A stretch of 64,000 bases of DNA from Hyphomonas sp. Its GTDB lineage: Bacteria > Pseudomonadota > Alphaproteobacteria > Caulobacterales > Hyphomonadaceae. The DNA lies in contig NZ_JALHLS010000008.1 of assembly GCF_022844445.1 (NCBI RefSeq), forward strand, positions 1 through 64,000, read 5' to 3'. The notes beneath the pieces are model-generated. The model searched no databases. It was not told where the DNA came from and saw only the letters and a list, made by a program, of their open reading frames with translations. Both the position numbers and the translations under genes were made by a program. Shown piece by piece: positions 1 through 64,000 of this stretch (its first letter is position 1; each line of letters starts with the position of its first letter).

Positions 1-43
1 GTGCCGCGATGCCGCGCAGGGCCTGGATGGACTGGAGCTTCAT
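1..43 (-). CDS. Acyltransferase 3 family protein, N-terminal fragment
   Basis: Only the first 14 codons lie in the window; the rest is beyond the left edge. The reverse strand reads ATG at 43-41 and then MKLQSIQALRGIAA. The IQALRGIAA string at the extreme N-terminus is the hallmark opening of membrane acyltransferase 3 (OafA/NodX/ExoZ-type) proteins, where it leads into the first membrane helix. Such proteins acylate exported glycans or lipids. The identification rests on this short motif alone, so the family is likely but the substrate is unknown. The gene is divergent from the small membrane protein that follows. Confidence 0.6.
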   Translation of the reverse strand, partial: MKLQSIQALRGIAA

Positions 44-153
44 TCCGTCAATTCCAGCCTCTGCAGCGACGCAACCCAAAATCCCATCCGGTGTAGCAAT
101 CGGGCAACGGTGTTGCCAGACTTTCGACACAGGTGGGCAGTAAACGTTGTTGC

Positions 154-525
154 ATGAATCCTGCAGCCCAGATCCAGACCATGTCCACCGAACCCCATCC
201 TGCGGCCCCGCCGCCCGTCACCTACCCTCCGCCGATGGCCATCCGGTCTCTGCGCAAGGGCGTGAATGTGGCCTACCGCCAGGGCCTCGCCGTGACTGGC
301 ATGGGTCTGCTTGTGCTGTCGGGACCGGTGAGCATCGCGGCGCCCTTCCTGCCGGTTGGCCTGCCGATGGCGGTGGTCGGCGCCGTGCTGCTGGGCCGCA
401 ACGCGGTCTGGGCCCGCCGCTGGATGGAGAGCGTGCTGGCGCGTCATCCGCGCGTTGAGCGCCTGGCGCCGGATTGGTTGATGACGCAGGTCTTCGGCCG
501 CAAGAAGCGCGCGTTCACGGACTGA
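154..525 (+). CDS. Small membrane protein, unknown function
   Basis: Encodes about 123 residues. A Pro-rich N-terminus is followed by a hydrophobic region holding two close membrane segments (GMGLLVLSGPVSIAAPFLPV and then LPMAVVGAVLL) and a basic C-terminal tail. The frame is open from GTG 133. ATG 154 or ATG 181 are alternative starts, and none has a clear ribosome binding site. Arg-rich, helical C-termini after a short hydrophobic hairpin are seen in small inner-membrane proteins of alphaproteobacteria, but I do not recognise a characterised family. The gene stands alone, 103 bases before the amidohydrolase pair. Confidence 0.6.
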   Translation: MNPAAQIQTMSTEPHPAAPPPVTYPPPMAIRSLRKGVNVAYRQGLAVTGMGLLVLSGPVSIAAPFLPVGLPMAVVGAVLLGRNAVWARRWMESVLARHPRVERLAPDWLMTQVFGRKKRAFTD

Positions 526-628
526 GCGCGCGCGGCGTGCCGCTGAATCGGAATTGACGCCGTTTGCTCCCTTGCCAAGCACGAAGAACGCCGCACACAT
601 ATCCGTTTGAGAGACATGCGGGGCTGCA

Positions 629-2035
629 ATGCAATTCAGAAAACTCTGCCTGATCGCGGTGGCCGGGCTCGCGCTGACCGCCTGCGAGGCACCGGCCAGC
701 CGGAAGGACAAGGACACGCCCGAATCCTTGGCGGCCAATCCGTTTCCGTCGACCTACAAGCCGTACCCGTCGCAAACGATGCTGATTGCCAATGCCACCG
801 TCATCGACGGCAAGGGCGGGCTGATCGAGAACGGCGGGGTGCTGGTCGAGGGCGGCAAAATCAAGGCCGTCGGCAAGGACCTGACGGCGCCGGAAGGTGC
901 TGTCACGATCGACGCCAAGGGCAAGTGGGTCACGCCCGGCATTATCGACAATCACAGCCACCTCGGCGCGTACCCTTCGCCGGGGGTCGACTCCCACGGT
1001 GACGGCAACGAGATTTCGGGGCCGGTGACCGCCGAGGTCTGGGTTGAGCATTCGATCTGGCCGCAGGATCCGGGTTTTGCCCGCGCGCTGGCCGGCGGCA
1101 TCACCTCGCTGCAAATCCTTCCGGGAAGTGCGAACCTGTTCGGCGGCCGGGGCGTCACGCTTAAGAATGTGCCCGCGCGCACGGTGCAGGCGATGAAGTT
1201 TCCGGATGCGCCCTACACGCTGAAGATGGCGTGCGGCGAAAATCCGAAGCGCGTCTACGGATATGGCGGCGGCTCGACGCCGGGCGGCGCGCCTTACTCG
1301 CGCATGGGCAATGTTGCCGGATACCGCGATGCCTGGATCAAGGCGGCCGACTACAAGAAACAGATGGACAACGCCGCCAATGGCGGCGGCGAACCGCCGA
1401 AGCGCGACCTTGAACTGGAAACGCTGGCGGGCGTCCTGAACGGCGACATACTTGTCCATATGCACTGTTACCGCGCCGACGAGATGGCCCAGATCCTGGA
1501 TATCTCTAACGAGTTCGGCTACAAGGTTACGGCCTTCCACCATGCGGTCGAGAGCTACAAGATCGCCGACAAGCTAGCCGAGTATGGCGCGTGTTCGTCG
1601 ATGTGGGCGGACTGGTGGGGCTTCAAGATGGAAGCGTATGACGGCATCCCGGAAAACATCCCGCTCGTGCACAATGCCGGTGCCTGCGCCATCGTGCATT
1701 CGGACAGTGATATCGGCATCCAGCGGCTCAACCAGGAAGCTGCGAAGGCCTGGGCGGATGGTAAGCGTATCGGGATCGATGTGCCGATCGAGGTTGCCTG
1801 GCAGTGGCTGTCGCTGAACCCGGCCAAGTCCCTTGGCATTGATGACAAGACCGGCAGCCTCGAGCCGGGCAAGATGGCCGATGTGGTCATCTGGTCCGGC
1901 AACCCGTTCAGCAGCTATGCCAAGGCGGAAAAAGTCTTCATCGACGGTGCCCAGATGTTTGATCGCGACGACCCAGCCCTCCAGGCCGTCATGGATTTCG
2001 AACTTGGCCAACCCGGCGAAGGAGACCGCAAATGA
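629..2035 (+). CDS. Amidohydrolase lipoprotein, catalytic-type
   Basis: A 468-residue protein with a lipoprotein signal (lipobox LTAC, Cys19), so it is probably anchored in the envelope. The body is an amidohydrolase-superfamily TIM barrel of the imidazolonepropionase-like group. An N-terminal beta-sandwich strand leads to VTPGIIDNHSHLG with the metal-binding HxH (His109, His111). Further ligand-type residues are in VHMHC (His277, His279), FHHA (His304/305) and HSDSD (His357, Asp359). The ligand set looks complete, so it should be a metal-dependent hydrolase, possibly on dipeptides or cyclic amides; the substrate cannot be read from sequence. The stop overlaps the next gene by ATGA, so the two are co-translated. 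Confidence 0.85.
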   Translation: MQFRKLCLIAVAGLALTACEAPASRKDKDTPESLAANPFPSTYKPYPSQTMLIANATVIDGKGGLIENGGVLVEGGKIKAVGKDLTAPEGAVTIDAKGKWVTPGIIDNHSHLGAYPSPGVDSHGDGNEISGPVTAEVWVEHSIWPQDPGFARALAGGITSLQILPGSANLFGGRGVTLKNVPARTVQAMKFPDAPYTLKMACGENPKRVYGYGGGSTPGGAPYSRMGNVAGYRDAWIKAADYKKQMDNAANGGGEPPKRDLELETLAGVLNGDILVHMHCYRADEMAQILDISNEFGYKVTAFHHAVESYKIADKLAEYGACSSMWADWWGFKMEAYDGIPENIPLVHNAGACAIVHSDSDIGIQRLNQEAAKAWADGKRIGIDVPIEVAWQWLSLNPAKSLGIDDKTGSLEPGKMADVVIWSGNPFSSYAKAEKVFIDGAQMFDRDDPALQAVMDFELGQPGEGDRK

Positions 2036-3297
2036 TCCGCCGCCTCATTCTCAGCTTCGCTGTGCTGAGCGCAGCTTCCGTTGCCGCCGCCCAGCCAGTG
2101 GCCGTCTATGGCAAGAACGTCTGGACGGGCACCGCGCAGGGCACGATCACCGATGGCGTCGTGGTCATCGACAACGGCCGCATCGTCGCAGTCGGCCCCG
2201 CGTCCACGCGCGTTCCGGCGGGCGCCACAGAAGTGCGCGCCGAATGGGTGACGCCCGGCCTGATCTCGGCGTTCTCACGCACCGGACTGTCGGAAGTCAG
2301 CGGTGTAGACGATACCAATGATGCCGGTGCCGGCAGCTCGGCGTTTTCGGCGGCGCTGGATGCCGCGGACGGGTTCAACCCCGATGCCACCCCCATTGCA
2401 GTGACCCGGCTGGCGGGTTTCACCCGCATCGCAGTTGCGCCGCAGGCCAGTTCCAAACTGTTTGGCGGCCAGGGATTTCTGGCAGAGACAAGCGGCTTGC
2501 CCGGCAGCGTCTTCCGCGAGCGCGCCTTCAGCTTCATCGTGCTCGGCGAATCCGGCGCAAACCTGTCGGGCGGCTCACGTCCGGCCGCCTGGGCGGCGCT
2601 GCGCGGCGCGTTCGATGACGTGCGCTTCTTTGGCGCGCGCTTCATGACCCATAGTGAAGGCAACGTCCTCACGCGGATGGACGCGCAGGCGTTGATGGCC
2701 GCCGTGAAAGGCGACCAGCTGATCGTGTTCCAGGCCAGCCGCGCCAGCGACCTTGAGGCCATCATGGACTTCAAGGAGCAGAACCCGTCGCTGCGGATTG
2801 CCATTGTTGGCGCAGACGAGGGCTGGCGGGTGGCGCGCCGTCTGGCAGCGCTGGAGATTCCGGTCATCGTCGACGCATTCTCGAATCTGCCGGCGAGTTT
2901 CTCTCAGCTGGCCTCGACCGCCGAGAACGCCAAGCGCCTGTCGGAAGCGGGCGTCACGGTCGCCATCGTGAACCTCGACAATGATAGCCATCTGGCGCGT
3001 CTTGCGACGCAGATTGCCGGAAATGCCGTGGCCAACGGCATGTCCTTCGACGCTGCGATGCGGTCGCTGACCACCGCACCGGCCGAGATCTTCGGCATGA
3101 GCGGCCTGGGCACTCTGGCACCGGGCGGACGCGCGGATGTCGTGGCCTGGGACGGCGATCCGCTGGAAGTCACCTCGGCGCCGCAGGCAGTCTATATCGA
3201 CGGCGAATCCCAGCCGATGGAATCGCGCCAGACCAAGCTGAGAGACCGCTACCGCACGCTCGACGAAAGCCAGCGGCCGCTCGCCTTCCGCCGCTGA
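2032..3297 (+). CDS. Amidohydrolase-like protein lacking metal ligands
   Basis: A 421-residue exported protein (signal peptide about residues 1-20, ending AAAQP) starting in a 4-base ATGA overlap with the preceding amidohydrolase. The fold signatures persist: GRIVAVGP, EWVTPGLIS, and the C-terminal LAPGGRADVVAWDGDP composite-domain return. The metal-binding HxH after VTPG is replaced (Phe81 and Arg83), the VHMH equivalent is VFQA, and HSDSD has become NLDND. Only the Asp survives. It is therefore probably a pseudoenzyme or regulatory/structural partner of the upstream enzyme rather than an independent hydrolase. Assignment to the superfamily is secure; the loss of activity is inferred. Confidence 0.85.
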   Translation: MIRRLILSFAVLSAASVAAAQPVAVYGKNVWTGTAQGTITDGVVVIDNGRIVAVGPASTRVPAGATEVRAEWVTPGLISAFSRTGLSEVSGVDDTNDAGAGSSAFSAALDAADGFNPDATPIAVTRLAGFTRIAVAPQASSKLFGGQGFLAETSGLPGSVFRERAFSFIVLGESGANLSGGSRPAAWAALRGAFDDVRFFGARFMTHSEGNVLTRMDAQALMAAVKGDQLIVFQASRASDLEAIMDFKEQNPSLRIAIVGADEGWRVARRLAALEIPVIVDAFSNLPASFSQLASTAENAKRLSEAGVTVAIVNLDNDSHLARLATQIAGNAVANGMSFDAAMRSLTTAPAEIFGMSGLGTLAPGGRADVVAWDGDPLEVTSAPQAVYIDGESQPMESRQTKLRDRYRTLDESQRPLAFRR

Positions 3298-3303
3298 CGC
3301 GGG

Positions 3304-4065
3304 ATGCGGCCGGCCGGCACCGAACCGGAAGCTCAGGAAGCGCGTCTCGCGACGATGGTGCTTTCGGCCCTGTTCTGGAGCCTGCTTGCGTTCAACGCGC
3401 TGATCTTCCTTGGAAGTGAACTGGCGGGCCTCCACGAGACCTTCATGCCGGCCGCCACGGCGTTCTGGCTGCCCTGGTGGGACATGAACCATCCCCTCTC
3501 GGGGGTCTACATGGCGGTCATGCTTGGCCTTGGATCGCTGATCATGTGGCAGCACCTGCGGCTGAAACGCGTCGACAGGGCGGCGCTTGGTTTCGGCGAG
3601 GTCAACGCTCTGGCCCTGGGCGCAGTTGCGGCGGCGGTGGTCATCGACCTCTTCGCCTGGGAGCTCATCGCGCACCTCACGGTGTCGGTGGGTCCGGGCG
3701 AAGCGGCGCTCGGCGAGCGGGAAGACTATGCCTATGCGGTTTCGCTGGACCACATGCCGGGCGAAGTGCTGTGGACCATCGTTACGGCTCCGATCTTCGA
3801 GGAGATGGCCTTTCGCGGCCTGTTTCTCGGCTGTCTGCTGGCGCGGGGCTGGAACCCGTGGATCGCCATTGGCGTAACGGCGGCCGCCTTCGCTTCGATC
3901 CATGGCCAGTATTACCTCCCTGGCTTGCTGTCAGTGTTTGTAGGGGGATTGCTCTTCGGGGCGCTCCGGGTGCTCACGGGCGGGCTCGCGGCCCCGATCA
4001 TGGCGCACATGACAATGAACGCCTGGGTGGTCTTCGATGAGTGGACGGCGTTGACCAGCGCCTGA
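3304..4065 (+). CDS. CPBP family intramembrane metalloprotease
   Basis: A 253-residue polytopic membrane protein starting 6 bases after the amidohydrolase pair, so it is likely in the same operon. The family motifs are visible: EEMAFRG (EExxxR, motif 1), FASIH (FxxxH, motif 2) and a C-terminal AHMTMN (HxxxN). These Glu and His residues form the active site of Rce1-like/CPBP (Abi) proteases, which cleave within or near the membrane. Bacterial members act in bacteriocin immunity, prenyl-protein-like processing or unknown roles. The substrate is not evident. A second, unrelated-looking CPBP gene lies at 58433. Confidence 0.85.
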   Translation: MRPAGTEPEAQEARLATMVLSALFWSLLAFNALIFLGSELAGLHETFMPAATAFWLPWWDMNHPLSGVYMAVMLGLGSLIMWQHLRLKRVDRAALGFGEVNALALGAVAAAVVIDLFAWELIAHLTVSVGPGEAALGEREDYAYAVSLDHMPGEVLWTIVTAPIFEEMAFRGLFLGCLLARGWNPWIAIGVTAAAFASIHGQYYLPGLLSVFVGGLLFGALRVLTGGLAAPIMAHMTMNAWVVFDEWTALTSA

Positions 4066-4164
4066 ACCGGTCGGTGCGGATTACGAAAATTTCAATCAGC
4101 CGCCGGCTCCGTCGCTGCAGCTTGTTCAACTCCCGTAAATACTTCGATCCCCAGTCTGGCCCCG

Positions 4165-4198
4165 TGTGCGGAAGGTCGTTTGCCTGTTCTTCCGCACA
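4165..4198. repeat. Inverted repeat in the 4066-4281 intergenic region
   Basis: TGTGCGGAAG (4165-4174) and CTTCCGCACA (4189-4198) form a perfect 10-bp stem with a 14-base loop. No T-run follows, so it is not a clear terminator. It lies 84 bases before the next gene and could be an RNA hairpin or an operator. Confidence 0.4.
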
Positions 4199-4281
4199 GG
4201 GCCGGTTTCGCCGCCGGCAATGTTGCCGCATAGCTGCCGCAATCGAAAGCAAAGTAACGGCGCCGGCCTAGGGGTAGAGTG

Positions 4282-5013
4282 ATGTTGGTTGCCTTCCTGA
4301 TTTCCCTCGCGATGGCGACCGGATCCGGCCCGATGCATGCCGCCCTTGAGGCGACCGAGGCGCCGGAAACCCTGCGCGCCGCCTTCACGGTGGAACTCGT
4401 CTCCAATTCTTCCCGCCAGACTTTTTTCTTCGATCCGCGCCTGCCGGCCGGTGCGCGCTGGGTCGCGGTCGAGCGCCAGGGCCATGATCCGGAGCTCGAC
4501 CAGGTGGCGGCCAGCTGGGCCGCAGAATCGGCACCGGACGGGCGGCTTTTCCCGGATGACCTGCGCGAAAGTCTTGGCTCACAGGTGGAAGTGAACACCG
4601 ATGGCGACGCCTGGCGCCTCAGCTTCAAGCATCACCCGAACTATAACGACACCGAGTTCGACGTCTGGGCTGCCGAGCGCCTGAAAGCGACGGCCTGGCT
4701 CGACCCAGTCGGAGAGCGGTTCCAGCGGATCGATTATTCGCTGCCCAGGCCCGTCAAGGGCCCGTCGGGCGGCAAGCTCACGCGCTATGAGCAGAGCTAT
4801 GAGCTGAAGACAGAGCCACGCTGGGGCTTTTCCTACGTATCGGGCTTCACCATCGATCTGGAAGCGAAGGCCGCGTTCAAGCGGATCGAGCGCCGCTTCG
4901 AGGCGAAGGTGACGGACGTCTACTTCTTCTTTGCCAGTACGGACGCCGAGGCGCAGTATGATGCCCGGCGCGCTGCCGGGCTACAGATGGCCTCTGGACC
5001 GGGGTCGCCGTAG
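4282..5013 (+). CDS. Secreted protein of unknown function
   Basis: About 243 residues with an N-terminal hydrophobic segment (MLVAFLISLAMATG) that looks like a signal peptide. The mature part is rich in Asp, Glu, Phe and aromatic beta-type segments (FTVELVSNSSRQTFFFDP, WRLSFKHHPNYNDTEFDVWA, DYSLPRPVKGPSGG). The start is ambiguous between GTG 4279 and ATG 4282. Composition suggests a soluble periplasmic beta protein. I do not recognise a family. It precedes the DUF1489 gene by 16 bases on the same strand. Confidence 0.65.
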   Translation: MLVAFLISLAMATGSGPMHAALEATEAPETLRAAFTVELVSNSSRQTFFFDPRLPAGARWVAVERQGHDPELDQVAASWAAESAPDGRLFPDDLRESLGSQVEVNTDGDAWRLSFKHHPNYNDTEFDVWAAERLKATAWLDPVGERFQRIDYSLPRPVKGPSGGKLTRYEQSYELKTEPRWGFSYVSGFTIDLEAKAAFKRIERRFEAKVTDVYFFFASTDAEAQYDARRAAGLQMASGPGSP

Positions 5014-5029
5014 CGCTAGACTCGGCGCC

Positions 5030-5446
5030 ATGACGATTCACATGGTGAAACTCTGCGTCGGCGCCGAGGATATCGACGACTTGGCCGACTGGCAGAAGCG
5101 CCAGATGCAGACACTGCCGCACCCTTTGCACCACACGCGGATGGCGCCGAAGCGGGCCGAGGAAATGCTGGACGGCGGCTCGATCTACTGGGTGATCAAG
5201 CGGGCGATCCGGGTGCGTCAGCGCATCATCGACATCCGCTCAGCCCCTGACGAAGACGGCAAGGCCATGTGCGAACTGGTGTTCGACCCCGAACTGGTGC
5301 GCACCTACGCCCAACCAAAACGCCCGTTCCAGGGGTGGCGCTACCTGAAGCCGGGCGAGGCGCCGCGCGACTTGAAGTCCGGCGAGGCTGCGGTGGACCT
5401 GCCGCCGAGCCTGGACGCGGCCCTCAAGGACGCGGGTGTCTGGTAG
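5030..5446 (+). CDS. DUF1489 family protein
   Basis: A 138-residue cytoplasmic protein with the features I associate with DUF1489: MTIHMVKLCVG at the N-terminus, HTRMAPKRAEEMLDGGSIYW in the middle, then RVRQRIIDIR and a C-terminal FQGWRYLKPGEAPRDL. The family is nearly confined to alphaproteobacteria and its function is not known to me. ATG 5030 is preferred over upstream in-frame codons because the conserved block begins exactly there and the extra N-terminal residues of the longer frame are Arg/Pro-rich and unconserved in character. It lies 16 bases after the preceding secreted protein. Confidence 0.85.
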   Translation: MTIHMVKLCVGAEDIDDLADWQKRQMQTLPHPLHHTRMAPKRAEEMLDGGSIYWVIKRAIRVRQRIIDIRSAPDEDGKAMCELVFDPELVRTYAQPKRPFQGWRYLKPGEAPRDLKSGEAAVDLPPSLDAALKDAGVW

Positions 5447-5530
5447 CGGCGGGTTTCGCGTGCCGGGATTGTCCGGTTGACCCGATCTTCCCTGTTCTTA
5501 CGCCTTACAAAGTGTGAGGGGGACATCGAC

Positions 5531-6649
5531 ATGAAAACCTTGGTTTATGGGCTGCTGGCCGCATCCTTGTGCAGCTGCGCGACGCCCCGGGCGACCGCGC
5601 CGATCACGCGTGACACCATGGCCTATTCCGCAGAGGTTGCCCGGGCGCAGCAGGAACAGCTGCTGTTGAACATCGTGCGGCTGCGCTACAATGACCCCGT
5701 CAGCTTTGTGGAAATCGAGCGGATGACGACCGAGGACAATCGGTCGCTCGGCCTCGGACTTGCCTCGGCGATCGGACTGGATGACGGCCCGTTCAACGAG
5801 GTTCTGGGCGGGGACGCGGCGGTGAGCCGGTCAGAGACGCCCACGGCGATCTACAATGTGCTGCGCGGTTCGGCCTATGCGCAGCAGCTGCTGCAGCCGG
5901 TCTCGCCGGAATCGATCTTCCTGCTCAGCCAGTCCGGCTGGAGCGTCGAACGGCTGCTGCTGTGCTGTGTGGCTCGCATCGGTGATCTCGACAATGCCCG
6001 CTCCGCCGCTGGCCCGACGCCGGAAATGCTCCCGGACAACACGAACTTCCGCGAACTGGCACGCCTTATGCGGCGCCTGCAGCTGTCCGGCGATCTGCTG
6101 GTACAGGTGTTCAATGACAAGGACGGCGTGCCGCCCCGGGTGGTTGTGACATGGCATGCGGGCGGCGAGGATGGCGAGGCGCTGGCGGCGATGTTCAAGG
6201 CGCACGACGTGGCGGCCGCGTTCATACAGGAAGCGGATCTGTACTCGGCGGAACTCGCGACCCGCAGCGAGCGCAAGGGCGACGCGCCCCTCAGGGGCCG
6301 CAGCATCCTCGGCATGCTGGCAGCCCTCTCGCACACGGTCGATGTGCCGCCGGAACATGCAGGGCTTGTGATGCAGACCAGCGGAGGAACGCCGGGCGTG
6401 CCGCGCACGGCCTGCTCGGCCGGCCAGCCCTGGAGCGACGTGATCGGCGACTACTTCACCGTGAACTGGTCCCGCCAGAAGCCCGAACGTGCCTCGGTGG
6501 CCATTCCCTACCGGGGTGTCTGGTTCTACGTGGATGACAGCTGCCGCCATTCAAAGTCGACCCTCGACCTGATCGGCCATCTCTATGCCCTCCAGGCCGG
6601 CCTGAACGGAGCCGGGGCGCGCGATACGCTGTTGCTGATCGGCGGCTGA
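5531..6649 (+). CDS. Putative lipoprotein, unknown function
   Basis: A 372-residue protein beginning MKTLVYGLLAASLCSCATPR, a lipoprotein signal with the probable acylated Cys16. The mature protein starts with ARAQQEQLLLNIVRLRYND, a helical region that is recognisable in uncharacterised proteobacterial lipoproteins. It continues with mixed alpha/beta sequence and a C-terminal SVAIPYRGVWFYVDDSC and LYALQAG segment. The start at ATG 5531 is chosen because it gives the signal peptide directly; the longer frame adds 18 charged residues. No enzymatic motif was found. It stands alone, 84 bases after DUF1489. Confidence 0.7.
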   Translation: MKTLVYGLLAASLCSCATPRATAPITRDTMAYSAEVARAQQEQLLLNIVRLRYNDPVSFVEIERMTTEDNRSLGLGLASAIGLDDGPFNEVLGGDAAVSRSETPTAIYNVLRGSAYAQQLLQPVSPESIFLLSQSGWSVERLLLCCVARIGDLDNARSAAGPTPEMLPDNTNFRELARLMRRLQLSGDLLVQVFNDKDGVPPRVVVTWHAGGEDGEALAAMFKAHDVAAAFIQEADLYSAELATRSERKGDAPLRGRSILGMLAALSHTVDVPPEHAGLVMQTSGGTPGVPRTACSAGQPWSDVIGDYFTVNWSRQKPERASVAIPYRGVWFYVDDSCRHSKSTLDLIGHLYALQAGLNGAGARDTLLLIGG

Positions 6650-6731
6650 CTGCGCCCGCAGGGCATTGAAAAAGGGCGCGGGCTGGTGGAAACAGTCCGC
6701 GTCCATCGCCGCTTCCTGAAAGGTCCCGCGC

Positions 6732-6965
6732 ATGCCCCAGTTCGACATGATCCTCCTCACGCCGCAGCAGGCCGAAGGCGCCAACATAGTCGAGCACAGG
6801 GCCGGTGCGCCCGTGCATGAGGGCGGCGGAGACGAGACCTATCGCTGCGGCGGCTGCAAGACCAAGCTGCTGGTCAACGTCCATCACCACGATGCCCACG
6901 GCGTGATCATCAAGTGCGGCAAGTGCGGAAAGATCAACACAGAGCCGCATCACCATCACCATTGA
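6732..6965 (+). CDS. Small zinc-ribbon protein with a natural C-terminal His5 tail
   Basis: A 77-residue protein with two CxxC knuckles (Cys39/Cys42 in CGGC and Cys62/Cys65 in CGKC), spaced as in a zinc ribbon. Between them is VHHHDAHG, and the C-terminus is EPHHHHH immediately before the stop. It therefore has a predicted structural zinc site plus two His clusters that could bind additional metal (Zn, Ni, Co, Cu). AAAGG lies 8 bases before ATG 6732. Function is unknown; RNA/DNA binding or metal storage are options. A sulfite-exporter-type gene follows after 59 bases. Confidence 0.75.
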   Translation: MPQFDMILLTPQQAEGANIVEHRAGAPVHEGGGDETYRCGGCKTKLLVNVHHHDAHGVIIKCGKCGKINTEPHHHHH

Positions 6966-7024
6966 ACGCCGCGAGGCCCGGCTGATCAATCGACAGCGCC
7001 CAACTTGGCCGCTAAGGCGGGCCC

Positions 7025-7849
7025 ATGGCTGATTTCCTTTCCCAGTACGGCGCGTTGATCCTGTGGTTGGCCCTGGCCGGGCTGTTCGCGGGTCTGGTCG
7101 CCGGATTGTTCGGTATCGGCGGCGGCGTGGTGATCGTGCCGACGCTGTTCTTCCTGTTGTCGCAGATGGGCTATTCGGAGACTGCGATGCATGTCGCCGT
7201 ATCGACGTCGCTGGCCACGATCGTCGTTACCTCCATCCAGAGCGCGCTGGCACACAACCGGCATGGCGCAGTGGACTGGCAGATCATCCGGACCTGGGCG
7301 CCGTGGATCATGGTGGGCTCGATCTGCGGCATCCTGGTGGCGGGTTACATGTCCAAACAGGTCATGCTCGCCGTGTTCGGTACGATCCTCGTGCTGTTCG
7401 CCGCGCAGTTCTATTTCGGGCGACCCAGTTGGAAACTGGCGGAACAGATGCCGGGGGGCGCCGCGCGCGCAGGACTTGGCGGGTTTGCCGGGGCAATCTC
7501 CGCCATCATGGGCATCGGCGGCGGCACGATCGGCGTGACGCTGATGACCGTCTGCGGCATGACCATCCACCGCGCTGTCGGCACGGCATCGGGCTGGGGC
7601 ATCGCTGTGGGACTGCCTGGGGCGATTGCGGCCATCATTGTCGGCTGGGGCCGCGGCGGCCTGCCGCCGCTGTCGGCGGGTTTCGTCAACCTGCCGGCCT
7701 TTGTCCTGATCGCGTTGGCCACCATGGTCATGGCGCCCATCGGCGCGTCACTCGCGCACCGTTTGAATGCTGAGCGGCTGCGCAAGTTGTTCGGCGTATT
7801 GCTGGCCATCGTCGCAGTACGGATGATCTGGCAGGCGATCAGCGCCTGA
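7025..7849 (+). CDS. TauE/SafE family anion exporter
   Basis: A 274-residue integral membrane protein built as two repeats of four helices. Each repeat carries the family glycine signature: GLFGIGGGVVIVPTLFFLL in the first half and IMGIGGGTIGVTLM in the second. Members of this family export sulfite, sulfoacetate or other organosulfur anions, but the substrate here is not shown by the context. The C-terminus is convergent with trkH, with only 3 bases between the stops. Confidence 0.88.
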   Translation: MADFLSQYGALILWLALAGLFAGLVAGLFGIGGGVVIVPTLFFLLSQMGYSETAMHVAVSTSLATIVVTSIQSALAHNRHGAVDWQIIRTWAPWIMVGSICGILVAGYMSKQVMLAVFGTILVLFAAQFYFGRPSWKLAEQMPGGAARAGLGGFAGAISAIMGIGGGTIGVTLMTVCGMTIHRAVGTASGWGIAVGLPGAIAAIIVGWGRGGLPPLSAGFVNLPAFVLIALATMVMAPIGASLAHRLNAERLRKLFGVLLAIVAVRMIWQAISA

Positions 7850-7852
7850 CGC

Positions 7853-9307
7853 TCAGCCGCGCCAGAAACGCGGCGCCAGCACCGCGAAGACCACCATAAA
7901 CTCGAGCCGGCCGAGCAGCATCGTGACCGTACAGACCCATGTCGCAAAATCGTTCAGTGATCCGAAGTTGGTGGAGGGACCAACGACAGGGCCGAGACCC
8001 GGGCCGACATTCGAAATGCAGGCAGCTGCTGCCGAGATGGCCGAGAGCGTATCGAGGCCGCTAAAGGAGAGCAGCGCTGCCGACATCATGAAGGTGACGA
8101 GGAAGAGGAACAGGAAGACCATCACGGACTGAAGCGTGTCTTCGTCGACGATGCGGCCGCCGTACCGGATAGGCGCCTTGCGGTGCGGCTGGACCATGCG
8201 CTGCGACCAGGCCATCAGCGCCTTGGCGGTGATCTCGAGCCGGAACATCTTGATGCCGCCCGCGGCTGATCCGGCGCAGCCGCCGAGGAAGGTTGCAAAC
8301 AGCATCAGCGCCGCAACCCCCGGGCCCCAGGTGTCATAGGGCTTGGTCGCAAAGCCTGTCCCGGTGATCACGGACACGACGCTGAACAGGGCGTGTGTGG
8401 CTTCTTCCCAGCGGACGGCCCAACTGGCCGAGGGCAGATGATACTCCCTGTACAGAATGACGCAAAGCGCGATGACCGCGGTCAGGGCAATAAAAAGGCG
8501 CGGTTGCGGGTCGCGCAGCAAGGGGCCCACCTGTCCCTTGAGGAACAGGAGCGCAAACAGGCTGAAAGGCATTGCGGCAGTCGACATGAAGACGATGGCC
8601 ACATAGATCGCGGGTGTGCCGTTGAATTGCGCGAAGGATGCGTCGTAGGTCGAGAAGCCGCCGGCTGAAAGGGTCGACATGGCATGATTGATCGCATCGA
8701 ACCAGTTCATGCCCGACAAGCCGTAAAGCAGCGCGCAGATCATTGAGAGGCCGACATAGGCGAAGCCGATATACGCCGCGATGTCGGACACTTTCGGCAG
8801 GAATTTCCCGGTGCGGTCGGAACTCTCGAGATTGAACAGCTGCATGCCGCCGACGCGCAGCTGGGGCAAGATCGCCACCGCCGTCACGATAATCCCGACG
8901 CCGCCGATCCAGTGCAGGATCGAGCGCCAGAGCAACAGGCCGCGCGGCATGTTTTCGAGACCGGAGAACACGGTCGCGCCCGTCGTCGTCATGCCGGAGA
9001 CGCTTTCGAAGATCGAGTCGGTGATCGAGTAACCCGAGACAAGGAAAGGGAGCGCGCCGACCAGGTTGATGACAACCCAGATGCTCACCGTCAGCAGGAA
9101 AGCCTCGCGTTGGCCGATCTGCATCGTGCCGCCGCGCGCCATCACCCAGAACAGGCTGCCGACCAGGGTGGAGATGGTGGCGGAGGCCGGGAAGACGAAG
9201 GCCATCCCGTTGCCGTCGGCGATGTCGATCAGCGCACACGGAATCATCGCTGCCGTGACCAGCAGCATCATGATACCCAGCGCGTAGATGACCGACCGCA
9301 GTTGCAT
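7853..9307 (-). CDS. trkH: TrkH family potassium uptake protein
   Basis: A 484-residue inner-membrane protein of the Trk/Ktr/HKT superfamily, the K+-translocating subunit. Selectivity-filter-like loops are visible around MTTTGATVFSG, MSTLSAGGFSTYD and FLGGCAGSAAGGIKMFR, followed by the C-terminal SNVGPGLGPVVGPS, giving the four pore loops of the family. It needs a TrkA-type NAD-binding regulator, which is not in the window. The start ATG 9307 has a weak ribosome binding site but gives the expected N-terminal helix. The stop is 3 bases from the TauE gene on the other strand. Confidence 0.92.
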   Translation of the reverse strand: MQLRSVIYALGIMMLLVTAAMIPCALIDIADGNGMAFVFPASATISTLVGSLFWVMARGGTMQIGQREAFLLTVSIWVVINLVGALPFLVSGYSITDSIFESVSGMTTTGATVFSGLENMPRGLLLWRSILHWIGGVGIIVTAVAILPQLRVGGMQLFNLESSDRTGKFLPKVSDIAAYIGFAYVGLSMICALLYGLSGMNWFDAINHAMSTLSAGGFSTYDASFAQFNGTPAIYVAIVFMSTAAMPFSLFALLFLKGQVGPLLRDPQPRLFIALTAVIALCVILYREYHLPSASWAVRWEEATHALFSVVSVITGTGFATKPYDTWGPGVAALMLFATFLGGCAGSAAGGIKMFRLEITAKALMAWSQRMVQPHRKAPIRYGGRIVDEDTLQSVMVFLFLFLVTFMMSAALLSFSGLDTLSAISAAAACISNVGPGLGPVVGPSTNFGSLNDFATWVCTVTMLLGRLEFMVVFAVLAPRFWRG

Positions 9308-9454
9308 TCGCAGGCAGCTTAGGCCGGAAACCCTGCAAAGGTGTCAATGCTGCACAACCGGGGGGCGGTGTCCGCCGGTTGACCCATGGGCAGGGCGGGG
9401 GGTAGAGCGGCGCCAGATCGTTTCATTTGCAACCCTTTTTCCTGAGTCGCGCCG

Positions 9455-10504
9455 ATGTTTGACCACCCCTCGTTTGACGGCCACGAAGGCGTGCACGCCT
9501 TTCACGATGCCGCCACCGGCCTGAAATGCGTGATTGCGGTGCATTCCACGGCGCTCGGGCCAGCCGCGGGGGGCTGCCGGATGTGGAACTACACGACCGG
9601 CGACGCGCTGCTGACCGACGTGCTGCGCCTGTCGCAGGGCATGAGCTACAAGAATGCAATGGCCGGGATCCCGCTGGGCGGCGGCAAGGCTGTGATCTGG
9701 GGCGACCCGAAATCCGCCAAGTCGCCGGATCTGTTCCGCGCGTTTGGCCGCGCCGTCGAAAGCCTGCAGGGACGCTACTATACGGCAGAGGATGTCGGCG
9801 TGGACGTCTCCGACATGGCGGTCGTGCGCCAGCAGACACGGTTCGTGGCGGGGCTCGATGAAGGCGCAGCGGCAAGCGGCGATCCCTCGCCGGTGACCGC
9901 CAAGGGCGTCTTTCTGGGTATCCGCGAAGTGGCGCGGCGCCAGTTCGGCACGGACGACCTCAACGGCCGTACGATTGCCGTGCAGGGTGTTGGCTCGGTT
10001 GGCGGCTATACCTGCGATCATCTCGCGGCGGCGGGCGCGAAGCTCATCATCACGGACATTGACCACGAAGCGCTCGCGGCCGTCTCGAAGCGGACCGGCG
10101 CAACTATTGTGGCACCTAATGACATCTATGATGTCGAGGCCGACATTTTCTCCCCGAATGCGCTCGGCGCCATCATCAACGAGAAAACGCTCGTCCGGCT
10201 CAAGGTGAAGGGCATTGCAGGCGGCGCCAATAACCAGCTGGTCGTGCCCGAAATGGGCGAGTTCCTGAGGCGGAAAGGCATTCTCTATGCGCCGGACTAT
10301 GTGATTAACGGCGGCGGAATCATCAACGTGGCTGCCGAGATCTCCGGCACGTATTCGCGCGAATGGGTGGAGGGGACGCTCTCCCGCCTGATCGAAACGC
10401 TTGGCGAAGTGCTGGATGAAGCGTTGCAAAGCAATCAGCCTACGAACTATGTGGCGGACCGTATTGCCCGCGCCCGTATAGCCGCAGCGCGTCCGGCTAG
10501 GTAG
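9455..10504 (+). CDS. Leucine dehydrogenase-type Glu/Leu/Phe/Val dehydrogenase
   Basis: A 349-residue NAD-dependent amino-acid dehydrogenase that oxidatively deaminates branched-chain or aromatic amino acids. The catalytic lysine region is MSYKNAMAGIPLGGGKAVI, with the substrate-binding loop in AEDVGVDVSDM. The NAD-binding Rossmann motif is AVQGVGSVGGY, and the family block AGGANNQL lies near residue 255. Length is close to Bacillus LeuDH (about 364). Specificity (Leu, Val or Phe) is not resolved. It is divergent from trkH across a 147-base gap. Confidence 0.88.
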   Translation: MFDHPSFDGHEGVHAFHDAATGLKCVIAVHSTALGPAAGGCRMWNYTTGDALLTDVLRLSQGMSYKNAMAGIPLGGGKAVIWGDPKSAKSPDLFRAFGRAVESLQGRYYTAEDVGVDVSDMAVVRQQTRFVAGLDEGAAASGDPSPVTAKGVFLGIREVARRQFGTDDLNGRTIAVQGVGSVGGYTCDHLAAAGAKLIITDIDHEALAAVSKRTGATIVAPNDIYDVEADIFSPNALGAIINEKTLVRLKVKGIAGGANNQLVVPEMGEFLRRKGILYAPDYVINGGGIINVAAEISGTYSREWVEGTLSRLIETLGEVLDEALQSNQPTNYVADRIARARIAAARPAR

Positions 10505-10580
10505 ATCTCCTTAGTCCGGCTTCTGCCGCGCAATGGTAGAAACCAGGCAACGGCTCAAGAAGGGCTGAAGGAGGTCTGCC

Positions 10581-11414
10581 ATGTCGATTGTCGCCGTGCT
10601 CCAGGGATCATCCGAAACTGATACCCTGACCACTCTGTCCGCGCTGGCCATGGCGCGCCACCTGAATGTGCCGCTGATCGGTCTGTGCGCCCTGCCGGAC
10701 CCGCAATCGGCGCTGATGGTGGTCTCCACGCCCGAGTCTGCGGGCCTGTCTGCAGCGGCGGTGACGAGCATCATTGAAATGCAGAAAGACCTGCTTGCGG
10801 CCGCAAAAGGCGCGTTCCGGGATGTGACGGGCGCGGGCGCGCACGGCATAGACTGCAATTTCGTGCATCAGGTCGGCACTGCAGAAGCCGCTGCAGCCAG
10901 CGCAGCAACGCTCGCGGACGCCATCGTGTTTCCTCGCGGCGCTGCCAGGAATGCGGAACCGCTATCCCTGGCGTTTGATCATGTGATGATGGATGCACGC
11001 CTGCCGGTCGTGCTGGCGGGAAACAAGCCGTTCGCGCCCGGCCCTGTCGTTATCGGATGGGACGGATCGAATGGCGCCTCGCGCGCCGTACGGTTCCATC
11101 TGCCGCTGATCACGGCCTTCGGCGAAGTGATCATCGCGCAGAACAGCAAGGATGCCGAGCGTGATGGCGCCCGGCCCAGCTCGGCGCCAGGATCGCTTGC
11201 CGACTGGCTCAAGCGGCGCGGCACGAAGGCGCGCACCGAAAGCCTTGAAGGTGAAGTGGCAAGCGCTTTGCTCGCGCTCGCCTCCGGCACCGGCGCCACA
11301 ATGCTTGTCGCAGGCGCCTATGGCCACTCCCGTATCGGCGAGCGCCTGTTCGGCGGCACCAGCCGCAGGCTGTTGCACGCCGAAGACGCGCCCGCTCTCG
11401 CCCTTTCCCGCTAG
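10581..11414 (+). CDS. Universal stress protein (UspA family)
   Basis: A 277-residue protein long enough for two Usp domains. The C-terminal domain has the ATP-binding signature of the ATP-type Usps, GAYGHSRIGERLFGGTSRRLL (about residues 245-265; G-x2-G-x9-G-S/T pattern). The N-terminal domain lacks an obvious version of it. A strong Shine-Dalgarno (AAGGAGGT) precedes ATG 10581. It probably has a cytoplasmic stress-adaptation role. The following 122-residue gene starts 18 bases later and is likely cotranscribed. Confidence 0.85.
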   Translation: MSIVAVLQGSSETDTLTTLSALAMARHLNVPLIGLCALPDPQSALMVVSTPESAGLSAAAVTSIIEMQKDLLAAAKGAFRDVTGAGAHGIDCNFVHQVGTAEAAAASAATLADAIVFPRGAARNAEPLSLAFDHVMMDARLPVVLAGNKPFAPGPVVIGWDGSNGASRAVRFHLPLITAFGEVIIAQNSKDAERDGARPSSAPGSLADWLKRRGTKARTESLEGEVASALLALASGTGATMLVAGAYGHSRIGERLFGGTSRRLLHAEDAPALALSR

Positions 11415-11432
11415 ATCATCCGGAGACGGAAC

Positions 11433-11801
11433 ATGTCACTTCGCCGCATAACCCTACAGCTTGCCCGGAATCCCGGCCTCCCCGCCGGTGACCCCGAACA
11501 GGGCTACCTGATCATCGCGCCTATCGGCGAGGAAGGCCAGCTTGACGTTGATGCCTGGCGTGCCAACCGCAAGGCCTGCCGCGTCTACCGCTTCCATCCG
11601 GATCCGGCTGAAGCCGCCGATGGCTGGCTGACCCACCGGGGGCAGAACTGGTTCTTCCACTATGATGAAGAGTCAGAAGGCGATGACGAAGCCGCCTTCC
11701 GCTTCGGTGCGCACCTGTTCCGCGAAGGCGAATACATCACCATCCGCCACGCTGATGGAAACGCCCAGACCTACAAGGTCACGGACATCGCGCCGGTTTA
11801 A
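11433..11801 (+). CDS. Conserved hypothetical protein
   Basis: A 122-residue soluble protein, acidic, with compact beta-type segments: GYLIIAPIGEEGQLD, AWRANRKACRVYRF, LTHRGQNWFFHYD, FRFGAHLFREGEYITI. From memory, proteins of this shape (start LxLAR...P..P.G....GY, then a GxxWxFxYD block and a YITI block) are widespread in alphaproteobacteria and remain uncharacterised. ATG 11433 follows CGGAGACGGA. It sits 18 bases behind the universal stress protein gene, implying an operon. Its stop codon is part of the perfect palindrome at 11798-11817. Confidence 0.75.
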   Translation: MSLRRITLQLARNPGLPAGDPEQGYLIIAPIGEEGQLDVDAWRANRKACRVYRFHPDPAEAADGWLTHRGQNWFFHYDEESEGDDEAAFRFGAHLFREGEYITIRHADGNAQTYKVTDIAPV

Positions 11802-11817
11802 TCCGCAAGCGGATTAA
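11798..11817. repeat. Palindrome between convergent genes
   Basis: TTAATCCGC-AA-GCGGATTAA: two perfect 9-base arms around a 2-base centre, overlapping the stop codon of the 122-residue gene and 34 bases from the stop of the convergent gene. It may act as a bidirectional 3' end hairpin, but it lacks a T-run. Confidence 0.45.
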
Positions 11818-11850
11818 CATTGCACCGACAGCGCCGATCAGCGCTGCGAG

Positions 11851-13071
11851 CTAATTCCAGGGATTGAATCGCCGCGGATTAGCGGGCTCATGCGCTGGCG
11901 CCGGGCTGTCTGTGGGCAGGTCCAGCGGATCAGTTCTCGGGGTCGCCGGCGGATAGGCTTCCGATGCAGACAGGGTGTCCATCTCGTCCGGCGTGATGTC
12001 CGGCAGGTCAAGCGTGCCGTCGATGACGATGCGCTTCGGGGCCTCTTCTGCCGCCTGCGGCGCCGGATCGGGCGCGCTGGTGGAGGGATGCGACGGTGTT
12101 CCCGCGCGCTGGGCCGCACCAAGACCAAACCCGAAGGGAATGGACGACAGCGAGATCGGCTGGGCGAGCGTCGGCACGGTTGGCGCATGCCCGGACGCCG
12201 GTTCCGGCTGGGCCTCGGGCGCAGGTTCCGGGGCGGCTTCCACAGCCTGAATTTCTTCCACCGGCTGGGGTTGGGGCTCCGGCGCAGCTACGGGTTCCGG
12301 TTCTGGCGCGGCGGCTTGCGGTACCGGCTCAGGCGCGGACACGGGCTCCGGTTCCGTCGCCGTCTGGGTGAAGGCGCCAAAGGTGCCGAATGAGCCGGGC
12401 TCCTGCGTCAGCGGAAGGACTTCGACGGATGGTGCAGGCGCTTCCGCGGCCGCTTCAAATACTGGCTCGGGTTCTGCAACGGGCTCCGGCTCGGGTGGCA
12501 GTGCCGCAATCACAGGCTCCGGATCCGGCTGCGGGGCAGGTTCGGGCGCGGCCGGCACCACTTCTGCGGCCGCCGCCTCGGGCGGAGCAGCGTTGATCTG
12601 GTCGGCGAGCGTGGCGACAGCAGCGGTGATCGCTGTCTCACTCTCGATGGCCGTCGTCTCGTCCGTGGTCGCGTCCGGCGCGTCGATCAGCACCACTCCC
12701 GGCGCGGCGGCGGCGGGAGCAGCTGCCGCATCGGGTTCGACCGAGTCGAGCCCTGCAAGCAGGGTGCGGATCGCCTTTTCCGTGCCGCGCGCATGACGGG
12801 AGGCTTCGCGGTAAAGCTCGGCCACGAACTTCGCGTAAGGGCGGCCGTGCGTGTCCGTCTCGTCGGCAAACTCTTCCGGGCGGCAGGTTTCGATCTCGCG
12901 TCCCAGTGCGTCGGTCAACAGCACAGTATGCGGCTCCGATGTAATCACCACGCGGTAGCCTTCGGTATCGTGCACCACCGACGCACTTTCACCCTCGGTC
13001 CAGGTCACGCGTTGCTTGCGCGTCATTTCGCTCAGCTTGTCGATGAGGCGCTTGGTGGAGGGATGCAGCAT
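11851..13071 (-). CDS. Pro/Glu/Ala-rich protein with a short folded N-terminus
   Basis: About 406 residues. The first roughly 115 residues are ordinary folded sequence (HPSTKRLIDKLSEMTRKQRV, WTEGESASVVHDTEGYRVVI, AKFVAELYREASRHARG). The remainder is a long low-complexity region of repeated PEP, EPEPV and AAPEP units that is surely disordered and extended. A short hydrophobic island (PISLSSIPFGFGLG) occurs near the end. The start at ATG 13071 has AAGGAAAG ten bases upstream; the longer frame from 13158 lacks a usable site. Function is unknown. PEP-rich linkers can span periplasm or connect complexes, but no signal peptide or membrane helix is visible. Confidence 0.65.
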   Translation of the reverse strand: MLHPSTKRLIDKLSEMTRKQRVTWTEGESASVVHDTEGYRVVITSEPHTVLLTDALGREIETCRPEEFADETDTHGRPYAKFVAELYREASRHARGTEKAIRTLLAGLDSVEPDAAAAPAAAAPGVVLIDAPDATTDETTAIESETAITAAVATLADQINAAPPEAAAAEVVPAAPEPAPQPDPEPVIAALPPEPEPVAEPEPVFEAAAEAPAPSVEVLPLTQEPGSFGTFGAFTQTATEPEPVSAPEPVPQAAAPEPEPVAAPEPQPQPVEEIQAVEAAPEPAPEAQPEPASGHAPTVPTLAQPISLSSIPFGFGLGAAQRAGTPSHPSTSAPDPAPQAAEEAPKRIVIDGTLDLPDITPDEMDTLSASEAYPPATPRTDPLDLPTDSPAPAHEPANPRRFNPWN

Positions 13072-13197
13072 CGCGGCGTGCTTTCCTTGTTGGGCCAAGA
13101 ATGACTTCAGCGTCAGGTTAGCCCGCCCCGCTGCAATATTCAAACCATTGAAACGCATTCCTGCGCACCGGCGGCCCGTCTGCTGGCCAACGGCAGG

Positions 13198-13707
13198 TCA
13201 CGGACCGGCTGACAGCGGTACATAGGCGATCTGGTCCAGCACGGGGTCATCCCCTGTGGCGGGAAAGTCCAATCTGAGCGTTCCGCCGGGAAGGGGAAGT
13301 TCGCAGCTGAAGTCTGCACAGCTGATGCCCGGACGTTCCAGCAGCGCGCTGTAGGACGTCACGCCGATCCGGAGTTCCAGTCCTCCGGAAGAAGGCGGAA
13401 GGACCGCGCTGACCGAGCCGACGAAACCCCGTGTCCAGTCTGGTGACACGACAAACAGCGTGTCGGTGCTGCCCGGCGCTCGTACATGGAAAACTGGCTC
13501 GCCCCCGTTTGGCGAAGACACGACTTCAAATCCCTCGAAGGCGCGCTCGACGGCGGGCAGGGTAAACGGCACCTGCCCGTCGAGGCCGCTGATCCCGTCA
13601 GACCCGAAGGTGAGCGAAGCTTCAGCGCCTGGCTGCGCTGCGGGCGGTTCCGGCTGCGTGCAGCCGGCGGTGAACAGGAGCGCGGCGAGGATCAGGGGCG
13701 TTCTCAA
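13198..13707 (-). CDS. Small lipoprotein, unknown function
   Basis: A 169-residue lipoprotein if translation starts at TTG 13707, which has GGAG 8 bases upstream and gives a perfect signal (RTPLILAALLFTAGC, lipid Cys16). Starts further upstream would run antiparallel to a signal peptide and overlap the preceding gene in another frame. The mature part is beta-rich, with two cysteines (CADFSC) that could form a disulfide. The stop of the upstream redoxin gene is 4 bases before this start, so the two are probably translated together. No family recognised. Confidence 0.6.
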   Translation of the reverse strand: MRTPLILAALLFTAGCTQPEPPAAQPGAEASLTFGSDGISGLDGQVPFTLPAVERAFEGFEVVSSPNGGEPVFHVRAPGSTDTLFVVSPDWTRGFVGSVSAVLPPSSGGLELRIGVTSYSALLERPGISCADFSCELPLPGGTLRLDFPATGDDPVLDQIAYVPLSAGP

Positions 13708-13711
13708 AGGG

Positions 13712-14383
13712 TCACTCCGCGCCGGAAGGCTCCGAGGCGGGCAGGTCGCGCACCGCCTTGCGGGTCTCCGCCACATTCTTGATGTAGGTCTTCACGGGCT
13801 GGTCCTTGTCGACCGACAGGTCGGTCTGGAAGCTGCGCACAATGCCGTCCGGCGACACGAGCAGGTAAGAGGGCGTCCAGTTGATCTTCAGCGTTTCCCG
13901 GACGCTGCCCTCGGTGTCGAGCACGACGGGCAATGTGTAGCCGGCAGATTCGAAATAGGCCTCGAGCGAGCCGAAATTGCCAAACGGCTTGTCCCGGTAC
14001 TCGCTGCCGGGCGCCGCGGGGACGTGGATGGAGATGAAATCGAGATCGGGATCCTGCTCGACTGCACGGTTCAGCGCGGCGGTGTAGGGACCATCGGTGC
14101 GTGAGTCGCCGCACCAGGCACCCCAGACGGCAATCACTGTCCATTGGTTGAGGGCGGCCGAATCGAATGTGCCGCCACCTGCCCTGGGCGCCGTGAAAGA
14201 GGGGAGTTTCTGACCGGTCAGCGCATACTCCGTTGGGCGGCTTTCGCCCTCCGGCGCAGCTACTGGCGCGGCTGCCGGTTCATGCGCCGCGACGATCGCT
14301 GTTGCGGCCTCCGGCGTTTCGGCGGCGTTGCTGCAGGCGGCCGTCAGGGCGAGGGCAGTCAGGGCGGCAAACAGGTGTTTCAT
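13712..14383 (-). CDS. Thioredoxin-like (redoxin/TlpA-type) lipoprotein with WCGDS active site
   Basis: A 223-residue lipoprotein (lipobox LTAAC, Cys17) with a thioredoxin-fold domain from about residue 50. The sequence VIAVWGAWCGDSRTDGPY aligns with the TlpA/ResA/AhpC-TSA strand-loop-helix, but the usual WCxxC is WCGDS: Cys91 is present and the second cysteine is replaced by Ser94. The domain ends with an SPDGIVRSF beta-hairpin typical of redoxins. It may act as a peroxidase-like or disulfide-binding protein rather than a dithiol reductase. The start at ATG 14383 is chosen because it begins the signal peptide. It is followed closely by a second lipoprotein. Confidence 0.75.
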   Translation of the reverse strand: MKHLFAALTALALTAACSNAAETPEAATAIVAAHEPAAAPVAAPEGESRPTEYALTGQKLPSFTAPRAGGGTFDSAALNQWTVIAVWGAWCGDSRTDGPYTAALNRAVEQDPDLDFISIHVPAAPGSEYRDKPFGNFGSLEAYFESAGYTLPVVLDTEGSVRETLKINWTPSYLLVSPDGIVRSFQTDLSVDKDQPVKTYIKNVAETRKAVRDLPASEPSGAE

Positions 14384-14460
14384 CGCAGGGGGGCTCCGGG
14401 GATCATACCACCGTGTTACATGTTCCTGCGGCATGTTGAAGGCACGCCCTTGCCGCGCAA

Positions 14461-14492
14461 AAGAAAAGGGCGGCCTCGCAGGCCGCCCTTTC
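14461..14492 (-). terminator. Rho-independent terminator of the thiolase gene
   Basis: On the minus strand an 8-bp GC stem (GGGCGGCC / GGCCGCCC, 14469-14476 with 14482-14489, 5-base loop) is followed by TTTTCTTT. It lies 26 bases past the stop of the acyltransferase gene. Confidence 0.85.
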
Positions 14493-14517
14493 CCTCAATC
14501 GCGAACGCGAAATTCGA

Positions 14518-15726
14518 TCAGTTGTAGATCTCGAACAGGCCGGCTGCGCCCATGCCGCCGCCGATGCACATGGTGACCACGCCCCACTTCGCCTTGCGAC
14601 GCTGGCCTTCAAGCAGGATCGAGCCGGTGCAGCGTGCCCCGGTCATGCCGAACGGGTGGCCGATCGAGATCGAGCCGCCGTTGACGTTGTACTTCGCCGG
14701 GTCGATGCCGAGACGGTCACGCGAGTAGAGGCACTGCGACGCGAAGGCTTCGTTCAGTTCCCACAGGTCGATGTCGTCCACTTTCAGGCCATGACGCTCA
14801 AGCAGGCGCGGCACGGCGAAGACCGGGCCGATACCCATTTCGTCCGGGTCGCAACCGGCAACGTTGAAACCGGCGAAGCGTCCGAGCGGCTTCAGGCCGC
14901 GCTTGGCAGCTTCCTTGGCTTCCATGACCAGCACGGCGGCGGCGCCGTCCGACAGCTGCGAGGCGTTGCCGGCAGTGACGTACTTGCCCTGCTTGACGAC
15001 CATGCCGCCCCCGAACACCGGCGGAAGGCCGGCAAGGCTTTCATAGGTCGTTCCCGGACGGTTGCAGTCGTCCTTGTCGGCGACGACGTCCTGGAAGGTT
15101 TCTTCCTTGGTTTCCTTGTTGACCAGCTTCATGCGGGTTTTCAGCGGCACGATTTCCTGTGCCATATAGCCCTTCTGCTGGAACTCGGCCGTGCGGCGCT
15201 GGCTCTCGGCAGAATACTGGTCCTGATATTCGCGGCTGACATTGTAGCGCTCGGCGACAATCTCGGCGGTCTCGATCATTGTCATCCAGATGGCCGGCCA
15301 GGTTTTGGCCAGTTCCGGTTCGAAATACTTGTAGCGGTTGGTCTGGCCCGAGCCCTGGACGAGGCTGATGCTTTCCACGCCGCCGCCGACGGTGACGGCA
15401 GCGCCTTCGTGGATCACGGTGTGGGCGGCGTTGGCGATGGCCTGCAGGCCCGAAGAGCAGAAGCGGTTGATCGTGGCGCCCGAAACGCTGGAGGGGCAAC
15501 CGGCGGCAAGGGCTGCGTTGCGTGCAACGTTGTGTCCGGTAGCGCCTTCCGGCGCGGCGCAGCCGAGGAACACGTCTTCAACGGCAGCGGCTTCGACGCC
15601 GGCGCGCTCGAGCGCGCCCTTGATGGCGTGACCGGCCATGGTGATGCCATGGGTGTCATTCAGGGCGCCGCGGCCCGCTTTTGTAAGGGCAGTACGGGCA
15701 GTAGAGACGATAACGGCTTCGCGCAT
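14518..15726 (-). CDS. Acetyl-CoA C-acyltransferase (thiolase)
   Basis: A 402-residue thiolase catalysing the CoA-dependent cleavage or Claisen condensation of 3-ketoacyl-CoA in fatty-acid beta-oxidation. The nucleophile is in INRFCSSGLQ (Cys90), the catalytic His in SIGHPFGMTG (His357), and the second Cys in CIGGGMGAAG (Cys387). Length is typical for the family. The start ATG 15726 has GGAGGAA 4 bases upstream in GCCGGAGGAAGCC. It stands alone between its own terminator and the pckA terminator. Whether it is a FadA-type beta-oxidation enzyme or another degradative thiolase cannot be settled here. Confidence 0.93.
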   Translation of the reverse strand: MREAVIVSTARTALTKAGRGALNDTHGITMAGHAIKGALERAGVEAAAVEDVFLGCAAPEGATGHNVARNAALAAGCPSSVSGATINRFCSSGLQAIANAAHTVIHEGAAVTVGGGVESISLVQGSGQTNRYKYFEPELAKTWPAIWMTMIETAEIVAERYNVSREYQDQYSAESQRRTAEFQQKGYMAQEIVPLKTRMKLVNKETKEETFQDVVADKDDCNRPGTTYESLAGLPPVFGGGMVVKQGKYVTAGNASQLSDGAAAVLVMEAKEAAKRGLKPLGRFAGFNVAGCDPDEMGIGPVFAVPRLLERHGLKVDDIDLWELNEAFASQCLYSRDRLGIDPAKYNVNGGSISIGHPFGMTGARCTGSILLEGQRRKAKWGVVTMCIGGGMGAAGLFEIYN

Positions 15727-15827
15727 GGCTTCCTCCGGTTTGTGTTGGCGTGTTGTTGCGGCGCACCGTAACGATTGCCTCCGGCGAGCGCCAGACTTCC
15801 CTTAACGTCAAGGGAGGCTTTAGGGAC

Positions 15828-15860
15828 AAAAAAAGCCCGCCCGATTCTCTCCGGGCGGGC
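15828..15860 (-). terminator. Rho-independent terminator of pckA
   Basis: Minus-strand stem GCCCGCCCG / CGGGCGGGC (15835-15843 with 15852-15860, 8-base loop) followed by a run of seven T. It starts 24 bases after the pckA stop. Confidence 0.9.
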
Positions 15861-15883
15861 TCTCGATCGGCGTTTCTTCCCCG

Positions 15884-17476
15884 TCAGGCGGTGATCTTCG
15901 CCTTCGGTGCGGCGGCCTTTACGGCGTCGTCCACATAGGCTTCGAACTTCTTGAAGTTCTCGACGAACATTTCAGCGAGCTTGGCGGCCTGCACATCGTA
16001 GGCAGCCGGGTCAGCCCAGGTCGAACGCGGGTCGAGAATCTTCGAATCGACGCCCGGCACAGCAGCCGGAACCATGAAGCCGAAAGTCTCGTCCTTGCGG
16101 AATTGGACCGAGTTCAGCGAACCGTCGAGCGCCGCGTTGAGCAGGGCACGGGTTGCCTTTATCGGCATCCGGTTTCCCTGGCCGTACGGGCCGCCCGTCC
16201 AGCCTGTGGAGACCAGCCAGCAGTCGACATCATACTTGGCGATGAGACGGCGCAGGAGATTTCCGTACTCGGACGGATGACGCGGCATGAACGGACCGCC
16301 GAAACAGGTCGAGAACGTGGCCGAAGGCTCCGTCACGCCTTTCTCGGTCCCGGCGACGCGCGCCGTGTAGCCCGAGAGGAAGTGGTACATCGCCTGCGCC
16401 GGCGTCAGCTTTGCGATTGGCGGCATGATGCCGTAGGCGTCCGCCGTCAGCATGATAAGGTTTTTCGGCTGGCCGCAACGGCCAGTGAGCGACGCGTTCG
16501 GTATGGCTTCGATCGGATAGGCGCCGCGCGAGTTCTCGGCGAGCGCAGCAGAGTCGAGATCGAGTTCGCGGGTGGTGGGATCCATCACCACGTTCTCGAG
16601 CACCGTGCCCCACTGTTTCGTGGTCGCGTAGATTTCCGGCTCGGCTTCGGCCGACAGCTTGATCATCTTTGCGTAGCAGCCGCCTTCAAAATTGAAGAGG
16701 CCGTTCTCGGACCAGCCATGCTCGTCATCGCCGATCAGCGTGCGCGCAGCATCGGCCGACAGCGTCGTCTTGCCGGTGCCCGACAGGCCGAAGAAGATGG
16801 CCGCATCGTCCTTGTCCGACGTATTGACCGAGCAGTGCATCGGCATCACGCCCTGATCCGGGAGCAGATAATTGAGGATCGTAAAGACCGACTTCTTGGT
16901 CTCGCCGGCATAGGATGTGCCGCCGATCAGGATGACGCGCTTCGAGAAGTTGACGGCGATGACCGTCTCGGATCGCGTGCCATGCCTGGCCGGGTCGGCG
17001 CGGAAGCTCGGGCAGTTGATAATGGTGAATTCGGTGCGGAAGGATTTCGCTTCATCCGCCGTCGGAAGACGCAGCAGGTGGCGAATGAAAAGAGAGTGCC
17101 AGGCAAACTCGGTGATCACAGTCACCGGCACGCGGTAGTCAAGATCAGCGCCGCCGAACAGGTCCTGCGCATAGACATCCTGATTGGCCAGGTGCGCCTT
17201 GAAGTCTGCCCACAGAGCATCGAAATGCGCGGGCGACATCGGGGCATTGTTGTCCCACCAGACCGTGTTCTCGGTAAGCGCGTCGCGCACGGTGAACTTG
17301 TCTTTCGCCGAACGTCCGGTGTGCTGCCCGGTTTCGACCACCAGTGCACCGCCCTTGGCAACGCGCGCTTCGCCGGCGGCGACAGCGGTCTCGTAAAGCC
17401 GGGCTTCATTCCAGTTCTTGCGCACCGACTTCGGACGCATGCCCAACTCGGCAAGGATTGCTACTGTGTCGCTCAT
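15884..17476 (-). CDS. pckA: Phosphoenolpyruvate carboxykinase (ATP)
   Basis: A 530-residue enzyme (typical length) converting oxaloacetate and ATP to PEP, CO2 and ADP for gluconeogenesis. The kinase-1a P-loop [10 protein letters not shown] is at about residues 230-239, the metal-binding block GDDEHGW follows, and NFEGGCYAK and the RTDTSY-like MGGTSYAGE equivalents ([14 protein letters not shown]) are present. The adenine-binding C-terminal block [11 protein letters not shown] is intact. ATG 17476 is preferred to ATG 17488 because GAGGGTG stands 3 bases before it and overlaps the upstream one. It has its own terminator. Confidence 0.96.
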
Positions 17477-17658
17477 AATCACCCTCATAACTCGCGATAA
17501 TTTCAGGCCGCCCCCGGCCTCATCACTATGCGCTCATTAGCGCCTGACAGGCGATTTTTGCAACATCCGTGCCGCTCCGGAGGTGCTTCCTGCACAGTTT
17601 ACTTGCACAGAAGAAGCCGCCACTTAAGCTTGTCTAACGTTGTCAAATATTCGCGCTT

Positions 17659-18081
17659 CTATTTTTCACGGCTTTGTGTCCCGGTTACGGACATATAGCT
17701 CACCGCGGCCATCGTCAGGGGCGCGGGAAGCGCGTCGAGTTTGAACCAGCCCCAGCCGCCATGCTTTTCGGGCTCTACAATCCGAGGCTCACCGGACACG
17801 ATCCGCGCGTTGTAAACCGGTGCCACCCAGTGCCGGCCGTCACCGCGCTCGATGGTTTCGGCAATGCAGGCGAGGCCGAGGATCTCGATTTCGATCCCGA
17901 GTTCTTCGGCAATTTCACGCCGCGCTGTATCCCTGGCCGCCTCGCCGAAGTCGATCTTGCCGCCAGGCAGGCCCCAGGCGCCGGCTTCGGGCTCGCGTAG
18001 CCGTTGGATCAGCAGCAGCCGGCCCTGGCGGTCCAGGATGGCGGCGCCGCAGCCGGCTTCAGGTTTGCGGGCATCATCCAT
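17659..18081 (-). CDS. NUDIX hydrolase
   Basis: A 140-residue protein whose Nudix box is complete: GGKIDFGEAARDTARREI continuing AEELGI matches GX5EX7REUXEEXGU. The Glu residues bind Mg2+ for pyrophosphate-bond hydrolysis of nucleoside diphosphate derivatives. The N-terminus (AAILDRQGRLLLIQR) and FKLDALPAPLT are consistent with an ADP-ribose or (d)NTP pyrophosphatase. The specificity is unknown. It is transcribed toward pckA in the same direction, with a 182-base gap before the pckA start region. Confidence 0.9.
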   Translation of the reverse strand: MDDARKPEAGCGAAILDRQGRLLLIQRLREPEAGAWGLPGGKIDFGEAARDTARREIAEELGIEIEILGLACIAETIERGDGRHWVAPVYNARIVSGEPRIVEPEKHGGWGWFKLDALPAPLTMAAVSYMSVTGTQSREK

Positions 18082-18119
18082 GCGTTTGGCCTCTGCAGCG
18101 GGTCAGGCGGTCAGATAAC

Positions 18120-18152
18120 AAAAAAGGCCGCCAGGGCGATACCCTGGCGGCC
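18120..18152 (-). terminator. Rho-independent terminator of the CC_3452-like gene
   Basis: Minus-strand 11-bp stem GGCCGCCAGGG / CCCTGGCGGCC (18126-18136 with 18142-18152) with a 5-base loop, followed by six T. It lies 29 bases after the stop of the small secreted protein gene. Confidence 0.92.
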
Positions 18153-18180
18153 TGAGGAGAGGCATGGAGAGAGTCTAAAA

Positions 18181-18480
18181 CTACTTCTTGGCGGCCGTGT
18201 TGCACTCAGCCAGTTGCTCAGCGGTGAGCTCGGAGTTCGTGTTGCGCAGGGCCGTCAGTTCGCCGACTTCTTTCGCAATCTTCTTGCAGATGCGAACGGT
18301 CGGGGCCTTGCGGTCGAGTTCTGCGGAGCAGGTGGTGCCTTCGCAGGACCACACGACGCTTTCGGCGACGATGCGTTTGGTCGAAACCGGGTTGGCGGTC
18401 TCGAAGGTGTAGGAGTTGCTGGCGAAAGCCGGGGCGGCGAGGACCGCAAAAGCTGCGGCGGCGAGGACGGAACGGAGCAT
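18181..18480 (-). CDS. Small secreted protein, CC_3452-like
   Basis: A 99-residue protein with a clear signal peptide (MLRSVLAAAAFAVLAAPAFA) and a mature part containing two cysteine pairs (SCEGTTC and later IC...C). The pattern VVWSCEGTTCSA, followed by RICKKIAKEVGELTAL and LAECN, is the one I recall for the CC_3452 family of Caulobacterales and Hyphomonadaceae. Its function is unknown. ATG 18480 is chosen because it starts the signal peptide; the longer frame adds 31 unlikely residues. The gene has its own strong terminator. Confidence 0.75.
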   Translation of the reverse strand: MLRSVLAAAAFAVLAAPAFASNSYTFETANPVSTKRIVAESVVWSCEGTTCSAELDRKAPTVRICKKIAKEVGELTALRNTNSELTAEQLAECNTAAKK

Positions 18481-18722
18481 GGGAGGGTGCCTTGTCGTTC
18501 GGGGTTGAAACTGCATTCGGTGATCAGGCTTGCGCCTAGAGCTATGACTAAAGAACGCTGAATAATTGGTCAAGCGTTCAGAGCGCTCAATTCAGAATTA
18601 TTGGAGAACGGTTCGTTCCATATGTTGCGGTGCAGCATCGCGCCTTGCCCCGGCGGCACAAATTGCCGCCTCGCGTGGCAGGCGTATGGTGCCCTCAGCG
18701 CTGCAAGGCAAGGGAGAGAGAC

Positions 18723-20063
18723 ATGGACTTCAATATTCCAAAGGACATCGCCGACTATCTGGTCGTGCTCGACAAATTCATTGAAGACGAGATCAAGCCC
18801 CTGCAGGCGCAGGACGACAACGAGCGCTTCTTCGATCACCGCCGCGAATGGGCGCGCACCGACTTCGAAAACGAAGGCCTGCCGCGTCCTGAATGGGAAC
18901 AGCTGCTGCGCGAAGCCAAGAAGCGCGCCGACAAGGCCGGCCACCTTCGCTATGCGCTCCCGAAAGAGTTCGGCGGCCAGGATGGCACCAACCTCGGCAT
19001 GGCGATCATCCGCGAGCATTTTGCCCGCCAGGGTCTCGGTCTGCACAACGACCTCCAGAACGAGCACTCGATCGTCGGCAACTTCCCGCAGATACTGATG
19101 CTCCGCGACTTTGCGCGCCCGGACCAGAAGCACCTCGCCGCCGCTGCGCTCGAAGGCAAGTTCATCGCCTGCTTCGGTCTTACCGAGCCGCATCACGGCT
19201 CCGACGCCACGCACATGGAAACCCGCGCCGTAAGGACGAAAAAGGACGGCAAGGATGGCTGGCTGATCAACGGCGAGAAGATGTGGATCACCGGCATGCA
19301 CGTAGCCACGCACATCATGCTGTTCTGCCGCACCAGCGGCAAGGACGGCGACGCGAAGGGCATCACCTGCCTGATCATCCCGGCACGTGACCCCGGCGTG
19401 ATCATCGAAGAATACATGTGGACTTTCAACATGCCGACGGACCACCCGCGCCTCACCATCAAGGATGTATGGGTGCCGGAAGACGCCGTATTCGGCCCGC
19501 CGGAAGGTGGCCTCGCCCTGGCTCAGCACTTCGTGCACGAGAACCGCATTCGACAGGCGGCCTCTTCCTGCGGCGCCGCGATCTACTGTATCAACGAGAG
19601 TGTGAAGTACGCCAACGAGCGCAAGCCCTTTGGCAAGCCGCTGTCGACCAACCAGGCGATCCAGTTCCCGCTGGTGGAACTCGCCACTCAGGCCGAGATG
19701 CTCCGCCTGCTGATCTTCAAGACGGCATGGGAAATGGACCAGATGTCGAAACCGGAAGTGGCCATCCGGCTCTCGGACAAGGTCTCAATGTGCAACTACT
19801 ACGCAAACCGCCTCGTCTGCGAAGCCGCAGACCGCGCAATGCAGGTGCACGGCGGTATCGGCTATTCCCGCCACAAGCCGTTCGAGCACATCTATCGCCA
19901 TCACCGCCGCTACCGGATCACCGAAGGCTCGGAGGAGATCCAGATCCGGAAAGTTGCCGGTCATCTTTTCGGCTTCATGGGCCCGAACAAACATGGCCAG
20001 CCGAAGGGCGAAACCGGCAAGGATGGCAAGAGCGTGGAGCCGACGGACTTCGCCGTCCGTTAG
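18723..20063 (+). CDS. Acyl-CoA dehydrogenase family protein
   Basis: A 446-residue FAD-dependent acyl-CoA dehydrogenase, slightly longer than the common 380-390. The FAD-binding segment FGLTEPHHGSDATHMETRA is near residues 158-176, the YXAN..R/Q motif region includes MWITGMHVATH, and the C-terminal CVHGGIGYS equivalent is MQVHGGIGYSRHKPFEHIYRH followed by ITEGSEEIQIRKVAGHL. The start ATG 18723 follows GGGAGAGAG. It is convergent with a cytochrome P450 and may share its substrate class (steroid or fatty acyl side chains), but that is only suggested by proximity. Confidence 0.9.
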   Translation: MDFNIPKDIADYLVVLDKFIEDEIKPLQAQDDNERFFDHRREWARTDFENEGLPRPEWEQLLREAKKRADKAGHLRYALPKEFGGQDGTNLGMAIIREHFARQGLGLHNDLQNEHSIVGNFPQILMLRDFARPDQKHLAAAALEGKFIACFGLTEPHHGSDATHMETRAVRTKKDGKDGWLINGEKMWITGMHVATHIMLFCRTSGKDGDAKGITCLIIPARDPGVIIEEYMWTFNMPTDHPRLTIKDVWVPEDAVFGPPEGGLALAQHFVHENRIRQAASSCGAAIYCINESVKYANERKPFGKPLSTNQAIQFPLVELATQAEMLRLLIFKTAWEMDQMSKPEVAIRLSDKVSMCNYYANRLVCEAADRAMQVHGGIGYSRHKPFEHIYRHHRRYRITEGSEEIQIRKVAGHLFGFMGPNKHGQPKGETGKDGKSVEPTDFAVR

Positions 20064-20086
20064 GCCGCCAGCGCCGCAACGAGCAG

Positions 20087-20117
20087 AAAGCCTCCGTGCG
20101 GTGCACGGAGGCTTTTT
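20087..20117 (+). terminator. Rho-independent terminator, acyl-CoA dehydrogenase gene
   Basis: 11-bp stem AGCCTCCGTGC / GCACGGAGGCT (20089-20099 with 20103-20113), 3-base loop, ending in five T. The A-run before the stem may let it also serve the convergent P450 gene. Confidence 0.92.
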
Positions 20118-20121
20118 GTTG

Positions 20122-21435
20122 TCAGTCGATCACATAGCGCACGGGCAGGGTTTTCAGTCCCGAGACGAAATTCGCCCGCGTATTCTTCGGATCGCCGGCG
20201 AGCTCGATGGATTTAAGGCGCGGCAACAGTTCGGCGAACAGGGCGCGGATTTCCATTCGGGCGAGATGCATGCCAAGGCAAAGGTGCACGCCGTGCCCGA
20301 ACGCTACCTGCTTCTTCACGTCCCGGTCGACGCGGAACTCGAAGGGCTGGTCGAAAATGTCCTCGTCGCGGTTGCCCGACCAGTAGAACAACGCCAGGCC
20401 ATCACCCTTACGGATCGTCTTGCCGCGCAGCTCATAGTCCTGCGTCGCCGTGCGCATGAAATGCTTTACCGGGGTAACCCACCGGATCATCTCTTCCACC
20501 GCGTTCGGAAGGAGCGACAGGTCATTCTTCAACTTCTGCATTTGGTCCGGCCGACGGATCAGTTCCAAGAGGCCGCCGGAGGCAGTTGAACTCGTCGTGT
20601 CGTGACCGGCTGTTGCGACGATGATGTAATAGCTCATTGCTTCGCGCTCACCGATCGGCACGCCGTCGATCCTGCCATTGGCGATCACGCTCGCAAGATC
20701 ATCCGTAGGCTGCGCACGTCGCGCTTCGGTGATCGCGCCGAAATAGGCGAACAGTTCCTGTGCCGTCTGCAACAGGTTCACGCCCTGGTCGCTCGTCACC
20801 GAATTTCCGTCTTCGGCAATATTGTCGCTCTCGGCCGCCACATCCGGATCGCCCGGCCCGAAGATTTCCTGCGTCATCTTCATGATGAACTTCTCATCCG
20901 ACCGGGGAATGCCAAGGATCGAGTTGATCACGCGCAGCGGATACCAGAGCGCCACTTCCTTCACGAAGTCGCACTCGCCGCCAAGGCTCGCCATATGGTC
21001 CACATGTTCCTTGGCGAGGCCGGCAATCCGTTCCTCCAGCTTGCGCAGGTTCGGCGGCATGAACCAGCCCTGCGTCAGCGCGCGCAGCTTGATGTGCTGC
21101 GGATCGTCAAGGTCCACCAGCGTACGGAAGAGATGGCTGTCGCCGGTCATCGACAGGATCCACTCCTCGCCCGCCTTGGGGCTCAGATAAGTGCGCGCAC
21201 TGTTGATGAAAATCGGATGCTGGCGTTCGATTTCGAGTATGTCGGCGAGCTTCGTCACCGACCAGAAGGGGCGGAAGCCGTCCGGCTCGGTCCAGTGCAG
21301 GGGGTCTTCATGGCGCAGCTTCGTATAGACGCCGTGGATCTCTTCCGTGGCATAGAGTTCCGGATTGACGATCTCGTCATCCAGCCGCCCGCGCTTGAAG
21401 CCTTCAAACAGCGACGGCGAACCATCTTCGGCCAT
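20122..21435 (-). CDS. Cytochrome P450
   Basis: A 437-residue soluble bacterial P450. The heme loop FGHGVHLCLG carries the axial Cys386, the I-helix oxygen-activation motif is ATAGHDTTSS, and the K-helix ExxR is EEMIR. The sequence style (long N-terminal helix, YDLRGKTIRKGD equivalent, WSGNRDEDIF) resembles the linalool/cholesterol/acyl-oxidising CYP108/CYP125-142 neighbourhood rather than fatty-acid hydroxylases of CYP152. ATG 21435 has GGAGGAGAG upstream. It needs a ferredoxin partner; none is next to it. The neighbouring acyl-CoA dehydrogenase suggests terpenoid or steroid catabolism, as inference only. Confidence 0.93.
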   Translation of the reverse strand: MAEDGSPSLFEGFKRGRLDDEIVNPELYATEEIHGVYTKLRHEDPLHWTEPDGFRPFWSVTKLADILEIERQHPIFINSARTYLSPKAGEEWILSMTGDSHLFRTLVDLDDPQHIKLRALTQGWFMPPNLRKLEERIAGLAKEHVDHMASLGGECDFVKEVALWYPLRVINSILGIPRSDEKFIMKMTQEIFGPGDPDVAAESDNIAEDGNSVTSDQGVNLLQTAQELFAYFGAITEARRAQPTDDLASVIANGRIDGVPIGEREAMSYYIIVATAGHDTTSSTASGGLLELIRRPDQMQKLKNDLSLLPNAVEEMIRWVTPVKHFMRTATQDYELRGKTIRKGDGLALFYWSGNRDEDIFDQPFEFRVDRDVKKQVAFGHGVHLCLGMHLARMEIRALFAELLPRLKSIELAGDPKNTRANFVSGLKTLPVRYVID

Positions 21436-21518
21436 GTGTCTCTCCTCCCGTTGAATTCTTCTGCACAACTGAAGAGGCGCACGGCGGCGGCGTCAAGCGC
21501 TGAGAATGGGGCGCCCGA

Positions 21519-22883
21519 TCAAAGCTTCGCAAACTCCGCCGTGAAATGGCGCATCATCGGGGGTTCCTTGATGATACGCATTCCTTGCAGGCTGTTCTTT
21601 GCGGCGGCGACTTCCTCCAGGACTTCGACCACATAGTCCGCATGGCTCTGCGTATAGACGCGCCGCGGCATGGCGAGCCGGACGAGGTCCATTGCACCAG
21701 GCGCCTCAGTGCCATCCGGCTTGCGGCCGAACATCACCGTGCCGATCTCGCAGGCGCGGATGCCGCCAGCTTCGTACATCGCGCAGGTCAGCGCCTGGCC
21801 AGGGTATTGCAACGGCGGGATGTGGGGCAGGAAGGCGCGCGCGTCGATGAAAACCGCATGCCCGCCCGCCGGCTTCACGACCGGAATGCCCATCGCGTCA
21901 AGGCGTTCGGCAATGTAGGAATTGCTTCGTACTCGGTAGCGAAGGTAGTCCTCGTCGATGATCTCCTTCAAGCCCTGCGCGATGGCGTCGAGGTCGCGGC
22001 CGGCTAGGCCGCCATAAGTCGGGAAGCCCTCGGTCTGGATCAGCAGCGTGCGAGCGCGTTCGGCGAGCGCATCATCGTTCAGCGCCAGCCAGCCGCCAAT
22101 ATTGGCGAAGGCATCCTTCTTGGCGCTCATCGTCATGCCGTCGGCTATGGCAAAGCAGTCGCGTACAATATCCTTGATCGGACGATCCTGCTGTCCTGGC
22201 TCGCGCAGCTTGATGAACCAGGCATTCTCAGCAAATCTGCAGCCATCGATATAGAACGGTTTGCGATGTGCTTTCGCGAGCGCTGCTGCGGCGCGGATGT
22301 TCTCGAGGCTGACAGGCTGGCCTCCGCCAGCATTGTTGGTGATGGTCATCATCACCGCCGGAATCCGGTGGCCCTGTTCCTCGAGCACGCTTTTCAGTGC
22401 CGCAAGGTCCATGTTTCCCTTGAATGGATGGTCGAGCGACGGCACGCGCCCCTCCGCAATCGGGATGTCCAGCGCCTCGGCGCCCATGGCCTCGATGTTG
22501 CCGCGCGTCGTGTCGAAATGCGTGTTGGATGGGATCAAGTCGCCTGTCTTCGCGATAAGTGTGAACAGGAGATGCTCCGCCGCGCGACCCTGATGCGCCG
22601 GGATGATGTGGCGGAAGTCCATCAGGTCCTTCACCGCTGCTTCGAACCTGTAGAAGCTCGGCGCGCCAGCATAGCTCTCGTCGCCAATCATCACGGCGCC
22701 CCACTGGGCGCTGCTCATGGCCGAGGTGCCGCTGTCAGTGAGCAGGTCGATGATCACATCGTCGGAATGCAACTTGAATAGATTGTAACCCGCCGCCTTC
22801 AGGAGGCGCTCGCGCTCGGCGCGCGTGGTCATCCGGATCGGCTCGACGGACTTGATGCGGAACGGTTCGATGATGGTCTTCAT
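21519..22883 (-). CDS. tnaA: Tryptophanase (beta-eliminating PLP lyase)
   Basis: A 454-residue member of the tryptophanase/tyrosine phenol-lyase family; it would convert tryptophan to indole, pyruvate and ammonia. EPFRIKSVEPIRM opens the protein, Tyr71 of the YAG motif and the PLP lysine in MSAKKDA (Lys256) are present, and EGFPTYGGLAGRDLDAI matches the family. At the specificity site, tyrosine phenol-lyase has an Arg in its GVRSMERG block (Arg381), whereas here the block is GIRACEIG, like the GIRAVEIG of E. coli TnaA, so tryptophan is the likelier substrate. There is no tnaB permease or tnaC leader peptide nearby that I can see. Confidence 0.85.
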   Translation of the reverse strand: MKTIIEPFRIKSVEPIRMTTRAERERLLKAAGYNLFKLHSDDVIIDLLTDSGTSAMSSAQWGAVMIGDESYAGAPSFYRFEAAVKDLMDFRHIIPAHQGRAAEHLLFTLIAKTGDLIPSNTHFDTTRGNIEAMGAEALDIPIAEGRVPSLDHPFKGNMDLAALKSVLEEQGHRIPAVMMTITNNAGGGQPVSLENIRAAAALAKAHRKPFYIDGCRFAENAWFIKLREPGQQDRPIKDIVRDCFAIADGMTMSAKKDAFANIGGWLALNDDALAERARTLLIQTEGFPTYGGLAGRDLDAIAQGLKEIIDEDYLRYRVRSNSYIAERLDAMGIPVVKPAGGHAVFIDARAFLPHIPPLQYPGQALTCAMYEAGGIRACEIGTVMFGRKPDGTEAPGAMDLVRLAMPRRVYTQSHADYVVEVLEEVAAAKNSLQGMRIIKEPPMMRHFTAEFAKL

Positions 22884-23132
22884 GGGTCACTCCTGGGCGT
22901 TACGTCCCTGAGTGAGAAGCGGTTTTGCCGCTCCGCGCACAGGAACCTCCTGCGCCGCGGTTGCCTCTCCGGTGTTCCGGAAGACGGCCGCGCTCAGCGC
23001 CTGTTGCGATGGCACGGCCATACCATGAGCCCGCGCCCGCTGCCAAGCGGGGCAGGCCGGGTTAACAGCGCATTCACCATCTTGGCGGAGTCTCCCGGCA
23101 TTGAATCGAATGATCCTCCGAAGGACCCGGCC

Positions 23133-24812
23133 ATGACCCTGCTTGAACGCGTGATCCGGAATCACCGCTGCCGCTCGACGCATCATTACATCGCGTTCGA
23201 TGCGCTGTCCCTGATCTCCGGCGCCGAGGGCGAAGCTTGGAAGTCGCTCTTCCTGGTTCATCACGAGCATCTGCTGAAGGGCGCCAAGGCGCCGGATGCC
23301 GAGTTCAAGGATTTCAAGAACCATGTCCTGCACATCAGCGAAGGCGAGTGGGGCGGCGCGCGCGCAAAGGCAATGGAATGGTATGCGCGCGGCGTGGAGC
23401 TGCTGGCGAAGAAGCGCTGGAGCGAGGCTGCCTATGCGTTCGGCGTGCTCAGCCACTACTACGCCGATCCGATCCAGCCCTTCCACACCGGCCAGACTGA
23501 AGCCGAAGGCGTCATCCACCGCGCGGTGGAGTGGAGCATCGCGAAGTCGCGCGACGAGATCGACGCCCGCATCGCGGCCAACGGCTATCCAGAGATCAAC
23601 GTGCCGGACAACATGGGCTTCGTCTCCGACATGGTCCGCGCCGGCGCCGAGCGCAGCCATGTCCACTACCAGACCTTCATCGACCACTATGACCTCGACG
23701 CAGGTGTCGCCGACCCGCCGGCCGGCCTCGATGAAACCATGCGCGCCGCAATTGCCGATCTCGTCGGCTATGCCACTGCTGGCTTCGCTTTGATCCTGTC
23801 ACGCGGCATCGAAGAGGCTGCCGTCTCGCCGCCGAAGGTGAACCTGACGCTGCAGGGCTATATCGAGACGCTCGACATTCCGCTGCGCTGGGTCACGGCA
23901 AAGCTAGAGGACGCCGCCGACAAGCGCACGGTCGAGCGGATGTTTGCCGAGTTCCAGAAGACCGGGAAGGTCATCAAGACGCTACCCGATGACGACAAGG
24001 CGATCCGCGCGCTGCATGCGAAGGAAGTGCGCCGCATCCCGCTGAAGGTACTGAACGCTGAGGAGATCGCTCCGCTCGGCACGCTGAACGAGAACCGCCT
24101 TGCCACGGCGCCGGAGCCGGCAGTGGAGGCTGCAGCGCCGGTTGACGACGTGCCGCCGACGGAACTTGCCGAGATCCACCGCCGCGATCCGGTGAAAGTG
24201 CCCGCTCGCGGCCTTCTTGGCACGCGCAAGCGCATCGTACCGGAACCCGAACAGGAAGCTGTTGAAGCAGAAGGGGAAACCGCGCCTGAAGTGATGGCCG
24301 AAGAGCCGGAAGAACTCTTGCTCGACCAGCAGGTTCCGGCGCCGCCGCCTGCGCCCGGGGCCGAGCCCGAGGACGACCAGGCGCCCCGCCGCATGGCGTC
24401 CATCACGCGTGACGACCCGGTCGTCGAGGCGCCTTCCATCGGGCGCAAGACCGCCAAGCAACTTGCCAAGGCCGGCATCACCACCATCGGCGACCTGCTC
24501 GACTGTGATCCGGAAATGGTGGAACTGGAAATCAATGTCCGCCACATCACGGCCGATGCCATCCGCACCTGGCAGGCCCAGACAGAACTGATGATGGATG
24601 TGCCCGGCCTGCGCGTACACGATGCGCAGCTGCTCGTTGGAGCCGGTATCACCACGCGCGCGGATCTCGCCAGCGCCTCTGCTCACACCATCTTCGAACT
24701 CGCGATGGAATTCCTGTCGACACCGGAAGGCGAGCGCGTTCTGCGCGATGACCAAGTTCTGCACGAGGATGAAGTGGAAGAGTGGATCGAGATGGCGCAG
24801 TACGCCGCCTGA
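23133..24812 (+). CDS. Zinc-dependent phospholipase C-like domain fused to helix-hairpin-helix (DUF4332-like) domain
   Basis: A 559-residue protein. Residues about 1-230 resemble zinc-dependent phospholipase C/S1-P1-type helical enzymes: HHYIAFDALSLI, VHHEHLLKG, FKNHVLHI, then AYAFGVLSHYYADPIQPFHTGQ with the HxxxD/H pattern of metal ligands. A Glu/Pro/Ala-rich linker (about 350-430) joins it to a C-terminal domain with two helix-hairpin-helix repeats (PSIGRKTAKQLAKAGITTIG and GLRVHDAQLLVGAGITTRAD) typical of DUF4332. ATG 23133 has AAGGA 7 bases upstream. Hydrolysis of a phosphoester is plausible; the C-terminal domain suggests DNA or protein binding. Cytoplasmic location is likely because no signal peptide is visible. 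Confidence 0.75.
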   Translation: MTLLERVIRNHRCRSTHHYIAFDALSLISGAEGEAWKSLFLVHHEHLLKGAKAPDAEFKDFKNHVLHISEGEWGGARAKAMEWYARGVELLAKKRWSEAAYAFGVLSHYYADPIQPFHTGQTEAEGVIHRAVEWSIAKSRDEIDARIAANGYPEINVPDNMGFVSDMVRAGAERSHVHYQTFIDHYDLDAGVADPPAGLDETMRAAIADLVGYATAGFALILSRGIEEAAVSPPKVNLTLQGYIETLDIPLRWVTAKLEDAADKRTVERMFAEFQKTGKVIKTLPDDDKAIRALHAKEVRRIPLKVLNAEEIAPLGTLNENRLATAPEPAVEAAAPVDDVPPTELAEIHRRDPVKVPARGLLGTRKRIVPEPEQEAVEAEGETAPEVMAEEPEELLLDQQVPAPPPAPGAEPEDDQAPRRMASITRDDPVVEAPSIGRKTAKQLAKAGITTIGDLLDCDPEMVELEINVRHITADAIRTWQAQTELMMDVPGLRVHDAQLLVGAGITTRADLASASAHTIFELAMEFLSTPEGERVLRDDQVLHEDEVEEWIEMAQYAA

Positions 24813-24813
24813 G

Positions 24814-25791
24814 CTACTCCGGCCGCGCAAGTCCGGCGGCCGCATACACTGCATCGATCAGCGCCATGTTGGCCACTGCATCTGCGCCGCCTGTCAGGGG
24901 CGGCGCACTTGTCTCCAGCACCCGGACGACATGCGCAAGCTGATGGTCGAACGTCGTCTCGCCCGGAACGGTGTAGCGTTTGATCGACAGGCCGCGGCGC
25001 AGCGTGATCGAATGACCGAGCGATGGGTGAAGGGGATTGCGCGCGACCAGCGTACCTTCCGATCCCTGGATCGCCAGAAGCGCCTTGTAGCGCTGACCCT
25101 CCGCCATGGAAGTGCGCACCAGCGCCGTGACGCCGCTGGCGAACTCCAGTTTGGCCGTGGTGGTGAGGTCTACGCCCTGCGGGCTCGCCTTCGACACGGC
25201 GGACACAACGCGGGGCTCGCTGCCTGCCACGGTGCGCGCCCAGTGCAGCGCGTAGCAGCCAAGGTCCATGAGCGCGCCGCCGCCCAGCCCCGGATCATGG
25301 CGCAGCTCGCCCGGCCGGTACCGGATCGCCACCGAAAACTCCGACCGGATCGCGCACAGCCGGCCGATGGCCCCAGACTGTACCTGCGCCAGCACTTCTT
25401 CAAACATCGGATGATGGCGGTAGTGAAAGGCCTCGATCAGCGGCAGGCCCGTGCGCGCCGATGCCTGCGCCATGGCGCGCGCTTCACCAGCGTTCATCGC
25501 GAACGGCTTCTCGCACAGCACAGCCTTGCCGGCCTCAAGCGCCCTGATGGACAAGTCCGCATGCCGGTTGGGTGGCAGGGCATTGTAGACAAGGTCGATG
25601 TCCGGCCGCGCGATTAGCGCTTCATAGCTGTCGGCGATCTCCGGAATGGCGTGGGTGTCCGCATAGGCGCGCGCACGGGCACGGTCGCGCGCCGCGACGC
25701 AGACGACTTCGCAGTCGTCCCGTTTGTTCACAGGTTTGATGAGTGCGATGGGCGCAATCTTTGCGGCCCCGAGAATGCCGATGCGGATCAT
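24814..25791 (-). CDS. Gfo/Idh/MocA family oxidoreductase
   Basis: A 325-residue NAD(P)-dependent dehydrogenase. The N-terminal Rossmann motif is IGILGAAKIAP, followed by the family's AVLCEKPFAMNAGEA (about residues 85-100), in which the Lys is the conserved catalytic/cofactor residue. The C-terminal half is the Gfo substrate domain (GGGALMDLGCYALHW). Substrates in this family are sugars, inositols or dihydrodiols, with no context here to choose. ATG 25791 is preferred over TTG 25794 because GGAGG precedes it. Its stop is one base away from that of the convergent gene. Confidence 0.92.
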   Translation of the reverse strand: MIRIGILGAAKIAPIALIKPVNKRDDCEVVCVAARDRARARAYADTHAIPEIADSYEALIARPDIDLVYNALPPNRHADLSIRALEAGKAVLCEKPFAMNAGEARAMAQASARTGLPLIEAFHYRHHPMFEEVLAQVQSGAIGRLCAIRSEFSVAIRYRPGELRHDPGLGGGALMDLGCYALHWARTVAGSEPRVVSAVSKASPQGVDLTTTAKLEFASGVTALVRTSMAEGQRYKALLAIQGSEGTLVARNPLHPSLGHSITLRRGLSIKRYTVPGETTFDHQLAHVVRVLETSAPPLTGGADAVANMALIDAVYAAAGLARPE

Positions 25792-25838
25792 CAAACCTCC
25801 TGATTTTGCGCGCTTCTGCGCGCAACATTACAGCAACC

Positions 25839-25865
25839 GTAAACAAATCTGCGCCGTCTGTTTAC
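25839..25865. repeat. Inverted repeat upstream of the Gfo gene
   Basis: GTAAACA (25839-25845) and TGTTTAC (25859-25865), 13 bases apart, in the divergent promoter region between the Gfo/Idh gene and the next small gene. The same region holds a second inverted repeat, TTGCGCGC/GCGCGCAA at 25806-25825. Operator candidates. Confidence 0.35.
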
Positions 25866-25997
25866 CCCAGCCTAACGCGGCTTAATCGCTTTCTTCATCC
25901 GGGGTGAAAAAAAGTTCACGCCGGTAAGATTCCGGAAACCACGCGCAGCGAAGTTGGGGGTGTCCCGAGGCCATTGATCCTAGGAGTGCCTTTGCCA

Positions 25998-26423
25998 ATG
26001 ATGATTGATCTGATAGCGCACATCGCTACATGCAATGGCCTCGCGGACACTGTTTCCAAGCGTGCGCTTGGCATCGTCCTGAACGGCGCTGAGCGCCAGG
26101 GCAGCCCGCTCGCTGAAGTCATGTTCAAGAAGGTTCCCGGCGCGCGCGTTCTCGCTGCGCGGACCGGCGACGAGATCGGCGCCCCGACGGGCGAGATCGC
26201 GCGCCTGATCGAACAGACCCCCGGCGGTCGCCGCCGCGTCGCCCTCTCCATGATTTCTGCACTCCAGGAAGCCGGTCTTGACCACAAGGCCATCGGCACG
26301 CTCCTGCCGTCCATCGGCAGCTGGATGCAATCCGTATACGGCATGAATGACTTTGGCCATTTGGGTGACCTGATTGGCCATGCGGGCGAGCCGTCCCGCA
26401 GAGAGGGGGTGCGCGCCGCATAA
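25998..26423 (+). CDS. Hypothetical protein
   Basis: A 141-residue protein with no recognisable family. It begins with a hydrophobic, helical start (MMIDLIAHIATCNGLADTV) and continues with FKKVPGARVLAARTGDEIGAP, then ARLIEQTPGGRRRVALSMIS, an amphipathic helix, and ends in a Gly/His-rich GDLIGHAGEPSRREG. ATG 25998 is used because AGGAG lies 11 bases upstream; the longer frame begins with TTG 25974 in a weak context. It is followed by a terminator and stands alone. Confidence 0.6.
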   Translation: MMIDLIAHIATCNGLADTVSKRALGIVLNGAERQGSPLAEVMFKKVPGARVLAARTGDEIGAPTGEIARLIEQTPGGRRRVALSMISALQEAGLDHKAIGTLLPSIGSWMQSVYGMNDFGHLGDLIGHAGEPSRREGVRAA

Positions 26424-26501
26424 CGCACTGGCCGTGCGAAGCGAAGCTGACGCTGCCTCAATCCCGACCCTTTGTGGTCATTCGCGTCGCCTCGAGTAAC
26501 C

Positions 26502-26532
26502 GGGCCGCCCTCAGGGGCGGCCCTTTTCTTTT
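26502..26532 (+). terminator. Rho-independent terminator
   Basis: GGGCCGCCC / GGGCGGCCC stem (26502-26510 with 26515-26523) followed by TTTTCTTTT. It lies 79 bases after the stop of the 141-residue gene. Confidence 0.88.
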
Positions 26533-26577
26533 GCCTCGCCGCCCGCTAGAGGCGCTTGGCCCGTGAAGGAGACCGCC

Positions 26578-26859
26578 ATGACCGACACACTCGTGATCCG
26601 CGCCGACGAAGCCATCGCGCTGCGCCTCGTCCAGGCCATCCGCGCCGATGCCGAAACGGTTTGCGCCCCCGATACAGTGGATCTGGTCTCCGTTACTTTC
26701 GACGTCGCCGCTTCCGGTGCCGACCCGGCCAGCCTCGCCTACAAGCCAAGGATCGACCGCAAGACCCGCACCATCCTCTTCACCGGCGGCGCTGCCGAAG
26801 GGGCGAAGGGCATCGTGATGACGGCCACAGCCGTTTACCGGATCACGCCGAAGGCCTAA
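26578..26859 (+). CDS. Small hypothetical protein
   Basis: A 93-residue protein starting at ATG 26578 with GAAGGAGA 5 bases upstream. It reads as an alpha segment (TLVIRADEAIALRLVQAI) followed by a string of beta strands (VDLVSVTFDVAA, ASLAYKPRID, TRTILFTGGAAEG, GIVMTATAVYRI). The strand-rich C-terminal half with a final GIVMTATAVYRI resembles the end of hot-dog thioesterases, but the length is below a full hot-dog domain, so I do not assign it. It sits 30 bases before the SDR gene on the same strand. Confidence 0.55.
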   Translation: MTDTLVIRADEAIALRLVQAIRADAETVCAPDTVDLVSVTFDVAASGADPASLAYKPRIDRKTRTILFTGGAAEGAKGIVMTATAVYRITPKA

Positions 26860-26889
26860 GCTTCCGGCACACCAGCCCCCGGAGCCCTT

Positions 26890-27561
26890 ATGCCGACAAC
26901 CCTTATCACCGGTGCCAATCGCGGCATCGGCCTCGCCCTCGTCCGCGAATTCCAGTCGAAGGGCCATACCGTCATCGCGACCGCGCGCGATCCTTTGTCC
27001 GCGAAAGACCTGAAGGCCACCGGCGCAGAGTTGCACTCCCTCGACGTCGCCGACCCCGCCTCCATCAAGGCGCTCGCGGCCGGCCTCATGGGCCGGCCGT
27101 TAGACTTCCTCATCAACAATGCGGGCCTCGGTGACCGGGCGGATATCACCCGGCTCGACTATGACCGGTTCGAGGAAATCCTGCGCGTCAATACCATCGC
27201 CCCGATCCGCGTGCTGGATGCGCTGACGCCGAACCTCGCGGCCGGCAAGGCGAAAATCGCCGCGGCGCTCTCCAGCCAGCTCGGCTCAATCGAGAATACA
27301 GACATGGGCTTCGGCCTCGCCTACCGTGTCTCCAAGGCCGGCCTCAACATGGGCCTGCGCGCGGCTGCGTGTTCGCTGGCGGACCAAGGGATCACGCTAC
27401 TCGCGTTGCATCCCGGCTGGGTGAAGACCGACATGGGCGGCGACGGCGCGCCGGTCGAGCCCGCCGACAGCGCGGCCGGTCTCTACAAGGTCATCACCGG
27501 TTCCAAGCCGTCGAAAGCGCTGCGCTTCTACGATTTCGAAGGCAAGACGCTGCCCTGGTAG
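26890..27561 (+). CDS. Short-chain dehydrogenase/reductase (SDR)
   Basis: A 223-residue NAD(P)-dependent SDR. The cofactor motif is TLITGANRGIGLALV (TGxxxGIG, from residue 5), NNAG is present, and the catalytic pair is YRVSKAGLN (YxxxK). The Ser upstream is in SSQLGSIENT. The proline after the active site and GWVKTDMGGDG fit the carbonyl-reductase-like CsgA/sniffer type that regulates or reduces carbonyl compounds. GGAG lies 5 bases before ATG 26890. The gene's stop is 3 bases from the convergent RND permease. Confidence 0.93.
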   Translation: MPTTLITGANRGIGLALVREFQSKGHTVIATARDPLSAKDLKATGAELHSLDVADPASIKALAAGLMGRPLDFLINNAGLGDRADITRLDYDRFEEILRVNTIAPIRVLDALTPNLAAGKAKIAAALSSQLGSIENTDMGFGLAYRVSKAGLNMGLRAAACSLADQGITLLALHPGWVKTDMGGDGAPVEPADSAAGLYKVITGSKPSKALRFYDFEGKTLPW

Positions 27562-27564
27562 CGC

Positions 27565-30500
27565 CTATTCGGCAGCGGGCAGCATCCGGTCACGCTCACG
27601 CATCGGCGGCGGATCGTAGGGATCGTCCTGCGGCGGCGGTGTAAACCGCTTGGCCAGTTCGAGTCTGCCATTGACCAGCCGATAGGCTTGCAGCGGAAGT
27701 TCGGCAGGGCGCTTGAAGCTGCCCACTAGGTCCGGTGCCCAGGCCGGCGTGTTGCGCACAATAATGAACAACCGGCGCGCCCAGTTGCCAATCCGGTTGG
27801 GGGCAAGCAGCCATGCCGGCGTTACCAGGAGGATCATCATCGTGGAGAAGCCGAGGCCGAACACGACCGCCGTTGCCAGCTGCACCCACCATTCGGAGCT
27901 TGCGCCGCCGAAGTTCAATGCACCCTCGGCAAAGTTCACGTTCATCTGGATCATCATCGGGAACAGGCCGAACATTGTCGTGCCCGTCGTCAGCAGGATC
28001 GGTCGGATACGCTGCGCCGCCGTGGCAACGGCCGCGTCTTCGGCTGTCCGGCCGTCTTCGCGCAGCCGGTTGAATGTGTCGATCAGGATGATGTTGTTGT
28101 TCACCACAACGCCAGCGAGAGCGACAATCCCGGTGCCGATCATCAGGATACTGACATAGGGCAGCAGCAGGTTGATGCCGACTAGAACACCGGCTGTCGA
28201 CAGGATCACGGCCGACAGGGTCAGCGCGACCTGCCAGAAGTTGTTGAACTGCCAGAGCAGGATTACGGCCATCATGAACAGCGCGGCAAGCGAAGCGCCG
28301 ACAAAGAACGCGCCGGCTTCCGCCGTGTCTTCGTCCGCGCCTTCGAAGCGCACTTCCACGCCGGCGGGAACGTCCGCTTCGGCCAGGAAGGTCTTCAGCT
28401 CTGCGACAATTGCGCCGCCGGTGCCCTGTTCGCGGGCATTGCCGCGCACGTCGATGACGCGCTTTGCTTCGCGCCGTTCGATCTGGCTCACCCGGGGCGC
28501 GGCCTCGCGCGTTACGAACAGTGACAGCGGCACGTTGCCTTGCGGCGTGGAGATTTTCAGTGCGTCGATGGCCGAGGCCGAGCGTTCGTCCTGAGGGAAG
28601 CGGACGCGGATGTCGACTTCCTCGTTCGCATCATCCGGGCGGAAACGTCCGACGAGCACGCCATTGGTAACGAGTTGCACGGCCGCGCCAATCTGGGCGA
28701 CGTCTACACCGAACTTGCCGGCTTCCGCGCGGTCCACGGTGAGTTGGTACTCGACGCCGGGCAGGGGGCGGGAGTCGTCGATCTCGATCACATCGTCGCG
28801 CGATTCAAGCCAGTTGCGGATCAGCGTCGCGGTGCGGTCGAGTTCAGCGGAATCTTCGCCAAGCAGCGCGACCTGAACGTCCTTGCCGCCGGGCGGGCCT
28901 TGTTCACGCGACTGGATTTCGAAACGCATTGCCGGAACCGCCGCGAGCCGGGCACGCACTTCTTCCAGCGTCTCGCGGGCGTTGAAGTCGCCGTCCGATG
29001 TTGTGTTGAGGTCCAGAAGGATCTGGCCGATCGTGTCGCGCGGGATGCCGCCAACGCCGTCAAAGCTGAAGCCGGACGAGGACAAGCCGGTGCGGGTTGA
29101 AATCGCTGTGATGCCGCGAATGTCCGAGATCGCTTCTTCCGCTGCGCTGACATACGTCGCCTTCTCGTCCGCCGACAGCGCGCCCTGCGCCTGTACGAAG
29201 ACGAAGGCCTGTTCCGGCTCGATATCGAGGAAGAACTCGGTCTTGTGCTGTTCGGAGCCAAACCACCAGAAAATCGCAAAGACGGTCGCCAGCACGGCGC
29301 CCGTCGTCAGAAGCGGGCGCTTGATGGTCGCGCTCACCAGCTTCACATAGCCGCCGGTGAAGCCCTTCGCCCTGCGCGGGTCACCATTGGCGGCCAGCGC
29401 GGCCAGGTTTTCGTCCGTGCCCTCAGTCGAGCGGCCGCCGAGCACGCTGCCCAGTACGGGCAGGAAGATCAGCGCCACGGCGAGCGAGGCGGTCAGAACG
29501 AAGATCAGCGTGATCGGCAGGTAGGCCATGAACTTGCCGGGCATCGAGTTCCAGAACAGGAACGGGACGAAAGCCGCCAGCGTCGTCAGCGTGGACGATA
29601 CGATAGGCCAGAACATCCGCTTGCCGGCGAGTGCGTAGGCCTCTTTGCGGTGCATGCCTTCGGCCATCTTCCGGTCGGCATATTCGGTCACCACGATGCC
29701 GCCATCCACCAAGATGCCGACTGCGATGACCATGCCGAACATCACCATCATGTTGATCGTGTAGCCAAACGCGCCCAGCATCAGGAACGCGATCATGAAG
29801 GTTGCCGGGATCGAGATGCCCACCAGCATGGCAGAGCGCCAGCCGAGCGAGGCCACCACGATGATCATCACAAGGAGGATCGCCGTCATGATCGAGCTTT
29901 CCAGCTGACCCAGTTGGTCGCCGATCATTTCCGACATGTCGGACGTGATCTTCGCGCGCACCGTCGTCGGCCATTTCTGGCTCTCGTCTTCGACGATGGC
30001 GTTCACATTGTTAGCGGTGTCGAGGATGTTCGCGCCGGTGCGCTTCACCACTTCGATCAGCAGCGCCTGTTCGCCGTTGAATGTCGCGTGGCCGGTCGCG
30101 TCCTTGAACGTGCGGCGCACTTCGGCGACATCGCCCAGCGTCACGACGGCATCTTCGGTCCGCTTGATCGGAAGGCTGAGCGCATCGGCGCCGGTGCGGA
30201 TGATGCCCGGAACCTTGACGGCAAAACTGCCCTGTCCGGTATCAATAAGACCCGCCGGGATCAGCTGGTTGTTCGAACTGACGACCGCGTAGATCTCCTG
30301 GTAGGAGATATTGTATTCCTCGAGCTTCACCGGATCGATGATGATCTCGAGCAGGTCATCGCGCTTGCCCTGCACGCGCGCTTCCAGCACGCCGGGGTCG
30401 GCTTCGATCCGCTCTTTCAGGTCTTCGGCAATCCGGGCGAGGCCGCGCTCGGGCGCATCGCCATAGATGTTGACCACCAGCACGGGAAACTGCGCCGCGT

Positions 30501-30897
30501 TGAACTCTGAAACAATCGGCTCGCGTGCGTCGGCGGGGAAATAGCGTTTCGCCATGTCCACCTTGTCTTTGACGTCGAGCACGGCCTGGTCGACATCCAC
30601 GTCGATCTCGAATTCAAGAACCAGCTGTGCGGCGCCTTCGCCGGCAAACGAGCTGAAGGTCTTCAGGCCTTCGAGCGACTGAATCTCCTGTTCAATCGGG
30701 CGCACCAGCAGCCGTTCGGAATCTTCCGGCGTCACGCCGGCCAGCGGCACCGTGATCGCCACGAAGGGGATCGGTATGTCCGGATCTGCTTCCTTCGGGA
30801 TGCTGATATAGGTCATCAGGCCCGCAATGAGCGAGCAGACCAGAATGGCAATCACCATTCTGGAGCGGCCGATAGCGCCGTCAATCAGGCCGTTCAT
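27565..30897 (-). CDS. RND family efflux permease
   Basis: A 1110-residue inner-membrane resistance-nodulation-division transporter with two repeated halves, each with a large periplasmic loop. The TM4 proton-relay motif is GILVDGGIVVTEYADR, with a single Asp rather than the DD of AcrB. TM segments such as AILLVMIIVVASLGW and the C-terminal VVFGLGFSTMMILLVTPAW are clear. It is translated from an ATG overlapping the adaptor's stop codon. Substrates (drugs, metals or lipophilic compounds) are not evident, and no outer-membrane TolC-type gene is nearby. Confidence 0.93.
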   Translation of the reverse strand: MNGLIDGAIGRSRMVIAILVCSLIAGLMTYISIPKEADPDIPIPFVAITVPLAGVTPEDSERLLVRPIEQEIQSLEGLKTFSSFAGEGAAQLVLEFEIDVDVDQAVLDVKDKVDMAKRYFPADAREPIVSEFNAAQFPVLVVNIYGDAPERGLARIAEDLKERIEADPGVLEARVQGKRDDLLEIIIDPVKLEEYNISYQEIYAVVSSNNQLIPAGLIDTGQGSFAVKVPGIIRTGADALSLPIKRTEDAVVTLGDVAEVRRTFKDATGHATFNGEQALLIEVVKRTGANILDTANNVNAIVEDESQKWPTTVRAKITSDMSEMIGDQLGQLESSIMTAILLVMIIVVASLGWRSAMLVGISIPATFMIAFLMLGAFGYTINMMVMFGMVIAVGILVDGGIVVTEYADRKMAEGMHRKEAYALAGKRMFWPIVSSTLTTLAAFVPFLFWNSMPGKFMAYLPITLIFVLTASLAVALIFLPVLGSVLGGRSTEGTDENLAALAANGDPRRAKGFTGGYVKLVSATIKRPLLTTGAVLATVFAIFWWFGSEQHKTEFFLDIEPEQAFVFVQAQGALSADEKATYVSAAEEAISDIRGITAISTRTGLSSSGFSFDGVGGIPRDTIGQILLDLNTTSDGDFNARETLEEVRARLAAVPAMRFEIQSREQGPPGGKDVQVALLGEDSAELDRTATLIRNWLESRDDVIEIDDSRPLPGVEYQLTVDRAEAGKFGVDVAQIGAAVQLVTNGVLVGRFRPDDANEEVDIRVRFPQDERSASAIDALKISTPQGNVPLSLFVTREAAPRVSQIERREAKRVIDVRGNAREQGTGGAIVAELKTFLAEADVPAGVEVRFEGADEDTAEAGAFFVGASLAALFMMAVILLWQFNNFWQVALTLSAVILSTAGVLVGINLLLPYVSILMIGTGIVALAGVVVNNNIILIDTFNRLREDGRTAEDAAVATAAQRIRPILLTTGTTMFGLFPMMIQMNVNFAEGALNFGGASSEWWVQLATAVVFGLGFSTMMILLVTPAWLLAPNRIGNWARRLFIIVRNTPAWAPDLVGSFKRPAELPLQAYRLVNGRLELAKRFTPPPQDDPYDPPPMRERDRMLPAAE

Positions 30898-31970
30898 GGC
30901 CGGGCTCCACCTTGCGCCACAGGACGCACTTTCACACCGTCATTCAGATAGTCCTGACCGATGGCGACGAGCGTGGACTGCTCCGGCAGACCGGTCACCC
31001 ACGCGCCATCCGGCGTTTCATCAATTACGCGGATCGGTGCAAATGATACAGTGTTGTCGGCCTGCACAAGGCGTACGCCGAGTTGTCCGGCATCGGACAA
31101 TGTCAGCAGCGAGCGCGCGACCAGCGTGGCCGGCAATTCGCCCGCGGGCACGTTCAGCGTGGCCGAGACACCGGCCGCAACGGGCGCGTCGCCGGCGACG
31201 AGTTCGGCCTCGATGGGGAATGTGCGCGTCTGCGGGCTGGCTGTGCGGGCGACATAGCGCAGCTTGGCCGGGAACGTGCGGCCATCGGCGAGCAGTGCAT
31301 TGGCCATCATGCCGGGCTTCAGGAGCCCGGCTTCGGCTTCCGTCACTTCGGCGGACACGATGACCGGGCTCAGGTCTACAAGCAGGCCGCAGGGCGAGCC
31401 GGGGCTCAGATAGTCGCCGGCTTCCGCGAGGCGCTGTTCAAAGATGCCGTCGAACGGCGCACGGATCTGCGTGCGGCCAAGTTCGACCTTTGCGGAGTTC
31501 ACGGCAGCTTCCGCCGCATCGAGCGTGGCGCGGGCTGCGGCTTCACGGTTCGCCGGGGCCAGACCTTTGGCGGCGAGCGAGGCGGCGGCTTCGAAGTCGA
31601 CCTTCGCCGCATTGCGATTGGCTTCGGCTTCTTTCACGCGGGCGCTGCGGGCTTCCACATCCACGCCGCAGAGCAGGGTGCCCTGTTTGACGAAATTGCC
31701 TTCGCGCACCGGCGTGGAGATCACAGTCCCGGCGGTGCCGGACTTAACCGTCACGGACTTGTCGGGGGCGGTGCGCCCCTTGGCACGCACCGTCAGGGAA
31801 TGGGGCTGGCTCTGCGCCGTGACGACGATGGCATCCGGCGCCGGGGCGGGCCCTTCGGCTGCCGCAGGCGCCACCTCCGACCCGATGCTTCCGCGCATCA
31901 GGCTCCGGACTCCAAAGTAGCTTACGATGACAGCCAGGATAACGGCTGCGATCAGGACGGAACGGTTCAC
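30894..31970 (-). CDS. RND efflux periplasmic adaptor subunit (HlyD/AcrA-type)
   Basis: About 358 residues starting at GTG 31970; ATG 32030 upstream would add 20 residues. An N-terminal anchor (LIAAVILAVIVSYFGVRSL) precedes the membrane-fusion lipoyl domain with TVKSGTAGTVISTPVREGN and its mirror segment VELGRTQIRAPFDGIFEQ. A helical hairpin (ANRNAAKVDFEAAASLAAKG) lies between, followed by beta-barrel and membrane-proximal domains. It bridges the RND pump to an outer-membrane channel and is translationally coupled to the pump by a 4-base overlap. Confidence 0.9.
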   Translation of the reverse strand: MNRSVLIAAVILAVIVSYFGVRSLMRGSIGSEVAPAAAEGPAPAPDAIVVTAQSQPHSLTVRAKGRTAPDKSVTVKSGTAGTVISTPVREGNFVKQGTLLCGVDVEARSARVKEAEANRNAAKVDFEAAASLAAKGLAPANREAAARATLDAAEAAVNSAKVELGRTQIRAPFDGIFEQRLAEAGDYLSPGSPCGLLVDLSPVIVSAEVTEAEAGLLKPGMMANALLADGRTFPAKLRYVARTASPQTRTFPIEAELVAGDAPVAAGVSATLNVPAGELPATLVARSLLTLSDAGQLGVRLVQADNTVSFAPIRVIDETPDGAWVTGLPEQSTLVAIGQDYLNDGVKVRPVAQGGARP

Positions 31971-32142
31971 GGACGGGATCTTTCCTGGGAGGACGGGGGA
32001 CAAGATAGTGCTTAGTGACGCGAGAGTCATCTTTCGCGCCCGCAATATTTATCCCGCCAGCCCTTTCCGCCCAGCAAAGATCCGGCGAAACTTGGTTAAT
32101 CGAACCCCGTCACGCCTTCAGGAAAGGTCTAAAAAGCCGCCG

Positions 32143-33633
32143 TCACGCAGCGGAAACCGGCGGTTTACGGTCCGCCCAGGGCCGCGCCGCTTCCAGCTCC
32201 AGCGCCAGCTCGAACAGCAGTGCGTCATCGCCCCGCTTGCCGGAGAACATCGCCCCGATGGGCAGGCCCGAGGGCGACCAGGCCAGCGGCACGCTCATGG
32301 ACGCAGCCCCGGCCACGTTCATCGGAGAGGTATAGGCGACGAAGCGCAGCACGCTCTCCATCACCTTGTCGAAGTCCCCGTCTGGTGCCTGTTCGCCGAT
32401 TGGCACAGCCGGGCTCCCGGTTACCGGCGACAGGATCACGTCCAGCGAGTCGAAAAAGCTCGCATACTGAGCCTCGAAGCCCTGCAGGTAGGTGATCGTG
32501 TCCGGCACCTCGCCGATCCGTTTCACCGCCATACCGGCGAGGCCCAGTGTCCAGGGCTCGACGATCTCCGGCCCCACCGGCTTGCCGGAGAAAGCCGCCA
32601 CCTGTTGCGCGAACATGCCTGCGCCCGCCGCCCAATAGAGAATGAAGGCGTCCGTGAACTTCGGCCCGTCCATCGGGAACGTATAGTCGACCACCGTATG
32701 TCCGAGGTCGCGGCAGAGCTGCGCCACGTCTTCCATTGCCGTGCGCGTCTCCGCCGCCAGCGCTGTTCCGCCGATGGGCTCCGGCGCGTACCCGATCCGC
32801 AAGCGGCGCGTCAGCGGCTGGATATCTCCCAGTAGCGGATAGGTGCCGTCATTGGCCTCCGCCGCGCGGAACAGTGCAATGGAATCGCGCACGCTCAGTG
32901 TCACGGCATGGTTTACCGATATCTGGATTGGCGGCGCCGCGCCCGGCTCGCTATAGGGCAGGCGGTCACGTGAGGGCTTCAGCCCAAACACGCCGCACGT
33001 CGAGGCCGGAATGCGGATCGAGCCGCCGCCGTCACTCGCATGCGCAAACGGCACCACCCGCGCGGCGACCAGTGCCGCCGCTCCGCCGGACGATCCGCCC
33101 GGAATGCGTGTCAGGTCCCAGGGATTGTGCGTCGGCCCGTTGGACAAGGGCTCGGTCGAGGAAATCAGCCCGGCCTCCGGCGTTGCCGACTTGCCAAGCG
33201 AGACAATCCCGGCGCCGCGCCATCTGCTCGCGAACGGATTGTCCGTCGTCGCCATGTGCCCGGCGAGGCCTCGGCTGCCCGCCAGGGTCGGTGCGCCCTT
33301 CCAGTCGATCAGGTCCTTGATGAAGCTCGGTACACCCGCAAGCGCGCCGGAGAGCAATCCTGCCGCGTCTGACCGGGCAATCTCGAATGTCTCCGAAACG
33401 ATGCCGTTGATCTGCGGCTCCACCGCCTTGGCGCGCGTGATGGCCGCCTCGACCTGCTCCAGCGCCGTGGTCTCGCCGGCGGCAATGCCCGCCGCCATCG
33501 CCACTCCGTCCGCATAGGCCGGCACGGTGCGCGCCGGCGCCGCGTCTTCCTTCGGCGTTCTTGGCGCGCAGGCGGCCAGCGCTACGGTTGCCGCACTGCC
33601 GGCCAGCATGGCGCGGCGGGATAGTTTCAGCAT
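32143..33633 (-). CDS. Secreted amidase (amidase signature family)
   Basis: A 496-residue amidase-signature hydrolase exported by a twin-arginine-like signal that is also a lipobox candidate (SRRAMLAGSAATVALAAC). The Ser-cisSer-Lys triad is visible: Lys in VPSFIKDLIDWKG, cis-Ser in GGSSGGAAAL, nucleophile Ser in DGGGSIRIPAS. It hydrolyses amide or related bonds; the substrate is unknown. ATG 33633 has GGAGG 7 bases upstream; the longer frame adds 49 unlikely residues. It starts divergently from the broken membrane protein at 33771. Confidence 0.88.
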   Translation of the reverse strand: MLKLSRRAMLAGSAATVALAACAPRTPKEDAAPARTVPAYADGVAMAAGIAAGETTALEQVEAAITRAKAVEPQINGIVSETFEIARSDAAGLLSGALAGVPSFIKDLIDWKGAPTLAGSRGLAGHMATTDNPFASRWRGAGIVSLGKSATPEAGLISSTEPLSNGPTHNPWDLTRIPGGSSGGAAALVAARVVPFAHASDGGGSIRIPASTCGVFGLKPSRDRLPYSEPGAAPPIQISVNHAVTLSVRDSIALFRAAEANDGTYPLLGDIQPLTRRLRIGYAPEPIGGTALAAETRTAMEDVAQLCRDLGHTVVDYTFPMDGPKFTDAFILYWAAGAGMFAQQVAAFSGKPVGPEIVEPWTLGLAGMAVKRIGEVPDTITYLQGFEAQYASFFDSLDVILSPVTGSPAVPIGEQAPDGDFDKVMESVLRFVAYTSPMNVAGAASMSVPLAWSPSGLPIGAMFSGKRGDDALLFELALELEAARPWADRKPPVSAA

Positions 33634-33770
33634 GGTCGATCCTCCCCGGATTCTGTTGCGTCGCATCGTGGCGCTCCGCATCGAGGGGCGCAAGGCCTCG
33701 TGCACGCCGGCAACGTCAGCCTTGACGGTATTGAGAAGGCAGGCGCACCGTCTGACCGGGGAGACATCCC

Positions 33771-33966
33771 ATGCATCCAATGAATCCTCGGCGGCGGCTT
33801 CCTTGGCACGCTCGTTGGCGCAGCCTTCCTGCTTTGGCTGGATGGCATGGCGCCGGATGTGGTCACGCCCAATCTCCTACGCCCAGCCATCGGCGCTGCG
33901 GCAGGCTTGCTGCTCGCGGGGGGCGGCTCGCGGCCGATAGCAAAATCTGTTTTCACAAGGCGATAA
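33771..33966 (+). pseudogene. Frame-broken small membrane protein
   Basis: A good ribosome binding site (GGGGAGAC) precedes ATG 33771, but that frame gives an unlikely Arg-rich peptide. The other frame, open from ATC 33784 to TAA 33964-33966, encodes about 60 residues with two strong membrane segments: ILGGGFLGTLVGAAFLLWLD and then RPAIGAAAGLLLAGGG, ending PIAKSVFTRR. It has no in-frame ATG, GTG or TTG at its beginning because TGA is at 33781. Removing one A near 33782-33784 would fuse MHPM to ILGGGFLG. It is either a true frameshift, a sequencing error, or an unusual start. It lies 40 bases before tlyA. Confidence 0.5.
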
Positions 33967-34006
33967 CCCCATCGATTCCCGCGCCGGGATAAGGCAGAGA
34001 GCCTGC

Positions 34007-34756
34007 ATGCAGGATGACAACACCTCCGCCACAGACCGCGCTGACAAGATGCTCGTCGCCCTCGGCCACTTCGGCAGCCGCGCCGCCGCGCAGGCCGCCA
34101 TTGCTGCCGGCCTCGTCACGTCAGATGGCAAGGTCATTGCCAAGTCCTCCGAAACGCTTTCGCGCGATGCGGTCATCCGGTCCGAAGCCGCTCACCCTTA
34201 TGTCTCGCGCGGCGGCCTGAAGCTCGCCCGCGCGCTGGACGTGTTCAGCGTCAATCCGGCAGGCCTGACCTGCCTCGATCTCGGCGCCTCCACCGGCGGC
34301 TTCACTGATGTGCTGTTGCGGCGCGGCGCGGCGCACGTCACCTGCGTCGATGTCGGCCATGGCCAGCTGCACGAGAAAATCGCCGCCGATCCGCGCGTGA
34401 TCTCGCACGAGCGTCTGAACGCCAAGGCCCTGACACAGGCGCATCTCGCCGCGCCGCCCCAGCTGATCGTCGGTGATCTGAGCTTCGTCTCGCTGGCAAA
34501 AGTTCTGGACACGCCGCTCGCGCTCGCCGCGCCTCAGGCGACGCTCATCGCGCTCTTCAAGCCGCAATTCGAAGTCGGCCCGGAAAACGTCGGCAAGGGC
34601 GGCCTGGTCACCAGTGATGAAGCAACAGAAGTCGCGCTGGGCGGCTTCCTGAACTATCTCATGTCCAAAGACTGGCGCATCGAGGCGCCCCAGCCGAGCC
34701 CCATTCCCGGCGGCGATGGCAACCGGGAATGGCTGGTCTGCGCAAGGCGGGTCTAG
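34007..34756 (+). CDS. tlyA: TlyA family rRNA methyltransferase
   Basis: A 249-residue protein with an N-terminal S4 RNA-binding domain (about residues 8-70, ending HPYVSRGGLKLARAL) and a Rossmann methyltransferase domain with SAM motif CLDLGASTGGFTDVLL. The GLVTSDGK and YVSRGGLKL signatures are diagnostic of TlyA/hemolysin-A proteins, which 2'-O-methylate cytidines in 16S and 23S rRNA. It ends with a 4-base overlap with the next gene on the opposite strand. Confidence 0.94.
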   Translation: MQDDNTSATDRADKMLVALGHFGSRAAAQAAIAAGLVTSDGKVIAKSSETLSRDAVIRSEAAHPYVSRGGLKLARALDVFSVNPAGLTCLDLGASTGGFTDVLLRRGAAHVTCVDVGHGQLHEKIAADPRVISHERLNAKALTQAHLAAPPQLIVGDLSFVSLAKVLDTPLALAAPQATLIALFKPQFEVGPENVGKGGLVTSDEATEVALGGFLNYLMSKDWRIEAPQPSPIPGGDGNREWLVCARRV

Positions 34757-35469
34757 TAGCTGTAAGGCTCGTCCGTATACCCGTCCTGCACGCGCCACTC
34801 GCGAGTGCGCTCATCATAGCAGGCCGTCACGGGATCACGCTGGATGTCGCCATCCGGCAGCCGCGTCTCGCGATGGATCACGCGGCAGTCGCGCGCCGGT
34901 TCCTGGTAGACAGGCTCGTCGCGATAGTCCGGGTACGAAGGATAGGACGGCTGCGAGGCATAGCCCGACGGGTATTGCTGCGCCGGGTATCCGCCCCGGC
35001 CCATAACTTCCGGTCCGCCATAGAGGCCGTCCGTCGTGCGGGGGATCGAGCCCTGTCCTGCCGAGGAATAACTGTATGGCGCATAGGCCACCTGACATTC
35101 CGGCCCGCTGTCCTTGCCGATCGAGTTGCCGGCCACGCCGCCAACCAGAGCGCCTAGTACAGCGCCCACGGCCACGTTGCCGGATTCGCTGCGCCCCTCG
35201 CGGTAGCTGCCCACGGGATAGCCCCGGCGGTTGTACTTCGTGTAGGTGCGGTCGTTCTCGATATTGTTGCCGATCGCGCCGCCGATCAGGGCGCCGGCCA
35301 GCGCGCCTACCACGGTGCCCGCTGCTGAATCGTCCGACTTCTGCCGCTCGCACTGCACATTGCGTACGCCCGGGTCGCTGTAGGGATACCCGTACTGGGC
35401 ATGCGCCTGCATCGGCAGAGCCAGCGCCATCAGACCAAGGCTGCCCGCAGCAATCGTAAGCTTCAACAT
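34753..35469 (-). CDS. Glycine-zipper 2TM domain protein
   Basis: A 238-residue exported protein (signal MLKLTIAAGSLGLMALALPMQAHA). The mature part has two glycine-zipper helices, AAGTVVGALAGALIGGAIGNNI (about 50-70) and NVAVGAVLGALVGGVAGNSIG (about 95-115), typical of envelope 2TM domain proteins that associate with membranes. The C-terminal half is Tyr/Pro/Gly-rich (YPAQQYPSGYASQPSYPSYP) and ends in a YDERTREWRVQDGYTDEPYSY tail. ATG 35469 follows GGAG by 8 bases. A structural envelope role is likely, with no enzymatic motif. Confidence 0.8.
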   Translation of the reverse strand: MLKLTIAAGSLGLMALALPMQAHAQYGYPYSDPGVRNVQCERQKSDDSAAGTVVGALAGALIGGAIGNNIENDRTYTKYNRRGYPVGSYREGRSESGNVAVGAVLGALVGGVAGNSIGKDSGPECQVAYAPYSYSSAGQGSIPRTTDGLYGGPEVMGRGGYPAQQYPSGYASQPSYPSYPDYRDEPVYQEPARDCRVIHRETRLPDGDIQRDPVTACYDERTREWRVQDGYTDEPYSY

Positions 35470-35588
35470 CACCACATCTCCTTCGGCGCCAAACGGGATT
35501 CGCCTTTGTTGCCCGGCAATCTGCGTCTGCCAACCTGAACGGAGCCTGAAGACTGGACGCGCCCGGATACGGCCTACATATTCCTTTC

Positions 35589-36665
35589 ATGGGATTGATC
35601 GACCGCGCCGCCCGCACCGCAAGCCGCGCCCGCTATGCGGCCGGGCAGGGCCTGCGCTCGGCCTGGTATGCCGCGCAAATGCAGGCCGCGCGCAGCCGCT
35701 CCGGCGGGTTTGACCGCCCCGGCGAGCCCGAATTTCGCCCCACCCGCGGCCGCCCGGACCTTGCCGAACTGCGCAAGGCTTACCTGCGCCTCTTTGTGCA
35801 GGACCGCGCCAATGTCGAAGCCGGCCTCTACCCCCCGCCGGATGACCTGAACGTCGCAGCCCTGCCAAAGGCTCTGAAATCCGCGCAGGCTTTCCAACGC
35901 GATTCCGCCGACGTGAACCGCCGCCGCCTCGCGCGAGACGGCACCGAAGTGCGCGCGCAGGTGCCCGATGGCACAAACCGCTACCCGGCCTACTACCTGC
36001 AGAACTTCCACTACCAATCCGGCGGCTGGTTCACCGAAGACAGCGCCGAACTCTACGACACGCAGGTCGAGGCCCTCTTCTCCGGCACGGCCGATACGAT
36101 GCGCCGCGCCGCCCTCGCCGAAATCAGCCGCGAGCTGAAAGGCAAGGATCAGCGTACCCAGCGGCTGCTGGATGTCGCCTGCGGAAATGGCCGCTTCCTC
36201 GAGAAGGTTCTGGGCGTCTATCCGAAACTGCGCGCCACCGGTCTCGACCTCTCGCCGACCTACACAGACGCTGCCCGCGCGCGCCTTGCGCCCTGGCGCA
36301 ATGCCGAGATCATCCATGATGCGGCTGAGGCGATGCCGCTGGAGGCTGCCTCGCAGGATATCGCCGTCTCGATCTTCCTGTTCCATGAGCTGCCGCCGAA
36401 GGTGCGCCCCAAGGTCCTTGCAGAGATATTCCGTGTACTGAAGCCCGGCGGCGCCTTCATACTCGCCGATAGTGTGCAGTTCGGCGACTATCCTTCGATG
36501 GACGGCCTCCTCGAATACTTCCCCCATGGGTTCCACGAGCCTTACTATAAAGGCTATCTCGGCTGGAACCTGACAGAAGCCCTTGAGTCACAAGGCTTTG
36601 TTAAGGAAGGCGAACGTCTGGCCTTTCTCACAAAAGTCACAGTCTGGCGCCGCCCGTTGGGGTGA
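35589..36665 (+). CDS. Class I SAM-dependent methyltransferase
   Basis: A 358-residue cytoplasmic methyltransferase. The SAM-binding motif I is RLLDVACGNGRFLEKVL, near residue 195, followed by LDLSPTYTDAARARL and the Methyltransf_11-type block AEAMPLEAASQDIAVSIFLFHELP and VLKPGGAFILADSVQ. The long N-terminal region (about 170 residues, with QNFHYQSGGWFTEDSAELYDTQ) is not part of the core fold. The substrate is unknown; it could be a lipid or small-molecule methyltransferase. It starts divergently from the glycine-zipper gene. Confidence 0.85.
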   Translation: MGLIDRAARTASRARYAAGQGLRSAWYAAQMQAARSRSGGFDRPGEPEFRPTRGRPDLAELRKAYLRLFVQDRANVEAGLYPPPDDLNVAALPKALKSAQAFQRDSADVNRRRLARDGTEVRAQVPDGTNRYPAYYLQNFHYQSGGWFTEDSAELYDTQVEALFSGTADTMRRAALAEISRELKGKDQRTQRLLDVACGNGRFLEKVLGVYPKLRATGLDLSPTYTDAARARLAPWRNAEIIHDAAEAMPLEAASQDIAVSIFLFHELPPKVRPKVLAEIFRVLKPGGAFILADSVQFGDYPSMDGLLEYFPHGFHEPYYKGYLGWNLTEALESQGFVKEGERLAFLTKVTVWRRPLG

Positions 36666-36828
36666 GGGCGCTCCGGTTTCAAGATTAAAGTTGCTTCATA
36701 TTCTGTGCTCTGATGGTCACAGGCAGCGCACGAAAACTGTGCATTGCTGCTTGTACATGTGGCAGACGGCAGCGGGATTGCTACTTGAGCAGCGCGCTCA
36801 ATGCGCAGAGTACGGAGAAAAAAAGCAT

Positions 36829-37326
36829 ATGAAACTTGCACTCGTTTCCCTCGCCGCCATCCTCGCTGCCCCGATCGCTGTTGCCCAGGGCAATGTCGAA
36901 CTCAGCGGTGGCTACACGCAGTTCGACACGGACGGCGCTGAAGTCGGCGCACTGACCGGTCGCGGCACCTATTTCTTCAACCGCTACCTCGGCGTCGAGG
37001 GTGAAGGCTCGATCGGCATCGACGATGCACAGGTCGGCCCGGCAACCGTCGAACTCGACCACTCGCTCGGCGCTTTCGGCGTCGTGCGCGCCCCGGTCGC
37101 TGAGCGTCTGGAGCTCTTCGGTCGCCTCGGCTACCAGACTTCGGAAATCAGCGCTGATGTCCCCGGACTCGGCGGCGCCTCGACTGACGTTGACGGCGTT
37201 GCATACGGCGTCGGCGGCAAATTCTACCTGACCGAACGTTTCGGCATCCGTGCGGATGTTGCACGCTTCGAAGGTGACGACGAAGAAGCCGACGTCCTCT
37301 CCATCGGCGGCGTGTTCCGCTTCTGA
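36829..37326 (+). CDS. Outer-membrane beta-barrel protein
   Basis: A 165-residue exported protein (signal MKLALVSLAAILAAPIAVAQ) of the OmpA-like/porin small-barrel type. Alternating hydrophobic strands are visible (NVELSGGYTQFDTDG, RYLGVEGEGSIGI, SLGAFGVVRAP, ERLELFGRLGYQTSEI, FGIRADVARFEGD) and the C-terminal residue is Phe in GGVFRF, the BAM recognition signal. An eight-stranded barrel fits its length. GGAGAAAAAAAG precedes ATG 36829, and it has its own terminator. Confidence 0.85.
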   Translation: MKLALVSLAAILAAPIAVAQGNVELSGGYTQFDTDGAEVGALTGRGTYFFNRYLGVEGEGSIGIDDAQVGPATVELDHSLGAFGVVRAPVAERLELFGRLGYQTSEISADVPGLGGASTDVDGVAYGVGGKFYLTERFGIRADVARFEGDDEEADVLSIGGVFRF

Positions 37327-37354
37327 TAATCCGTTCGCGGATTTGAACCTGAGG

Positions 37355-37388
37355 GCCCCTGTGCAGAATGCACGGGGGCTCTTTTATT
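37355..37388 (+). terminator. Rho-independent terminator of the outer-membrane protein gene
   Basis: 10-bp stem GCCCCTGTGC / GCACGGGGGC (37355-37364 with 37370-37379, one G-T pair, 5-base loop) followed by TCTTTTATTT. It abuts the stop of the convergent aroC. Confidence 0.85.
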
Positions 37389-38480
37389 TCAGCGCCCCGT
37401 CTGGCCCCTGTGGCGCAGCTTCGCGTCCGCCAGCACACACGCCATCATCGCTTCGGCGACTGGCACCGCGCGGATACCCACGCAGGGATCATGCCGCCCG
37501 ACGGTCCGTACGTCGACTTCAGCGCCGTCCCGCGTGACCGAGCGCACTTCGTTGAGGATCGACGAGGTCGGCTTGATCGCGATACGGACGACCACGTCCT
37601 GCCCGGTCGAGATGCCGCCGGCCACGCCGCCATTGTTGTTCTTCAGGAAGGTCGGGCCGTCATTGCCGGCGCGCATCTCGTCGGCATTTTCCTCGCCGCT
37701 CATCGAGGCGGCTGCAAAGCCCGCGCCGATCTCAATGCCCTTCACCGCATTGATGCTCATCATCGCGCCGGCGAGTTCCGCGTCGAGTTTGCCATACACT
37801 GGCGCGCCCCAACCGGCCGGTATGCCGGACGCATGGACTTCGACAATCGCGCCCGCCGACGAGCCGGCCTTGCGCGTCTGATCCAGAAAGGCTTCCCACT
37901 GCGCCGCCATGTTGGCGTCCGGGCACCAGAAAGGATTGTTCTGCGTCTCGTTCCAGTCCCAGCTTTCCGGATCAATCATGTGCGGCCCGATCTGCACCAC
38001 CGCCCCGCGGATCACGACCGCCTCGCCGAGCACCCGCCGCGCCACCGCGCCGGCCGCCACGCGCGCTGCCGTCTCGCGCGCCGAGCTACGCCCGCCGCCG
38101 CGATAGTCTCGCACGCCATACTTTGCGTCATAGGCATAATCTGCATGGCCGGGGCGATAGCGGTCGCGGATCTCACGGTAATCCTTGCTGCGCTGGTCGG
38201 TATTCTCGATCATCAGACTGATCGGTGTGCCGGTCGTTACCGGCCCACCCGTGCGCTCATCCTCGAACACGCCGGAGAGGATCTTCACGAGATCTGCTTC
38301 CTGGCGCTGCGTCACAAAGCGGGACGTGCCGGGCCGGCGCTTGTCGAGGAAGCCCTGTATCCAGCCTTCGTCCAGCGTCAGTCCCGGCGGGCACCCGTCC
38401 ACCACACAGCCCAGGGCCGGGCCATGGCTCTCGCCCCAGGTTGTGACACGAAAAAGATGGCCAAACGTGTTATGCGACAT
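37389..38480 (-). CDS. aroC: Chorismate synthase
   Basis: A 363-residue FMN-dependent enzyme that makes chorismate from EPSP, the last step of the shikimate pathway. The N-terminal signature [19 protein letters not shown], the central [17 protein letters not shown] (phosphate/FMN-binding Arg-rich block) and the C-terminal [10 protein letters not shown] and [17 protein letters not shown] are all present. Length is normal. It is convergent with the outer-membrane protein gene and divergent from pdxH. Its product feeds the aromatic pathway opened by the class II DAHP synthase at 56482. Confidence 0.96.
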
Positions 38481-38562
38481 GTGACAGCCTGCGCCCTCGC
38501 GGTTCTGCTCCGCCTCCTATATGAAATCGCCAGCCTGACAAACCGCGAAAATGGTGGCCCCC

Positions 38563-39219
38563 ATGTCTTCCTCCGTGATCCCCCCGACGCCGAGCGCCGC
38601 CGACTATGCCGACAGCGGCGACCGGGCACTGATCCCGGAGACCGCCGATCCCATCGGACTGTTCCGGCAATGGATGGCCGATGCCCGCGCCGCCGAGCTG
38701 AACGATTCGAACGCCATGTCTCTCGCCACGGTGGACGCGGACGGAACCCCCGATGTCCGCATTGTGCTCCTAAAAGGCGTCGACGCGGCCGGCTTCACCT
38801 TCTTCACCAACCTGGAAAGCGCCAAGGGTGTCCAGCTTGCAGCCCAGCCGCAGGCCGCCCTCGGCTTTCACTGGAAAAGCCTGCGCCGCCAGGTCCGCAT
38901 CCGGGGCAACGTTACCCGAGTGTCCGATGCCGAGGCCGATTCCTACTTCGCCTCGCGCGCGGCGCAGAGCCGCATCAGCGCGATTGCCTCCGACCAGTCC
39001 CGCCCGATGGCCGACCGCGCCGTCTTCGAGCAGCGCATCGCCGAAGTCTCCACCATCTATGGCGATGGCCCGGATATTCCGCGTCCGGAGTTCTGGGGCG
39101 GCTTCCGACTCGCGCCGACGGAGATCGAGTTCTGGCAGGACCAGGCCTTCCGCATGCACGATCGCCTGAAGCTCTACCGCAAGGGCGACGGCTGGGTCAG
39201 CGTCCGGCTTTATCCGTAG
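38563..39219 (+). CDS. pdxH: Pyridoxamine 5'-phosphate oxidase
   Basis: A 218-residue FMN flavoprotein that oxidises PNP or PMP to PLP. Hallmarks are NAMSLATVDADGTPDVRIVLLKG, the FMN/substrate residues in TNLESAKG, LGFHWKSLRRQVRIRG, and the C-terminal substrate block RPEFWGGFRLAPTEIEFWQ. ATG 38563 has GGTGG six bases upstream; ATG 38551 is an alternative giving four more residues. The start is divergent from aroC across an 82-base gap. Confidence 0.95.
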   Translation: MSSSVIPPTPSAADYADSGDRALIPETADPIGLFRQWMADARAAELNDSNAMSLATVDADGTPDVRIVLLKGVDAAGFTFFTNLESAKGVQLAAQPQAALGFHWKSLRRQVRIRGNVTRVSDAEADSYFASRAAQSRISAIASDQSRPMADRAVFEQRIAEVSTIYGDGPDIPRPEFWGGFRLAPTEIEFWQDQAFRMHDRLKLYRKGDGWVSVRLYP

Positions 39220-39224
39220 TGCGG

Positions 39225-40091
39225 CTAAAGCGCGTCAATCCGGCAGCCCCGCGCTTCAAGGATATCCCGCATCTGCCAGTAAGCCTTCGGCGTCCGGTAC
39301 AGCGGAATGCGCGGATGCAGGTGGTGCACGATATGATACTGCATCCCCATCGAGCCGAGATTGCCTAAGATTGCCCGGAAGCTGCGCGTGTCGCGGTACC
39401 GGCCTTTGTCTGTAGCCGGATGATGCGGCGCCCAGCTGAGATAGTACTGGATATAGGTCAGCCCGATATGCCGGGGCAGCCACCAGAGCAGCGCCGCCTC
39501 GATCGCATAACCGCTCCAGGCTAGCGCAATAAGGACGCCGTAGAACACGAGGTTGTAGATTGCCGCATCCAGCAGCACGTCCGGCCGCCCGATCCGTTTC
39601 AGCGTTTCGACATAGCTGTTATTGCCGCCCCGTGCGCCCGGCTGGCGATTCTGGATGCTCTTCCAGATCGCGTGCAGCGGTCCGCCGGCCTGCGTCGAGT
39701 GGTCCGGGTCGAGCGCCGGATCGTTCGCATGCGTATGATGTTCCAGATGTGTCAGCCGCGCCACGCGGTAGGGCAGCACCAGCGGAATCGTCGAGAGATG
39801 ACCCACCATCTGATTCAGCCAGCGCAGATTCGTGCCCGGCTTCGCGATGATGTCATGCTGCGCCTCGTGACTGGGCAGATAGCACGCCGCCACATTGAAC
39901 GTCGCAATCAGGAACCCCGCCCAAAGTGGCAACACACCGGTAAACACCAGCGGCCACAGTGACAGCCACACCGCAAGATTCGTAAACGCCCAGGCCACGG
40001 CAAAATACGGAAACTTGTCAATATGCTGGCGCGCGATCTCGCGCTCCAGCCGGATCAGCTCCGCCTCGGATGTCCCCGCCAGCGCGTTCAT
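39225..40091 (-). CDS. Membrane fatty-acid desaturase/hydroxylase
   Basis: A 288-residue integral membrane di-iron enzyme. Three His boxes are clear: SHEAQHD, HLEHHTH (HxxHH) and HIVHHLHP (HxxHH), with an additional APHH. Membrane segments (FAVAWAFTNLAVWLSLWPLV, GFLIATFNVAACYL, AIYNLVFYGVLIALAW) flank them. The set of boxes fits acyl-lipid/fatty-acid desaturases or carotenoid hydroxylases. ATG 40091 is used because it overlaps the stop of the upstream micro membrane protein (ATGA) and the longer frame is Ala/Gly/Arg-rich. Product specificity is unknown. Confidence 0.85.
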   Translation of the reverse strand: MNALAGTSEAELIRLEREIARQHIDKFPYFAVAWAFTNLAVWLSLWPLVFTGVLPLWAGFLIATFNVAACYLPSHEAQHDIIAKPGTNLRWLNQMVGHLSTIPLVLPYRVARLTHLEHHTHANDPALDPDHSTQAGGPLHAIWKSIQNRQPGARGGNNSYVETLKRIGRPDVLLDAAIYNLVFYGVLIALAWSGYAIEAALLWWLPRHIGLTYIQYYLSWAPHHPATDKGRYRDTRSFRAILGNLGSMGMQYHIVHHLHPRIPLYRTPKAYWQMRDILEARGCRIDAL

Positions 40092-40282
40092 ATCCAGCGC
40101 CCCCTGAACTGCGCGTGCGCCCCCCACAGCCCGCCGATCAGCAGCCCCACGGCCAGCGGCGCCGCGCCAAAGGGCAGGTCCCAACCCGCCCGCTGAATCA
40201 CCTGCGCAATGAGCGGCGCAAGAAATCCGACCCCAAAAATCAGCGGCATGTGCTGCAGGATCAGTCCGACAAGCTTGAGCAT
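40088..40282 (-). CDS. Micro membrane protein coupled to the desaturase
   Basis: A 64-residue hydrophobic protein: MLKLVGLILQHMPLIFGVGFLAPLIAQ then LPFGAAPLAVGLLIGGLWG, giving two membrane helices and a short basic tail (RGRWI). It starts at ATG 40282 with GGGAGG 6 bases upstream and ends in an ATGA overlap with the desaturase, so it is co-translated with it. No known family was recognised. A role as a small partner or stabiliser of the desaturase is suggested by coupling only. Confidence 0.7.
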   Translation of the reverse strand: MLKLVGLILQHMPLIFGVGFLAPLIAQVIQRAGWDLPFGAAPLAVGLLIGGLWGAHAQFRGRWI

Positions 40283-40297
40283 GGATGGCCTCCCAAG

Positions 40298-40325
40298 AAA
40301 AAAGATGACGCATGTGTCATTTTTT
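40298..40325. promoter_or_regulatory. Operator-like palindrome between divergent genes
   Basis: ATGACGCATGTGTCAT at 40305-40320 is a 16-base palindrome with one mismatched pair, centred on CATG, and flanked by an A-tract on the left (40298-40303) and a T-tract on the right. It sits in the 86-base gap between the desaturase operon (minus, starting 40282) and the DUF4345 gene (plus, starting 40369), so a bound dimer could control both. The form is typical for TetR/MarR/FadR-type repressors; the regulator is not in the window. Confidence 0.6.
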
Positions 40326-40368
40326 GGCAAGGGCTATTCTGGAAACATCGCAATAGGGGGAAACCACC

Positions 40369-40752
40369 ATGAAACTCGGCCTGCAGATCGTCCTCGGTCT
40401 CTTCTCGCTCATCCCGCTCGCCTTCGCCGTGATGGGCCTCACCGGCGGCATGGCGGGGGCCGACCCCGCCGCAACCGTCTCGGCCGCCGTCGACAACCAG
40501 TACCGCTACATGTCCGGCGTCTACATCCTCGTCACGTTCCTGCTCTGGTACGCGATCCCGCGCATCGAGCGGCATTTCACGCTGATGGCGCTCATCTGCG
40601 CCGCGCTCGTCGTCGGCGGCATCGGCCGCCTACTGTCTCAGGGCGCCGTTGGTCCGGGTACGGAGCAGCAGCAGATCGGCGCGATAATCGAGCTCGGATC
40701 GCCCATCCTGCTGCTCTGGCTCTGGCTAGTGACACGCCAGAAGAAAGCCTAA
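40369..40752 (+). CDS. DUF4345 family membrane protein
   Basis: A 127-residue protein with four predicted membrane helices (LQIVLGLFSLIPLAFAVMG, YMSGVYILVTFLLWYAI, TLMALICAALVVGGIGRL, IIELGSPILLLWLWLV) and the family pattern NQYRYMSGVY between the first two. Function is unknown. AGGGGG lies 8 bases before ATG 40369. It is divergent from the desaturase operon and separated from it by the palindrome at 40305-40320. Its stop overlaps the GDPD gene's stop by 4 bases (convergent). Confidence 0.82.
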   Translation: MKLGLQIVLGLFSLIPLAFAVMGLTGGMAGADPAATVSAAVDNQYRYMSGVYILVTFLLWYAIPRIERHFTLMALICAALVVGGIGRLLSQGAVGPGTEQQQIGAIIELGSPILLLWLWLVTRQKKA

Positions 40753-41714
40753 CGCCGCGCGCAGGCCTCCCAGCCTTCATCGTCGGCCAGCAGGAAGTCC
40801 GCCACGCGGTAGGGCTCATCCGTCGCGATTATCACCACGCCGTCATCCACCAGCCGCTGGTACTCGCTGCCATCGCCGTCCTTCCAGTACTGGTCATCAA
40901 GCCGCTCGCCCTGGCGCCCCAGCGTGCCGAAGGCGGGCTCCACGCCTTCCTGTAGCAGGCGTTCAAATGCAGGCGGGTCCGGCTCGCGCGTGCCGGTCCA
41001 GCCGATCACGCGCGTGCGGTCCACGCCGAGGCCTTCCAGCCGCGCCAGGTCGCGGTCCCCGCGCGCCGACGCGGTCATCATCAGTTCAGGCGCGAGCTTC
41101 GCAATCTCGGCCGCCTCGTCATCCGTATAGGAAATCATGATCGCATTGTGCTCGGCCTCCGCCGCCCGCACCGCCTCCACGATATTGCGGAACCCGGTCA
41201 TCTGCTTGCGGTCCAGTTCCACAATCACGCCGTGCTGCTTGGCCCAGAGCAGCACATCCGTCAGCTTTGGCGGATGAAATCCGGTCACCTCGCCGTCAAT
41301 GTCCTTCAGCCGGATCTTTGCGGTGTCCGCCCAGTCCGTATCAGCGACATACCCGCTCGCGTCAGCCGTCCGGCCAAACCGGTCGTCATGGTGCAGGTAA
41401 AGCACGCCGTCCCGGCTGGTCGCCACGTCGATCTCGAACACGCGTACGCCTTGCGCCAGGCCGAACTGGAGTGTTTCCAGCGCGTTTTCGGGAAATCCCG
41501 CCGCCCCGCCGCCGCGGTGCGCGGCCACCAGCGTGCCGCCCGTCTCGCGCAGGCAGTCGAACAGTTCGGGCAAAGGCGGGAGCGGCTCTGCCCGTTCGAA
41601 ACCGACGGCTGGCGGCACAGCAGCATCCGCCGCAGCTTCCACCGGCGCAGTCTCCGGTCCCCCGCATGCCGCGACAACCGCTATTGCCACCCACAATCCC
41701 GGAACTCGCTTCAT
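40749..41714 (-). CDS. Glycerophosphodiester phosphodiesterase lipoprotein
   Basis: A 321-residue GDPD-family protein with a lipoprotein signal (VAIAVVAACG). The catalytic TIM barrel has AHRGGGAAGFPENALETLQ (His-Arg and Glu), VFEIDVATSRDGVLYLHHDDR (E-x-D and the catalytic HHD), IVELDRKQM later, and a C-terminal WTGTREPD/YRVADFLL region. It would cleave glycerophosphodiesters to glycerol-3-phosphate and alcohol in the periplasm or envelope. The stop overlaps the convergent DUF4345 gene. Confidence 0.88.
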   Translation of the reverse strand: MKRVPGLWVAIAVVAACGGPETAPVEAAADAAVPPAVGFERAEPLPPLPELFDCLRETGGTLVAAHRGGGAAGFPENALETLQFGLAQGVRVFEIDVATSRDGVLYLHHDDRFGRTADASGYVADTDWADTAKIRLKDIDGEVTGFHPPKLTDVLLWAKQHGVIVELDRKQMTGFRNIVEAVRAAEAEHNAIMISYTDDEAAEIAKLAPELMMTASARGDRDLARLEGLGVDRTRVIGWTGTREPDPPAFERLLQEGVEPAFGTLGRQGERLDDQYWKDGDGSEYQRLVDDGVVIIATDEPYRVADFLLADDEGWEACARR

Positions 41715-41822
41715 GCTCCTTGTCCTTTCCTTGCGTCAGCGCATTTGCCCGCATAGACAGGGCATCGCAAAATCACAAGCGCGTCTGGAAAAGGCGCCGC
41801 GCCACTTCTGGAGGATGATCAT

Positions 41823-43448
41823 ATGAAGGGTATTATGCAGGACTGGCCACTGACCGTGGACAAGATCCTAGAGCACGCGCGCCTGCAGCACGGCAACCGC
41901 GAGATTGTCACCCGCCGTGTCGAAGGCCAAATCAGCCGCACCACCTATGCCCAGCTCTATGACATGGCCAAGCAGGTCTCCACCGCCCTGAAAGACACCG
42001 GCATCGGCCTCGGCGACCGGGTGGCCACATTGGGGTGGAACTCTGAGCGCCACATGGCCACCTGGTACGGCGCCATGGGCATCGGGGCAGTCCTGCATAC
42101 GATCAACCCGCGCCTCCATCCCGAGCAGATTGCCTGGATCGCCAACCATGCCGAAGACAAGGTCCTCGTCTTCGACAAGACCTTCCTGCCGATCGTCGAG
42201 GCGATCCGCGGCCAGCTGGAAACGGTGAAGACCTTCGTCATCTATGCCGGCGCCGATACGATGCCCGAGAACAAGCTCGGCGCCATCCCGTTCGACATCT
42301 GGATCGACGGGCGCTCCACAAATGTCCGCTGGGGCGACTTCCCGGAAGATACGGCCTGCGGCCTCTGCTATACCTCCGGCACCACCGGCAACCCGAAGGG
42401 GGTCCTCTATTCCCACCGCTCCAACGTGCTTCACACGCTGGTCACCATGGGCAAGGACGCGATGGGTATGGGCGCCGCCGACTCAGTCCTCCCGGTCGTG
42501 CCGATGTTCCATGCCAACGCCTGGGGCCTCGCCATGTCGTGCCCGGCCACCGGCGCCAACATGGTGATGCCCGGCGCCCAGATGGACGGCGCCTCGATCT
42601 ACGAACTCCTCGACACCGAGAAGGTATCGATCACCGCAGCGGTGCCTACCGTCTGGCTGATGCTACTCACCCACCTGCAGGCCAACAACCTGAAACTGCC
42701 TCACCTCAAGAAGGTTATCATCGGCGGCTCCGCCATCCCGGAACGCATCCTGCGCGCTTTTGAGCAGGATTATGAAGTCGATGTCGTCCACGCTTGGGGC
42801 ATGACTGAAACCTCGCCGCTCGGCACACTCGGCGCCCTTCCGCCGCACCTGATCGATGCCCCGGTCGACGAGCGCATGAAACAGAAACTGAAGCAGGGTC
42901 GCCCGCCCTTCGGCGTCGAGCTGCGCCTCGTTGATGATGATGGCAATGTCCTGCCGCGCGACGGTAAGACCTCCGGGCGCCTCCTCGTACGCGGCGCTGC
43001 CATCGCCGGCGGCTATTTCAAGGGCGCCGGCGGTCATGTGCTGGACGCTGAAGGTTATTTCGACACCGGCGACGTCGCCACCATCGACGAGATCGGCACA
43101 ATGACAATCACCGACCGCGCCAAGGACGTGATAAAGTCCGGCGGCGAGTGGATCTCTTCCATTGACATCGAGAACATCGCCGTCGGCCATCCCAAGGTCG
43201 CCAACGCTGCCGCCATCGGCATCTACCACCCGAAATGGGACGAGCGCCCGCTTCTGATCGTCCAGCCCAAGCCGGGTGAAAATCCGACCAAGGACGAAAT
43301 CCTGAAGTCTCTCGAAGGTAAGATCGCCAAGTGGTGGACGCCGGATGATGTCCAGTTCGTTGACAACATCCCCCTCGGCGCCACCGGCAAGATCAACAAG
43401 CTGGCTCTGCGCGAGACGTTCAAGGATTACAAGCTGCCGACCGCCTGA
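41823..43448 (+). CDS. Fatty-acyl-CoA synthetase (AMP-dependent ligase)
   Basis: A 541-residue ANL-superfamily ligase that adenylates a carboxylic acid and transfers it to CoA. The P-loop [20 protein letters not shown] is at about residues 180-198, the AMP motif WGMTETSP follows, then the [13 protein letters not shown] hinge region and [13 protein letters not shown], with the catalytic Lys in the C-terminal [16 protein letters not shown] lies 8 bases before ATG 41823; ATG 41835 is an alternative. It probably activates medium- to long-chain acids for the beta-oxidation enzymes in the window. Confidence 0.93.
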
Positions 43449-43456
43449 GATCCTCC

Positions 43457-43804
43457 GTGCACAGAGATATCCTGTTCCTGCTGAAGCCGGGTTTCGCCGA
43501 TCCCGCCCTGCCGGGACAGGATTTCTACTGCTGGCATTGCGCGCTCATCGAAGGCGTCCTCGCTTCCTTTCCGGCGCTCGGCAAGAATCTGGACGTGCAC
43601 CGCATTGCCTTTCCCCGCCCGCGCGAGGAGGTGATCGCCTTGATCGGAGAGGCCAACCAGTCGCTCCCGGTCCTGGTCCTCGCCGATGACACGCCGGACG
43701 GCCTGCCGGGCGCCAGCCATCAGGGGCGCCGCTACGTCAACGAGCCGATGGCCATCCTCGACGTGTTGCACCGCCGCCACGGCTTTCCGCCGCCGCATCC
43801 GTAA
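43457..43804 (+). CDS. DUF3088 family protein
   Basis: A 115-residue protein starting with GTG 43457, 8 bases after the acyl-CoA ligase. RDILFLLKPGFADPALPGQ, FYCWHCALIEGVLASFPAL, and NQSLPVLVLADDTPDG are typical of DUF3088. The FYCWHC sequence (Cys25-Cys28) is a CxxC in a thioredoxin-like context. Function is unknown; a redox or metal role is possible. The tight spacing suggests co-expression with the ligase. Confidence 0.8.
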   Translation: MHRDILFLLKPGFADPALPGQDFYCWHCALIEGVLASFPALGKNLDVHRIAFPRPREEVIALIGEANQSLPVLVLADDTPDGLPGASHQGRRYVNEPMAILDVLHRRHGFPPPHP

Positions 43805-43867
43805 ACCGCCAGCCCATTGCCGGTTTCGCAGAAAGGAATAGGTTGCCCCGCAACGGGAGGCACCACC

Positions 43868-44758
43868 ATGACAACGGACACAGACACTGCAGGCGCGCCG
43901 CAATCGGCCGGCTGGCGCGGAAAATTCGCGGGCTTCGCGCTCGGGCTTTCGATCTTCGCCGTCCTCTGGTTCGCCGCCGCCGCCGTCGGCACCAAGCTTG
44001 GCCTTTGGAACTGGCAGTTCGGCCTGGGTGTGATGACCATCACCTGGGGGCCTATGCTACTGATGGCCGCCGCCGGTATCTCTGTCCTTGCAGTGATCAT
44101 CGCCCTCATTAAGGCCCCCCGCAAACATGCCCTGATGCTTGCCGTTGCCGCATTGCTTGTCTCCGGCCTTGCCTTTGGCCGTGTCGCTGCCTTTGGGGCC
44201 GGCGCCGCGCGCTTGCCGCCTCTGCACGACATCCAGACCGACTGGGCCGACCCCATCCAGCCGAGCGACGCGCTCTTTACCGAGCGCGAAGCGACTGGCG
44301 CCCTCAACCCCATCGAAGACGCGCCCGTTATCGCTGACGGCGCGAATGGCCGCTGGCCCGGCATGGGCGGCCGCCTCGTTTCAGAAGTACAGGAAGAGGC
44401 GGAGTTCGACACCGCGACCCACGAGTCGCCGAAGGAAACGCCCTATCCGATGCTCGCCCCGCTGGTCACAGCAGCGGCGCCGGACGCCGCCTACACCGCG
44501 GCCCTCGCCGCCGTGGAATCGCGCGGCTGGACCGTGGTTCTCGCTGATCCCGAGGCAGGCACCATCGAAGCCACCGAGGAAAGCTTCTGGTTTGGCTTCA
44601 AGGATGACGTGATGATCCGGGTCCGGAGCGACGAGATGGGCGCCCGCATCGACGTGCGCTCCACCAGCCGGGTCGGCCTGTCCGACCTCGGCGCCAACGC
44701 CAAACGCGTCCGCAACCTCCTCGACGAAATCGAAACCCGCCTCGGCAAGGGCGCGTAA
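43868..44758 (+). CDS. DUF1499 family membrane protein
   Basis: A 296-residue protein with three N-terminal membrane helices (AGFALGLSIFAVLWFAAAAVG, FGLGVMTITWGPMLLMAAAG, ALMLAVAALLVSGLAFGRVAA) and a C-terminal DUF1499 domain of about 120 residues, containing AALAAVESRGWTVVLADPEAG, TEESFWFGFKDDVMIRVRS, and ARIDVRSTSRVGLSDLGANAKR, which I recognise from this family. Function is unknown. The start ATG 43868 follows GGGAGG; it lies 63 bases after the DUF3088 gene. Confidence 0.85.
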   Translation: MTTDTDTAGAPQSAGWRGKFAGFALGLSIFAVLWFAAAAVGTKLGLWNWQFGLGVMTITWGPMLLMAAAGISVLAVIIALIKAPRKHALMLAVAALLVSGLAFGRVAAFGAGAARLPPLHDIQTDWADPIQPSDALFTEREATGALNPIEDAPVIADGANGRWPGMGGRLVSEVQEEAEFDTATHESPKETPYPMLAPLVTAAAPDAAYTAALAAVESRGWTVVLADPEAGTIEATEESFWFGFKDDVMIRVRSDEMGARIDVRSTSRVGLSDLGANAKRVRNLLDEIETRLGKGA

Positions 44759-44767
44759 CCCGCGCGA

Positions 44768-44799
44768 ACGCAGGCACAAGCAATCGCTTGTGCCTGCGT
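44768..44799. repeat. Long perfect inverted repeat downstream of the DUF1499 gene
   Basis: ACGCAGGCACAAGC / GCTTGTGCCTGCGT, 14-bp arms at 44768-44781 and 44786-44799 around a 4-base loop. It begins 10 bases after the DUF1499 stop and could be an RNA 3' hairpin or a dispersed repeat. No T-run follows. The whole gap 44759-45090 holds no gene that I can support other than these repeats. Confidence 0.6.
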
Positions 44800-44896
44800 C
44801 CAGCGCCCAGTCACGGGTTCAGTGTGCCGTCATCCCGCAATCGCCGCAGGCGAAGTCCGGGGGCAGACGTGAGGCAAGCTGCAAAGCCGCCTCACT

Positions 44897-44920
44897 TGAC
44901 CCCGGCTTTCGCCGGGGTCA
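44897..44920. repeat. REP-like palindromic element
   Basis: TGACCCCGGC-TTTC-GCCGGGGTCA at 44897-44920 is a perfect 10-bp stem with a TTTC loop, followed by GCGGCAATCCAGAG. A related but degenerate copy begins near 44828 (GCCGTCATCCCGCAATCG). The form is common for interspersed repeats of alphaproteobacteria; its copy number in the genome is not visible here. Confidence 0.55.
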
Positions 44921-45090
44921 GCGGCAATCCAGAGCGCACCGGAAAGAGCTGCCAGGGAATCCCCCGGGACCGGCCGCTCGCGCAGTCCGGAGAAAAACTT
45001 CACCCGCCCCTGCATCCATCCGCGCGTCGCCGCGCATCTCAGATGCAAAGGCCGGAACATTCCGGCTGCCGCAACCCGGAAGACACTGAC

Positions 45091-45252
45091 ATGACCACGC
45101 AATCCCTTCTCCGCCCTGCTGTCCAGCCTGCGCCTTCGCCGGTGCTCGAGCGCATCTTCGCCGCGCCGGTGCCCGCAAACGACACCGAAGCTGCCCGCGC
45201 TTCGCTGATCGTCCGCCGCCGCGAACGCCAGCGCCGCCGCGACGCACGCTGA
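45091..45252 (+). CDS. Small protein, unknown function
   Basis: A 53-residue protein starting at ATG 45091 (GGAAG 9 bases upstream). It begins MTTQSLLRPAVQPAPSPVLE, continues through RIFAAPVPANDTEAARASL, and ends in a very basic tail, VRRRERQRRRDAR. The basic C-terminus could bind nucleic acid or membranes. There is no hit that I recognise. A clear terminator follows the stop. Because it is short, its reality rests on the start site and terminator. Confidence 0.55.
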   Translation: MTTQSLLRPAVQPAPSPVLERIFAAPVPANDTEAARASLIVRRRERQRRRDAR

Positions 45253-45283
45253 TCCACGTTTCGCTCTCTCGCGAACACTTCAG

Positions 45284-45314
45284 GGGGCAGCCAGGGGCTG
45301 CCCCTCCGTTTTTT
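45284..45314 (+). terminator. Rho-independent terminator
   Basis: GGGGCAGCC / GGCTGCCCC stem (45284-45292 with 45296-45304) with a 3-base loop, then TCCG and six T. It lies 31 bases after the small-protein stop, beside the lpxL stop. Confidence 0.88.
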
Positions 45315-45315
45315 C

Positions 45316-46278
45316 TCAGGCAATGCCCGCCGCTTTCCAAGCTTCTTTCGGCCAGCGGCGGTGCTGCCAGAACCACTGGCCGGGATAGGCGCGCACCTGC
45401 GCCTCGATGAAGGCGCTGATCCGCTCGACCGAGCGGCGAATGTCTGCCTCCGGATGACCCGTATCCTCCGGAATGAAAGGCTCGTGGAACTCGATCCGGA
45501 AGCGGGCCGGCCCGGTGCGAACGGTCGCGACCGGCACGATCGGCACCTTGTACTTCAGCGCCATCCGCGTTGGCCCGGGCGCGGTCATCGCCTCATGGCC
45601 GAAGAAGGAGACGGGAATGCCCTCGTTGAACTTCTGGTCATTCATCAGTGCCACCGGCGCGCCGCGCGAAAGGGCGCGCATCAGCTCGCGCGTGCCGATG
45701 CCTTTCGGGGCATTGACCTGCGTGCCATAGGCAGCGCGCAGGTCGGCAATGCGCTTGTCGATGTGCGGATTGTTCAGCGCGCGGTAGGTCATCACGGCGC
45801 TCGGGATGCGTTTAGTAATCGCCGCCGGCATGATTTCCCAGTTGGCAAAATGCCCGGAGACGAAAACGGCGCCCTTGCCGCTGTCGCGGATACGGTCCAG
45901 CACATCGAGGCCGACGATCTCGACGCGTCCGCCTGTATACGGATCAATCGCCGGAAGGTGCGGCATCTCGCCGGCGGTGCGGCCGACGCTTTCCCAGGCG
46001 GCGAGGGCGGTTTCCTCGATCTGCGCGTCGGTCCAGTCCGGAAAGGCAAGTCGCAGGTTGCGGCGCATCGTTTTCTGCTGCGACAGGTGCGGGCCGATCT
46101 TCTTGACGAGCCAGCCGCCGAAATCAGACGCCTTGTCCGGACCAAGGGCCTTCATTGGCGCCCAATAGATGACGTCCCAGGCAATGGTCTCCAATCGCCA
46201 TTGCACCCGCTGCCAGAAAGTGGCGCGGTTGTCGATGTCCTTCGGGCGGACATACTCGGCGGGACCAGGGTCGCTCAT
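45316..46278 (-). CDS. Lauroyl/late lipid A acyltransferase, LpxL/HtrB family
   Basis: A 320-residue membrane-associated acyltransferase that adds a secondary acyl chain to Kdo2-lipid A. The family HX4E motif is present as HFANWE (His143, Glu148). NLRLAFPDWTDAQIEETA and LMNDQKFNEGIPVSFFGHEA are also typical of LpxL/HtrB/LpxM. It starts in a 4-base overlap (ATGA) with the lpxK stop, so it is the last gene of the leftward lipid A cluster. Which acyl chain it transfers is not determined. Confidence 0.92.
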   Translation of the reverse strand: MSDPGPAEYVRPKDIDNRATFWQRVQWRLETIAWDVIYWAPMKALGPDKASDFGGWLVKKIGPHLSQQKTMRRNLRLAFPDWTDAQIEETALAAWESVGRTAGEMPHLPAIDPYTGGRVEIVGLDVLDRIRDSGKGAVFVSGHFANWEIMPAAITKRIPSAVMTYRALNNPHIDKRIADLRAAYGTQVNAPKGIGTRELMRALSRGAPVALMNDQKFNEGIPVSFFGHEAMTAPGPTRMALKYKVPIVPVATVRTGPARFRIEFHEPFIPEDTGHPEADIRRSVERISAFIEAQVRAYPGQWFWQHRRWPKEAWKAAGIA

Positions 46279-47270
46279 CTGTGTCGCCCGTTGAAAAGGG
46301 GTGCGAGCAGCGCGTCAAGCGCCGCCTCGTCCTCGAACACGGCCTTGACCGGAAAAACAAGCGTCGCGGCGCGCATCTCGGAGGGAAGACGGATATAATC
46401 TTTCGATGTGGTGATGAGGCGCGCGCCGTCACGGACGGCGAGGTCTTTGAGGAGGGAGAGATCGCCTGACGTGTACGGATGATGGTCCGCAAAGGGCACT
46501 TCATCCTGCACATCGGCGCCCGCGGCCTTGAGGCTGTCAAAGAATTTCTGTGGCCGCCCGATGCCGGCAAAGGCGACGAGCGGGCCGGATGGGGCGGCCT
46601 CGGTGGCTTTCAGATGCGCGCGCAGGACGGGCTTGCCGCTGGCGGTGACTTTCGCCGGCACCGGGCCTTCGCCCATCAGGATCACGGCGTCCGCGCGGGC
46701 AATGCCGGAAGCGACCGGCTCGCGCAACGGACCTTTCGGCAGGACATGGCCGTTGCCGAAGGGCGCGCCGGCATCAATCACGATGAAGGTGAAATCCTTG
46801 GCGAGCGCCGGGTTCTGGTGGCCGTCATCCATCAGAATGATTTCGGTGCCGGCTTCGGTCAAGGCCTGCGCGGCGGCGGCGCGGTCGCGGCCGATCCAGG
46901 CCTCGCCGGCAGCGGCCAGGAGCAGGGGCTCGTCGCCAACATCGCGGAAGGTGTGGCGGGAAGGGTCAACCTTCAGCGGGCCGGGCTCGCGCCCGCCGTG
47001 GCCGCGCGAGAGGGTCGCGGCGCGCAGGCCGCGCGCGGTGATCCGTTCAAGGATCGCTTCGGCAACCGGGGTTTTGCCCGCGCCGCCGGCCGTGAGGTTG
47101 CCGATGCAGATGACGCGCGCGGATACACGCGCCGGCACAGCTTTCGCGAGCTTGCGGTTGAAGCCCCAGAGGTAGAGCCAGGTCAGCGGGGTCAGCAGGG
47201 CGCGGGTGAGCGGGGCGGCCTCCCGGGAGGAGGGATCAAGGCCCGCCGACCAGAAGTGCGGACCTTTCAC
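46275..47270 (-). CDS. lpxK: Tetraacyldisaccharide 4'-kinase
   Basis: A 331-residue inner-membrane kinase that phosphorylates the 4' position of lipid A disaccharide. The P-loop GNLTAGGAGKTPVAEAI lies near residue 57, after an N-terminal membrane-associated helix (LTPLTWLYLWGFNRKLAK). LILMDDGHQNPAL (Walker-B-like DDGHQ, diagnostic for LpxK) and FAGIGRPQKFFDSL follow. It is co-transcribed with waaA and the acyltransferases: its start overlaps the waaA stop by 4 bases and its stop overlaps the acyltransferase start. Confidence 0.95.
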   Translation of the reverse strand: MKGPHFWSAGLDPSSREAAPLTRALLTPLTWLYLWGFNRKLAKAVPARVSARVICIGNLTAGGAGKTPVAEAILERITARGLRAATLSRGHGGREPGPLKVDPSRHTFRDVGDEPLLLAAAGEAWIGRDRAAAAQALTEAGTEIILMDDGHQNPALAKDFTFIVIDAGAPFGNGHVLPKGPLREPVASGIARADAVILMGEGPVPAKVTASGKPVLRAHLKATEAAPSGPLVAFAGIGRPQKFFDSLKAAGADVQDEVPFADHHPYTSGDLSLLKDLAVRDGARLITTSKDYIRLPSEMRAATLVFPVKAVFEDEAALDALLAPLFNGRHR

Positions 47271-48541
47271 CGGCCGGGTCCTGCCGTGTCGAGCAGAGGC
47301 TTGGGGATCAGCGGCAGAAGGGCGTCGAGCGTGGCGATCATCGGCGCATCGGCATCCGCTTCCAGCGCGGCGACGGCCGCTTCGGAGATGGGAGGTGGGC
47401 TAGCGAGGCCGGCGGCGAGGTCTCCGGAATCGTTCACGGTACGGACGAGCCCGCGCGCTTCGAGATCGGCCATCATGGCGGCGAAGTTGAACACCAGGGG
47501 GCCGGTCAGAACGGGTTTGCGCAGGCGTACGGGCTCCAGCGGATTATGCCCGCCGACATCGGCTGCATGACCGCCGCCAAGATAGACGACATCAGCGAGG
47601 CGCAGCCAGACGCCCATCTCGCCCATCGTGTCGGCCAGCAGCACGCGATCGCGCGGCGAGGGCACGTCGCCTTTTGAGCGGCGGGCGAAAGGCAGCCGGC
47701 GGGATTTCAAGAGGTCCGCAATCTCGTCGCCGCGCTCCGGATGGCGAGGCACGATGATCAGGGCGGTATCGGTAAAGCGCTCGATGGCGTCGAGAAAGAG
47801 TTCTTCCTCGCCTGGATGGGTGGAGGCGGCGACGAAGCAGCGGCGGCCATTGACAAAGGTGGTGGACAGGCGTGTCAGGTCGGCGGGGTTAGCCTCCGGC
47901 GGAGACTGGGCGGATTTCAGGTTGCCGGGCACGCGCACGGCGCGGCCAAGAAGGCGTTCAAGCCGGGCGCCGGTGTCCGGGTCGGCGGCGAGAATGACGT
48001 CGAAGCTACCGATCAGTGTACGGAAGAGGCCTGTGAAACGGCCCCATCCGTCGGCGGAGGAATCGGTCATCCTTGCATTGACGAGCGCCCGGCGGGCGCC
48101 GGCCTTGCCGGCCTCGAGGATGAGGTTTGGCCAGATCTCGCCTTCCGCAAAGACACAGAGGTCCGGCTTCCAGTGCTGGATGAAGCGGCGCGCCGCCATC
48201 GGCGTATCGAGCGGCGCCATGGCGTGGATGGCGTTCTCCGGCAGTTCCTTGCCCATCAGGCGCGCGGAGGTCTGCGTCTGGCTGGTGAAGACCAGCATGA
48301 TTCCCGGGCGCGCGGCGATTAGCCGGCGCCCGAGTTCCAGCAGGACGCGGCTCTCGCCGACACTGGCGCCGTGCAGCCAGACGAGCGGGCCCGGCCGGCG
48401 CGGGGGAAGGCGTTTGGCGTAGCGTTCGTTGAGGCGGAGGATGTCTTCCTTGCCGTTGTTGGCGCGCGCATTCAGCGCAAAACCGAGCAGCGGCGCGGCG
48501 AGGCGGGTGGCCAGCTGGTAGGTGAACAGCGCGGGCGTCAT
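47267..48541 (-). CDS. waaA: 3-deoxy-D-manno-octulosonic acid (Kdo) transferase
   Basis: A 424-residue membrane-anchored GT30 glycosyltransferase that adds Kdo to lipid A precursor. WLHGASVGESR, VFTSQTQTSARLM, and CVFAEGEIWPNLI are recognisable, and the C-terminal GGHAADVGGHNPLEPVR is the CMP-Kdo-binding signature. The start ATG 48541 directly abuts the stop of the DUF374 gene (0 bases between), and the end overlaps lpxK by 4 bases. It completes the ordered lipid A cluster of this window. Confidence 0.95.
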   Translation of the reverse strand: MTPALFTYQLATRLAAPLLGFALNARANNGKEDILRLNERYAKRLPPRRPGPLVWLHGASVGESRVLLELGRRLIAARPGIMLVFTSQTQTSARLMGKELPENAIHAMAPLDTPMAARRFIQHWKPDLCVFAEGEIWPNLILEAGKAGARRALVNARMTDSSADGWGRFTGLFRTLIGSFDVILAADPDTGARLERLLGRAVRVPGNLKSAQSPPEANPADLTRLSTTFVNGRRCFVAASTHPGEEELFLDAIERFTDTALIIVPRHPERGDEIADLLKSRRLPFARRSKGDVPSPRDRVLLADTMGEMGVWLRLADVVYLGGGHAADVGGHNPLEPVRLRKPVLTGPLVFNFAAMMADLEARGLVRTVNDSGDLAAGLASPPPISEAAVAALEADADAPMIATLDALLPLIPKPLLDTAGPGR

Positions 48542-49282
48542 TCAGGTCGCAGCTCCAGCGAGGTCCGGCAGGGGCTTGTATCCGGCCAGATCTTCGGCCC
48601 GCCGCGTAGCGATATCCATGCCGGTTTGCAACGCTTCGGTCAGCGCGTCGAGGCTGACCTCGCGGCCGCAGAGGATCGGCGGCCCGAAAACGATGGCGCC
48701 GCGGGCGAAGGGGAGGGGAATGATGAACCGGTCCCAGGTATCGAGCCGCGGGGCAGGTTTTGAGGCGATGGCATAGGGCAGGATCGCGGCGCCGGCGCGC
48801 TGGGCGAGGGTCGCGGCGCCGGGGCTGGCGCGGCGGCGCGGGCCGCGGGGACCATCAGGTGTCATGCAGATAAAGCCGCCTTCGCGCAGGCGCGTGCTGG
48901 CCTCTGCGATGGCGCGCGCGCCGCCCTTGTCCTTGTTGACTTTCTTCTTGTTGGACTTCGAGCCGCGCACGACATCGAGATCGAGATGGCGGATCGCTTC
49001 GGCTACCGCCGCGCCATCCGGCGAAAGGGAAATCATCATGGCCGCGCGGGCGCGGCGTTCCGGCCAGGAGCGCACGCACTGCGTCCAGCCGGAGGGCATG
49101 AGGAGTATTGTCTCGTGCCAGCAAGTGATGACGAGGCCGCCGGGATGTTGACGCAGGAAAGCGCGCGCGTCCTCGGCCCCCTCGATGCGCCAGCGCGTCG
49201 TACGCCCGACAAGCGCCATCCAGGCCCAGATAATGTAGCCGAGGAGACTTGCAATCAGGGGCGAGCGAAGCAGCGATTTCAT
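48542..49282 (-). CDS. DUF374 lysophospholipid acyltransferase-family protein
   Basis: A 246-residue protein with an N-terminal membrane helix (LIASLLGYIIWAWMALVG) and a PlsC-like acyltransferase domain, TCWHETILLMPSG (H-x4-type motif), MTPDGPRGPRRRASPGAA (substrate/phosphate loop) and a GAAILPYAIASKPAP segment. DUF374 proteins precede waaA in many alphaproteobacteria and are presumed lipid A or phospholipid acyltransferases, without proven substrate. ATG 49282 starts the membrane helix; the longer frame adds 26 unlikely residues. Confidence 0.87.
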   Translation of the reverse strand: MKSLLRSPLIASLLGYIIWAWMALVGRTTRWRIEGAEDARAFLRQHPGGLVITCWHETILLMPSGWTQCVRSWPERRARAAMMISLSPDGAAVAEAIRHLDLDVVRGSKSNKKKVNKDKGGARAIAEASTRLREGGFICMTPDGPRGPRRRASPGAATLAQRAGAAILPYAIASKPAPRLDTWDRFIIPLPFARGAIVFGPPILCGREVSLDALTEALQTGMDIATRRAEDLAGYKPLPDLAGAAT

Positions 49283-49378
49283 CGGCGGGGTTATACTTTG
49301 CTTCGCCGTTCCCGCTACAGGGGCTTGGATGACGGTTTGGAGAGGGATACAGCGGCGCAAATGGCGGGCGGCGGCGGA

Positions 49379-49453
49379 TGGTGGGCGATGCAGGGTTCGA
49401 ACCTGCGACCCCTGCCGTGTGAAGGCAGTGCTCTACCACTGAGCTAATCGCCC
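49379..49453 (-). tRNA. tRNA-Val (anticodon CAC)
   Basis: Reading leftward from 49453: acceptor GGGCGAT pairs with ATCGCCC, D-arm GCTC..GAGC, anticodon arm CTGCC/GGCAG with loop TTCACAC (anticodon CAC, valine GTG codons), T-arm GCAGG-TTCGAAC-CCTGC, discriminator A and encoded CCA at 49381-49379. The 72-base body is complete and the stems are all paired. It lies 96 bases upstream of the DUF374 start, with the same transcription direction. Confidence 0.97.
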
Positions 49454-49948
49454 GCCGCGAGCCGGTGGCGTAGTCGGCAAGGCGAAAGAGGTCAAGCGCG
49501 TATGTAAGCGGCGCTTGAAACGTCAGATTCGGAGGTTATGTGCCTTAGCGCGACGCGCTCAACGCGCCTGAACGGGTTATAGCTTGAGCTACGAGCCATG
49601 CAGGAACGCATGAGGCGAAGACGCTGTCCCGAGAATGGGCGACACGGCCTGTCAAACTTGTGACAGAGCGTCGCAATATCGGCTTTGCCCTTTGGTCCTG
49701 TGGGGGCGGCAGTTTTTACGCAGATGTCCGCAAAGTCAGGTGTTTATGAACAGATGTTCATGCTGAATGTTTGTTCATCTTGCAAACTTAACAAAGTGTC
49801 ACCCTAAATTACCCTTGAGAAAACCTGCAAACATTGTCATCTACCCGACATACAAGACGGGCCAAGCAAGGTCCGCAGTATGAACCCTAAGAAGGACAGG
49901 CACGGCGGCCCCGGCCGCCATAGTGATAACAAGCCTGGAGAGAGCAGA
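49454..49948. other. Long intergenic region, AT-rich near its right end
   Basis: About 495 bases without a supported gene before the chosen GTG start at 49949. An in-frame ATG at 49880 would add 23 charged residues to the next protein. It contains CTGTCA-N6-TGACAG at 49649-49666 and the TGAACA palindrome described separately. The last 200 bases are much richer in A/T than the surroundings and probably hold the promoter of the small protein. No tRNA or obvious small RNA was recognised. Confidence 0.5.
49746..49761. promoter_or_regulatory. Palindromic operator candidate TGAACA-GA-TGTTCA
   Basis: ATGAACA-GA-TGTTCAT at 49746-49761 is perfect in both 7-base arms. A further half site, TTGTTCAT, occurs at 49771-49778. 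The core GAAC-N4-GTTC resembles the Gram-positive LexA box, while alphaproteobacterial LexA normally binds GTTC-N7-GTTC, so I do not assign the regulator. The position, about 200 bases before the small protein, fits a regulatory role. Confidence 0.45.
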
Positions 49949-50191
49949 GTGAAAGACTGGTGTGACGAAGATGGCGCTCGGCGCCTTCGCGAGAAAATCA
50001 ATGCGTACTGGGCAGAGCGTGGCTACGAAGTCGATGTCAACCTTGTAGAGGCAGGCTTTGTGCCCGCAATGCGGAGCGCACGTACAGACGTGCGGTCCAA
50101 TATGGTCAATGGCATGCCCCGTCGGCGTGCCCTTGGCGAAGGCGGATCCTCCCGTCCGACCTATCGCCCCCGAGGCGAAGCAACGGCCTGA
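49949..50191 (+). CDS. Small conserved protein of unknown function
   Basis: An 80-residue protein if started at GTG 49949 (GGAGAG 7 bases before); ATG 49880 would give 103 residues with a disordered N-terminus. The core VKDWCDEDGARRLREKINAY, then YEVDVNLVEAGFVPAMRSAR and RSNMVNGMPR is very typical of a small protein I recall from Caulobacterales/Hyphomonadales with unknown function. Its stop lies 31 bases inside the end of the convergent phosphatase gene, an overlap that shows dense packing. Confidence 0.72.
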   Translation: MKDWCDEDGARRLREKINAYWAERGYEVDVNLVEAGFVPAMRSARTDVRSNMVNGMPRRRALGEGGSSRPTYRPRGEATA

Positions 50192-50880
50192 TCCTTCAGG
50201 CCTGCCAAAGCTGAAACAAGCTGGGCATAGTGGCTGATGGTGACATCAGCGGCGATGGCTTCAGGTGTTTCGGCCTCGTAACCGAAGGTCACAAACACGA
50301 AGGGCAGTCCGGCATTCCGGGCTGCCCTTTCGTCTGTGCGGCTGTCGCCCACAAACAGCGCGCGGGCCGGATCGCCGCCGGCTTCGATGAGGGTTTCGAA
50401 GACGTGGTCGGCATGGGGTTTGCGGTTGGATGCGCGGTCGGCGCCGAAGATGACGTCGAAATGGCCGGAGAGGCCGAGTTCGGCGATGAGCCGGACACTC
50501 AGATCCTGGCGCTTGTTGGTGCATACGGCCAGCGCGGCGCCTTCGGCGCGCAGGGTTTCCAGGGCCGCAACAGCGCCTTCGAAGGGCCGTGAGCCGACCG
50601 CGATGTTGGCAACATAATAGGCGATGAACCGTTCGAACGCCGCGTCCATTTCTGTAGCAGACAATACAGCGCCCTGCGTTCTGAGGCCGGTCTCGATCAT
50701 GGCGCGGGCACCGTGGCCGATCATTTCCGCGACCGCCGACAGGCTGACCGGTGCAAGGCCCATTCTGGTGAGGACGTGGTTGAGAGCGCCGAGAAGGTCC
50801 GGCGCGGTATCTACCAGCGTACCATCGAGATCGAAGAGGATCGTCCAGCCTTCGAAGCTACCTGTTTGCCCCTCGTCCAT
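50161..50880 (-). CDS. gph: Phosphoglycolate phosphatase (HAD family)
   Basis: A 239-residue HAD hydrolase with motif I FDLDGTLVDTAPDLLGALN (nucleophile Asp), motif II AVCTNKRQDL, and motif III/IV FVGDSRTDERAARNAG. The cap region after motif I (ALNHVLTRMGL, IGHGARAMIETGL) is the Gph type, which dephosphorylates 2-phosphoglycolate. ATG 50880 is chosen because the motif follows at a normal distance; the upstream extension is Arg/His-rich and unconserved. It is divergent from glmU and convergent with the small protein. Confidence 0.88.
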   Translation of the reverse strand: MDEGQTGSFEGWTILFDLDGTLVDTAPDLLGALNHVLTRMGLAPVSLSAVAEMIGHGARAMIETGLRTQGAVLSATEMDAAFERFIAYYVANIAVGSRPFEGAVAALETLRAEGAALAVCTNKRQDLSVRLIAELGLSGHFDVIFGADRASNRKPHADHVFETLIEAGGDPARALFVGDSRTDERAARNAGLPFVFVTFGYEAETPEAIAADVTISHYAQLVSALAGLKDQAVASPRGR

Positions 50881-50955
50881 CCCGCGTTCGCCCTCGCCAA
50901 GCTGCGGGGTTTCGTCTAGGCGAAGGGGCTCAATAAAGCGAGAGGGAGCCTGCCT

Positions 50956-52341
50956 TTGACCCAAGCGCCGAAACAGCGCGCCGCTGTCATCCTCGCGGCC
51001 GGAAAGGGCACGCGGATGAAGTCTGCCCTGCCGAAAGTGATGCACGAAGTGGGCGGCCGCCCGATGATGGACTGGTCATTAGCCCTGGCCCGGGAGGCGG
51101 GCTGCGCGCGGATCGTGGCGGTGGTGCATCCCTCGCAGGACGTGCTGATCGCGTACCTGAAGGCGCGCCATCCGGATGTGGGAATCGCCTTCCAGGACCC
51201 GCCGCAGGGAACGGGACATGCGGTGCGGTGTGCGGAAGAGGCGCTGTCGGGATTCGAGGGCGAACTGGCCGTGCTGTACGGCGACAGCCCGCTGGTGCCG
51301 GCTTCGGTCATCGAGGCCCTGTTCGCGGGCGTGGCCGGCGGGGCGGCGCTGGGCGTGCTCGGCTTCGAGGCGGCGGACCCCGGCCTCTATGGCCGGCTGC
51401 TTACCAATGCGGCGGGCGATCTGGAGGCAATTGTCGAGGCGCGCGAGGCGACGCCGGAACAGCTCAGGGTCCGGCTATGCAACTCAGGGGTGATGGCCGG
51501 ACGCGCCAAGGATATGTTCCGGCTCTTGCAAAAAATTACAAACGCGAACGCCAAGGGGGAGTATTACCTCACCGACCTGGTCGGGCTGGCCCGGGCCGAA
51601 GGAGGCCGTTGCGCGCTGGTCGCCGCCACTGAGGATGACCTCATAGGCTGCGACTCGAAGAATGATCTAGCCGAAGCAGAAGGCATTTTTCAGGCAAGGC
51701 GGCGCATAGCGCTTATGGAAAGCGGTGTCACCCTGGTTGCGCCCGAAACCGTCTTCTTCGCGCATGACACAGCGATTGCCGCCGACGTGGTCGTCGAGCC
51801 GCATGTGGTGTTTGCCCCCGGCGTGACGGTGGCGGCAGGTGCGCGCATCCGGGCGTTCAGCCATCTGGAGGGCGCGGTGGTCGGCGCCGATTGCGAGATC
51901 GGCCCTTATGCGCGGCTGCGGCCCGGCACCGTGCTGGCAGCGGGCGTGAAGATTGGCAATTTCGTGGAGACAAAGAACACCGCGATGGGCGAGGGCGCAA
52001 AGGCGAACCACCTCGCCTATCTGGGTGATGGCACGATCGGCGCGGGCGCCAACATCGGCGCGGGCACCATCTTCTGCAACTATGACGGCTTCCTGAAACA
52101 CCAGACGGATGTGGGCGCGGGCGCGTTTGTCGGCTCGAACTCGGCGCTGGTGGCTCCGGTCAGCATCGGCGACGGGGCCTATGTCGGCTCCGGCAGCGTC
52201 ATCACCAAGGACGTGCCGGCGGATGCGTTGGCGGTGGCGCGCGCGCCGCAGATGACGCGCGAAGGCTGGGCGAAAAACTTCCGTACACGGAAAGCGGCCG
52301 AAAAGGCAGCCAAGGGCAAGCCAAAGAACCAGAAGGGTTGA
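50956..52341 (+). CDS. glmU: Bifunctional GlmU: UDP-GlcNAc pyrophosphorylase / GlcN-1-P acetyltransferase
   Basis: A 461-residue enzyme making UDP-GlcNAc for peptidoglycan and lipid A. The N-terminal uridyltransferase has ILAAGKGTRMKSALPKVMHE (nucleotide-binding loop) and LYGDSPLVPASVI; the C-terminal left-handed beta-helix has hexapeptide repeats ending NYDGFLKHQTDVGAGAFVGS. The start is TTG 50956, which has GGGAG 9 bases upstream; the first ATG is inside the nucleotide-binding loop, so a TTG start is required. rpiA follows after 9 bases. Confidence 0.95.
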   Translation: MTQAPKQRAAVILAAGKGTRMKSALPKVMHEVGGRPMMDWSLALAREAGCARIVAVVHPSQDVLIAYLKARHPDVGIAFQDPPQGTGHAVRCAEEALSGFEGELAVLYGDSPLVPASVIEALFAGVAGGAALGVLGFEAADPGLYGRLLTNAAGDLEAIVEAREATPEQLRVRLCNSGVMAGRAKDMFRLLQKITNANAKGEYYLTDLVGLARAEGGRCALVAATEDDLIGCDSKNDLAEAEGIFQARRRIALMESGVTLVAPETVFFAHDTAIAADVVVEPHVVFAPGVTVAAGARIRAFSHLEGAVVGADCEIGPYARLRPGTVLAAGVKIGNFVETKNTAMGEGAKANHLAYLGDGTIGAGANIGAGTIFCNYDGFLKHQTDVGAGAFVGSNSALVAPVSIGDGAYVGSGSVITKDVPADALAVARAPQMTREGWAKNFRTRKAAEKAAKGKPKNQKG

Positions 52342-52350
52342 GGCCGGCAC

Positions 52351-53052
52351 ATGGCACATGAAACCGAAAAGCAGAATGCCGCCGCCGCCGCGATGGAGTA
52401 TGTCGAAGACGGCATGACCATCGGCCTCGGCACGGGCTCGACAGCGAAGTATTTCGTGGAACTGCTGGCCGACGAGATTGCCGACGGGCTGATCGTGCGC
52501 TGCATCGAGACGAGCAACCAGACGCGGGATCTCGCGCGTAGTCTCGGCGTGCCGCTGATCCCTTTCGAGCAGGTAGACAGAATCCACCTGACCGTGGACG
52601 GTGCGGACGAGGCGGGGCCGGGCGGCGTGCTGATCAAGGGCGGCGGCGCGGCGCTGCTGCGCGAAAAGATCATCGCCAACGCGTCCGACCACATGGTTGT
52701 GATCGCAGATCCGACGAAGGACGTGCAGGCCATCGGCGCGTTTCCGCTGCCCGTGGAGGTGACGCCGTTCGGCTACACGATCACGGCGAAGAAGGTGCAC
52801 GACGCGCTGGTGGCCGCCGGCGTCGAGCGCCCGCGCGTGGAGCTGCGCAAGGCGCCGCGCAGTACGGACCTGCTGGTCACCGATGGCGGCAACTACATTC
52901 TCGATTGCCATTGCGGACTTATCCCGGACCCGCCGAAGGCGGCGGCGTTCCTGTCTGGCACGCCGGGTGTGGTGGAGCATGGCCTGTTCATCGGCATCGC
53001 GCGCACCGTGATTTTCGGGACGGAATCCGGCGCCCGCATCATTGAATACTAG
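52351..53052 (+). CDS. rpiA: Ribose-5-phosphate isomerase A
   Basis: A 233-residue enzyme interconverting ribose-5-P and ribulose-5-P. The phosphate-binding loop is MTIGLGTGSTAKYFVELL, the catalytic block is VDGADEAGPGGVLIKGGGAALLREKI (Asp, Asp, Glu and Lys), and the C-terminus has FGTESGARI. It begins 9 bases after glmU and is followed by gor after 56 bases, so it is probably in the same transcription unit. Confidence 0.95.
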   Translation: MAHETEKQNAAAAAMEYVEDGMTIGLGTGSTAKYFVELLADEIADGLIVRCIETSNQTRDLARSLGVPLIPFEQVDRIHLTVDGADEAGPGGVLIKGGGAALLREKIIANASDHMVVIADPTKDVQAIGAFPLPVEVTPFGYTITAKKVHDALVAAGVERPRVELRKAPRSTDLLVTDGGNYILDCHCGLIPDPPKAAAFLSGTPGVVEHGLFIGIARTVIFGTESGARIIEY

Positions 53053-53108
53053 GCCGGCGCGCCACACATCAGGGCGCCAAGACGCATTTCCTTTCAAGGA
53101 CAAGACGC

Positions 53109-54494
53109 ATGACTGATACCGCCTACGATTTTGACCTGTTCGTGATCGGGGGCGGCTCCGGCGGTGTACGCGCAGGGCGGATTGCGGCGCAGACGGGCGC
53201 GAAGGTGGGAGTAGCCGAAGAGTACCGGATGGGCGGCACCTGCGTCGTCCGCGGCTGCGTGCCGAAGAAGTTCATGGTGTATGCCAGCCACTACGGCCAG
53301 GAGATAGAGCATTCTGCCGGGTACGGATGGTCTGTGGGCGATGTGTCCTATGACCACGCGAAATTCCTGGCGGGCATGCATGCAGAGGTGGACCGGCTGT
53401 CAGCGATCTATGACCGCAACCTCAAATCGGCCGGTGCCGAAATTTTCGATGACCGCGCTGAGTTCGTGGACGCGCATACGCTGCGCCTGAAGAAGAGCGG
53501 CAAGACGGTCACCGCGAAGAAGATTCTGATCGCGGCCGGCGGGCGGCCCTGGCTACCTTCGGCCGAGGAGCTGCCGGGCGTGGAGCACGTGGTTACCTCC
53601 AACGAGATGTTCCAGATGGCGACGTTGCCGAAGCGGATGCTGATCGTGGGCGGCGGCTATATCGCCGTGGAGTTTGCGCACATCTTCGCCGGGCTCGGCG
53701 TGGAAGTGTGCCTCGTCTATCGCGGCGAGACCGTGCTGCGCGGGTTTGACGAGGACGTACGCCTCGCCGTGCATGAAGGCCTGAAGGAAGCGGGCGTGCG
53801 CGTCATCACGAAAACCGTCTTTGAGCGGATTGAGAAGACGTCGGGCGGCCTGCACGTGAAAATGACCAACGAGCACGAACTGGAAACCGATGTGGTGATG
53901 ATGGCCGTGGGCCGGCGTGCCAATACGGACGGGCTAGGCTGCGAGGCGGCAGGCGTGAAGCTCGGCAAGAATGGCGAAGTGATCGTCGATGAATGGTCGC
54001 GCACGAGCGCGCAGAATATCTGGGCGGTAGGCGACGTGACCGACCGGGTGAACCTGACGCCGGTGGCGATCCGCGAAGGGCATGCGTTTGCGGACACCGA
54101 GTTCGGCGGCAAGCCCTGGCACTTCGACCATGCGGATATTGCCACCGCTGTGTTCTCGCAGCCGGAGGTGGGCACCGTGGGCATCTCGGAAGCTGAAGCG
54201 CGGAAAGCGCACGGCGCCATCGACATTTACAAGACGAAGTTCCGCCCGATGAAGAACATGCTGAACGGCGACCAGACACGCACGTTCATGAAACTGGTCG
54301 TGCGCGCCTCGGACCAACGCGTGCTGGGCGTGCATATCGTGGGCACGGACGCCGCCGAGATGATCCAGATGGCGGGCATCGCCGTGAAGATGGGCGCAAC
54401 GAAGGATGACTTCGACCGGACTTGCGCCGTACATCCGTCGGCGGCCGAGGAGCTCGTCACGCTACGGACGAAATGGGTACCGGAGGTCGCTTAG
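53109..54494 (+). CDS. gor: Glutathione-disulfide reductase
   Basis: A 461-residue flavoprotein reducing glutathione disulfide with NADPH. The FAD motif is FVIGGGSGGVRAGRIAA, the redox-active pair is GGTCVVRGCVPKKFM (C-x4-C), and the NADPH-binding motif is LIVGGGYIAVEFAHIF. The C-terminal interface HPSAAEELVTLR carries the His-Pro needed for the proton relay. The FAD-binding AVGDVTDRVNLTPVAIREG block is intact. A DinB-like gene follows 4 bases after its stop. Confidence 0.94.
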   Translation: MTDTAYDFDLFVIGGGSGGVRAGRIAAQTGAKVGVAEEYRMGGTCVVRGCVPKKFMVYASHYGQEIEHSAGYGWSVGDVSYDHAKFLAGMHAEVDRLSAIYDRNLKSAGAEIFDDRAEFVDAHTLRLKKSGKTVTAKKILIAAGGRPWLPSAEELPGVEHVVTSNEMFQMATLPKRMLIVGGGYIAVEFAHIFAGLGVEVCLVYRGETVLRGFDEDVRLAVHEGLKEAGVRVITKTVFERIEKTSGGLHVKMTNEHELETDVVMMAVGRRANTDGLGCEAAGVKLGKNGEVIVDEWSRTSAQNIWAVGDVTDRVNLTPVAIREGHAFADTEFGGKPWHFDHADIATAVFSQPEVGTVGISEAEARKAHGAIDIYKTKFRPMKNMLNGDQTRTFMKLVVRASDQRVLGVHIVGTDAAEMIQMAGIAVKMGATKDDFDRTCAVHPSAAEELVTLRTKWVPEVA

Positions 54495-54498
54495 GCAG

Positions 54499-54969
54499 GT
54501 GCCGGGCGAAGCCTATCTTCCATTGATGGCCAGGTATAATCTCTGGCAAAACGCCGCTATGACCGCTGCGTCGGGCACGTTGACCGGGGCGGAGCGGCAG
54601 GCGGACCGGGGCGTATTCTTCGGCTCGATCCAGCGGACGTTTTCGCATCTCTTCTGGGCCGACCAGGCCTGGCTTGCGCATTTCGCTGGTACGCCGGCGC
54701 CCGGCGGCGGGATCGGGGACTCGCTGGACCTGATCGATGACTGGGCGGACTTTTGCGCCGCGCGGTCTGCGCTGGACCGGCGCATCCTGGCATGGGCGGA
54801 CAGCGCGGGCGCCGGTACCGAGCGCGCGCTCAATCCCGCTTTCGTGATCCAGTTTTTCAATCACCAGACCCATCACCGCGGGCAGATTCACGCCATGCTC
54901 ACAGCAGCGGGCGCCGCTACCGAGGATACGGATATCCACAAGTTACCGAAGGCGTATCTGGATCTGTGA
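54499..54969 (+). CDS. DinB family protein
   Basis: A 156-residue four-helix-bundle protein if started at GTG 54499; ATG 54526 would remove the family's conserved first helix start (YLPLMARYNLWQN). The metal-ligand His are in SHLFWADQAW and FFNHQTHHRGQIHAML. DinB/YfiT proteins are putative metal-dependent hydrolases or thiol transferases. It is 4 bases from the glutathione reductase stop, so a thiol-linked role is suggested by context only. Confidence 0.85.
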   Translation: MPGEAYLPLMARYNLWQNAAMTAASGTLTGAERQADRGVFFGSIQRTFSHLFWADQAWLAHFAGTPAPGGGIGDSLDLIDDWADFCAARSALDRRILAWADSAGAGTERALNPAFVIQFFNHQTHHRGQIHAMLTAAGAATEDTDIHKLPKAYLDL

Positions 54970-55016
54970 CGGCCGGATTGCACCTTCCGCGGATGCGGGA
55001 AGCCTGACGGATTTGG

Positions 55017-56327
55017 TCAGTGTCCTGAGCTTCCGCCTTCGCTACGCACCTTCAGTTCCAGTGCGACCTGCTTCAGACTGTCGCGGATGGCCTTTAGGCC
55101 GCCGCCGCGGCCGGCATGGGCGAGGAGCTGGCGCCACGCGGGTTGGTCGTCCTCCGGCGCTTTCACGGCGAAGTGGGCGGAGCGCGGGAGCGCTGCAGTC
55201 ATAAGGGATTTCGAGAGCGGAAAGCCTGCTATCGCGTCATAGACGCCGTTACGCGCGTCGCCTTCAAAGGTGGACTGTTCGTTGCGGTTGACTGCGTTGA
55301 AGAGGACCGAAAGGGCTGGGCGTTTGGATTCCTCTATCTGGTCCTTGATGACGAGGTTCAGGAGGCGCACGCCGCGCAGGGAGTAGATGTCGGCGTGCAT
55401 CGGCGCGATGACGCGGTCGGCGGCTTCGAGGGCGCAGCGCGTGAGGAAGGTGGCGTTTGGGTTTGTGTCGAAGACGATGAGATCGTATTCGCTGCGATAA
55501 TGATCGATAGAGCGCAGGAAGTGCTGCTTGATCGCCGCGAGGTCGTCGCGGTCATTCGCGAAGGCGTATTTCGAAATCTCGAACTGGCCGCTGATCAGGT
55601 CGAGGCGTCCCGGCGGGCCGTCCGTGCCCAGAATGGAATGGACATAACTGTCGCGCGCGGCGGGCGTGAAGGGCGCGATGGTGAGGCTGAGCCAGTTCTC
55701 GGCCGGCGAGACGGCATCTTTCGCGTGCAGGCGCGAGCGCTCGAACAGCGAGATGACAGAGCGGTCGGCGCCGGAGGAGGCGTCAGCATGCTCCATGCTG
55801 AAGAAGGTCTGGGTGAGGTTGTATTGCGGATCGAGGTCGATCAGCAGGACGCGGCCACCGAAGTTTTCCTGCCAGGCGCCGGAGAGCTGGGCGGTGACGG
55901 TGGTTTTGCCGACGCCGCCTTTCAGGTTCATCACGGCGACGACCGGGCATTTCTTGCGGTAGGCAGCCTGCGTTTCGGCGACGAGCTGGTCCATGCCGTC
56001 GGGCATGGCGGAGGAGAGGCGCAGGTGGGGCTGGACTTCGGTCTTGAAGAAGCCGTTCAGGCGCGCCTTGTCTATCTGGTAGGGGATGAGCCGGATGCCG
56101 GTCGCTTTCGCGGTTTCGACGTCCTGGCGCACGGTTCTGGACCGCACTGACGCTGCGGAAACCAACACGATGACGGCAAAGGCCGTGCTGATGGCCTCGT
56201 CAGCCTCGGCCCGGTTCGGCTCGCCGACGACGTAGCGGTCGGCAATTGCAGCCACGCGCAGCGCCTCGTGCAGCTGCAGCAGGGCATCCGGATCGGCGCC
56301 GGAATGGCTGATATAGACATGCGGCAT
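55017..56327 (-). CDS. TIR domain-ParA/Soj-type ATPase fusion protein
   Basis: A 436-residue protein. Residues about 1-120 form a TIR-like domain: VYISHSGADPD (first strand), AVIVLVSAASVRSRTVRQDV and then ETAKATGIRLIPYQID. At the position of the NADase Glu it has Asp69, with Glu71 two residues later. Residues about 126-436 are a ParA/MinD-type P-loop ATPase: Walker A LKGGVGKTT (135-143), LIDLDPQYNL, and Walker B IVFDTNPN (285-291). ParA ATPases dimerise on ATP and bind DNA or membranes. No parB partner and no defence genes are nearby. A sensing or defence role is possible, but unproven. Confidence 0.85.
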   Translation of the reverse strand: MPHVYISHSGADPDALLQLHEALRVAAIADRYVVGEPNRAEADEAISTAFAVIVLVSAASVRSRTVRQDVETAKATGIRLIPYQIDKARLNGFFKTEVQPHLRLSSAMPDGMDQLVAETQAAYRKKCPVVAVMNLKGGVGKTTVTAQLSGAWQENFGGRVLLIDLDPQYNLTQTFFSMEHADASSGADRSVISLFERSRLHAKDAVSPAENWLSLTIAPFTPAARDSYVHSILGTDGPPGRLDLISGQFEISKYAFANDRDDLAAIKQHFLRSIDHYRSEYDLIVFDTNPNATFLTRCALEAADRVIAPMHADIYSLRGVRLLNLVIKDQIEESKRPALSVLFNAVNRNEQSTFEGDARNGVYDAIAGFPLSKSLMTAALPRSAHFAVKAPEDDQPAWRQLLAHAGRGGGLKAIRDSLKQVALELKVRSEGGSSGH

Positions 56328-56481
56328 GGCGCATCAGTCCCCGTCTCTGACCCTTGATTCCCCTGAGCCTTTTAGCCGCCGAAAACCATGATCGGCCAGC
56401 TATCTGCTGTGAAATTATGGTGAAACTTGAGCATGGCGCCGCCATGTGATTTATGCCCCGCAGAACCGGAGTACCCCTGTA

Positions 56482-57858
56482 ATGACCTGGCACCCCTCTG
56501 ATTGGCGCAAACTGCCCGCGCAGCACATCCCGCAGGATTATCCTGACGCGGGCGCGCTGACGGCTGTCGAAAACCGTCTCCGGAGCTATCCGCCACTGGT
56601 TTTTGCAGGCGAGGCACGCCGCCTGAAGACGCGCCTCGCCGAGGTTGCGGCGGGCAATGCCTTCCTGCTGCAGGGCGGCGACTGCGCCGAGAGCTTCAAG
56701 GAATTCCACCCGGACAATATCCGCGACACGTTCCGCGTTATCCTGCAGATGGCGGTGGTGCTGACCTTTGCGGCGGCCAAACCGGTCGTGAAGGTGGGCC
56801 GGATTGCGGGCCAGTTCGGCAAGCCGCGGTCCGAGCCGATCGAGACCATCGATGGCGTGACGCTGCCCTCTTACCGGGGCGACAATATCAACGGCATGGA
56901 GTTCACGCCGGAGAGCCGGATTCCGGACCCTGAGCGCCTTGTGCAGGCGTACTCGCAGTCGGCGGCGACGCTGAACCTGCTGCGCGCGTTCAGCCAGGGC
57001 GGCTATGCCAGCCTTGCGAACGTGCAGCGTTGGATGCTGGGCTTCGTCGACCGCAGCCCGCAAGGCGAGCGCTACCAGAAACTGGCGGACCAGATCTCCG
57101 CTTCGCTGCGCTTCATGCAGGCTGTGGGTCTTAATGCTGAGACCGTTCCGCAGATGGCGCAGGTGGAATTCTATACGAGCCACGAGGCGTTGTTGCTCGG
57201 TTATGAGGAAGCGATGACGCGCATCGATTCCACCAGCGGCGACTGGTATGACACCTCGGCCCACATGCTGTGGATCGGCCACCGGACCCGCCAGCTCGAT
57301 CATGCGCACGTGAACTTCTGCAAGGGCATCAGGAACCCGATTGGCATCAAGTGCGGCCCCGGCATGGAGCCGGACGAGTTGATCCGCCTAATCGAGACGC
57401 TGAACCCGAAGGACGAAGCCGGCCGCATCACGCTGATCTCGCGCTTCGGCTCCGAAGGCGTGGCGAAGGGCCTGCCTCCGTTGGCGCGCGCGGTGAAGAA
57501 ATCCGGCCGCACGGTCGTCTGGTCTTGTGATCCGATGCACGGCAACACATTAAAGACCGGCACCGGCTTCAAGACGCGTCCGGTGGACCGCGTGCTGAGC
57601 GAAGTGCGCCAGTTCATCGACATCCTGCCGGCCGAAGGCTGCTATCCCGGAGGGGTGCATATCGAGATGACCGGCCAGGACGTGACCGAGTGCATCGGCG
57701 GCGCGCAGGCGATCTCGGAAGAAGATCTCTCGAGCCGCTACCACACACACTGCGACCCACGCCTCAATGGCGAGCAGGCGTTGGAACTCGCGTTCCTTGT
57801 GGCGGAGAAGCTGCAGGCGGTCGAAGCCGGCGGCGAGGGCGCACGCAAGGCGGGCTAA
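56482..57858 (+). CDS. Class II 3-deoxy-7-phosphoheptulonate (DAHP) synthase
   Basis: A 458-residue class II (AroAII-type) DAHP synthase, the first shikimate-pathway enzyme. [37 protein letters not shown], the [11 protein letters not shown] region, the [11 protein letters not shown] loop and [11 protein letters not shown] are characteristic of the class that also includes plant and actinobacterial enzymes. The start [14 protein letters not shown] is the usual N-terminus; ATG 56482 fits it. It is divergent from the TIR-ParA gene, and supplies chorismate synthesis together with aroC. Confidence 0.93.
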
Positions 57859-57902
57859 CGTGCGGCGTGCTTTGGGCCAAAGGCCACAATGCACTCGCCC
57901 CG

Positions 57903-58277
57903 CTAGTCTGCGGCCATAATCAGCAAGGCCGTGCCGACGCTCAGGATCCAGAACAGCGCGAGCATCGCGCCGTAGGCCAGGAAAGGCGCGGCGCAGAGCA
58001 AGGCCATGGCCCCGAAGCCATGGACCAGATCATCAATCAGGTAGGCCAACCTTCGGTGCGGCCTCGCGGCAGACTTCTGCAAAGCCTCCACGCGCTCCTG
58101 GTGCGCCGCCATGACGTCGGGGGGAACCTTGGAATGGTGCGAGCCGCAAAAGCCACCGATGCGCGCCCTGTTCCTGCAAGGCCAGCCGCCGCGCGTTGTG
58201 GCTTGGCACCGGGTCAGCTCACTCGCAGATGGGGTCCAGGTCGAGGTGGCTGGATGCGCGTCGTCATTAACAGGCAT
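57903..58277 (-). CDS. Small zinc-finger membrane protein
   Basis: A 124-residue protein with an N-terminal Cys/His motif: CQATTRGGWPCRNRARIGGF then CGSHH. This C-x8-C-x9-C-x2-H pattern is the one I associate with DUF5763 and probably binds zinc. After a helical linker come two hydrophobic helices, FGAMALLCAAPFLAYGAMLA and ALFWILSVGTALLIM, that should be membrane segments. Function is unknown. It is convergent with the DAHP synthase gene (44 bases between stops). Confidence 0.65.
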   Translation of the reverse strand: MPVNDDAHPATSTWTPSASELTRCQATTRGGWPCRNRARIGGFCGSHHSKVPPDVMAAHQERVEALQKSAARPHRRLAYLIDDLVHGFGAMALLCAAPFLAYGAMLALFWILSVGTALLIMAAD

Positions 58278-58432
58278 TCGCTCACGCCTTTTGTGCGCCC
58301 CGCGTGGAACTAAAGCGGGACCTGCCGGTGCCGTCGAGCCCGGCTACGATGACTTTTTTGTAGGAGAAGCAGGCGCCCTGCATCCAGACGCCTCGCGCAC
58401 TGCATCTCGGGCTAGAGAGCGGGAGTGTGCGC

Positions 58433-59149
58433 ATGGATGAGTTTGTGAGGACGTTGATCGAGACCGGCCTGCTGGCAGGGCTCGGTTTGCTGGGGGCTGT
58501 CTTTTTCCGCAGCAGCTTCCGATGGAAGTGGCTCGCCGCGGCGCTGGTGCTGAACCTTGTCTATCAGGCGCTGCTGACGCGGGGGTTCTGGATGATCCCC
58601 GATCCGTTTCCGGGCGCGGACTGGAATTGGGCGGGAAAATTCGCCGCTGTCACCGGCACGCTCGCCGTGATGTCGATGCCGGTGTTCGGGTGGAAGCGGT
58701 GCGGCCTGACGCTGGACCAGGGGCCGCGTTGGGGCGGGGCCATCGTGATGTTTGCGGGCCTTGCGCTGCTGTTCTTCGGCCTCGCGTTCAGCGGCACCGA
58801 TGGCAAGCCGGACGGCCTTGAGACCATCGCCTTCCAGTGGACGATGCCGGGCCTCGACGAGGAGCTGTTTTATCGCGGCACGCTGCTGCTGGCGCTGAAC
58901 GAAGCCTTCCGGACCCGGACGAACGCGCTGGGCGCGCCGATCGGTTATGGCGGCTTACTGTCATGTGTGCTGTTCGGCCTGACGCATGCGCTGAGCTATG
59001 AGGCGGGCGCGGCGGACTTCGACCTGATGACCTTCGCAATGACCGGCGCACCGTCGCTCCTGCTGCTCTGGATGCGCGAACGGACGGGCAGCCTGCTGCT
59101 GCCGGTGATCGCGCACAATATCGCCAACGGAGCATCAACGCTGTTCTGA
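58433..59149 (+). CDS. CPBP family intramembrane metalloprotease
   Basis: A 238-residue polytopic membrane protein. The family motifs are DEELFYRG (EExxxR), FGLTHALSYE (FxxxH) and HNIANG (HxxxN), all in the expected order. Membrane helices include LGAVFFRSSFRWKWLAAALV and GGAIVMFAGLALLFFGLAF. ATG 58433 is chosen because GGAG stands 7 bases upstream; GTG 58427 is an alternative. This is a second CPBP gene in the window, distinct from the one at 3304. It stands 88 bases before the kinase gene on the same strand. Confidence 0.85.
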   Translation: MDEFVRTLIETGLLAGLGLLGAVFFRSSFRWKWLAAALVLNLVYQALLTRGFWMIPDPFPGADWNWAGKFAAVTGTLAVMSMPVFGWKRCGLTLDQGPRWGGAIVMFAGLALLFFGLAFSGTDGKPDGLETIAFQWTMPGLDEELFYRGTLLLALNEAFRTRTNALGAPIGYGGLLSCVLFGLTHALSYEAGAADFDLMTFAMTGAPSLLLLWMRERTGSLLLPVIAHNIANGASTLF

Positions 59150-59237
59150 GGCGCCCGTTTCGGGAATCCCTTTGACCCGTTTTGGCAGCGCGCTACGCCT
59201 AGGGCCGGATAAGTGGCTATCCGGGGACCGGGACGCG

Positions 59238-61658
59238 ATGCTGACACCCGAACGCGAACGCACGGCACTGAAGCTGTTCTTCGAAGCCGTCGAGCTTGCG
59301 GGCGAGGCGCGGCTTGACTGGATCGAGAAGGCCTGCAGGGGCGACAGCGAACTTTTGGGCCGCGTGATCGCGCTGATGGAGGCCGACAGCGAGGTGACCT
59401 CCATGGTCGCCGAGATCGAGGGCGCACCGCTGGAGATGCCGCCGGACCAGATCGGCGTCTACCGGCTGGAGGCGCTGATCGGGGCGGGCGGCATGGGCTC
59501 GGTCTACCGCGCGCGGCGGGCGGACGGATTGTTCGACCAGACAGTGGCGATAAAGTTCATCCGGGCGAAGCAGGGGGCGTATGATCTCGGGCCGCTGATC
59601 GCCGCCGAGCGCCGCGCGCTGGCGCGGATGGATCACGAATCCATCGCGCGCATCCTGGATGGCGGGGTGACGCAGACCGGGCTCAGCTACCTCGTGATGG
59701 AATATGTGGCGGGCGAGCCGCTGGACGATGACTGCGAGGCGCGCCAGCTGGATGTGGCAGCGCGCGTGGCACTGGTGCGGCAGGTGGCGGGGGCGCTGGC
59801 TCATGCGCACCAGTCACGCATTGTTCATTGCGACGTGAAGCCGTCCAACATTCTCGTGACGCCAGGCGGGCGCGCGAAGCTGATCGATTTCGGGATTGCG
59901 CGGCTGCAGGAAGTGGCGGCCGCTGACATGATCGACGCCGTGACGCGCGCCTATGCAAGCCCGGAGCGTTGCCGCAGGCAGGCGGCGACGCTGGCGGATG
60001 ATGTCTACGCGCTGGCGGTGACGCTGTATGAATTGCTGGCGGGGAAATTGCCCTGGCACGATCCGGGCCGTCCTGACCTTGGCGCGGCGCCTGAGCTGCT
60101 GCGGATCGAGGGCCCGGCGCGCAATCCGGAAGACCTGTCGGCCATCCTGTGGAAGGCGTTGTCGCCGGACCCGGAAGAGCGTTATCGCAGCATCGAGGCC
60201 TTCGATGCAGACCTTGCGCGTTGGCAGAGCGTGCAGGCGGTGAGCGCTGTGCCGCGCACGTTTGCCTACCTCTCGCGCCGGTTTGCGCAGCGCCGGCCTG
60301 TGGCGCTCGCCTCGATGGCGGGCGGTGTGGCGGCGACCTTTGCGGCGCTGGGCATCATCACGCATCTTTATCTGGATGCGGAGCAATCGCGCCGGAACGC
60401 CGACCAGCGCTTCACGCAGCTGCGGAGTCTGGCGGGTTTCATGATCTTTGACCTGAACAGTCAGCTGGAACAGGTGCCGGGGGCAACGCCGGCGCGGCTG
60501 GCGATGTCGGAAAAGGCGCAGGACTATCTAGATGCGCTGGGCGCCTCGGCGGGCGGCAATGCGGCGCTGCAGGCTGAGGCGGCGACGGGGCTCGTACGCC
60601 TCGCCGAAGTGCAGGGCGTCCCGAGCCGGCCGAACCTTGGCCTCGGGCCGCTGGCGGTGGAGAACCTCGAGCGAGCCATTGTCTCGCTGGACCAGCTGAT
60701 TGCCGAGACACCCGGCGACCCTTCGCTCAGGCTGGCGCGAGGGCGCGCGCTCTATTTCCTTGCCATCACCAAGGCGTCGTTGGAGCAGGACACGGCGATG
60801 CAGCTGGATCTTGCCCGGCGGGCGGAGCCGGATGTGCTGGCCGCACTGGCGCAACCAGGCGAGATTCCGCCAGGTGAAGTCCATTCCGTGTTGGTGGGTA
60901 TACGGATGACCATTGCGGACGCGGTGCAGACAGAGGGCGATCTCGAAGAAGCCGTGAACATCCGTGAGGCGGAGGAGGCAAGGTTGCTGAACCTGACGCC
61001 AGATGAGCGTGCGGGCATGGACTTCGACTTCGAGGCGGGCCGGGTCTCGGCGCTACTTGGAGACGGCTACTACTATCTCAAACGGATCGAGCACGCGCAG
61101 GCCGCCTACCAGCGCGGGGCGGGCCATTTCGAGGCCGGTATCGCCAAGGCGCCGCTGAACCGGCGGCTGCTGACAGGCCTGCATTATGCGCACTATTCGC
61201 TGTCGAGTACGCGGGCGGATCTCGGCGACCTCGCCGGCGGGCTAAGGGAGGCCGAACTGTCGATGGACACGGCGCGCCAGTTGCTGGCCTGGGATCCGAC
61301 CGACCGTCTGGCGCAGCGCCTTGCCGAAGTTTCAGAGGGACAGATTGCGCTGATGCTGAACATCAACGGACGGCCGGAAGAGGCGCTTTCGATCGTTGAA
61401 CGGCAGCTGGAAGGCTACCGGGCCCAGGCGTCGGCCAATCCGCAGGACGGCGATGCTGTGCGGCGGGTGGCCGTGCCGATGCGCGGACGGGCGGAGATGA
61501 TGTTTGATGCGCGCGGGCGCGAGGCGGGCTGCCGGGGGGTGGAGGAAGCGCGCGCGGCGTGGAAGGCCGTCGAGGACAAGTGGGGCCTTTCGGAATTTGA
61601 CCGGACGAACGACATCGCCCTGCTTGACGATCTCGCCGCAAAGGGACGCTGCGGCTAG
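59238..61658 (+). CDS. Transmembrane serine/threonine protein kinase with TPR-like C-terminus
   Basis: About 806 residues (ATG 59238; TTG 59172 would add 22). The kinase domain has a complete glycine loop IGAGGMGSVYRAR, VAIKF (Lys106), catalytic HCDVKPSNIL (non-RD, Cys before Asp199), and DFG in KLIDFGIAR. A membrane helix follows (ALASMAGGVAATFAALGIITHLYL), then about 430 residues of repeated helical sequence resembling TPRs. A preceding N-terminal region (TALKLFFEAVELAGEARLDW) is typical of kinases paired with ECF sigma factors. It converges on such a sigma gene with a 4-base overlap. Confidence 0.9.
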   Translation: MLTPERERTALKLFFEAVELAGEARLDWIEKACRGDSELLGRVIALMEADSEVTSMVAEIEGAPLEMPPDQIGVYRLEALIGAGGMGSVYRARRADGLFDQTVAIKFIRAKQGAYDLGPLIAAERRALARMDHESIARILDGGVTQTGLSYLVMEYVAGEPLDDDCEARQLDVAARVALVRQVAGALAHAHQSRIVHCDVKPSNILVTPGGRAKLIDFGIARLQEVAAADMIDAVTRAYASPERCRRQAATLADDVYALAVTLYELLAGKLPWHDPGRPDLGAAPELLRIEGPARNPEDLSAILWKALSPDPEERYRSIEAFDADLARWQSVQAVSAVPRTFAYLSRRFAQRRPVALASMAGGVAATFAALGIITHLYLDAEQSRRNADQRFTQLRSLAGFMIFDLNSQLEQVPGATPARLAMSEKAQDYLDALGASAGGNAALQAEAATGLVRLAEVQGVPSRPNLGLGPLAVENLERAIVSLDQLIAETPGDPSLRLARGRALYFLAITKASLEQDTAMQLDLARRAEPDVLAALAQPGEIPPGEVHSVLVGIRMTIADAVQTEGDLEEAVNIREAEEARLLNLTPDERAGMDFDFEAGRVSALLGDGYYYLKRIEHAQAAYQRGAGHFEAGIAKAPLNRRLLTGLHYAHYSLSSTRADLGDLAGGLREAELSMDTARQLLAWDPTDRLAQRLAEVSEGQIALMLNINGRPEEALSIVERQLEGYRAQASANPQDGDAVRRVAVPMRGRAEMMFDARGREAGCRGVEEARAAWKAVEDKWGLSEFDRTNDIALLDDLAAKGRCG

Positions 61659-62206
61659 GCGGATCTCAGCGCGTCGTGCAGCCAGGCGCGGGCAACGCGC
61701 CATTGGCGCTTCACGGTGGAGAGTGAGACGTTCTCTGCCTCGGCGATCTCATCCAGCGTAAGGCCGGAGAAGTAGCGTTTCTCGACGAGCGCGGCGAGGG
61801 CGGGGTCGGCCTCGGCGAGCTTGTTCAGGGCCTCGTGGATCGCTTCGACATCGACGGCGTCGCCTTCCGGGACGGCGTTCTCGGCGATCTCGGTGATCAG
61901 TGTGACCTTCGGGCCGCCGCGCTTGCCAGCCCGCTCGCGGCGCACTTCGTCAATCAGCACCTGGCGCATGATGTGGGCGGAATAGGCGAAGAAGTGTGTG
62001 CGCTCCTTCGCCGAGATCTGGCGCTGGCCGATGATCTTGATGGCGGCGCCGTGCACAAGCTCTGTCGGCGCAATGTGCTGGCGGGCCCGGTCGCCGGCCA
62101 GGATCTTGCGGGCAAGCACGCGCAATTCATCATACACTTCGCCCAGCAGCCGGTCGCGGTCGCGGGCCGACATTGCCGAGATGGCGAGTTCCGGTTCATG
62201 GCTCAT
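61655..62206 (-). CDS. ECF sigma factor (kinase-associated type)
   Basis: A 183-residue RNA polymerase sigma factor with region 2 (LLGEVYDELRVLARKI, HFFAYSAHIMRQVLIDEVRR) and region 4 (ALVEKRYFSGLTLDEIAEAE, then VSLSTVKRQWRVARAWL helix-turn-helix). THFFAYSAHIMRQVLIDEVRR is the hallmark of ECFs often linked to Ser/Thr kinases rather than anti-sigma factors. No anti-sigma gene is adjacent. The gene is convergent with the kinase and shares its last 4 bases. It may be controlled by phosphorylation, as inference. Confidence 0.9.
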   Translation of the reverse strand: MSHEPELAISAMSARDRDRLLGEVYDELRVLARKILAGDRARQHIAPTELVHGAAIKIIGQRQISAKERTHFFAYSAHIMRQVLIDEVRRERAGKRGGPKVTLITEIAENAVPEGDAVDVEAIHEALNKLAEADPALAALVEKRYFSGLTLDEIAEAENVSLSTVKRQWRVARAWLHDALRSA

Positions 62207-62395
62207 GGCTGCGCGCTCTTTGATTTCCCCGGGTCAATTGCTGCCTTGGGGGCGGCTTGATTGCAAGCGGCTGCGCGCAACAGGGGAGCGGCGCGGGCGG
62301 GCGCAGCGCCTTGAAAAGGCACACGTTACCGGGATTGCCAAAGAATATTCGCAAAGAGCTGAACCGTTTTCTGCGCCGCTGGCCAGAACGACCAG

Positions 62396-62708
62396 ATGCA
62401 ATCCGGCCTGAGCGACATCATCGCGCAGAACATGCAGAGCCCGCAGGTCATCGCGATGAACATCGCCTCCGGCCGCCGGTGTGCCGCAGTCCGTCTCCGG
62501 TAATCCGTGTGCGCCCTATGCCGGGTGCGACTCGCGCGATGCCTAGGGCAATCCGGTCTATTCGGCGCCGGCCTATCCGCCCTACGCCGTGCCCTACGGA
62601 AATCCGGATGTTGTGGTGCGGAAAACGCCGGAGCCGCACGTGAACGGATGGACCGGCGCGGTGGAGGATCGCCCTGCAAATCCGTATCGCGGCCTGATTA
62701 CCTCTTGA
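62396..62708 (+). pseudogene. Decayed small gene, frameshift plus in-frame stop
   Basis: Reading from ATG 62396 gives MQSGLSDIIAQNMQSPQVIA, MNIASG, then nonsense. In the next frame the sequence continues as PPAAGVPQSVSGNPCAPYAG, then meets a TAG, and resumes in the same frame as NPVYSAPAYPPYAVPYGNPD and onward to EDRPANPYRGLITS and TGA 62706-62708. The Pro/Tyr-rich content and good 3' end look like a real protein that has acquired a frameshift near 62470 and a nonsense codon. It occupies most of the gap before the MATE gene. Sequencing errors could explain one lesion but less easily both. Confidence 0.45.
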
Positions 62709-62721
62709 GACCTGTCTTGAT

Positions 62722-62751
62722 CCGGGCGTGATTTTGAGCCATCACGCCCGG
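62722..62751. repeat. Hairpin downstream of the decayed gene
   Basis: CCGGGCGTGAT / ATCACGCCCGG, perfect 11-bp stem with an 8-base loop, no T-run, starting 13 bases after the decayed gene. It may be the former terminator of that gene, or a repeat. Confidence 0.5.
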
Positions 62752-62801
62752 CTGCTCAGATACCGGATAGCAAACAGCCGGAAAATCAAAGGGAGGGCAG
62801 G

Positions 62802-64000
62802 ATGACCAAGTCACGGCTGCCCGCCTGGGCTCGCCCCGCGGACATTGCAGACCTGATGCGTCTGTCGGTGCCGATCGCCATCAGCCGCATGGCGATGATG
62901 TTGATGGGCCTGACGGATGCCATCGTGCTCGGCCAGTATGCGCCGGGCGAGCTGGCCTATGTGCTGAACGCCTGGCTGCCGATGGGCATTTCGCTGGGGT
63001 TGGGCCTCGGCATCCTTCTGGGCGTGCAGGTGCTGACGTCCGAACTTCTGGGCGTGGGCAAGGAAGCCGATTCCGGGCGAATCTTCCGGCGCGGCCTGTT
63101 CTGGGCGGTGATCCTCGCGGGCGCGTTGACGCTGGTCCTGGTGCCGACCGCGGACAGTTTCTTCCGCTGGGTTTTCATCACCATCGCGCCGGCCAGCGAA
63201 ACGGCCGGTATCGACGCGCCGCCGGAAGTGGTGGCGGCCGAGACCGCCTCGGTCACGCGCATCCTTGCCTTCGGCCTGATGGGTCACATGATGAGCCAGG
63301 CCTGCAGCTATTATCTTGAAGCGCTGCGCCGGCCGCTGCTGGTGACCATCGTCATGTATACGGGCGTGGTGTTCAACCTGTTCCTCAACCTCGCCTTCGT
63401 CGGCGGATGGTGGGGCATGCCGCAGATGGGCGCAGAGGGCGTGGCCTGGGCGACCACGATCACGCGCTGGTTGATCGTGGTGGCGATGCTGATCTTCGTG
63501 GCGCGCCTGACGCCGGGCTTCCGCCGCTCGCCTCCGGCGCCGGCCGGTGAGGCGCGGCGCCAGCTGGAAGTCGGCACCGGCACCGCCATCAGCAATGTTG
63601 CCGAATGGGGCGGCTTCAACATCACGTTCGTTATCGCGACCTGGATCTCGATCGCGGCCAACTCCGTCTATGGCTACACCGTGCAGGTGATGGGCCTGTG
63701 CTTCATGTTCTATCTCGGCATCGCCTCGGCCACGTCCGTGCGGGTTGCTGAAGGCATGGGGCGCGGCGACGGGCAGGCGGTGAAGAATGCCGGGCGTCTC
63801 GGCGTGGTGGCGACCATCGTCATGGGCCTGATCCTGTGCGTGGTGCTTGTGTTGTTCCGCGACTTCATCTCGATCCTGCTGGTGCGCGAGGATGCGGTCA
63901 TCAGCGGCGTCGCTCTGGCGCCGGCGATTGCGGCGCTGCTCTGGCTGGCGGCGCTGGCAACGGTCTTCGACGGGTTGCAGGCGACCGCCTCGTTTGCGCT
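62802..64000 (+). CDS. MATE family efflux transporter, partial
   Basis: The first about 400 residues of a MATE (multidrug and toxic compound extrusion) protein; the end lies beyond the window. GGGAGG stands 5 bases before ATG 62802. The sequence LMRLSVPIAISRMAMMLMGL, then DAIVLGQYAPGELAYV and later TGTAISNVAEWGGFN are typical of the N- and C-lobe helices with the acidic/Asn residues of MATE transporters, which expel cations in exchange for Na+ or H+. Membrane helices are clear throughout. Substrate unknown. Confidence 0.9.
   Translation, partial: MTKSRLPAWARPADIADLMRLSVPIAISRMAMMLMGLTDAIVLGQYAPGELAYVLNAWLPMGISLGLGLGILLGVQVLTSELLGVGKEADSGRIFRRGLFWAVILAGALTLVLVPTADSFFRWVFITIAPASETAGIDAPPEVVAAETASVTRILAFGLMGHMMSQACSYYLEALRRPLLVTIVMYTGVVFNLFLNLAFVGGWWGMPQMGAEGVAWATTITRWLIVVAMLIFVARLTPGFRRSPPAPAGEARRQLEVGTGTAISNVAEWGGFNITFVIATWISIAANSVYGYTVQVMGLCFMFYLGIASATSVRVAEGMGRGDGQAVKNAGRLGVVATIVMGLILCVVLVLFRDFISILLVREDAVISGVALAPAIAALLWLAALATVFDGLQATASFA

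Follow-up and report, generated by a model that had tools for sequence, protein, structure and literature searches.

What does a protein that joins a TIR domain to a ParA-type ATPase do in the cell, and is it an immune enzyme? The question is raised by a single gene of 436 codons (55017..56327, minus strand) in a window of 64,000 nucleotides from a contig of Hyphomonas sp. (NZ_JALHLS010000008.1). A first-pass annotation, made from the letters of this window, had described an orphan fusion that might couple ParA-type behaviour to NAD depletion. We interpret the product as a vertically inherited ParA/MinD-type positioning ATPase whose TIR domain is non-catalytic and acts in a cargo or scaffold role, and we assign this interpretation a probability of about 0.5. 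Its task is probably to hold or place other molecules within the cell, and not to fight viruses.

The fusion itself is genuine: as proposed, a TIR N-terminus and a full ParA/MinD ATPase occur in one protein, and its full length is conserved among homologues. The TIR domain occupies residues 1-126 (55950..56327, minus strand). Pfam TIR_2 matches residues 4-87 of the window protein with 35.8 bits against a cut-off of 28 (E 1.3e-8), and the first ~120 residues therefore match a TIR by profile as well as by fold; two relatives, P0104 (27.6) and the Ponticaulis member (25.9), lie slightly under this cut-off. Structure prediction, which had been suggested as a check, gave an AF2 model of the TIR alone with a pLDDT of 93.4. 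Foldseek and VIA comparisons of this predicted structure with the PDB returned TIR folds, placing the model near SPARTA, plant and SARM1 TIRs, and the Foldseek matches also included the TIR scaffolds of the MyD88 and MAL filaments. The ATPase domain (residues 127-436; 55020..55949, minus strand) is complete, with a ParA fold, a Walker B motif and the loop NLKGGVGKT at residues 134-142 (55902..55928, minus strand), a deviant Walker A loop that bears the signature Lys136. Each of K136, K141, T142, D164, D166 and D287 is invariant in 112/112 full-length close homologues, a set that includes the window protein and consists of the proteins of at least 425 aa among P0001-P0121, nine shorter ones being left out. 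Some sources name the protein as the cellulose ATPase BcsQ, an identity that TIGR03371 does not support (44.4 against a cut-off of 157.85); the Pfam BcsQ model exceeds its own cut-off, but over residues 129-184 only.

The distribution of the gene is that of a resident of the genus. Some match was present in 104/105 family genomes, the weak ones covering the ParA part, and a match spanning the whole query in 64 of the 105: 41/42 genomes of the window's genus, 17/29 of g3, 2/3 of g2, 1/1 of g6, 1/7 of g7 and 2/3 of g9. Beyond these 64, fragments were detected in G017 and G023 and a divergent TIR-ParA in G033. Each of the 41 genus genomes has one full-length row, and the sole miss, G053, has a completeness of 83% and shows no aroG either at E<=1e-100. 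An internal stop was marked on 6 of the 64 rows; in four genus rows it is simply where the gene terminates (427 or 432 aa), and the other two belong to the g3 genomes G012 and G031. Occurrence at full length across the genus, in named isolates (H. polymorpha PS728, H. jannaschiana VP2 and H. johnsonii MHS-2) and in single-contig genomes dispels the earlier concern that the fusion was an assembly artefact. The named loci come from Hyphomonas, Henriciella and Ponticaulis, together with some bins whose titles go no further than class, order or family. Four records titled Acidobacteria or Candidatus Sulfopaludibacter (L033, L034, L036 and L041) encode proteins 86-93% identical; L033, L034 and L041 show the Hyphomonas gene order, L036 being too short and omitted, and these records are perhaps mislabelled bins.

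The catalytic Glu of TIR NADases sits in the third helix, in the motif S-x-W-V-x-x-E. At the corresponding column, the 112 full-length close homologues have Asp in 89, Gln in 22, Tyr in one and Glu in none; in the window protein the alignment places Asp69 there (codon 56121..56123, minus strand). Residue 71 is Glu in 91/112, so that a shifted alignment is possible and the Asp69 assignment is one made by alignment. Among 84 hand-chosen TIR-bearing rows, Glu was absent from all 27 of Hyphomonas/Henriciella type, present in 34/36 further database rows and in 15/19 f3 rows, and also kept in the Ponticaulis row and the g4 row. A tree of the ParA domain requires at least four switches between Glu and not-Glu. 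We read them as losses, one in the Hyphomonas clade and three within f3, although the count itself gives no direction. These repeated changes, and the 0/112 among close homologues, make the Glu look dispensable while the protein is kept. The score of the TIR profile is not strictly tied to the residue. Four relatives with Glu gave E values of 1.8e-18 to 3.9e-20 and a fifth 9.2e-14, and two f3 core rows (2.5e-10) and the Ponticaulis row (1.5e-5) scored more weakly despite having it; without Glu, the values were 1.8e-8 for L113, 1.3e-8 for the window protein and 4.5e-6 for P0104. The TIR half thus appears, from its sequence, to have lost the NAD-destroying residue.

Evidence of constraint was sought by the Nei-Gojobori method in 49 of 53 genes (omitting one truncated gene and three whose match continues beyond the stop). 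Median dN/dS was 0.28 for the TIR and 0.20 for the ParA domain over 333 pairs with pS <0.6. Between the window and 12 listed relatives among L033-L046 (79-93% identity) the ranges were 0.13-0.25 and 0.07-0.13, respectively, which indicates that the TIR is kept under constraint. Against seven farther relatives they rose to 0.24-0.68, the highest TIR value being that with L065 (0.68), and to 0.18-0.34, the larger distances being rough because of saturation. Both halves are under purifying selection, the TIR less so, and the TIR evolves faster (mean identity 57.5% versus 71.9% for ParA in 1000 sampled pairs). Because both halves are constrained in this unequal way, an active NADase in the window protein is unlikely and a retained, non-catalytic TIR likely; the rise in TIR dN/dS towards farther relatives also fits slow decay.

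A search for the same domain order with its gene neighbourhoods, again as had been suggested, found the fusion across the family and order and a constant neighbour beside it. This is the divergent aroG (56482..57858, plus strand), a class II DAHP synthase (TIGR01358, 6e-220), which adjoins the TIR-ParA gene in 50/53 loci (52 fetched plus the window, without L036), among them loci of Hyphomonas, Henriciella and Ponticaulis, the other three having <520 bases of contig upstream. On the other side the nearest predicted gene is gor in 37/52 loci and lies on the opposite strand in 50/52; the window's own genes were named aroG, gor, rpiA and glmU from NCBIfam equivalogs. The gene was rightly called an orphan: neither parB nor a recognised defence gene lies at the window locus, and nothing in the conserved neighbourhood was recognised as a signalling gene. 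Within the genus, TIR-ParA behaves like a core gene passed on vertically, and this, together with the missing Glu, speaks against the earlier suggestion that the window protein depletes NAD. The spacer towards aroG (56328..56481, no strand assigned) contains a block strongly conserved in Hyphomonas. By eye, a similar block (TGTGGTAAAACTTG) lies upstream of aroG in 7/12 spacers from genomes without TIR-ParA, so it probably belongs to aroG, and a regulatory element shared by the two genes was rejected. Patterns for CtrA, LexA and SciP were absent from 50/50 spacers; GANTC was present in 38/50 and is not independent evidence. Some genes nearby are peculiar to few loci. A DinB-family protein (54406-54969, plus strand; PF05163, E 2.7e-14) lies between gor and TIR-ParA, and its cluster occurs only in the window and L034 among the 53 loci. 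At 59172-61658 (plus strand) an 827-aa protein with a Ser/Thr kinase domain (PF00069) adjoins an ORF that resembles an ECF sigma factor by eye; in the clustering of neighbourhoods neither is common to other loci.

The gene is missing from 10/29 g3 genomes. In all 12 of the opened genomes without it (nine of these ten and three of the six g7 genomes), gor and aroG are adjacent, 103-240 bases apart; the absence is therefore clean, and the nine g3 cases indicate that the gene is dispensable in g3. In g4, g5 and g10, aroG and gor are separated by a gene for a TIR-less ParA (283-285 aa) and a 122-aa ORF, which overlap by 4 bases in 4/4 loci (L141, L142, L143 and L145) and are possibly another undescribed ParA pair. 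At L120 TIR-ParA adjoins aroG, while a ParA with a 151-aa ORF adjoins gor, which suggests that the interval formerly contained both.

More distant relatives carry an additional gene. An order-wide search matched 61/249 genomes at 1e-15, including 25 of another family (f3), and we analysed 21 distant loci (20 regions from 19 of these 25 genomes, plus G033). The TIR-ParA gene adjoins aroG in 15/21, directly or across one ORF, which is MgtC/DUF4010-like in L115, the one tested. In 20/20 loci the end of TIR-ParA is accompanied by a same-strand ORF of 79-146 aa, whose start falls in the range from 59 bases before the TIR-ParA stop to 4 bases after it; in 14/20 the two genes overlap by 4 bases. A profile of this partner matches 21/21 distant loci, of which 19 were used to build it; the two held out gave 1.4e-28 (L118) and 4.7e-5 (L117). 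The 19 profile members have net charges of +6 to +17, and none of the eight tested reached the cut-off of a Pfam family. The profile matched 0/53 Hyphomonas-type loci (best E 2.4), and a genome-wide search at E<=1, which could miss a short or very diverged partner, found it in 0/8 Hyphomonas genomes and recovered it in the controls G033, G205 and G146. The description of the system as self-contained thus stands for Hyphomonas, where no partner was found, and fails for the distant relatives. The TIR-ParA/partner pairing in the latter is new here. Passages of PMC10241942 describe A/D ATPases as linked to their cargo by a partner with a charged N-terminus, and by analogy the small basic partner would link distant TIR-ParA to cargo. 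The same source mentions orphan A/D ATPases with no known partner, so the missing gene weakens no more than the claim that the system is complete. At 1e-20, class and phylum searches matched 16/385 and 23/398 genomes, own-genus genomes included; outside the order the listed matches (up to four candidates scored per genome) cover the ParA part only or the TIR part only, and fusions may also occur there.

The history of the copies was approached with a quick ParA-domain tree, rooted on a long-branched outgroup of TIR-less ParA, on which the aroG-linked copies do not fall together. An AU test does not reject their single origin (p 0.239, 42 rows versus 4; excluding four rows with long branches and the three of the outgroup). 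With the tree splitting the copies and the test not rejecting their union, orthology of the Hyphomonas and Terricaulis-type copies is a matter of synteny only. The copies are most simply explained by an ancient pair of TIR-ParA and partner, of which an aroG-linked copy was inherited vertically. As far as alignments and profiles can tell, the partner and the Glu are gone in Hyphomonas and Henriciella, and the ATPase residues are strictly kept.

The fold of the TIR, close to those of SPARTA, plant and SARM1, invites the view of an immune-type effector, in which ParA would sense phage or plasmid DNA and switch on a TIR NADase, leading to abortive infection. Most distant TIR-ParA proteins keep the Glu, the four strongest TIR scores cited above are theirs, and some have suggestive neighbours. 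At L116:6295-12202, a possible defence island, a Glu-bearing TIR-ParA and its partner have an integrase of phage type, AbiTii and a further TIR protein as neighbours; L110, also with Glu and partner, has a predicted pPIWI-associating nuclease ~3 kb away. Judged by selected neighbours of L099 (an EamA transporter), L110, L112 (1-deoxyxylulose-5-phosphate synthase), L116 and L125 (a helicase-like ORF matching RecD-type PADLOC models), two of the six loci away from aroG, which include L111, look defence-linked. For the window protein, however, the effector view is improbable: no close homologue has the Glu, the gene is syntenic across nearly the whole genus, and PADLOC yields one weak match, to the P-loop. 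Nor did searches with P0001 or A2 reveal any TIR-ParA among their matches on plasmids, phages and viral contigs. None of 2519 matching plasmid records and none of 34 phage records covered 80% of P0001, a mobile origin of the window copy being rejected on these counts, and among 80 of the 201 viral loci no match began before query residue 101; for the Glu-bearing relative P0122, 1/596 plasmid records covers 81%, at 24% identity and from residue 81 on. In a broader version, TIR-ParA and its partner would form a hitherto undescribed conflict system of two genes, most evident in the order Caulobacterales, with a TIR NADase under the control of a ParA/MinD-type ATPase and the partner. Copies with a catalytic TIR would in some genomes keep company with integrases and defence genes, and Hyphomonas and Henriciella would have domesticated the system into a core protein for positioning or scaffolding that has no catalytic activity. 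We entertain this version tentatively, as rather unlikely.

The protein may instead be a TIR scaffold or signalling hub in which ParA is a mere nucleotide-driven dimerisation switch and moves no cargo. Purifying selection on a TIR without Glu, the MyD88 and MAL filaments among its structural matches and the partner gene not found in Hyphomonas would all agree with such a hub, yet every ParA motif is invariant, which may be more than a simple dimeriser needs, and the conserved neighbourhood holds no recognised signalling gene; we consider it unlikely. Alternatively, the gene could be a domesticated remnant of a mobile TIR-ParA/partner module that is drifting or slowly decaying, as the missing partner and Glu, the faster divergence of the TIR and the gaps in g3 might imply. 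This is quite improbable given selection on both domains and retention in 41/42 genus genomes. Finally, regulation of the divergent aroG, or of the flux through its product, would account for the constant linkage, which extends from Hyphomonas, Henriciella and Ponticaulis to 15/21 more distant loci. We regard it as very unlikely, for the spacer block has its counterpart in 7/12 genomes without TIR-ParA and the Pfam scan of the window protein shows no HTH domain.

For the reading that we prefer, a positioning ATPase with a non-catalytic TIR, the following mechanism can be envisaged; its direction is that of the oligomeric assembly or patterning also raised by the first-pass annotation. ATP-bound ParA domains would dimerise via the Lys136 loop and the dimer would bind a matrix, presumably the nucleoid and less likely the membrane. 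The N-terminal TIR, not cleaving NAD, may self-associate or bind a cargo or polar factor by contacts of the TIR-TIR type, replacing the separate partner protein encoded by more distant relatives; ATP hydrolysis would then cause release and generate a moving or polarised pattern. It is family membership alone that suggests cell positioning by the Hyphomonas protein. Hyphomonas neptunium, for which deletion and fluorescent-fusion strains are published (PMC6650430), offers a context: its authors suggest that ParA is sequestered at the bud pole by an as yet unknown polar factor, and the TIR-ParA gene is a candidate for this factor, an identity that we do not claim. That the fusion may be undescribed agrees with the literature, in which no TIR-ParA as such was found by title or abstract opening in a search that took in few subscription papers. 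Here an enzyme-type immune domain has apparently turned non-catalytic while the fusion protein became a core gene.

Comparison with known systems delimits what is shared. The TIR fold is common to the window protein and to ThsB of Thoeris, the TIR-APAZ of SPARTA, AbTir and PdTIR; unlike these bacterial TIR NADases, the window clade has Asp or Gln (Tyr once) in the Glu column and no recognised defence partner, and the ThsB_TIR profile gives no support for an identity with ThsB (15.6 bits against a cut-off of 21.2). CpaE/TadZ of tad pili has the same layout, an N-terminal flavodoxin-like (receiver-like) domain followed by a ParA/MinD ATPase, and PDB 3fkq, titled as an NtrC-like two-domain protein and presumably linked to TadZ, was the Foldseek match of rank 45. 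The N-terminus of the window protein, in contrast, is a TIR by profile and fold, and TIGR03815 (30.1 against a cut-off of 154.45) does not support CpaE/TadZ. The TIR-less ParA and 122-aa pair of L141, L142, L143 and L145 occupies the same chromosomal interval, lacks a TIR and has a small protein that is unlike the TIR-ParA partner by eye. A ParABS ATPase is likewise unsupported, no parB being recognised beside TIR-ParA. The genome does have a genuine parA-parB pair, on a different contig, C1 (L174), and a second ParA-like ATPase of the same genome lies at L175:3543-5014, overlapped by 4 bases by a 172-aa ORF whose product has no NCBIfam match. With this pair and this second gene present, TIR-ParA is an additional ATPase; the single-contig genome G042 has the same arrangement of other ParA genes. 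With the A/D ATPases ParA/Soj, McdA, MipZ and PomZ the window protein shares the deviant Walker A domain, fold and motifs. These ATPases have partners, and ParA/MinD ATPases obtain their cargos via separate partner proteins, as described in passages of PMC10241942; the distant TIR-ParA relatives likewise have their small basic gene. The Hyphomonas protein differs from them in its N-terminal TIR, in having no partner gene at its locus and in being linked to housekeeping genes, with no recognisable cargo among them, and a ParA family that carries a fused TIR, and that in one lineage lacks the partner, would exemplify a novel means of cargo selection.
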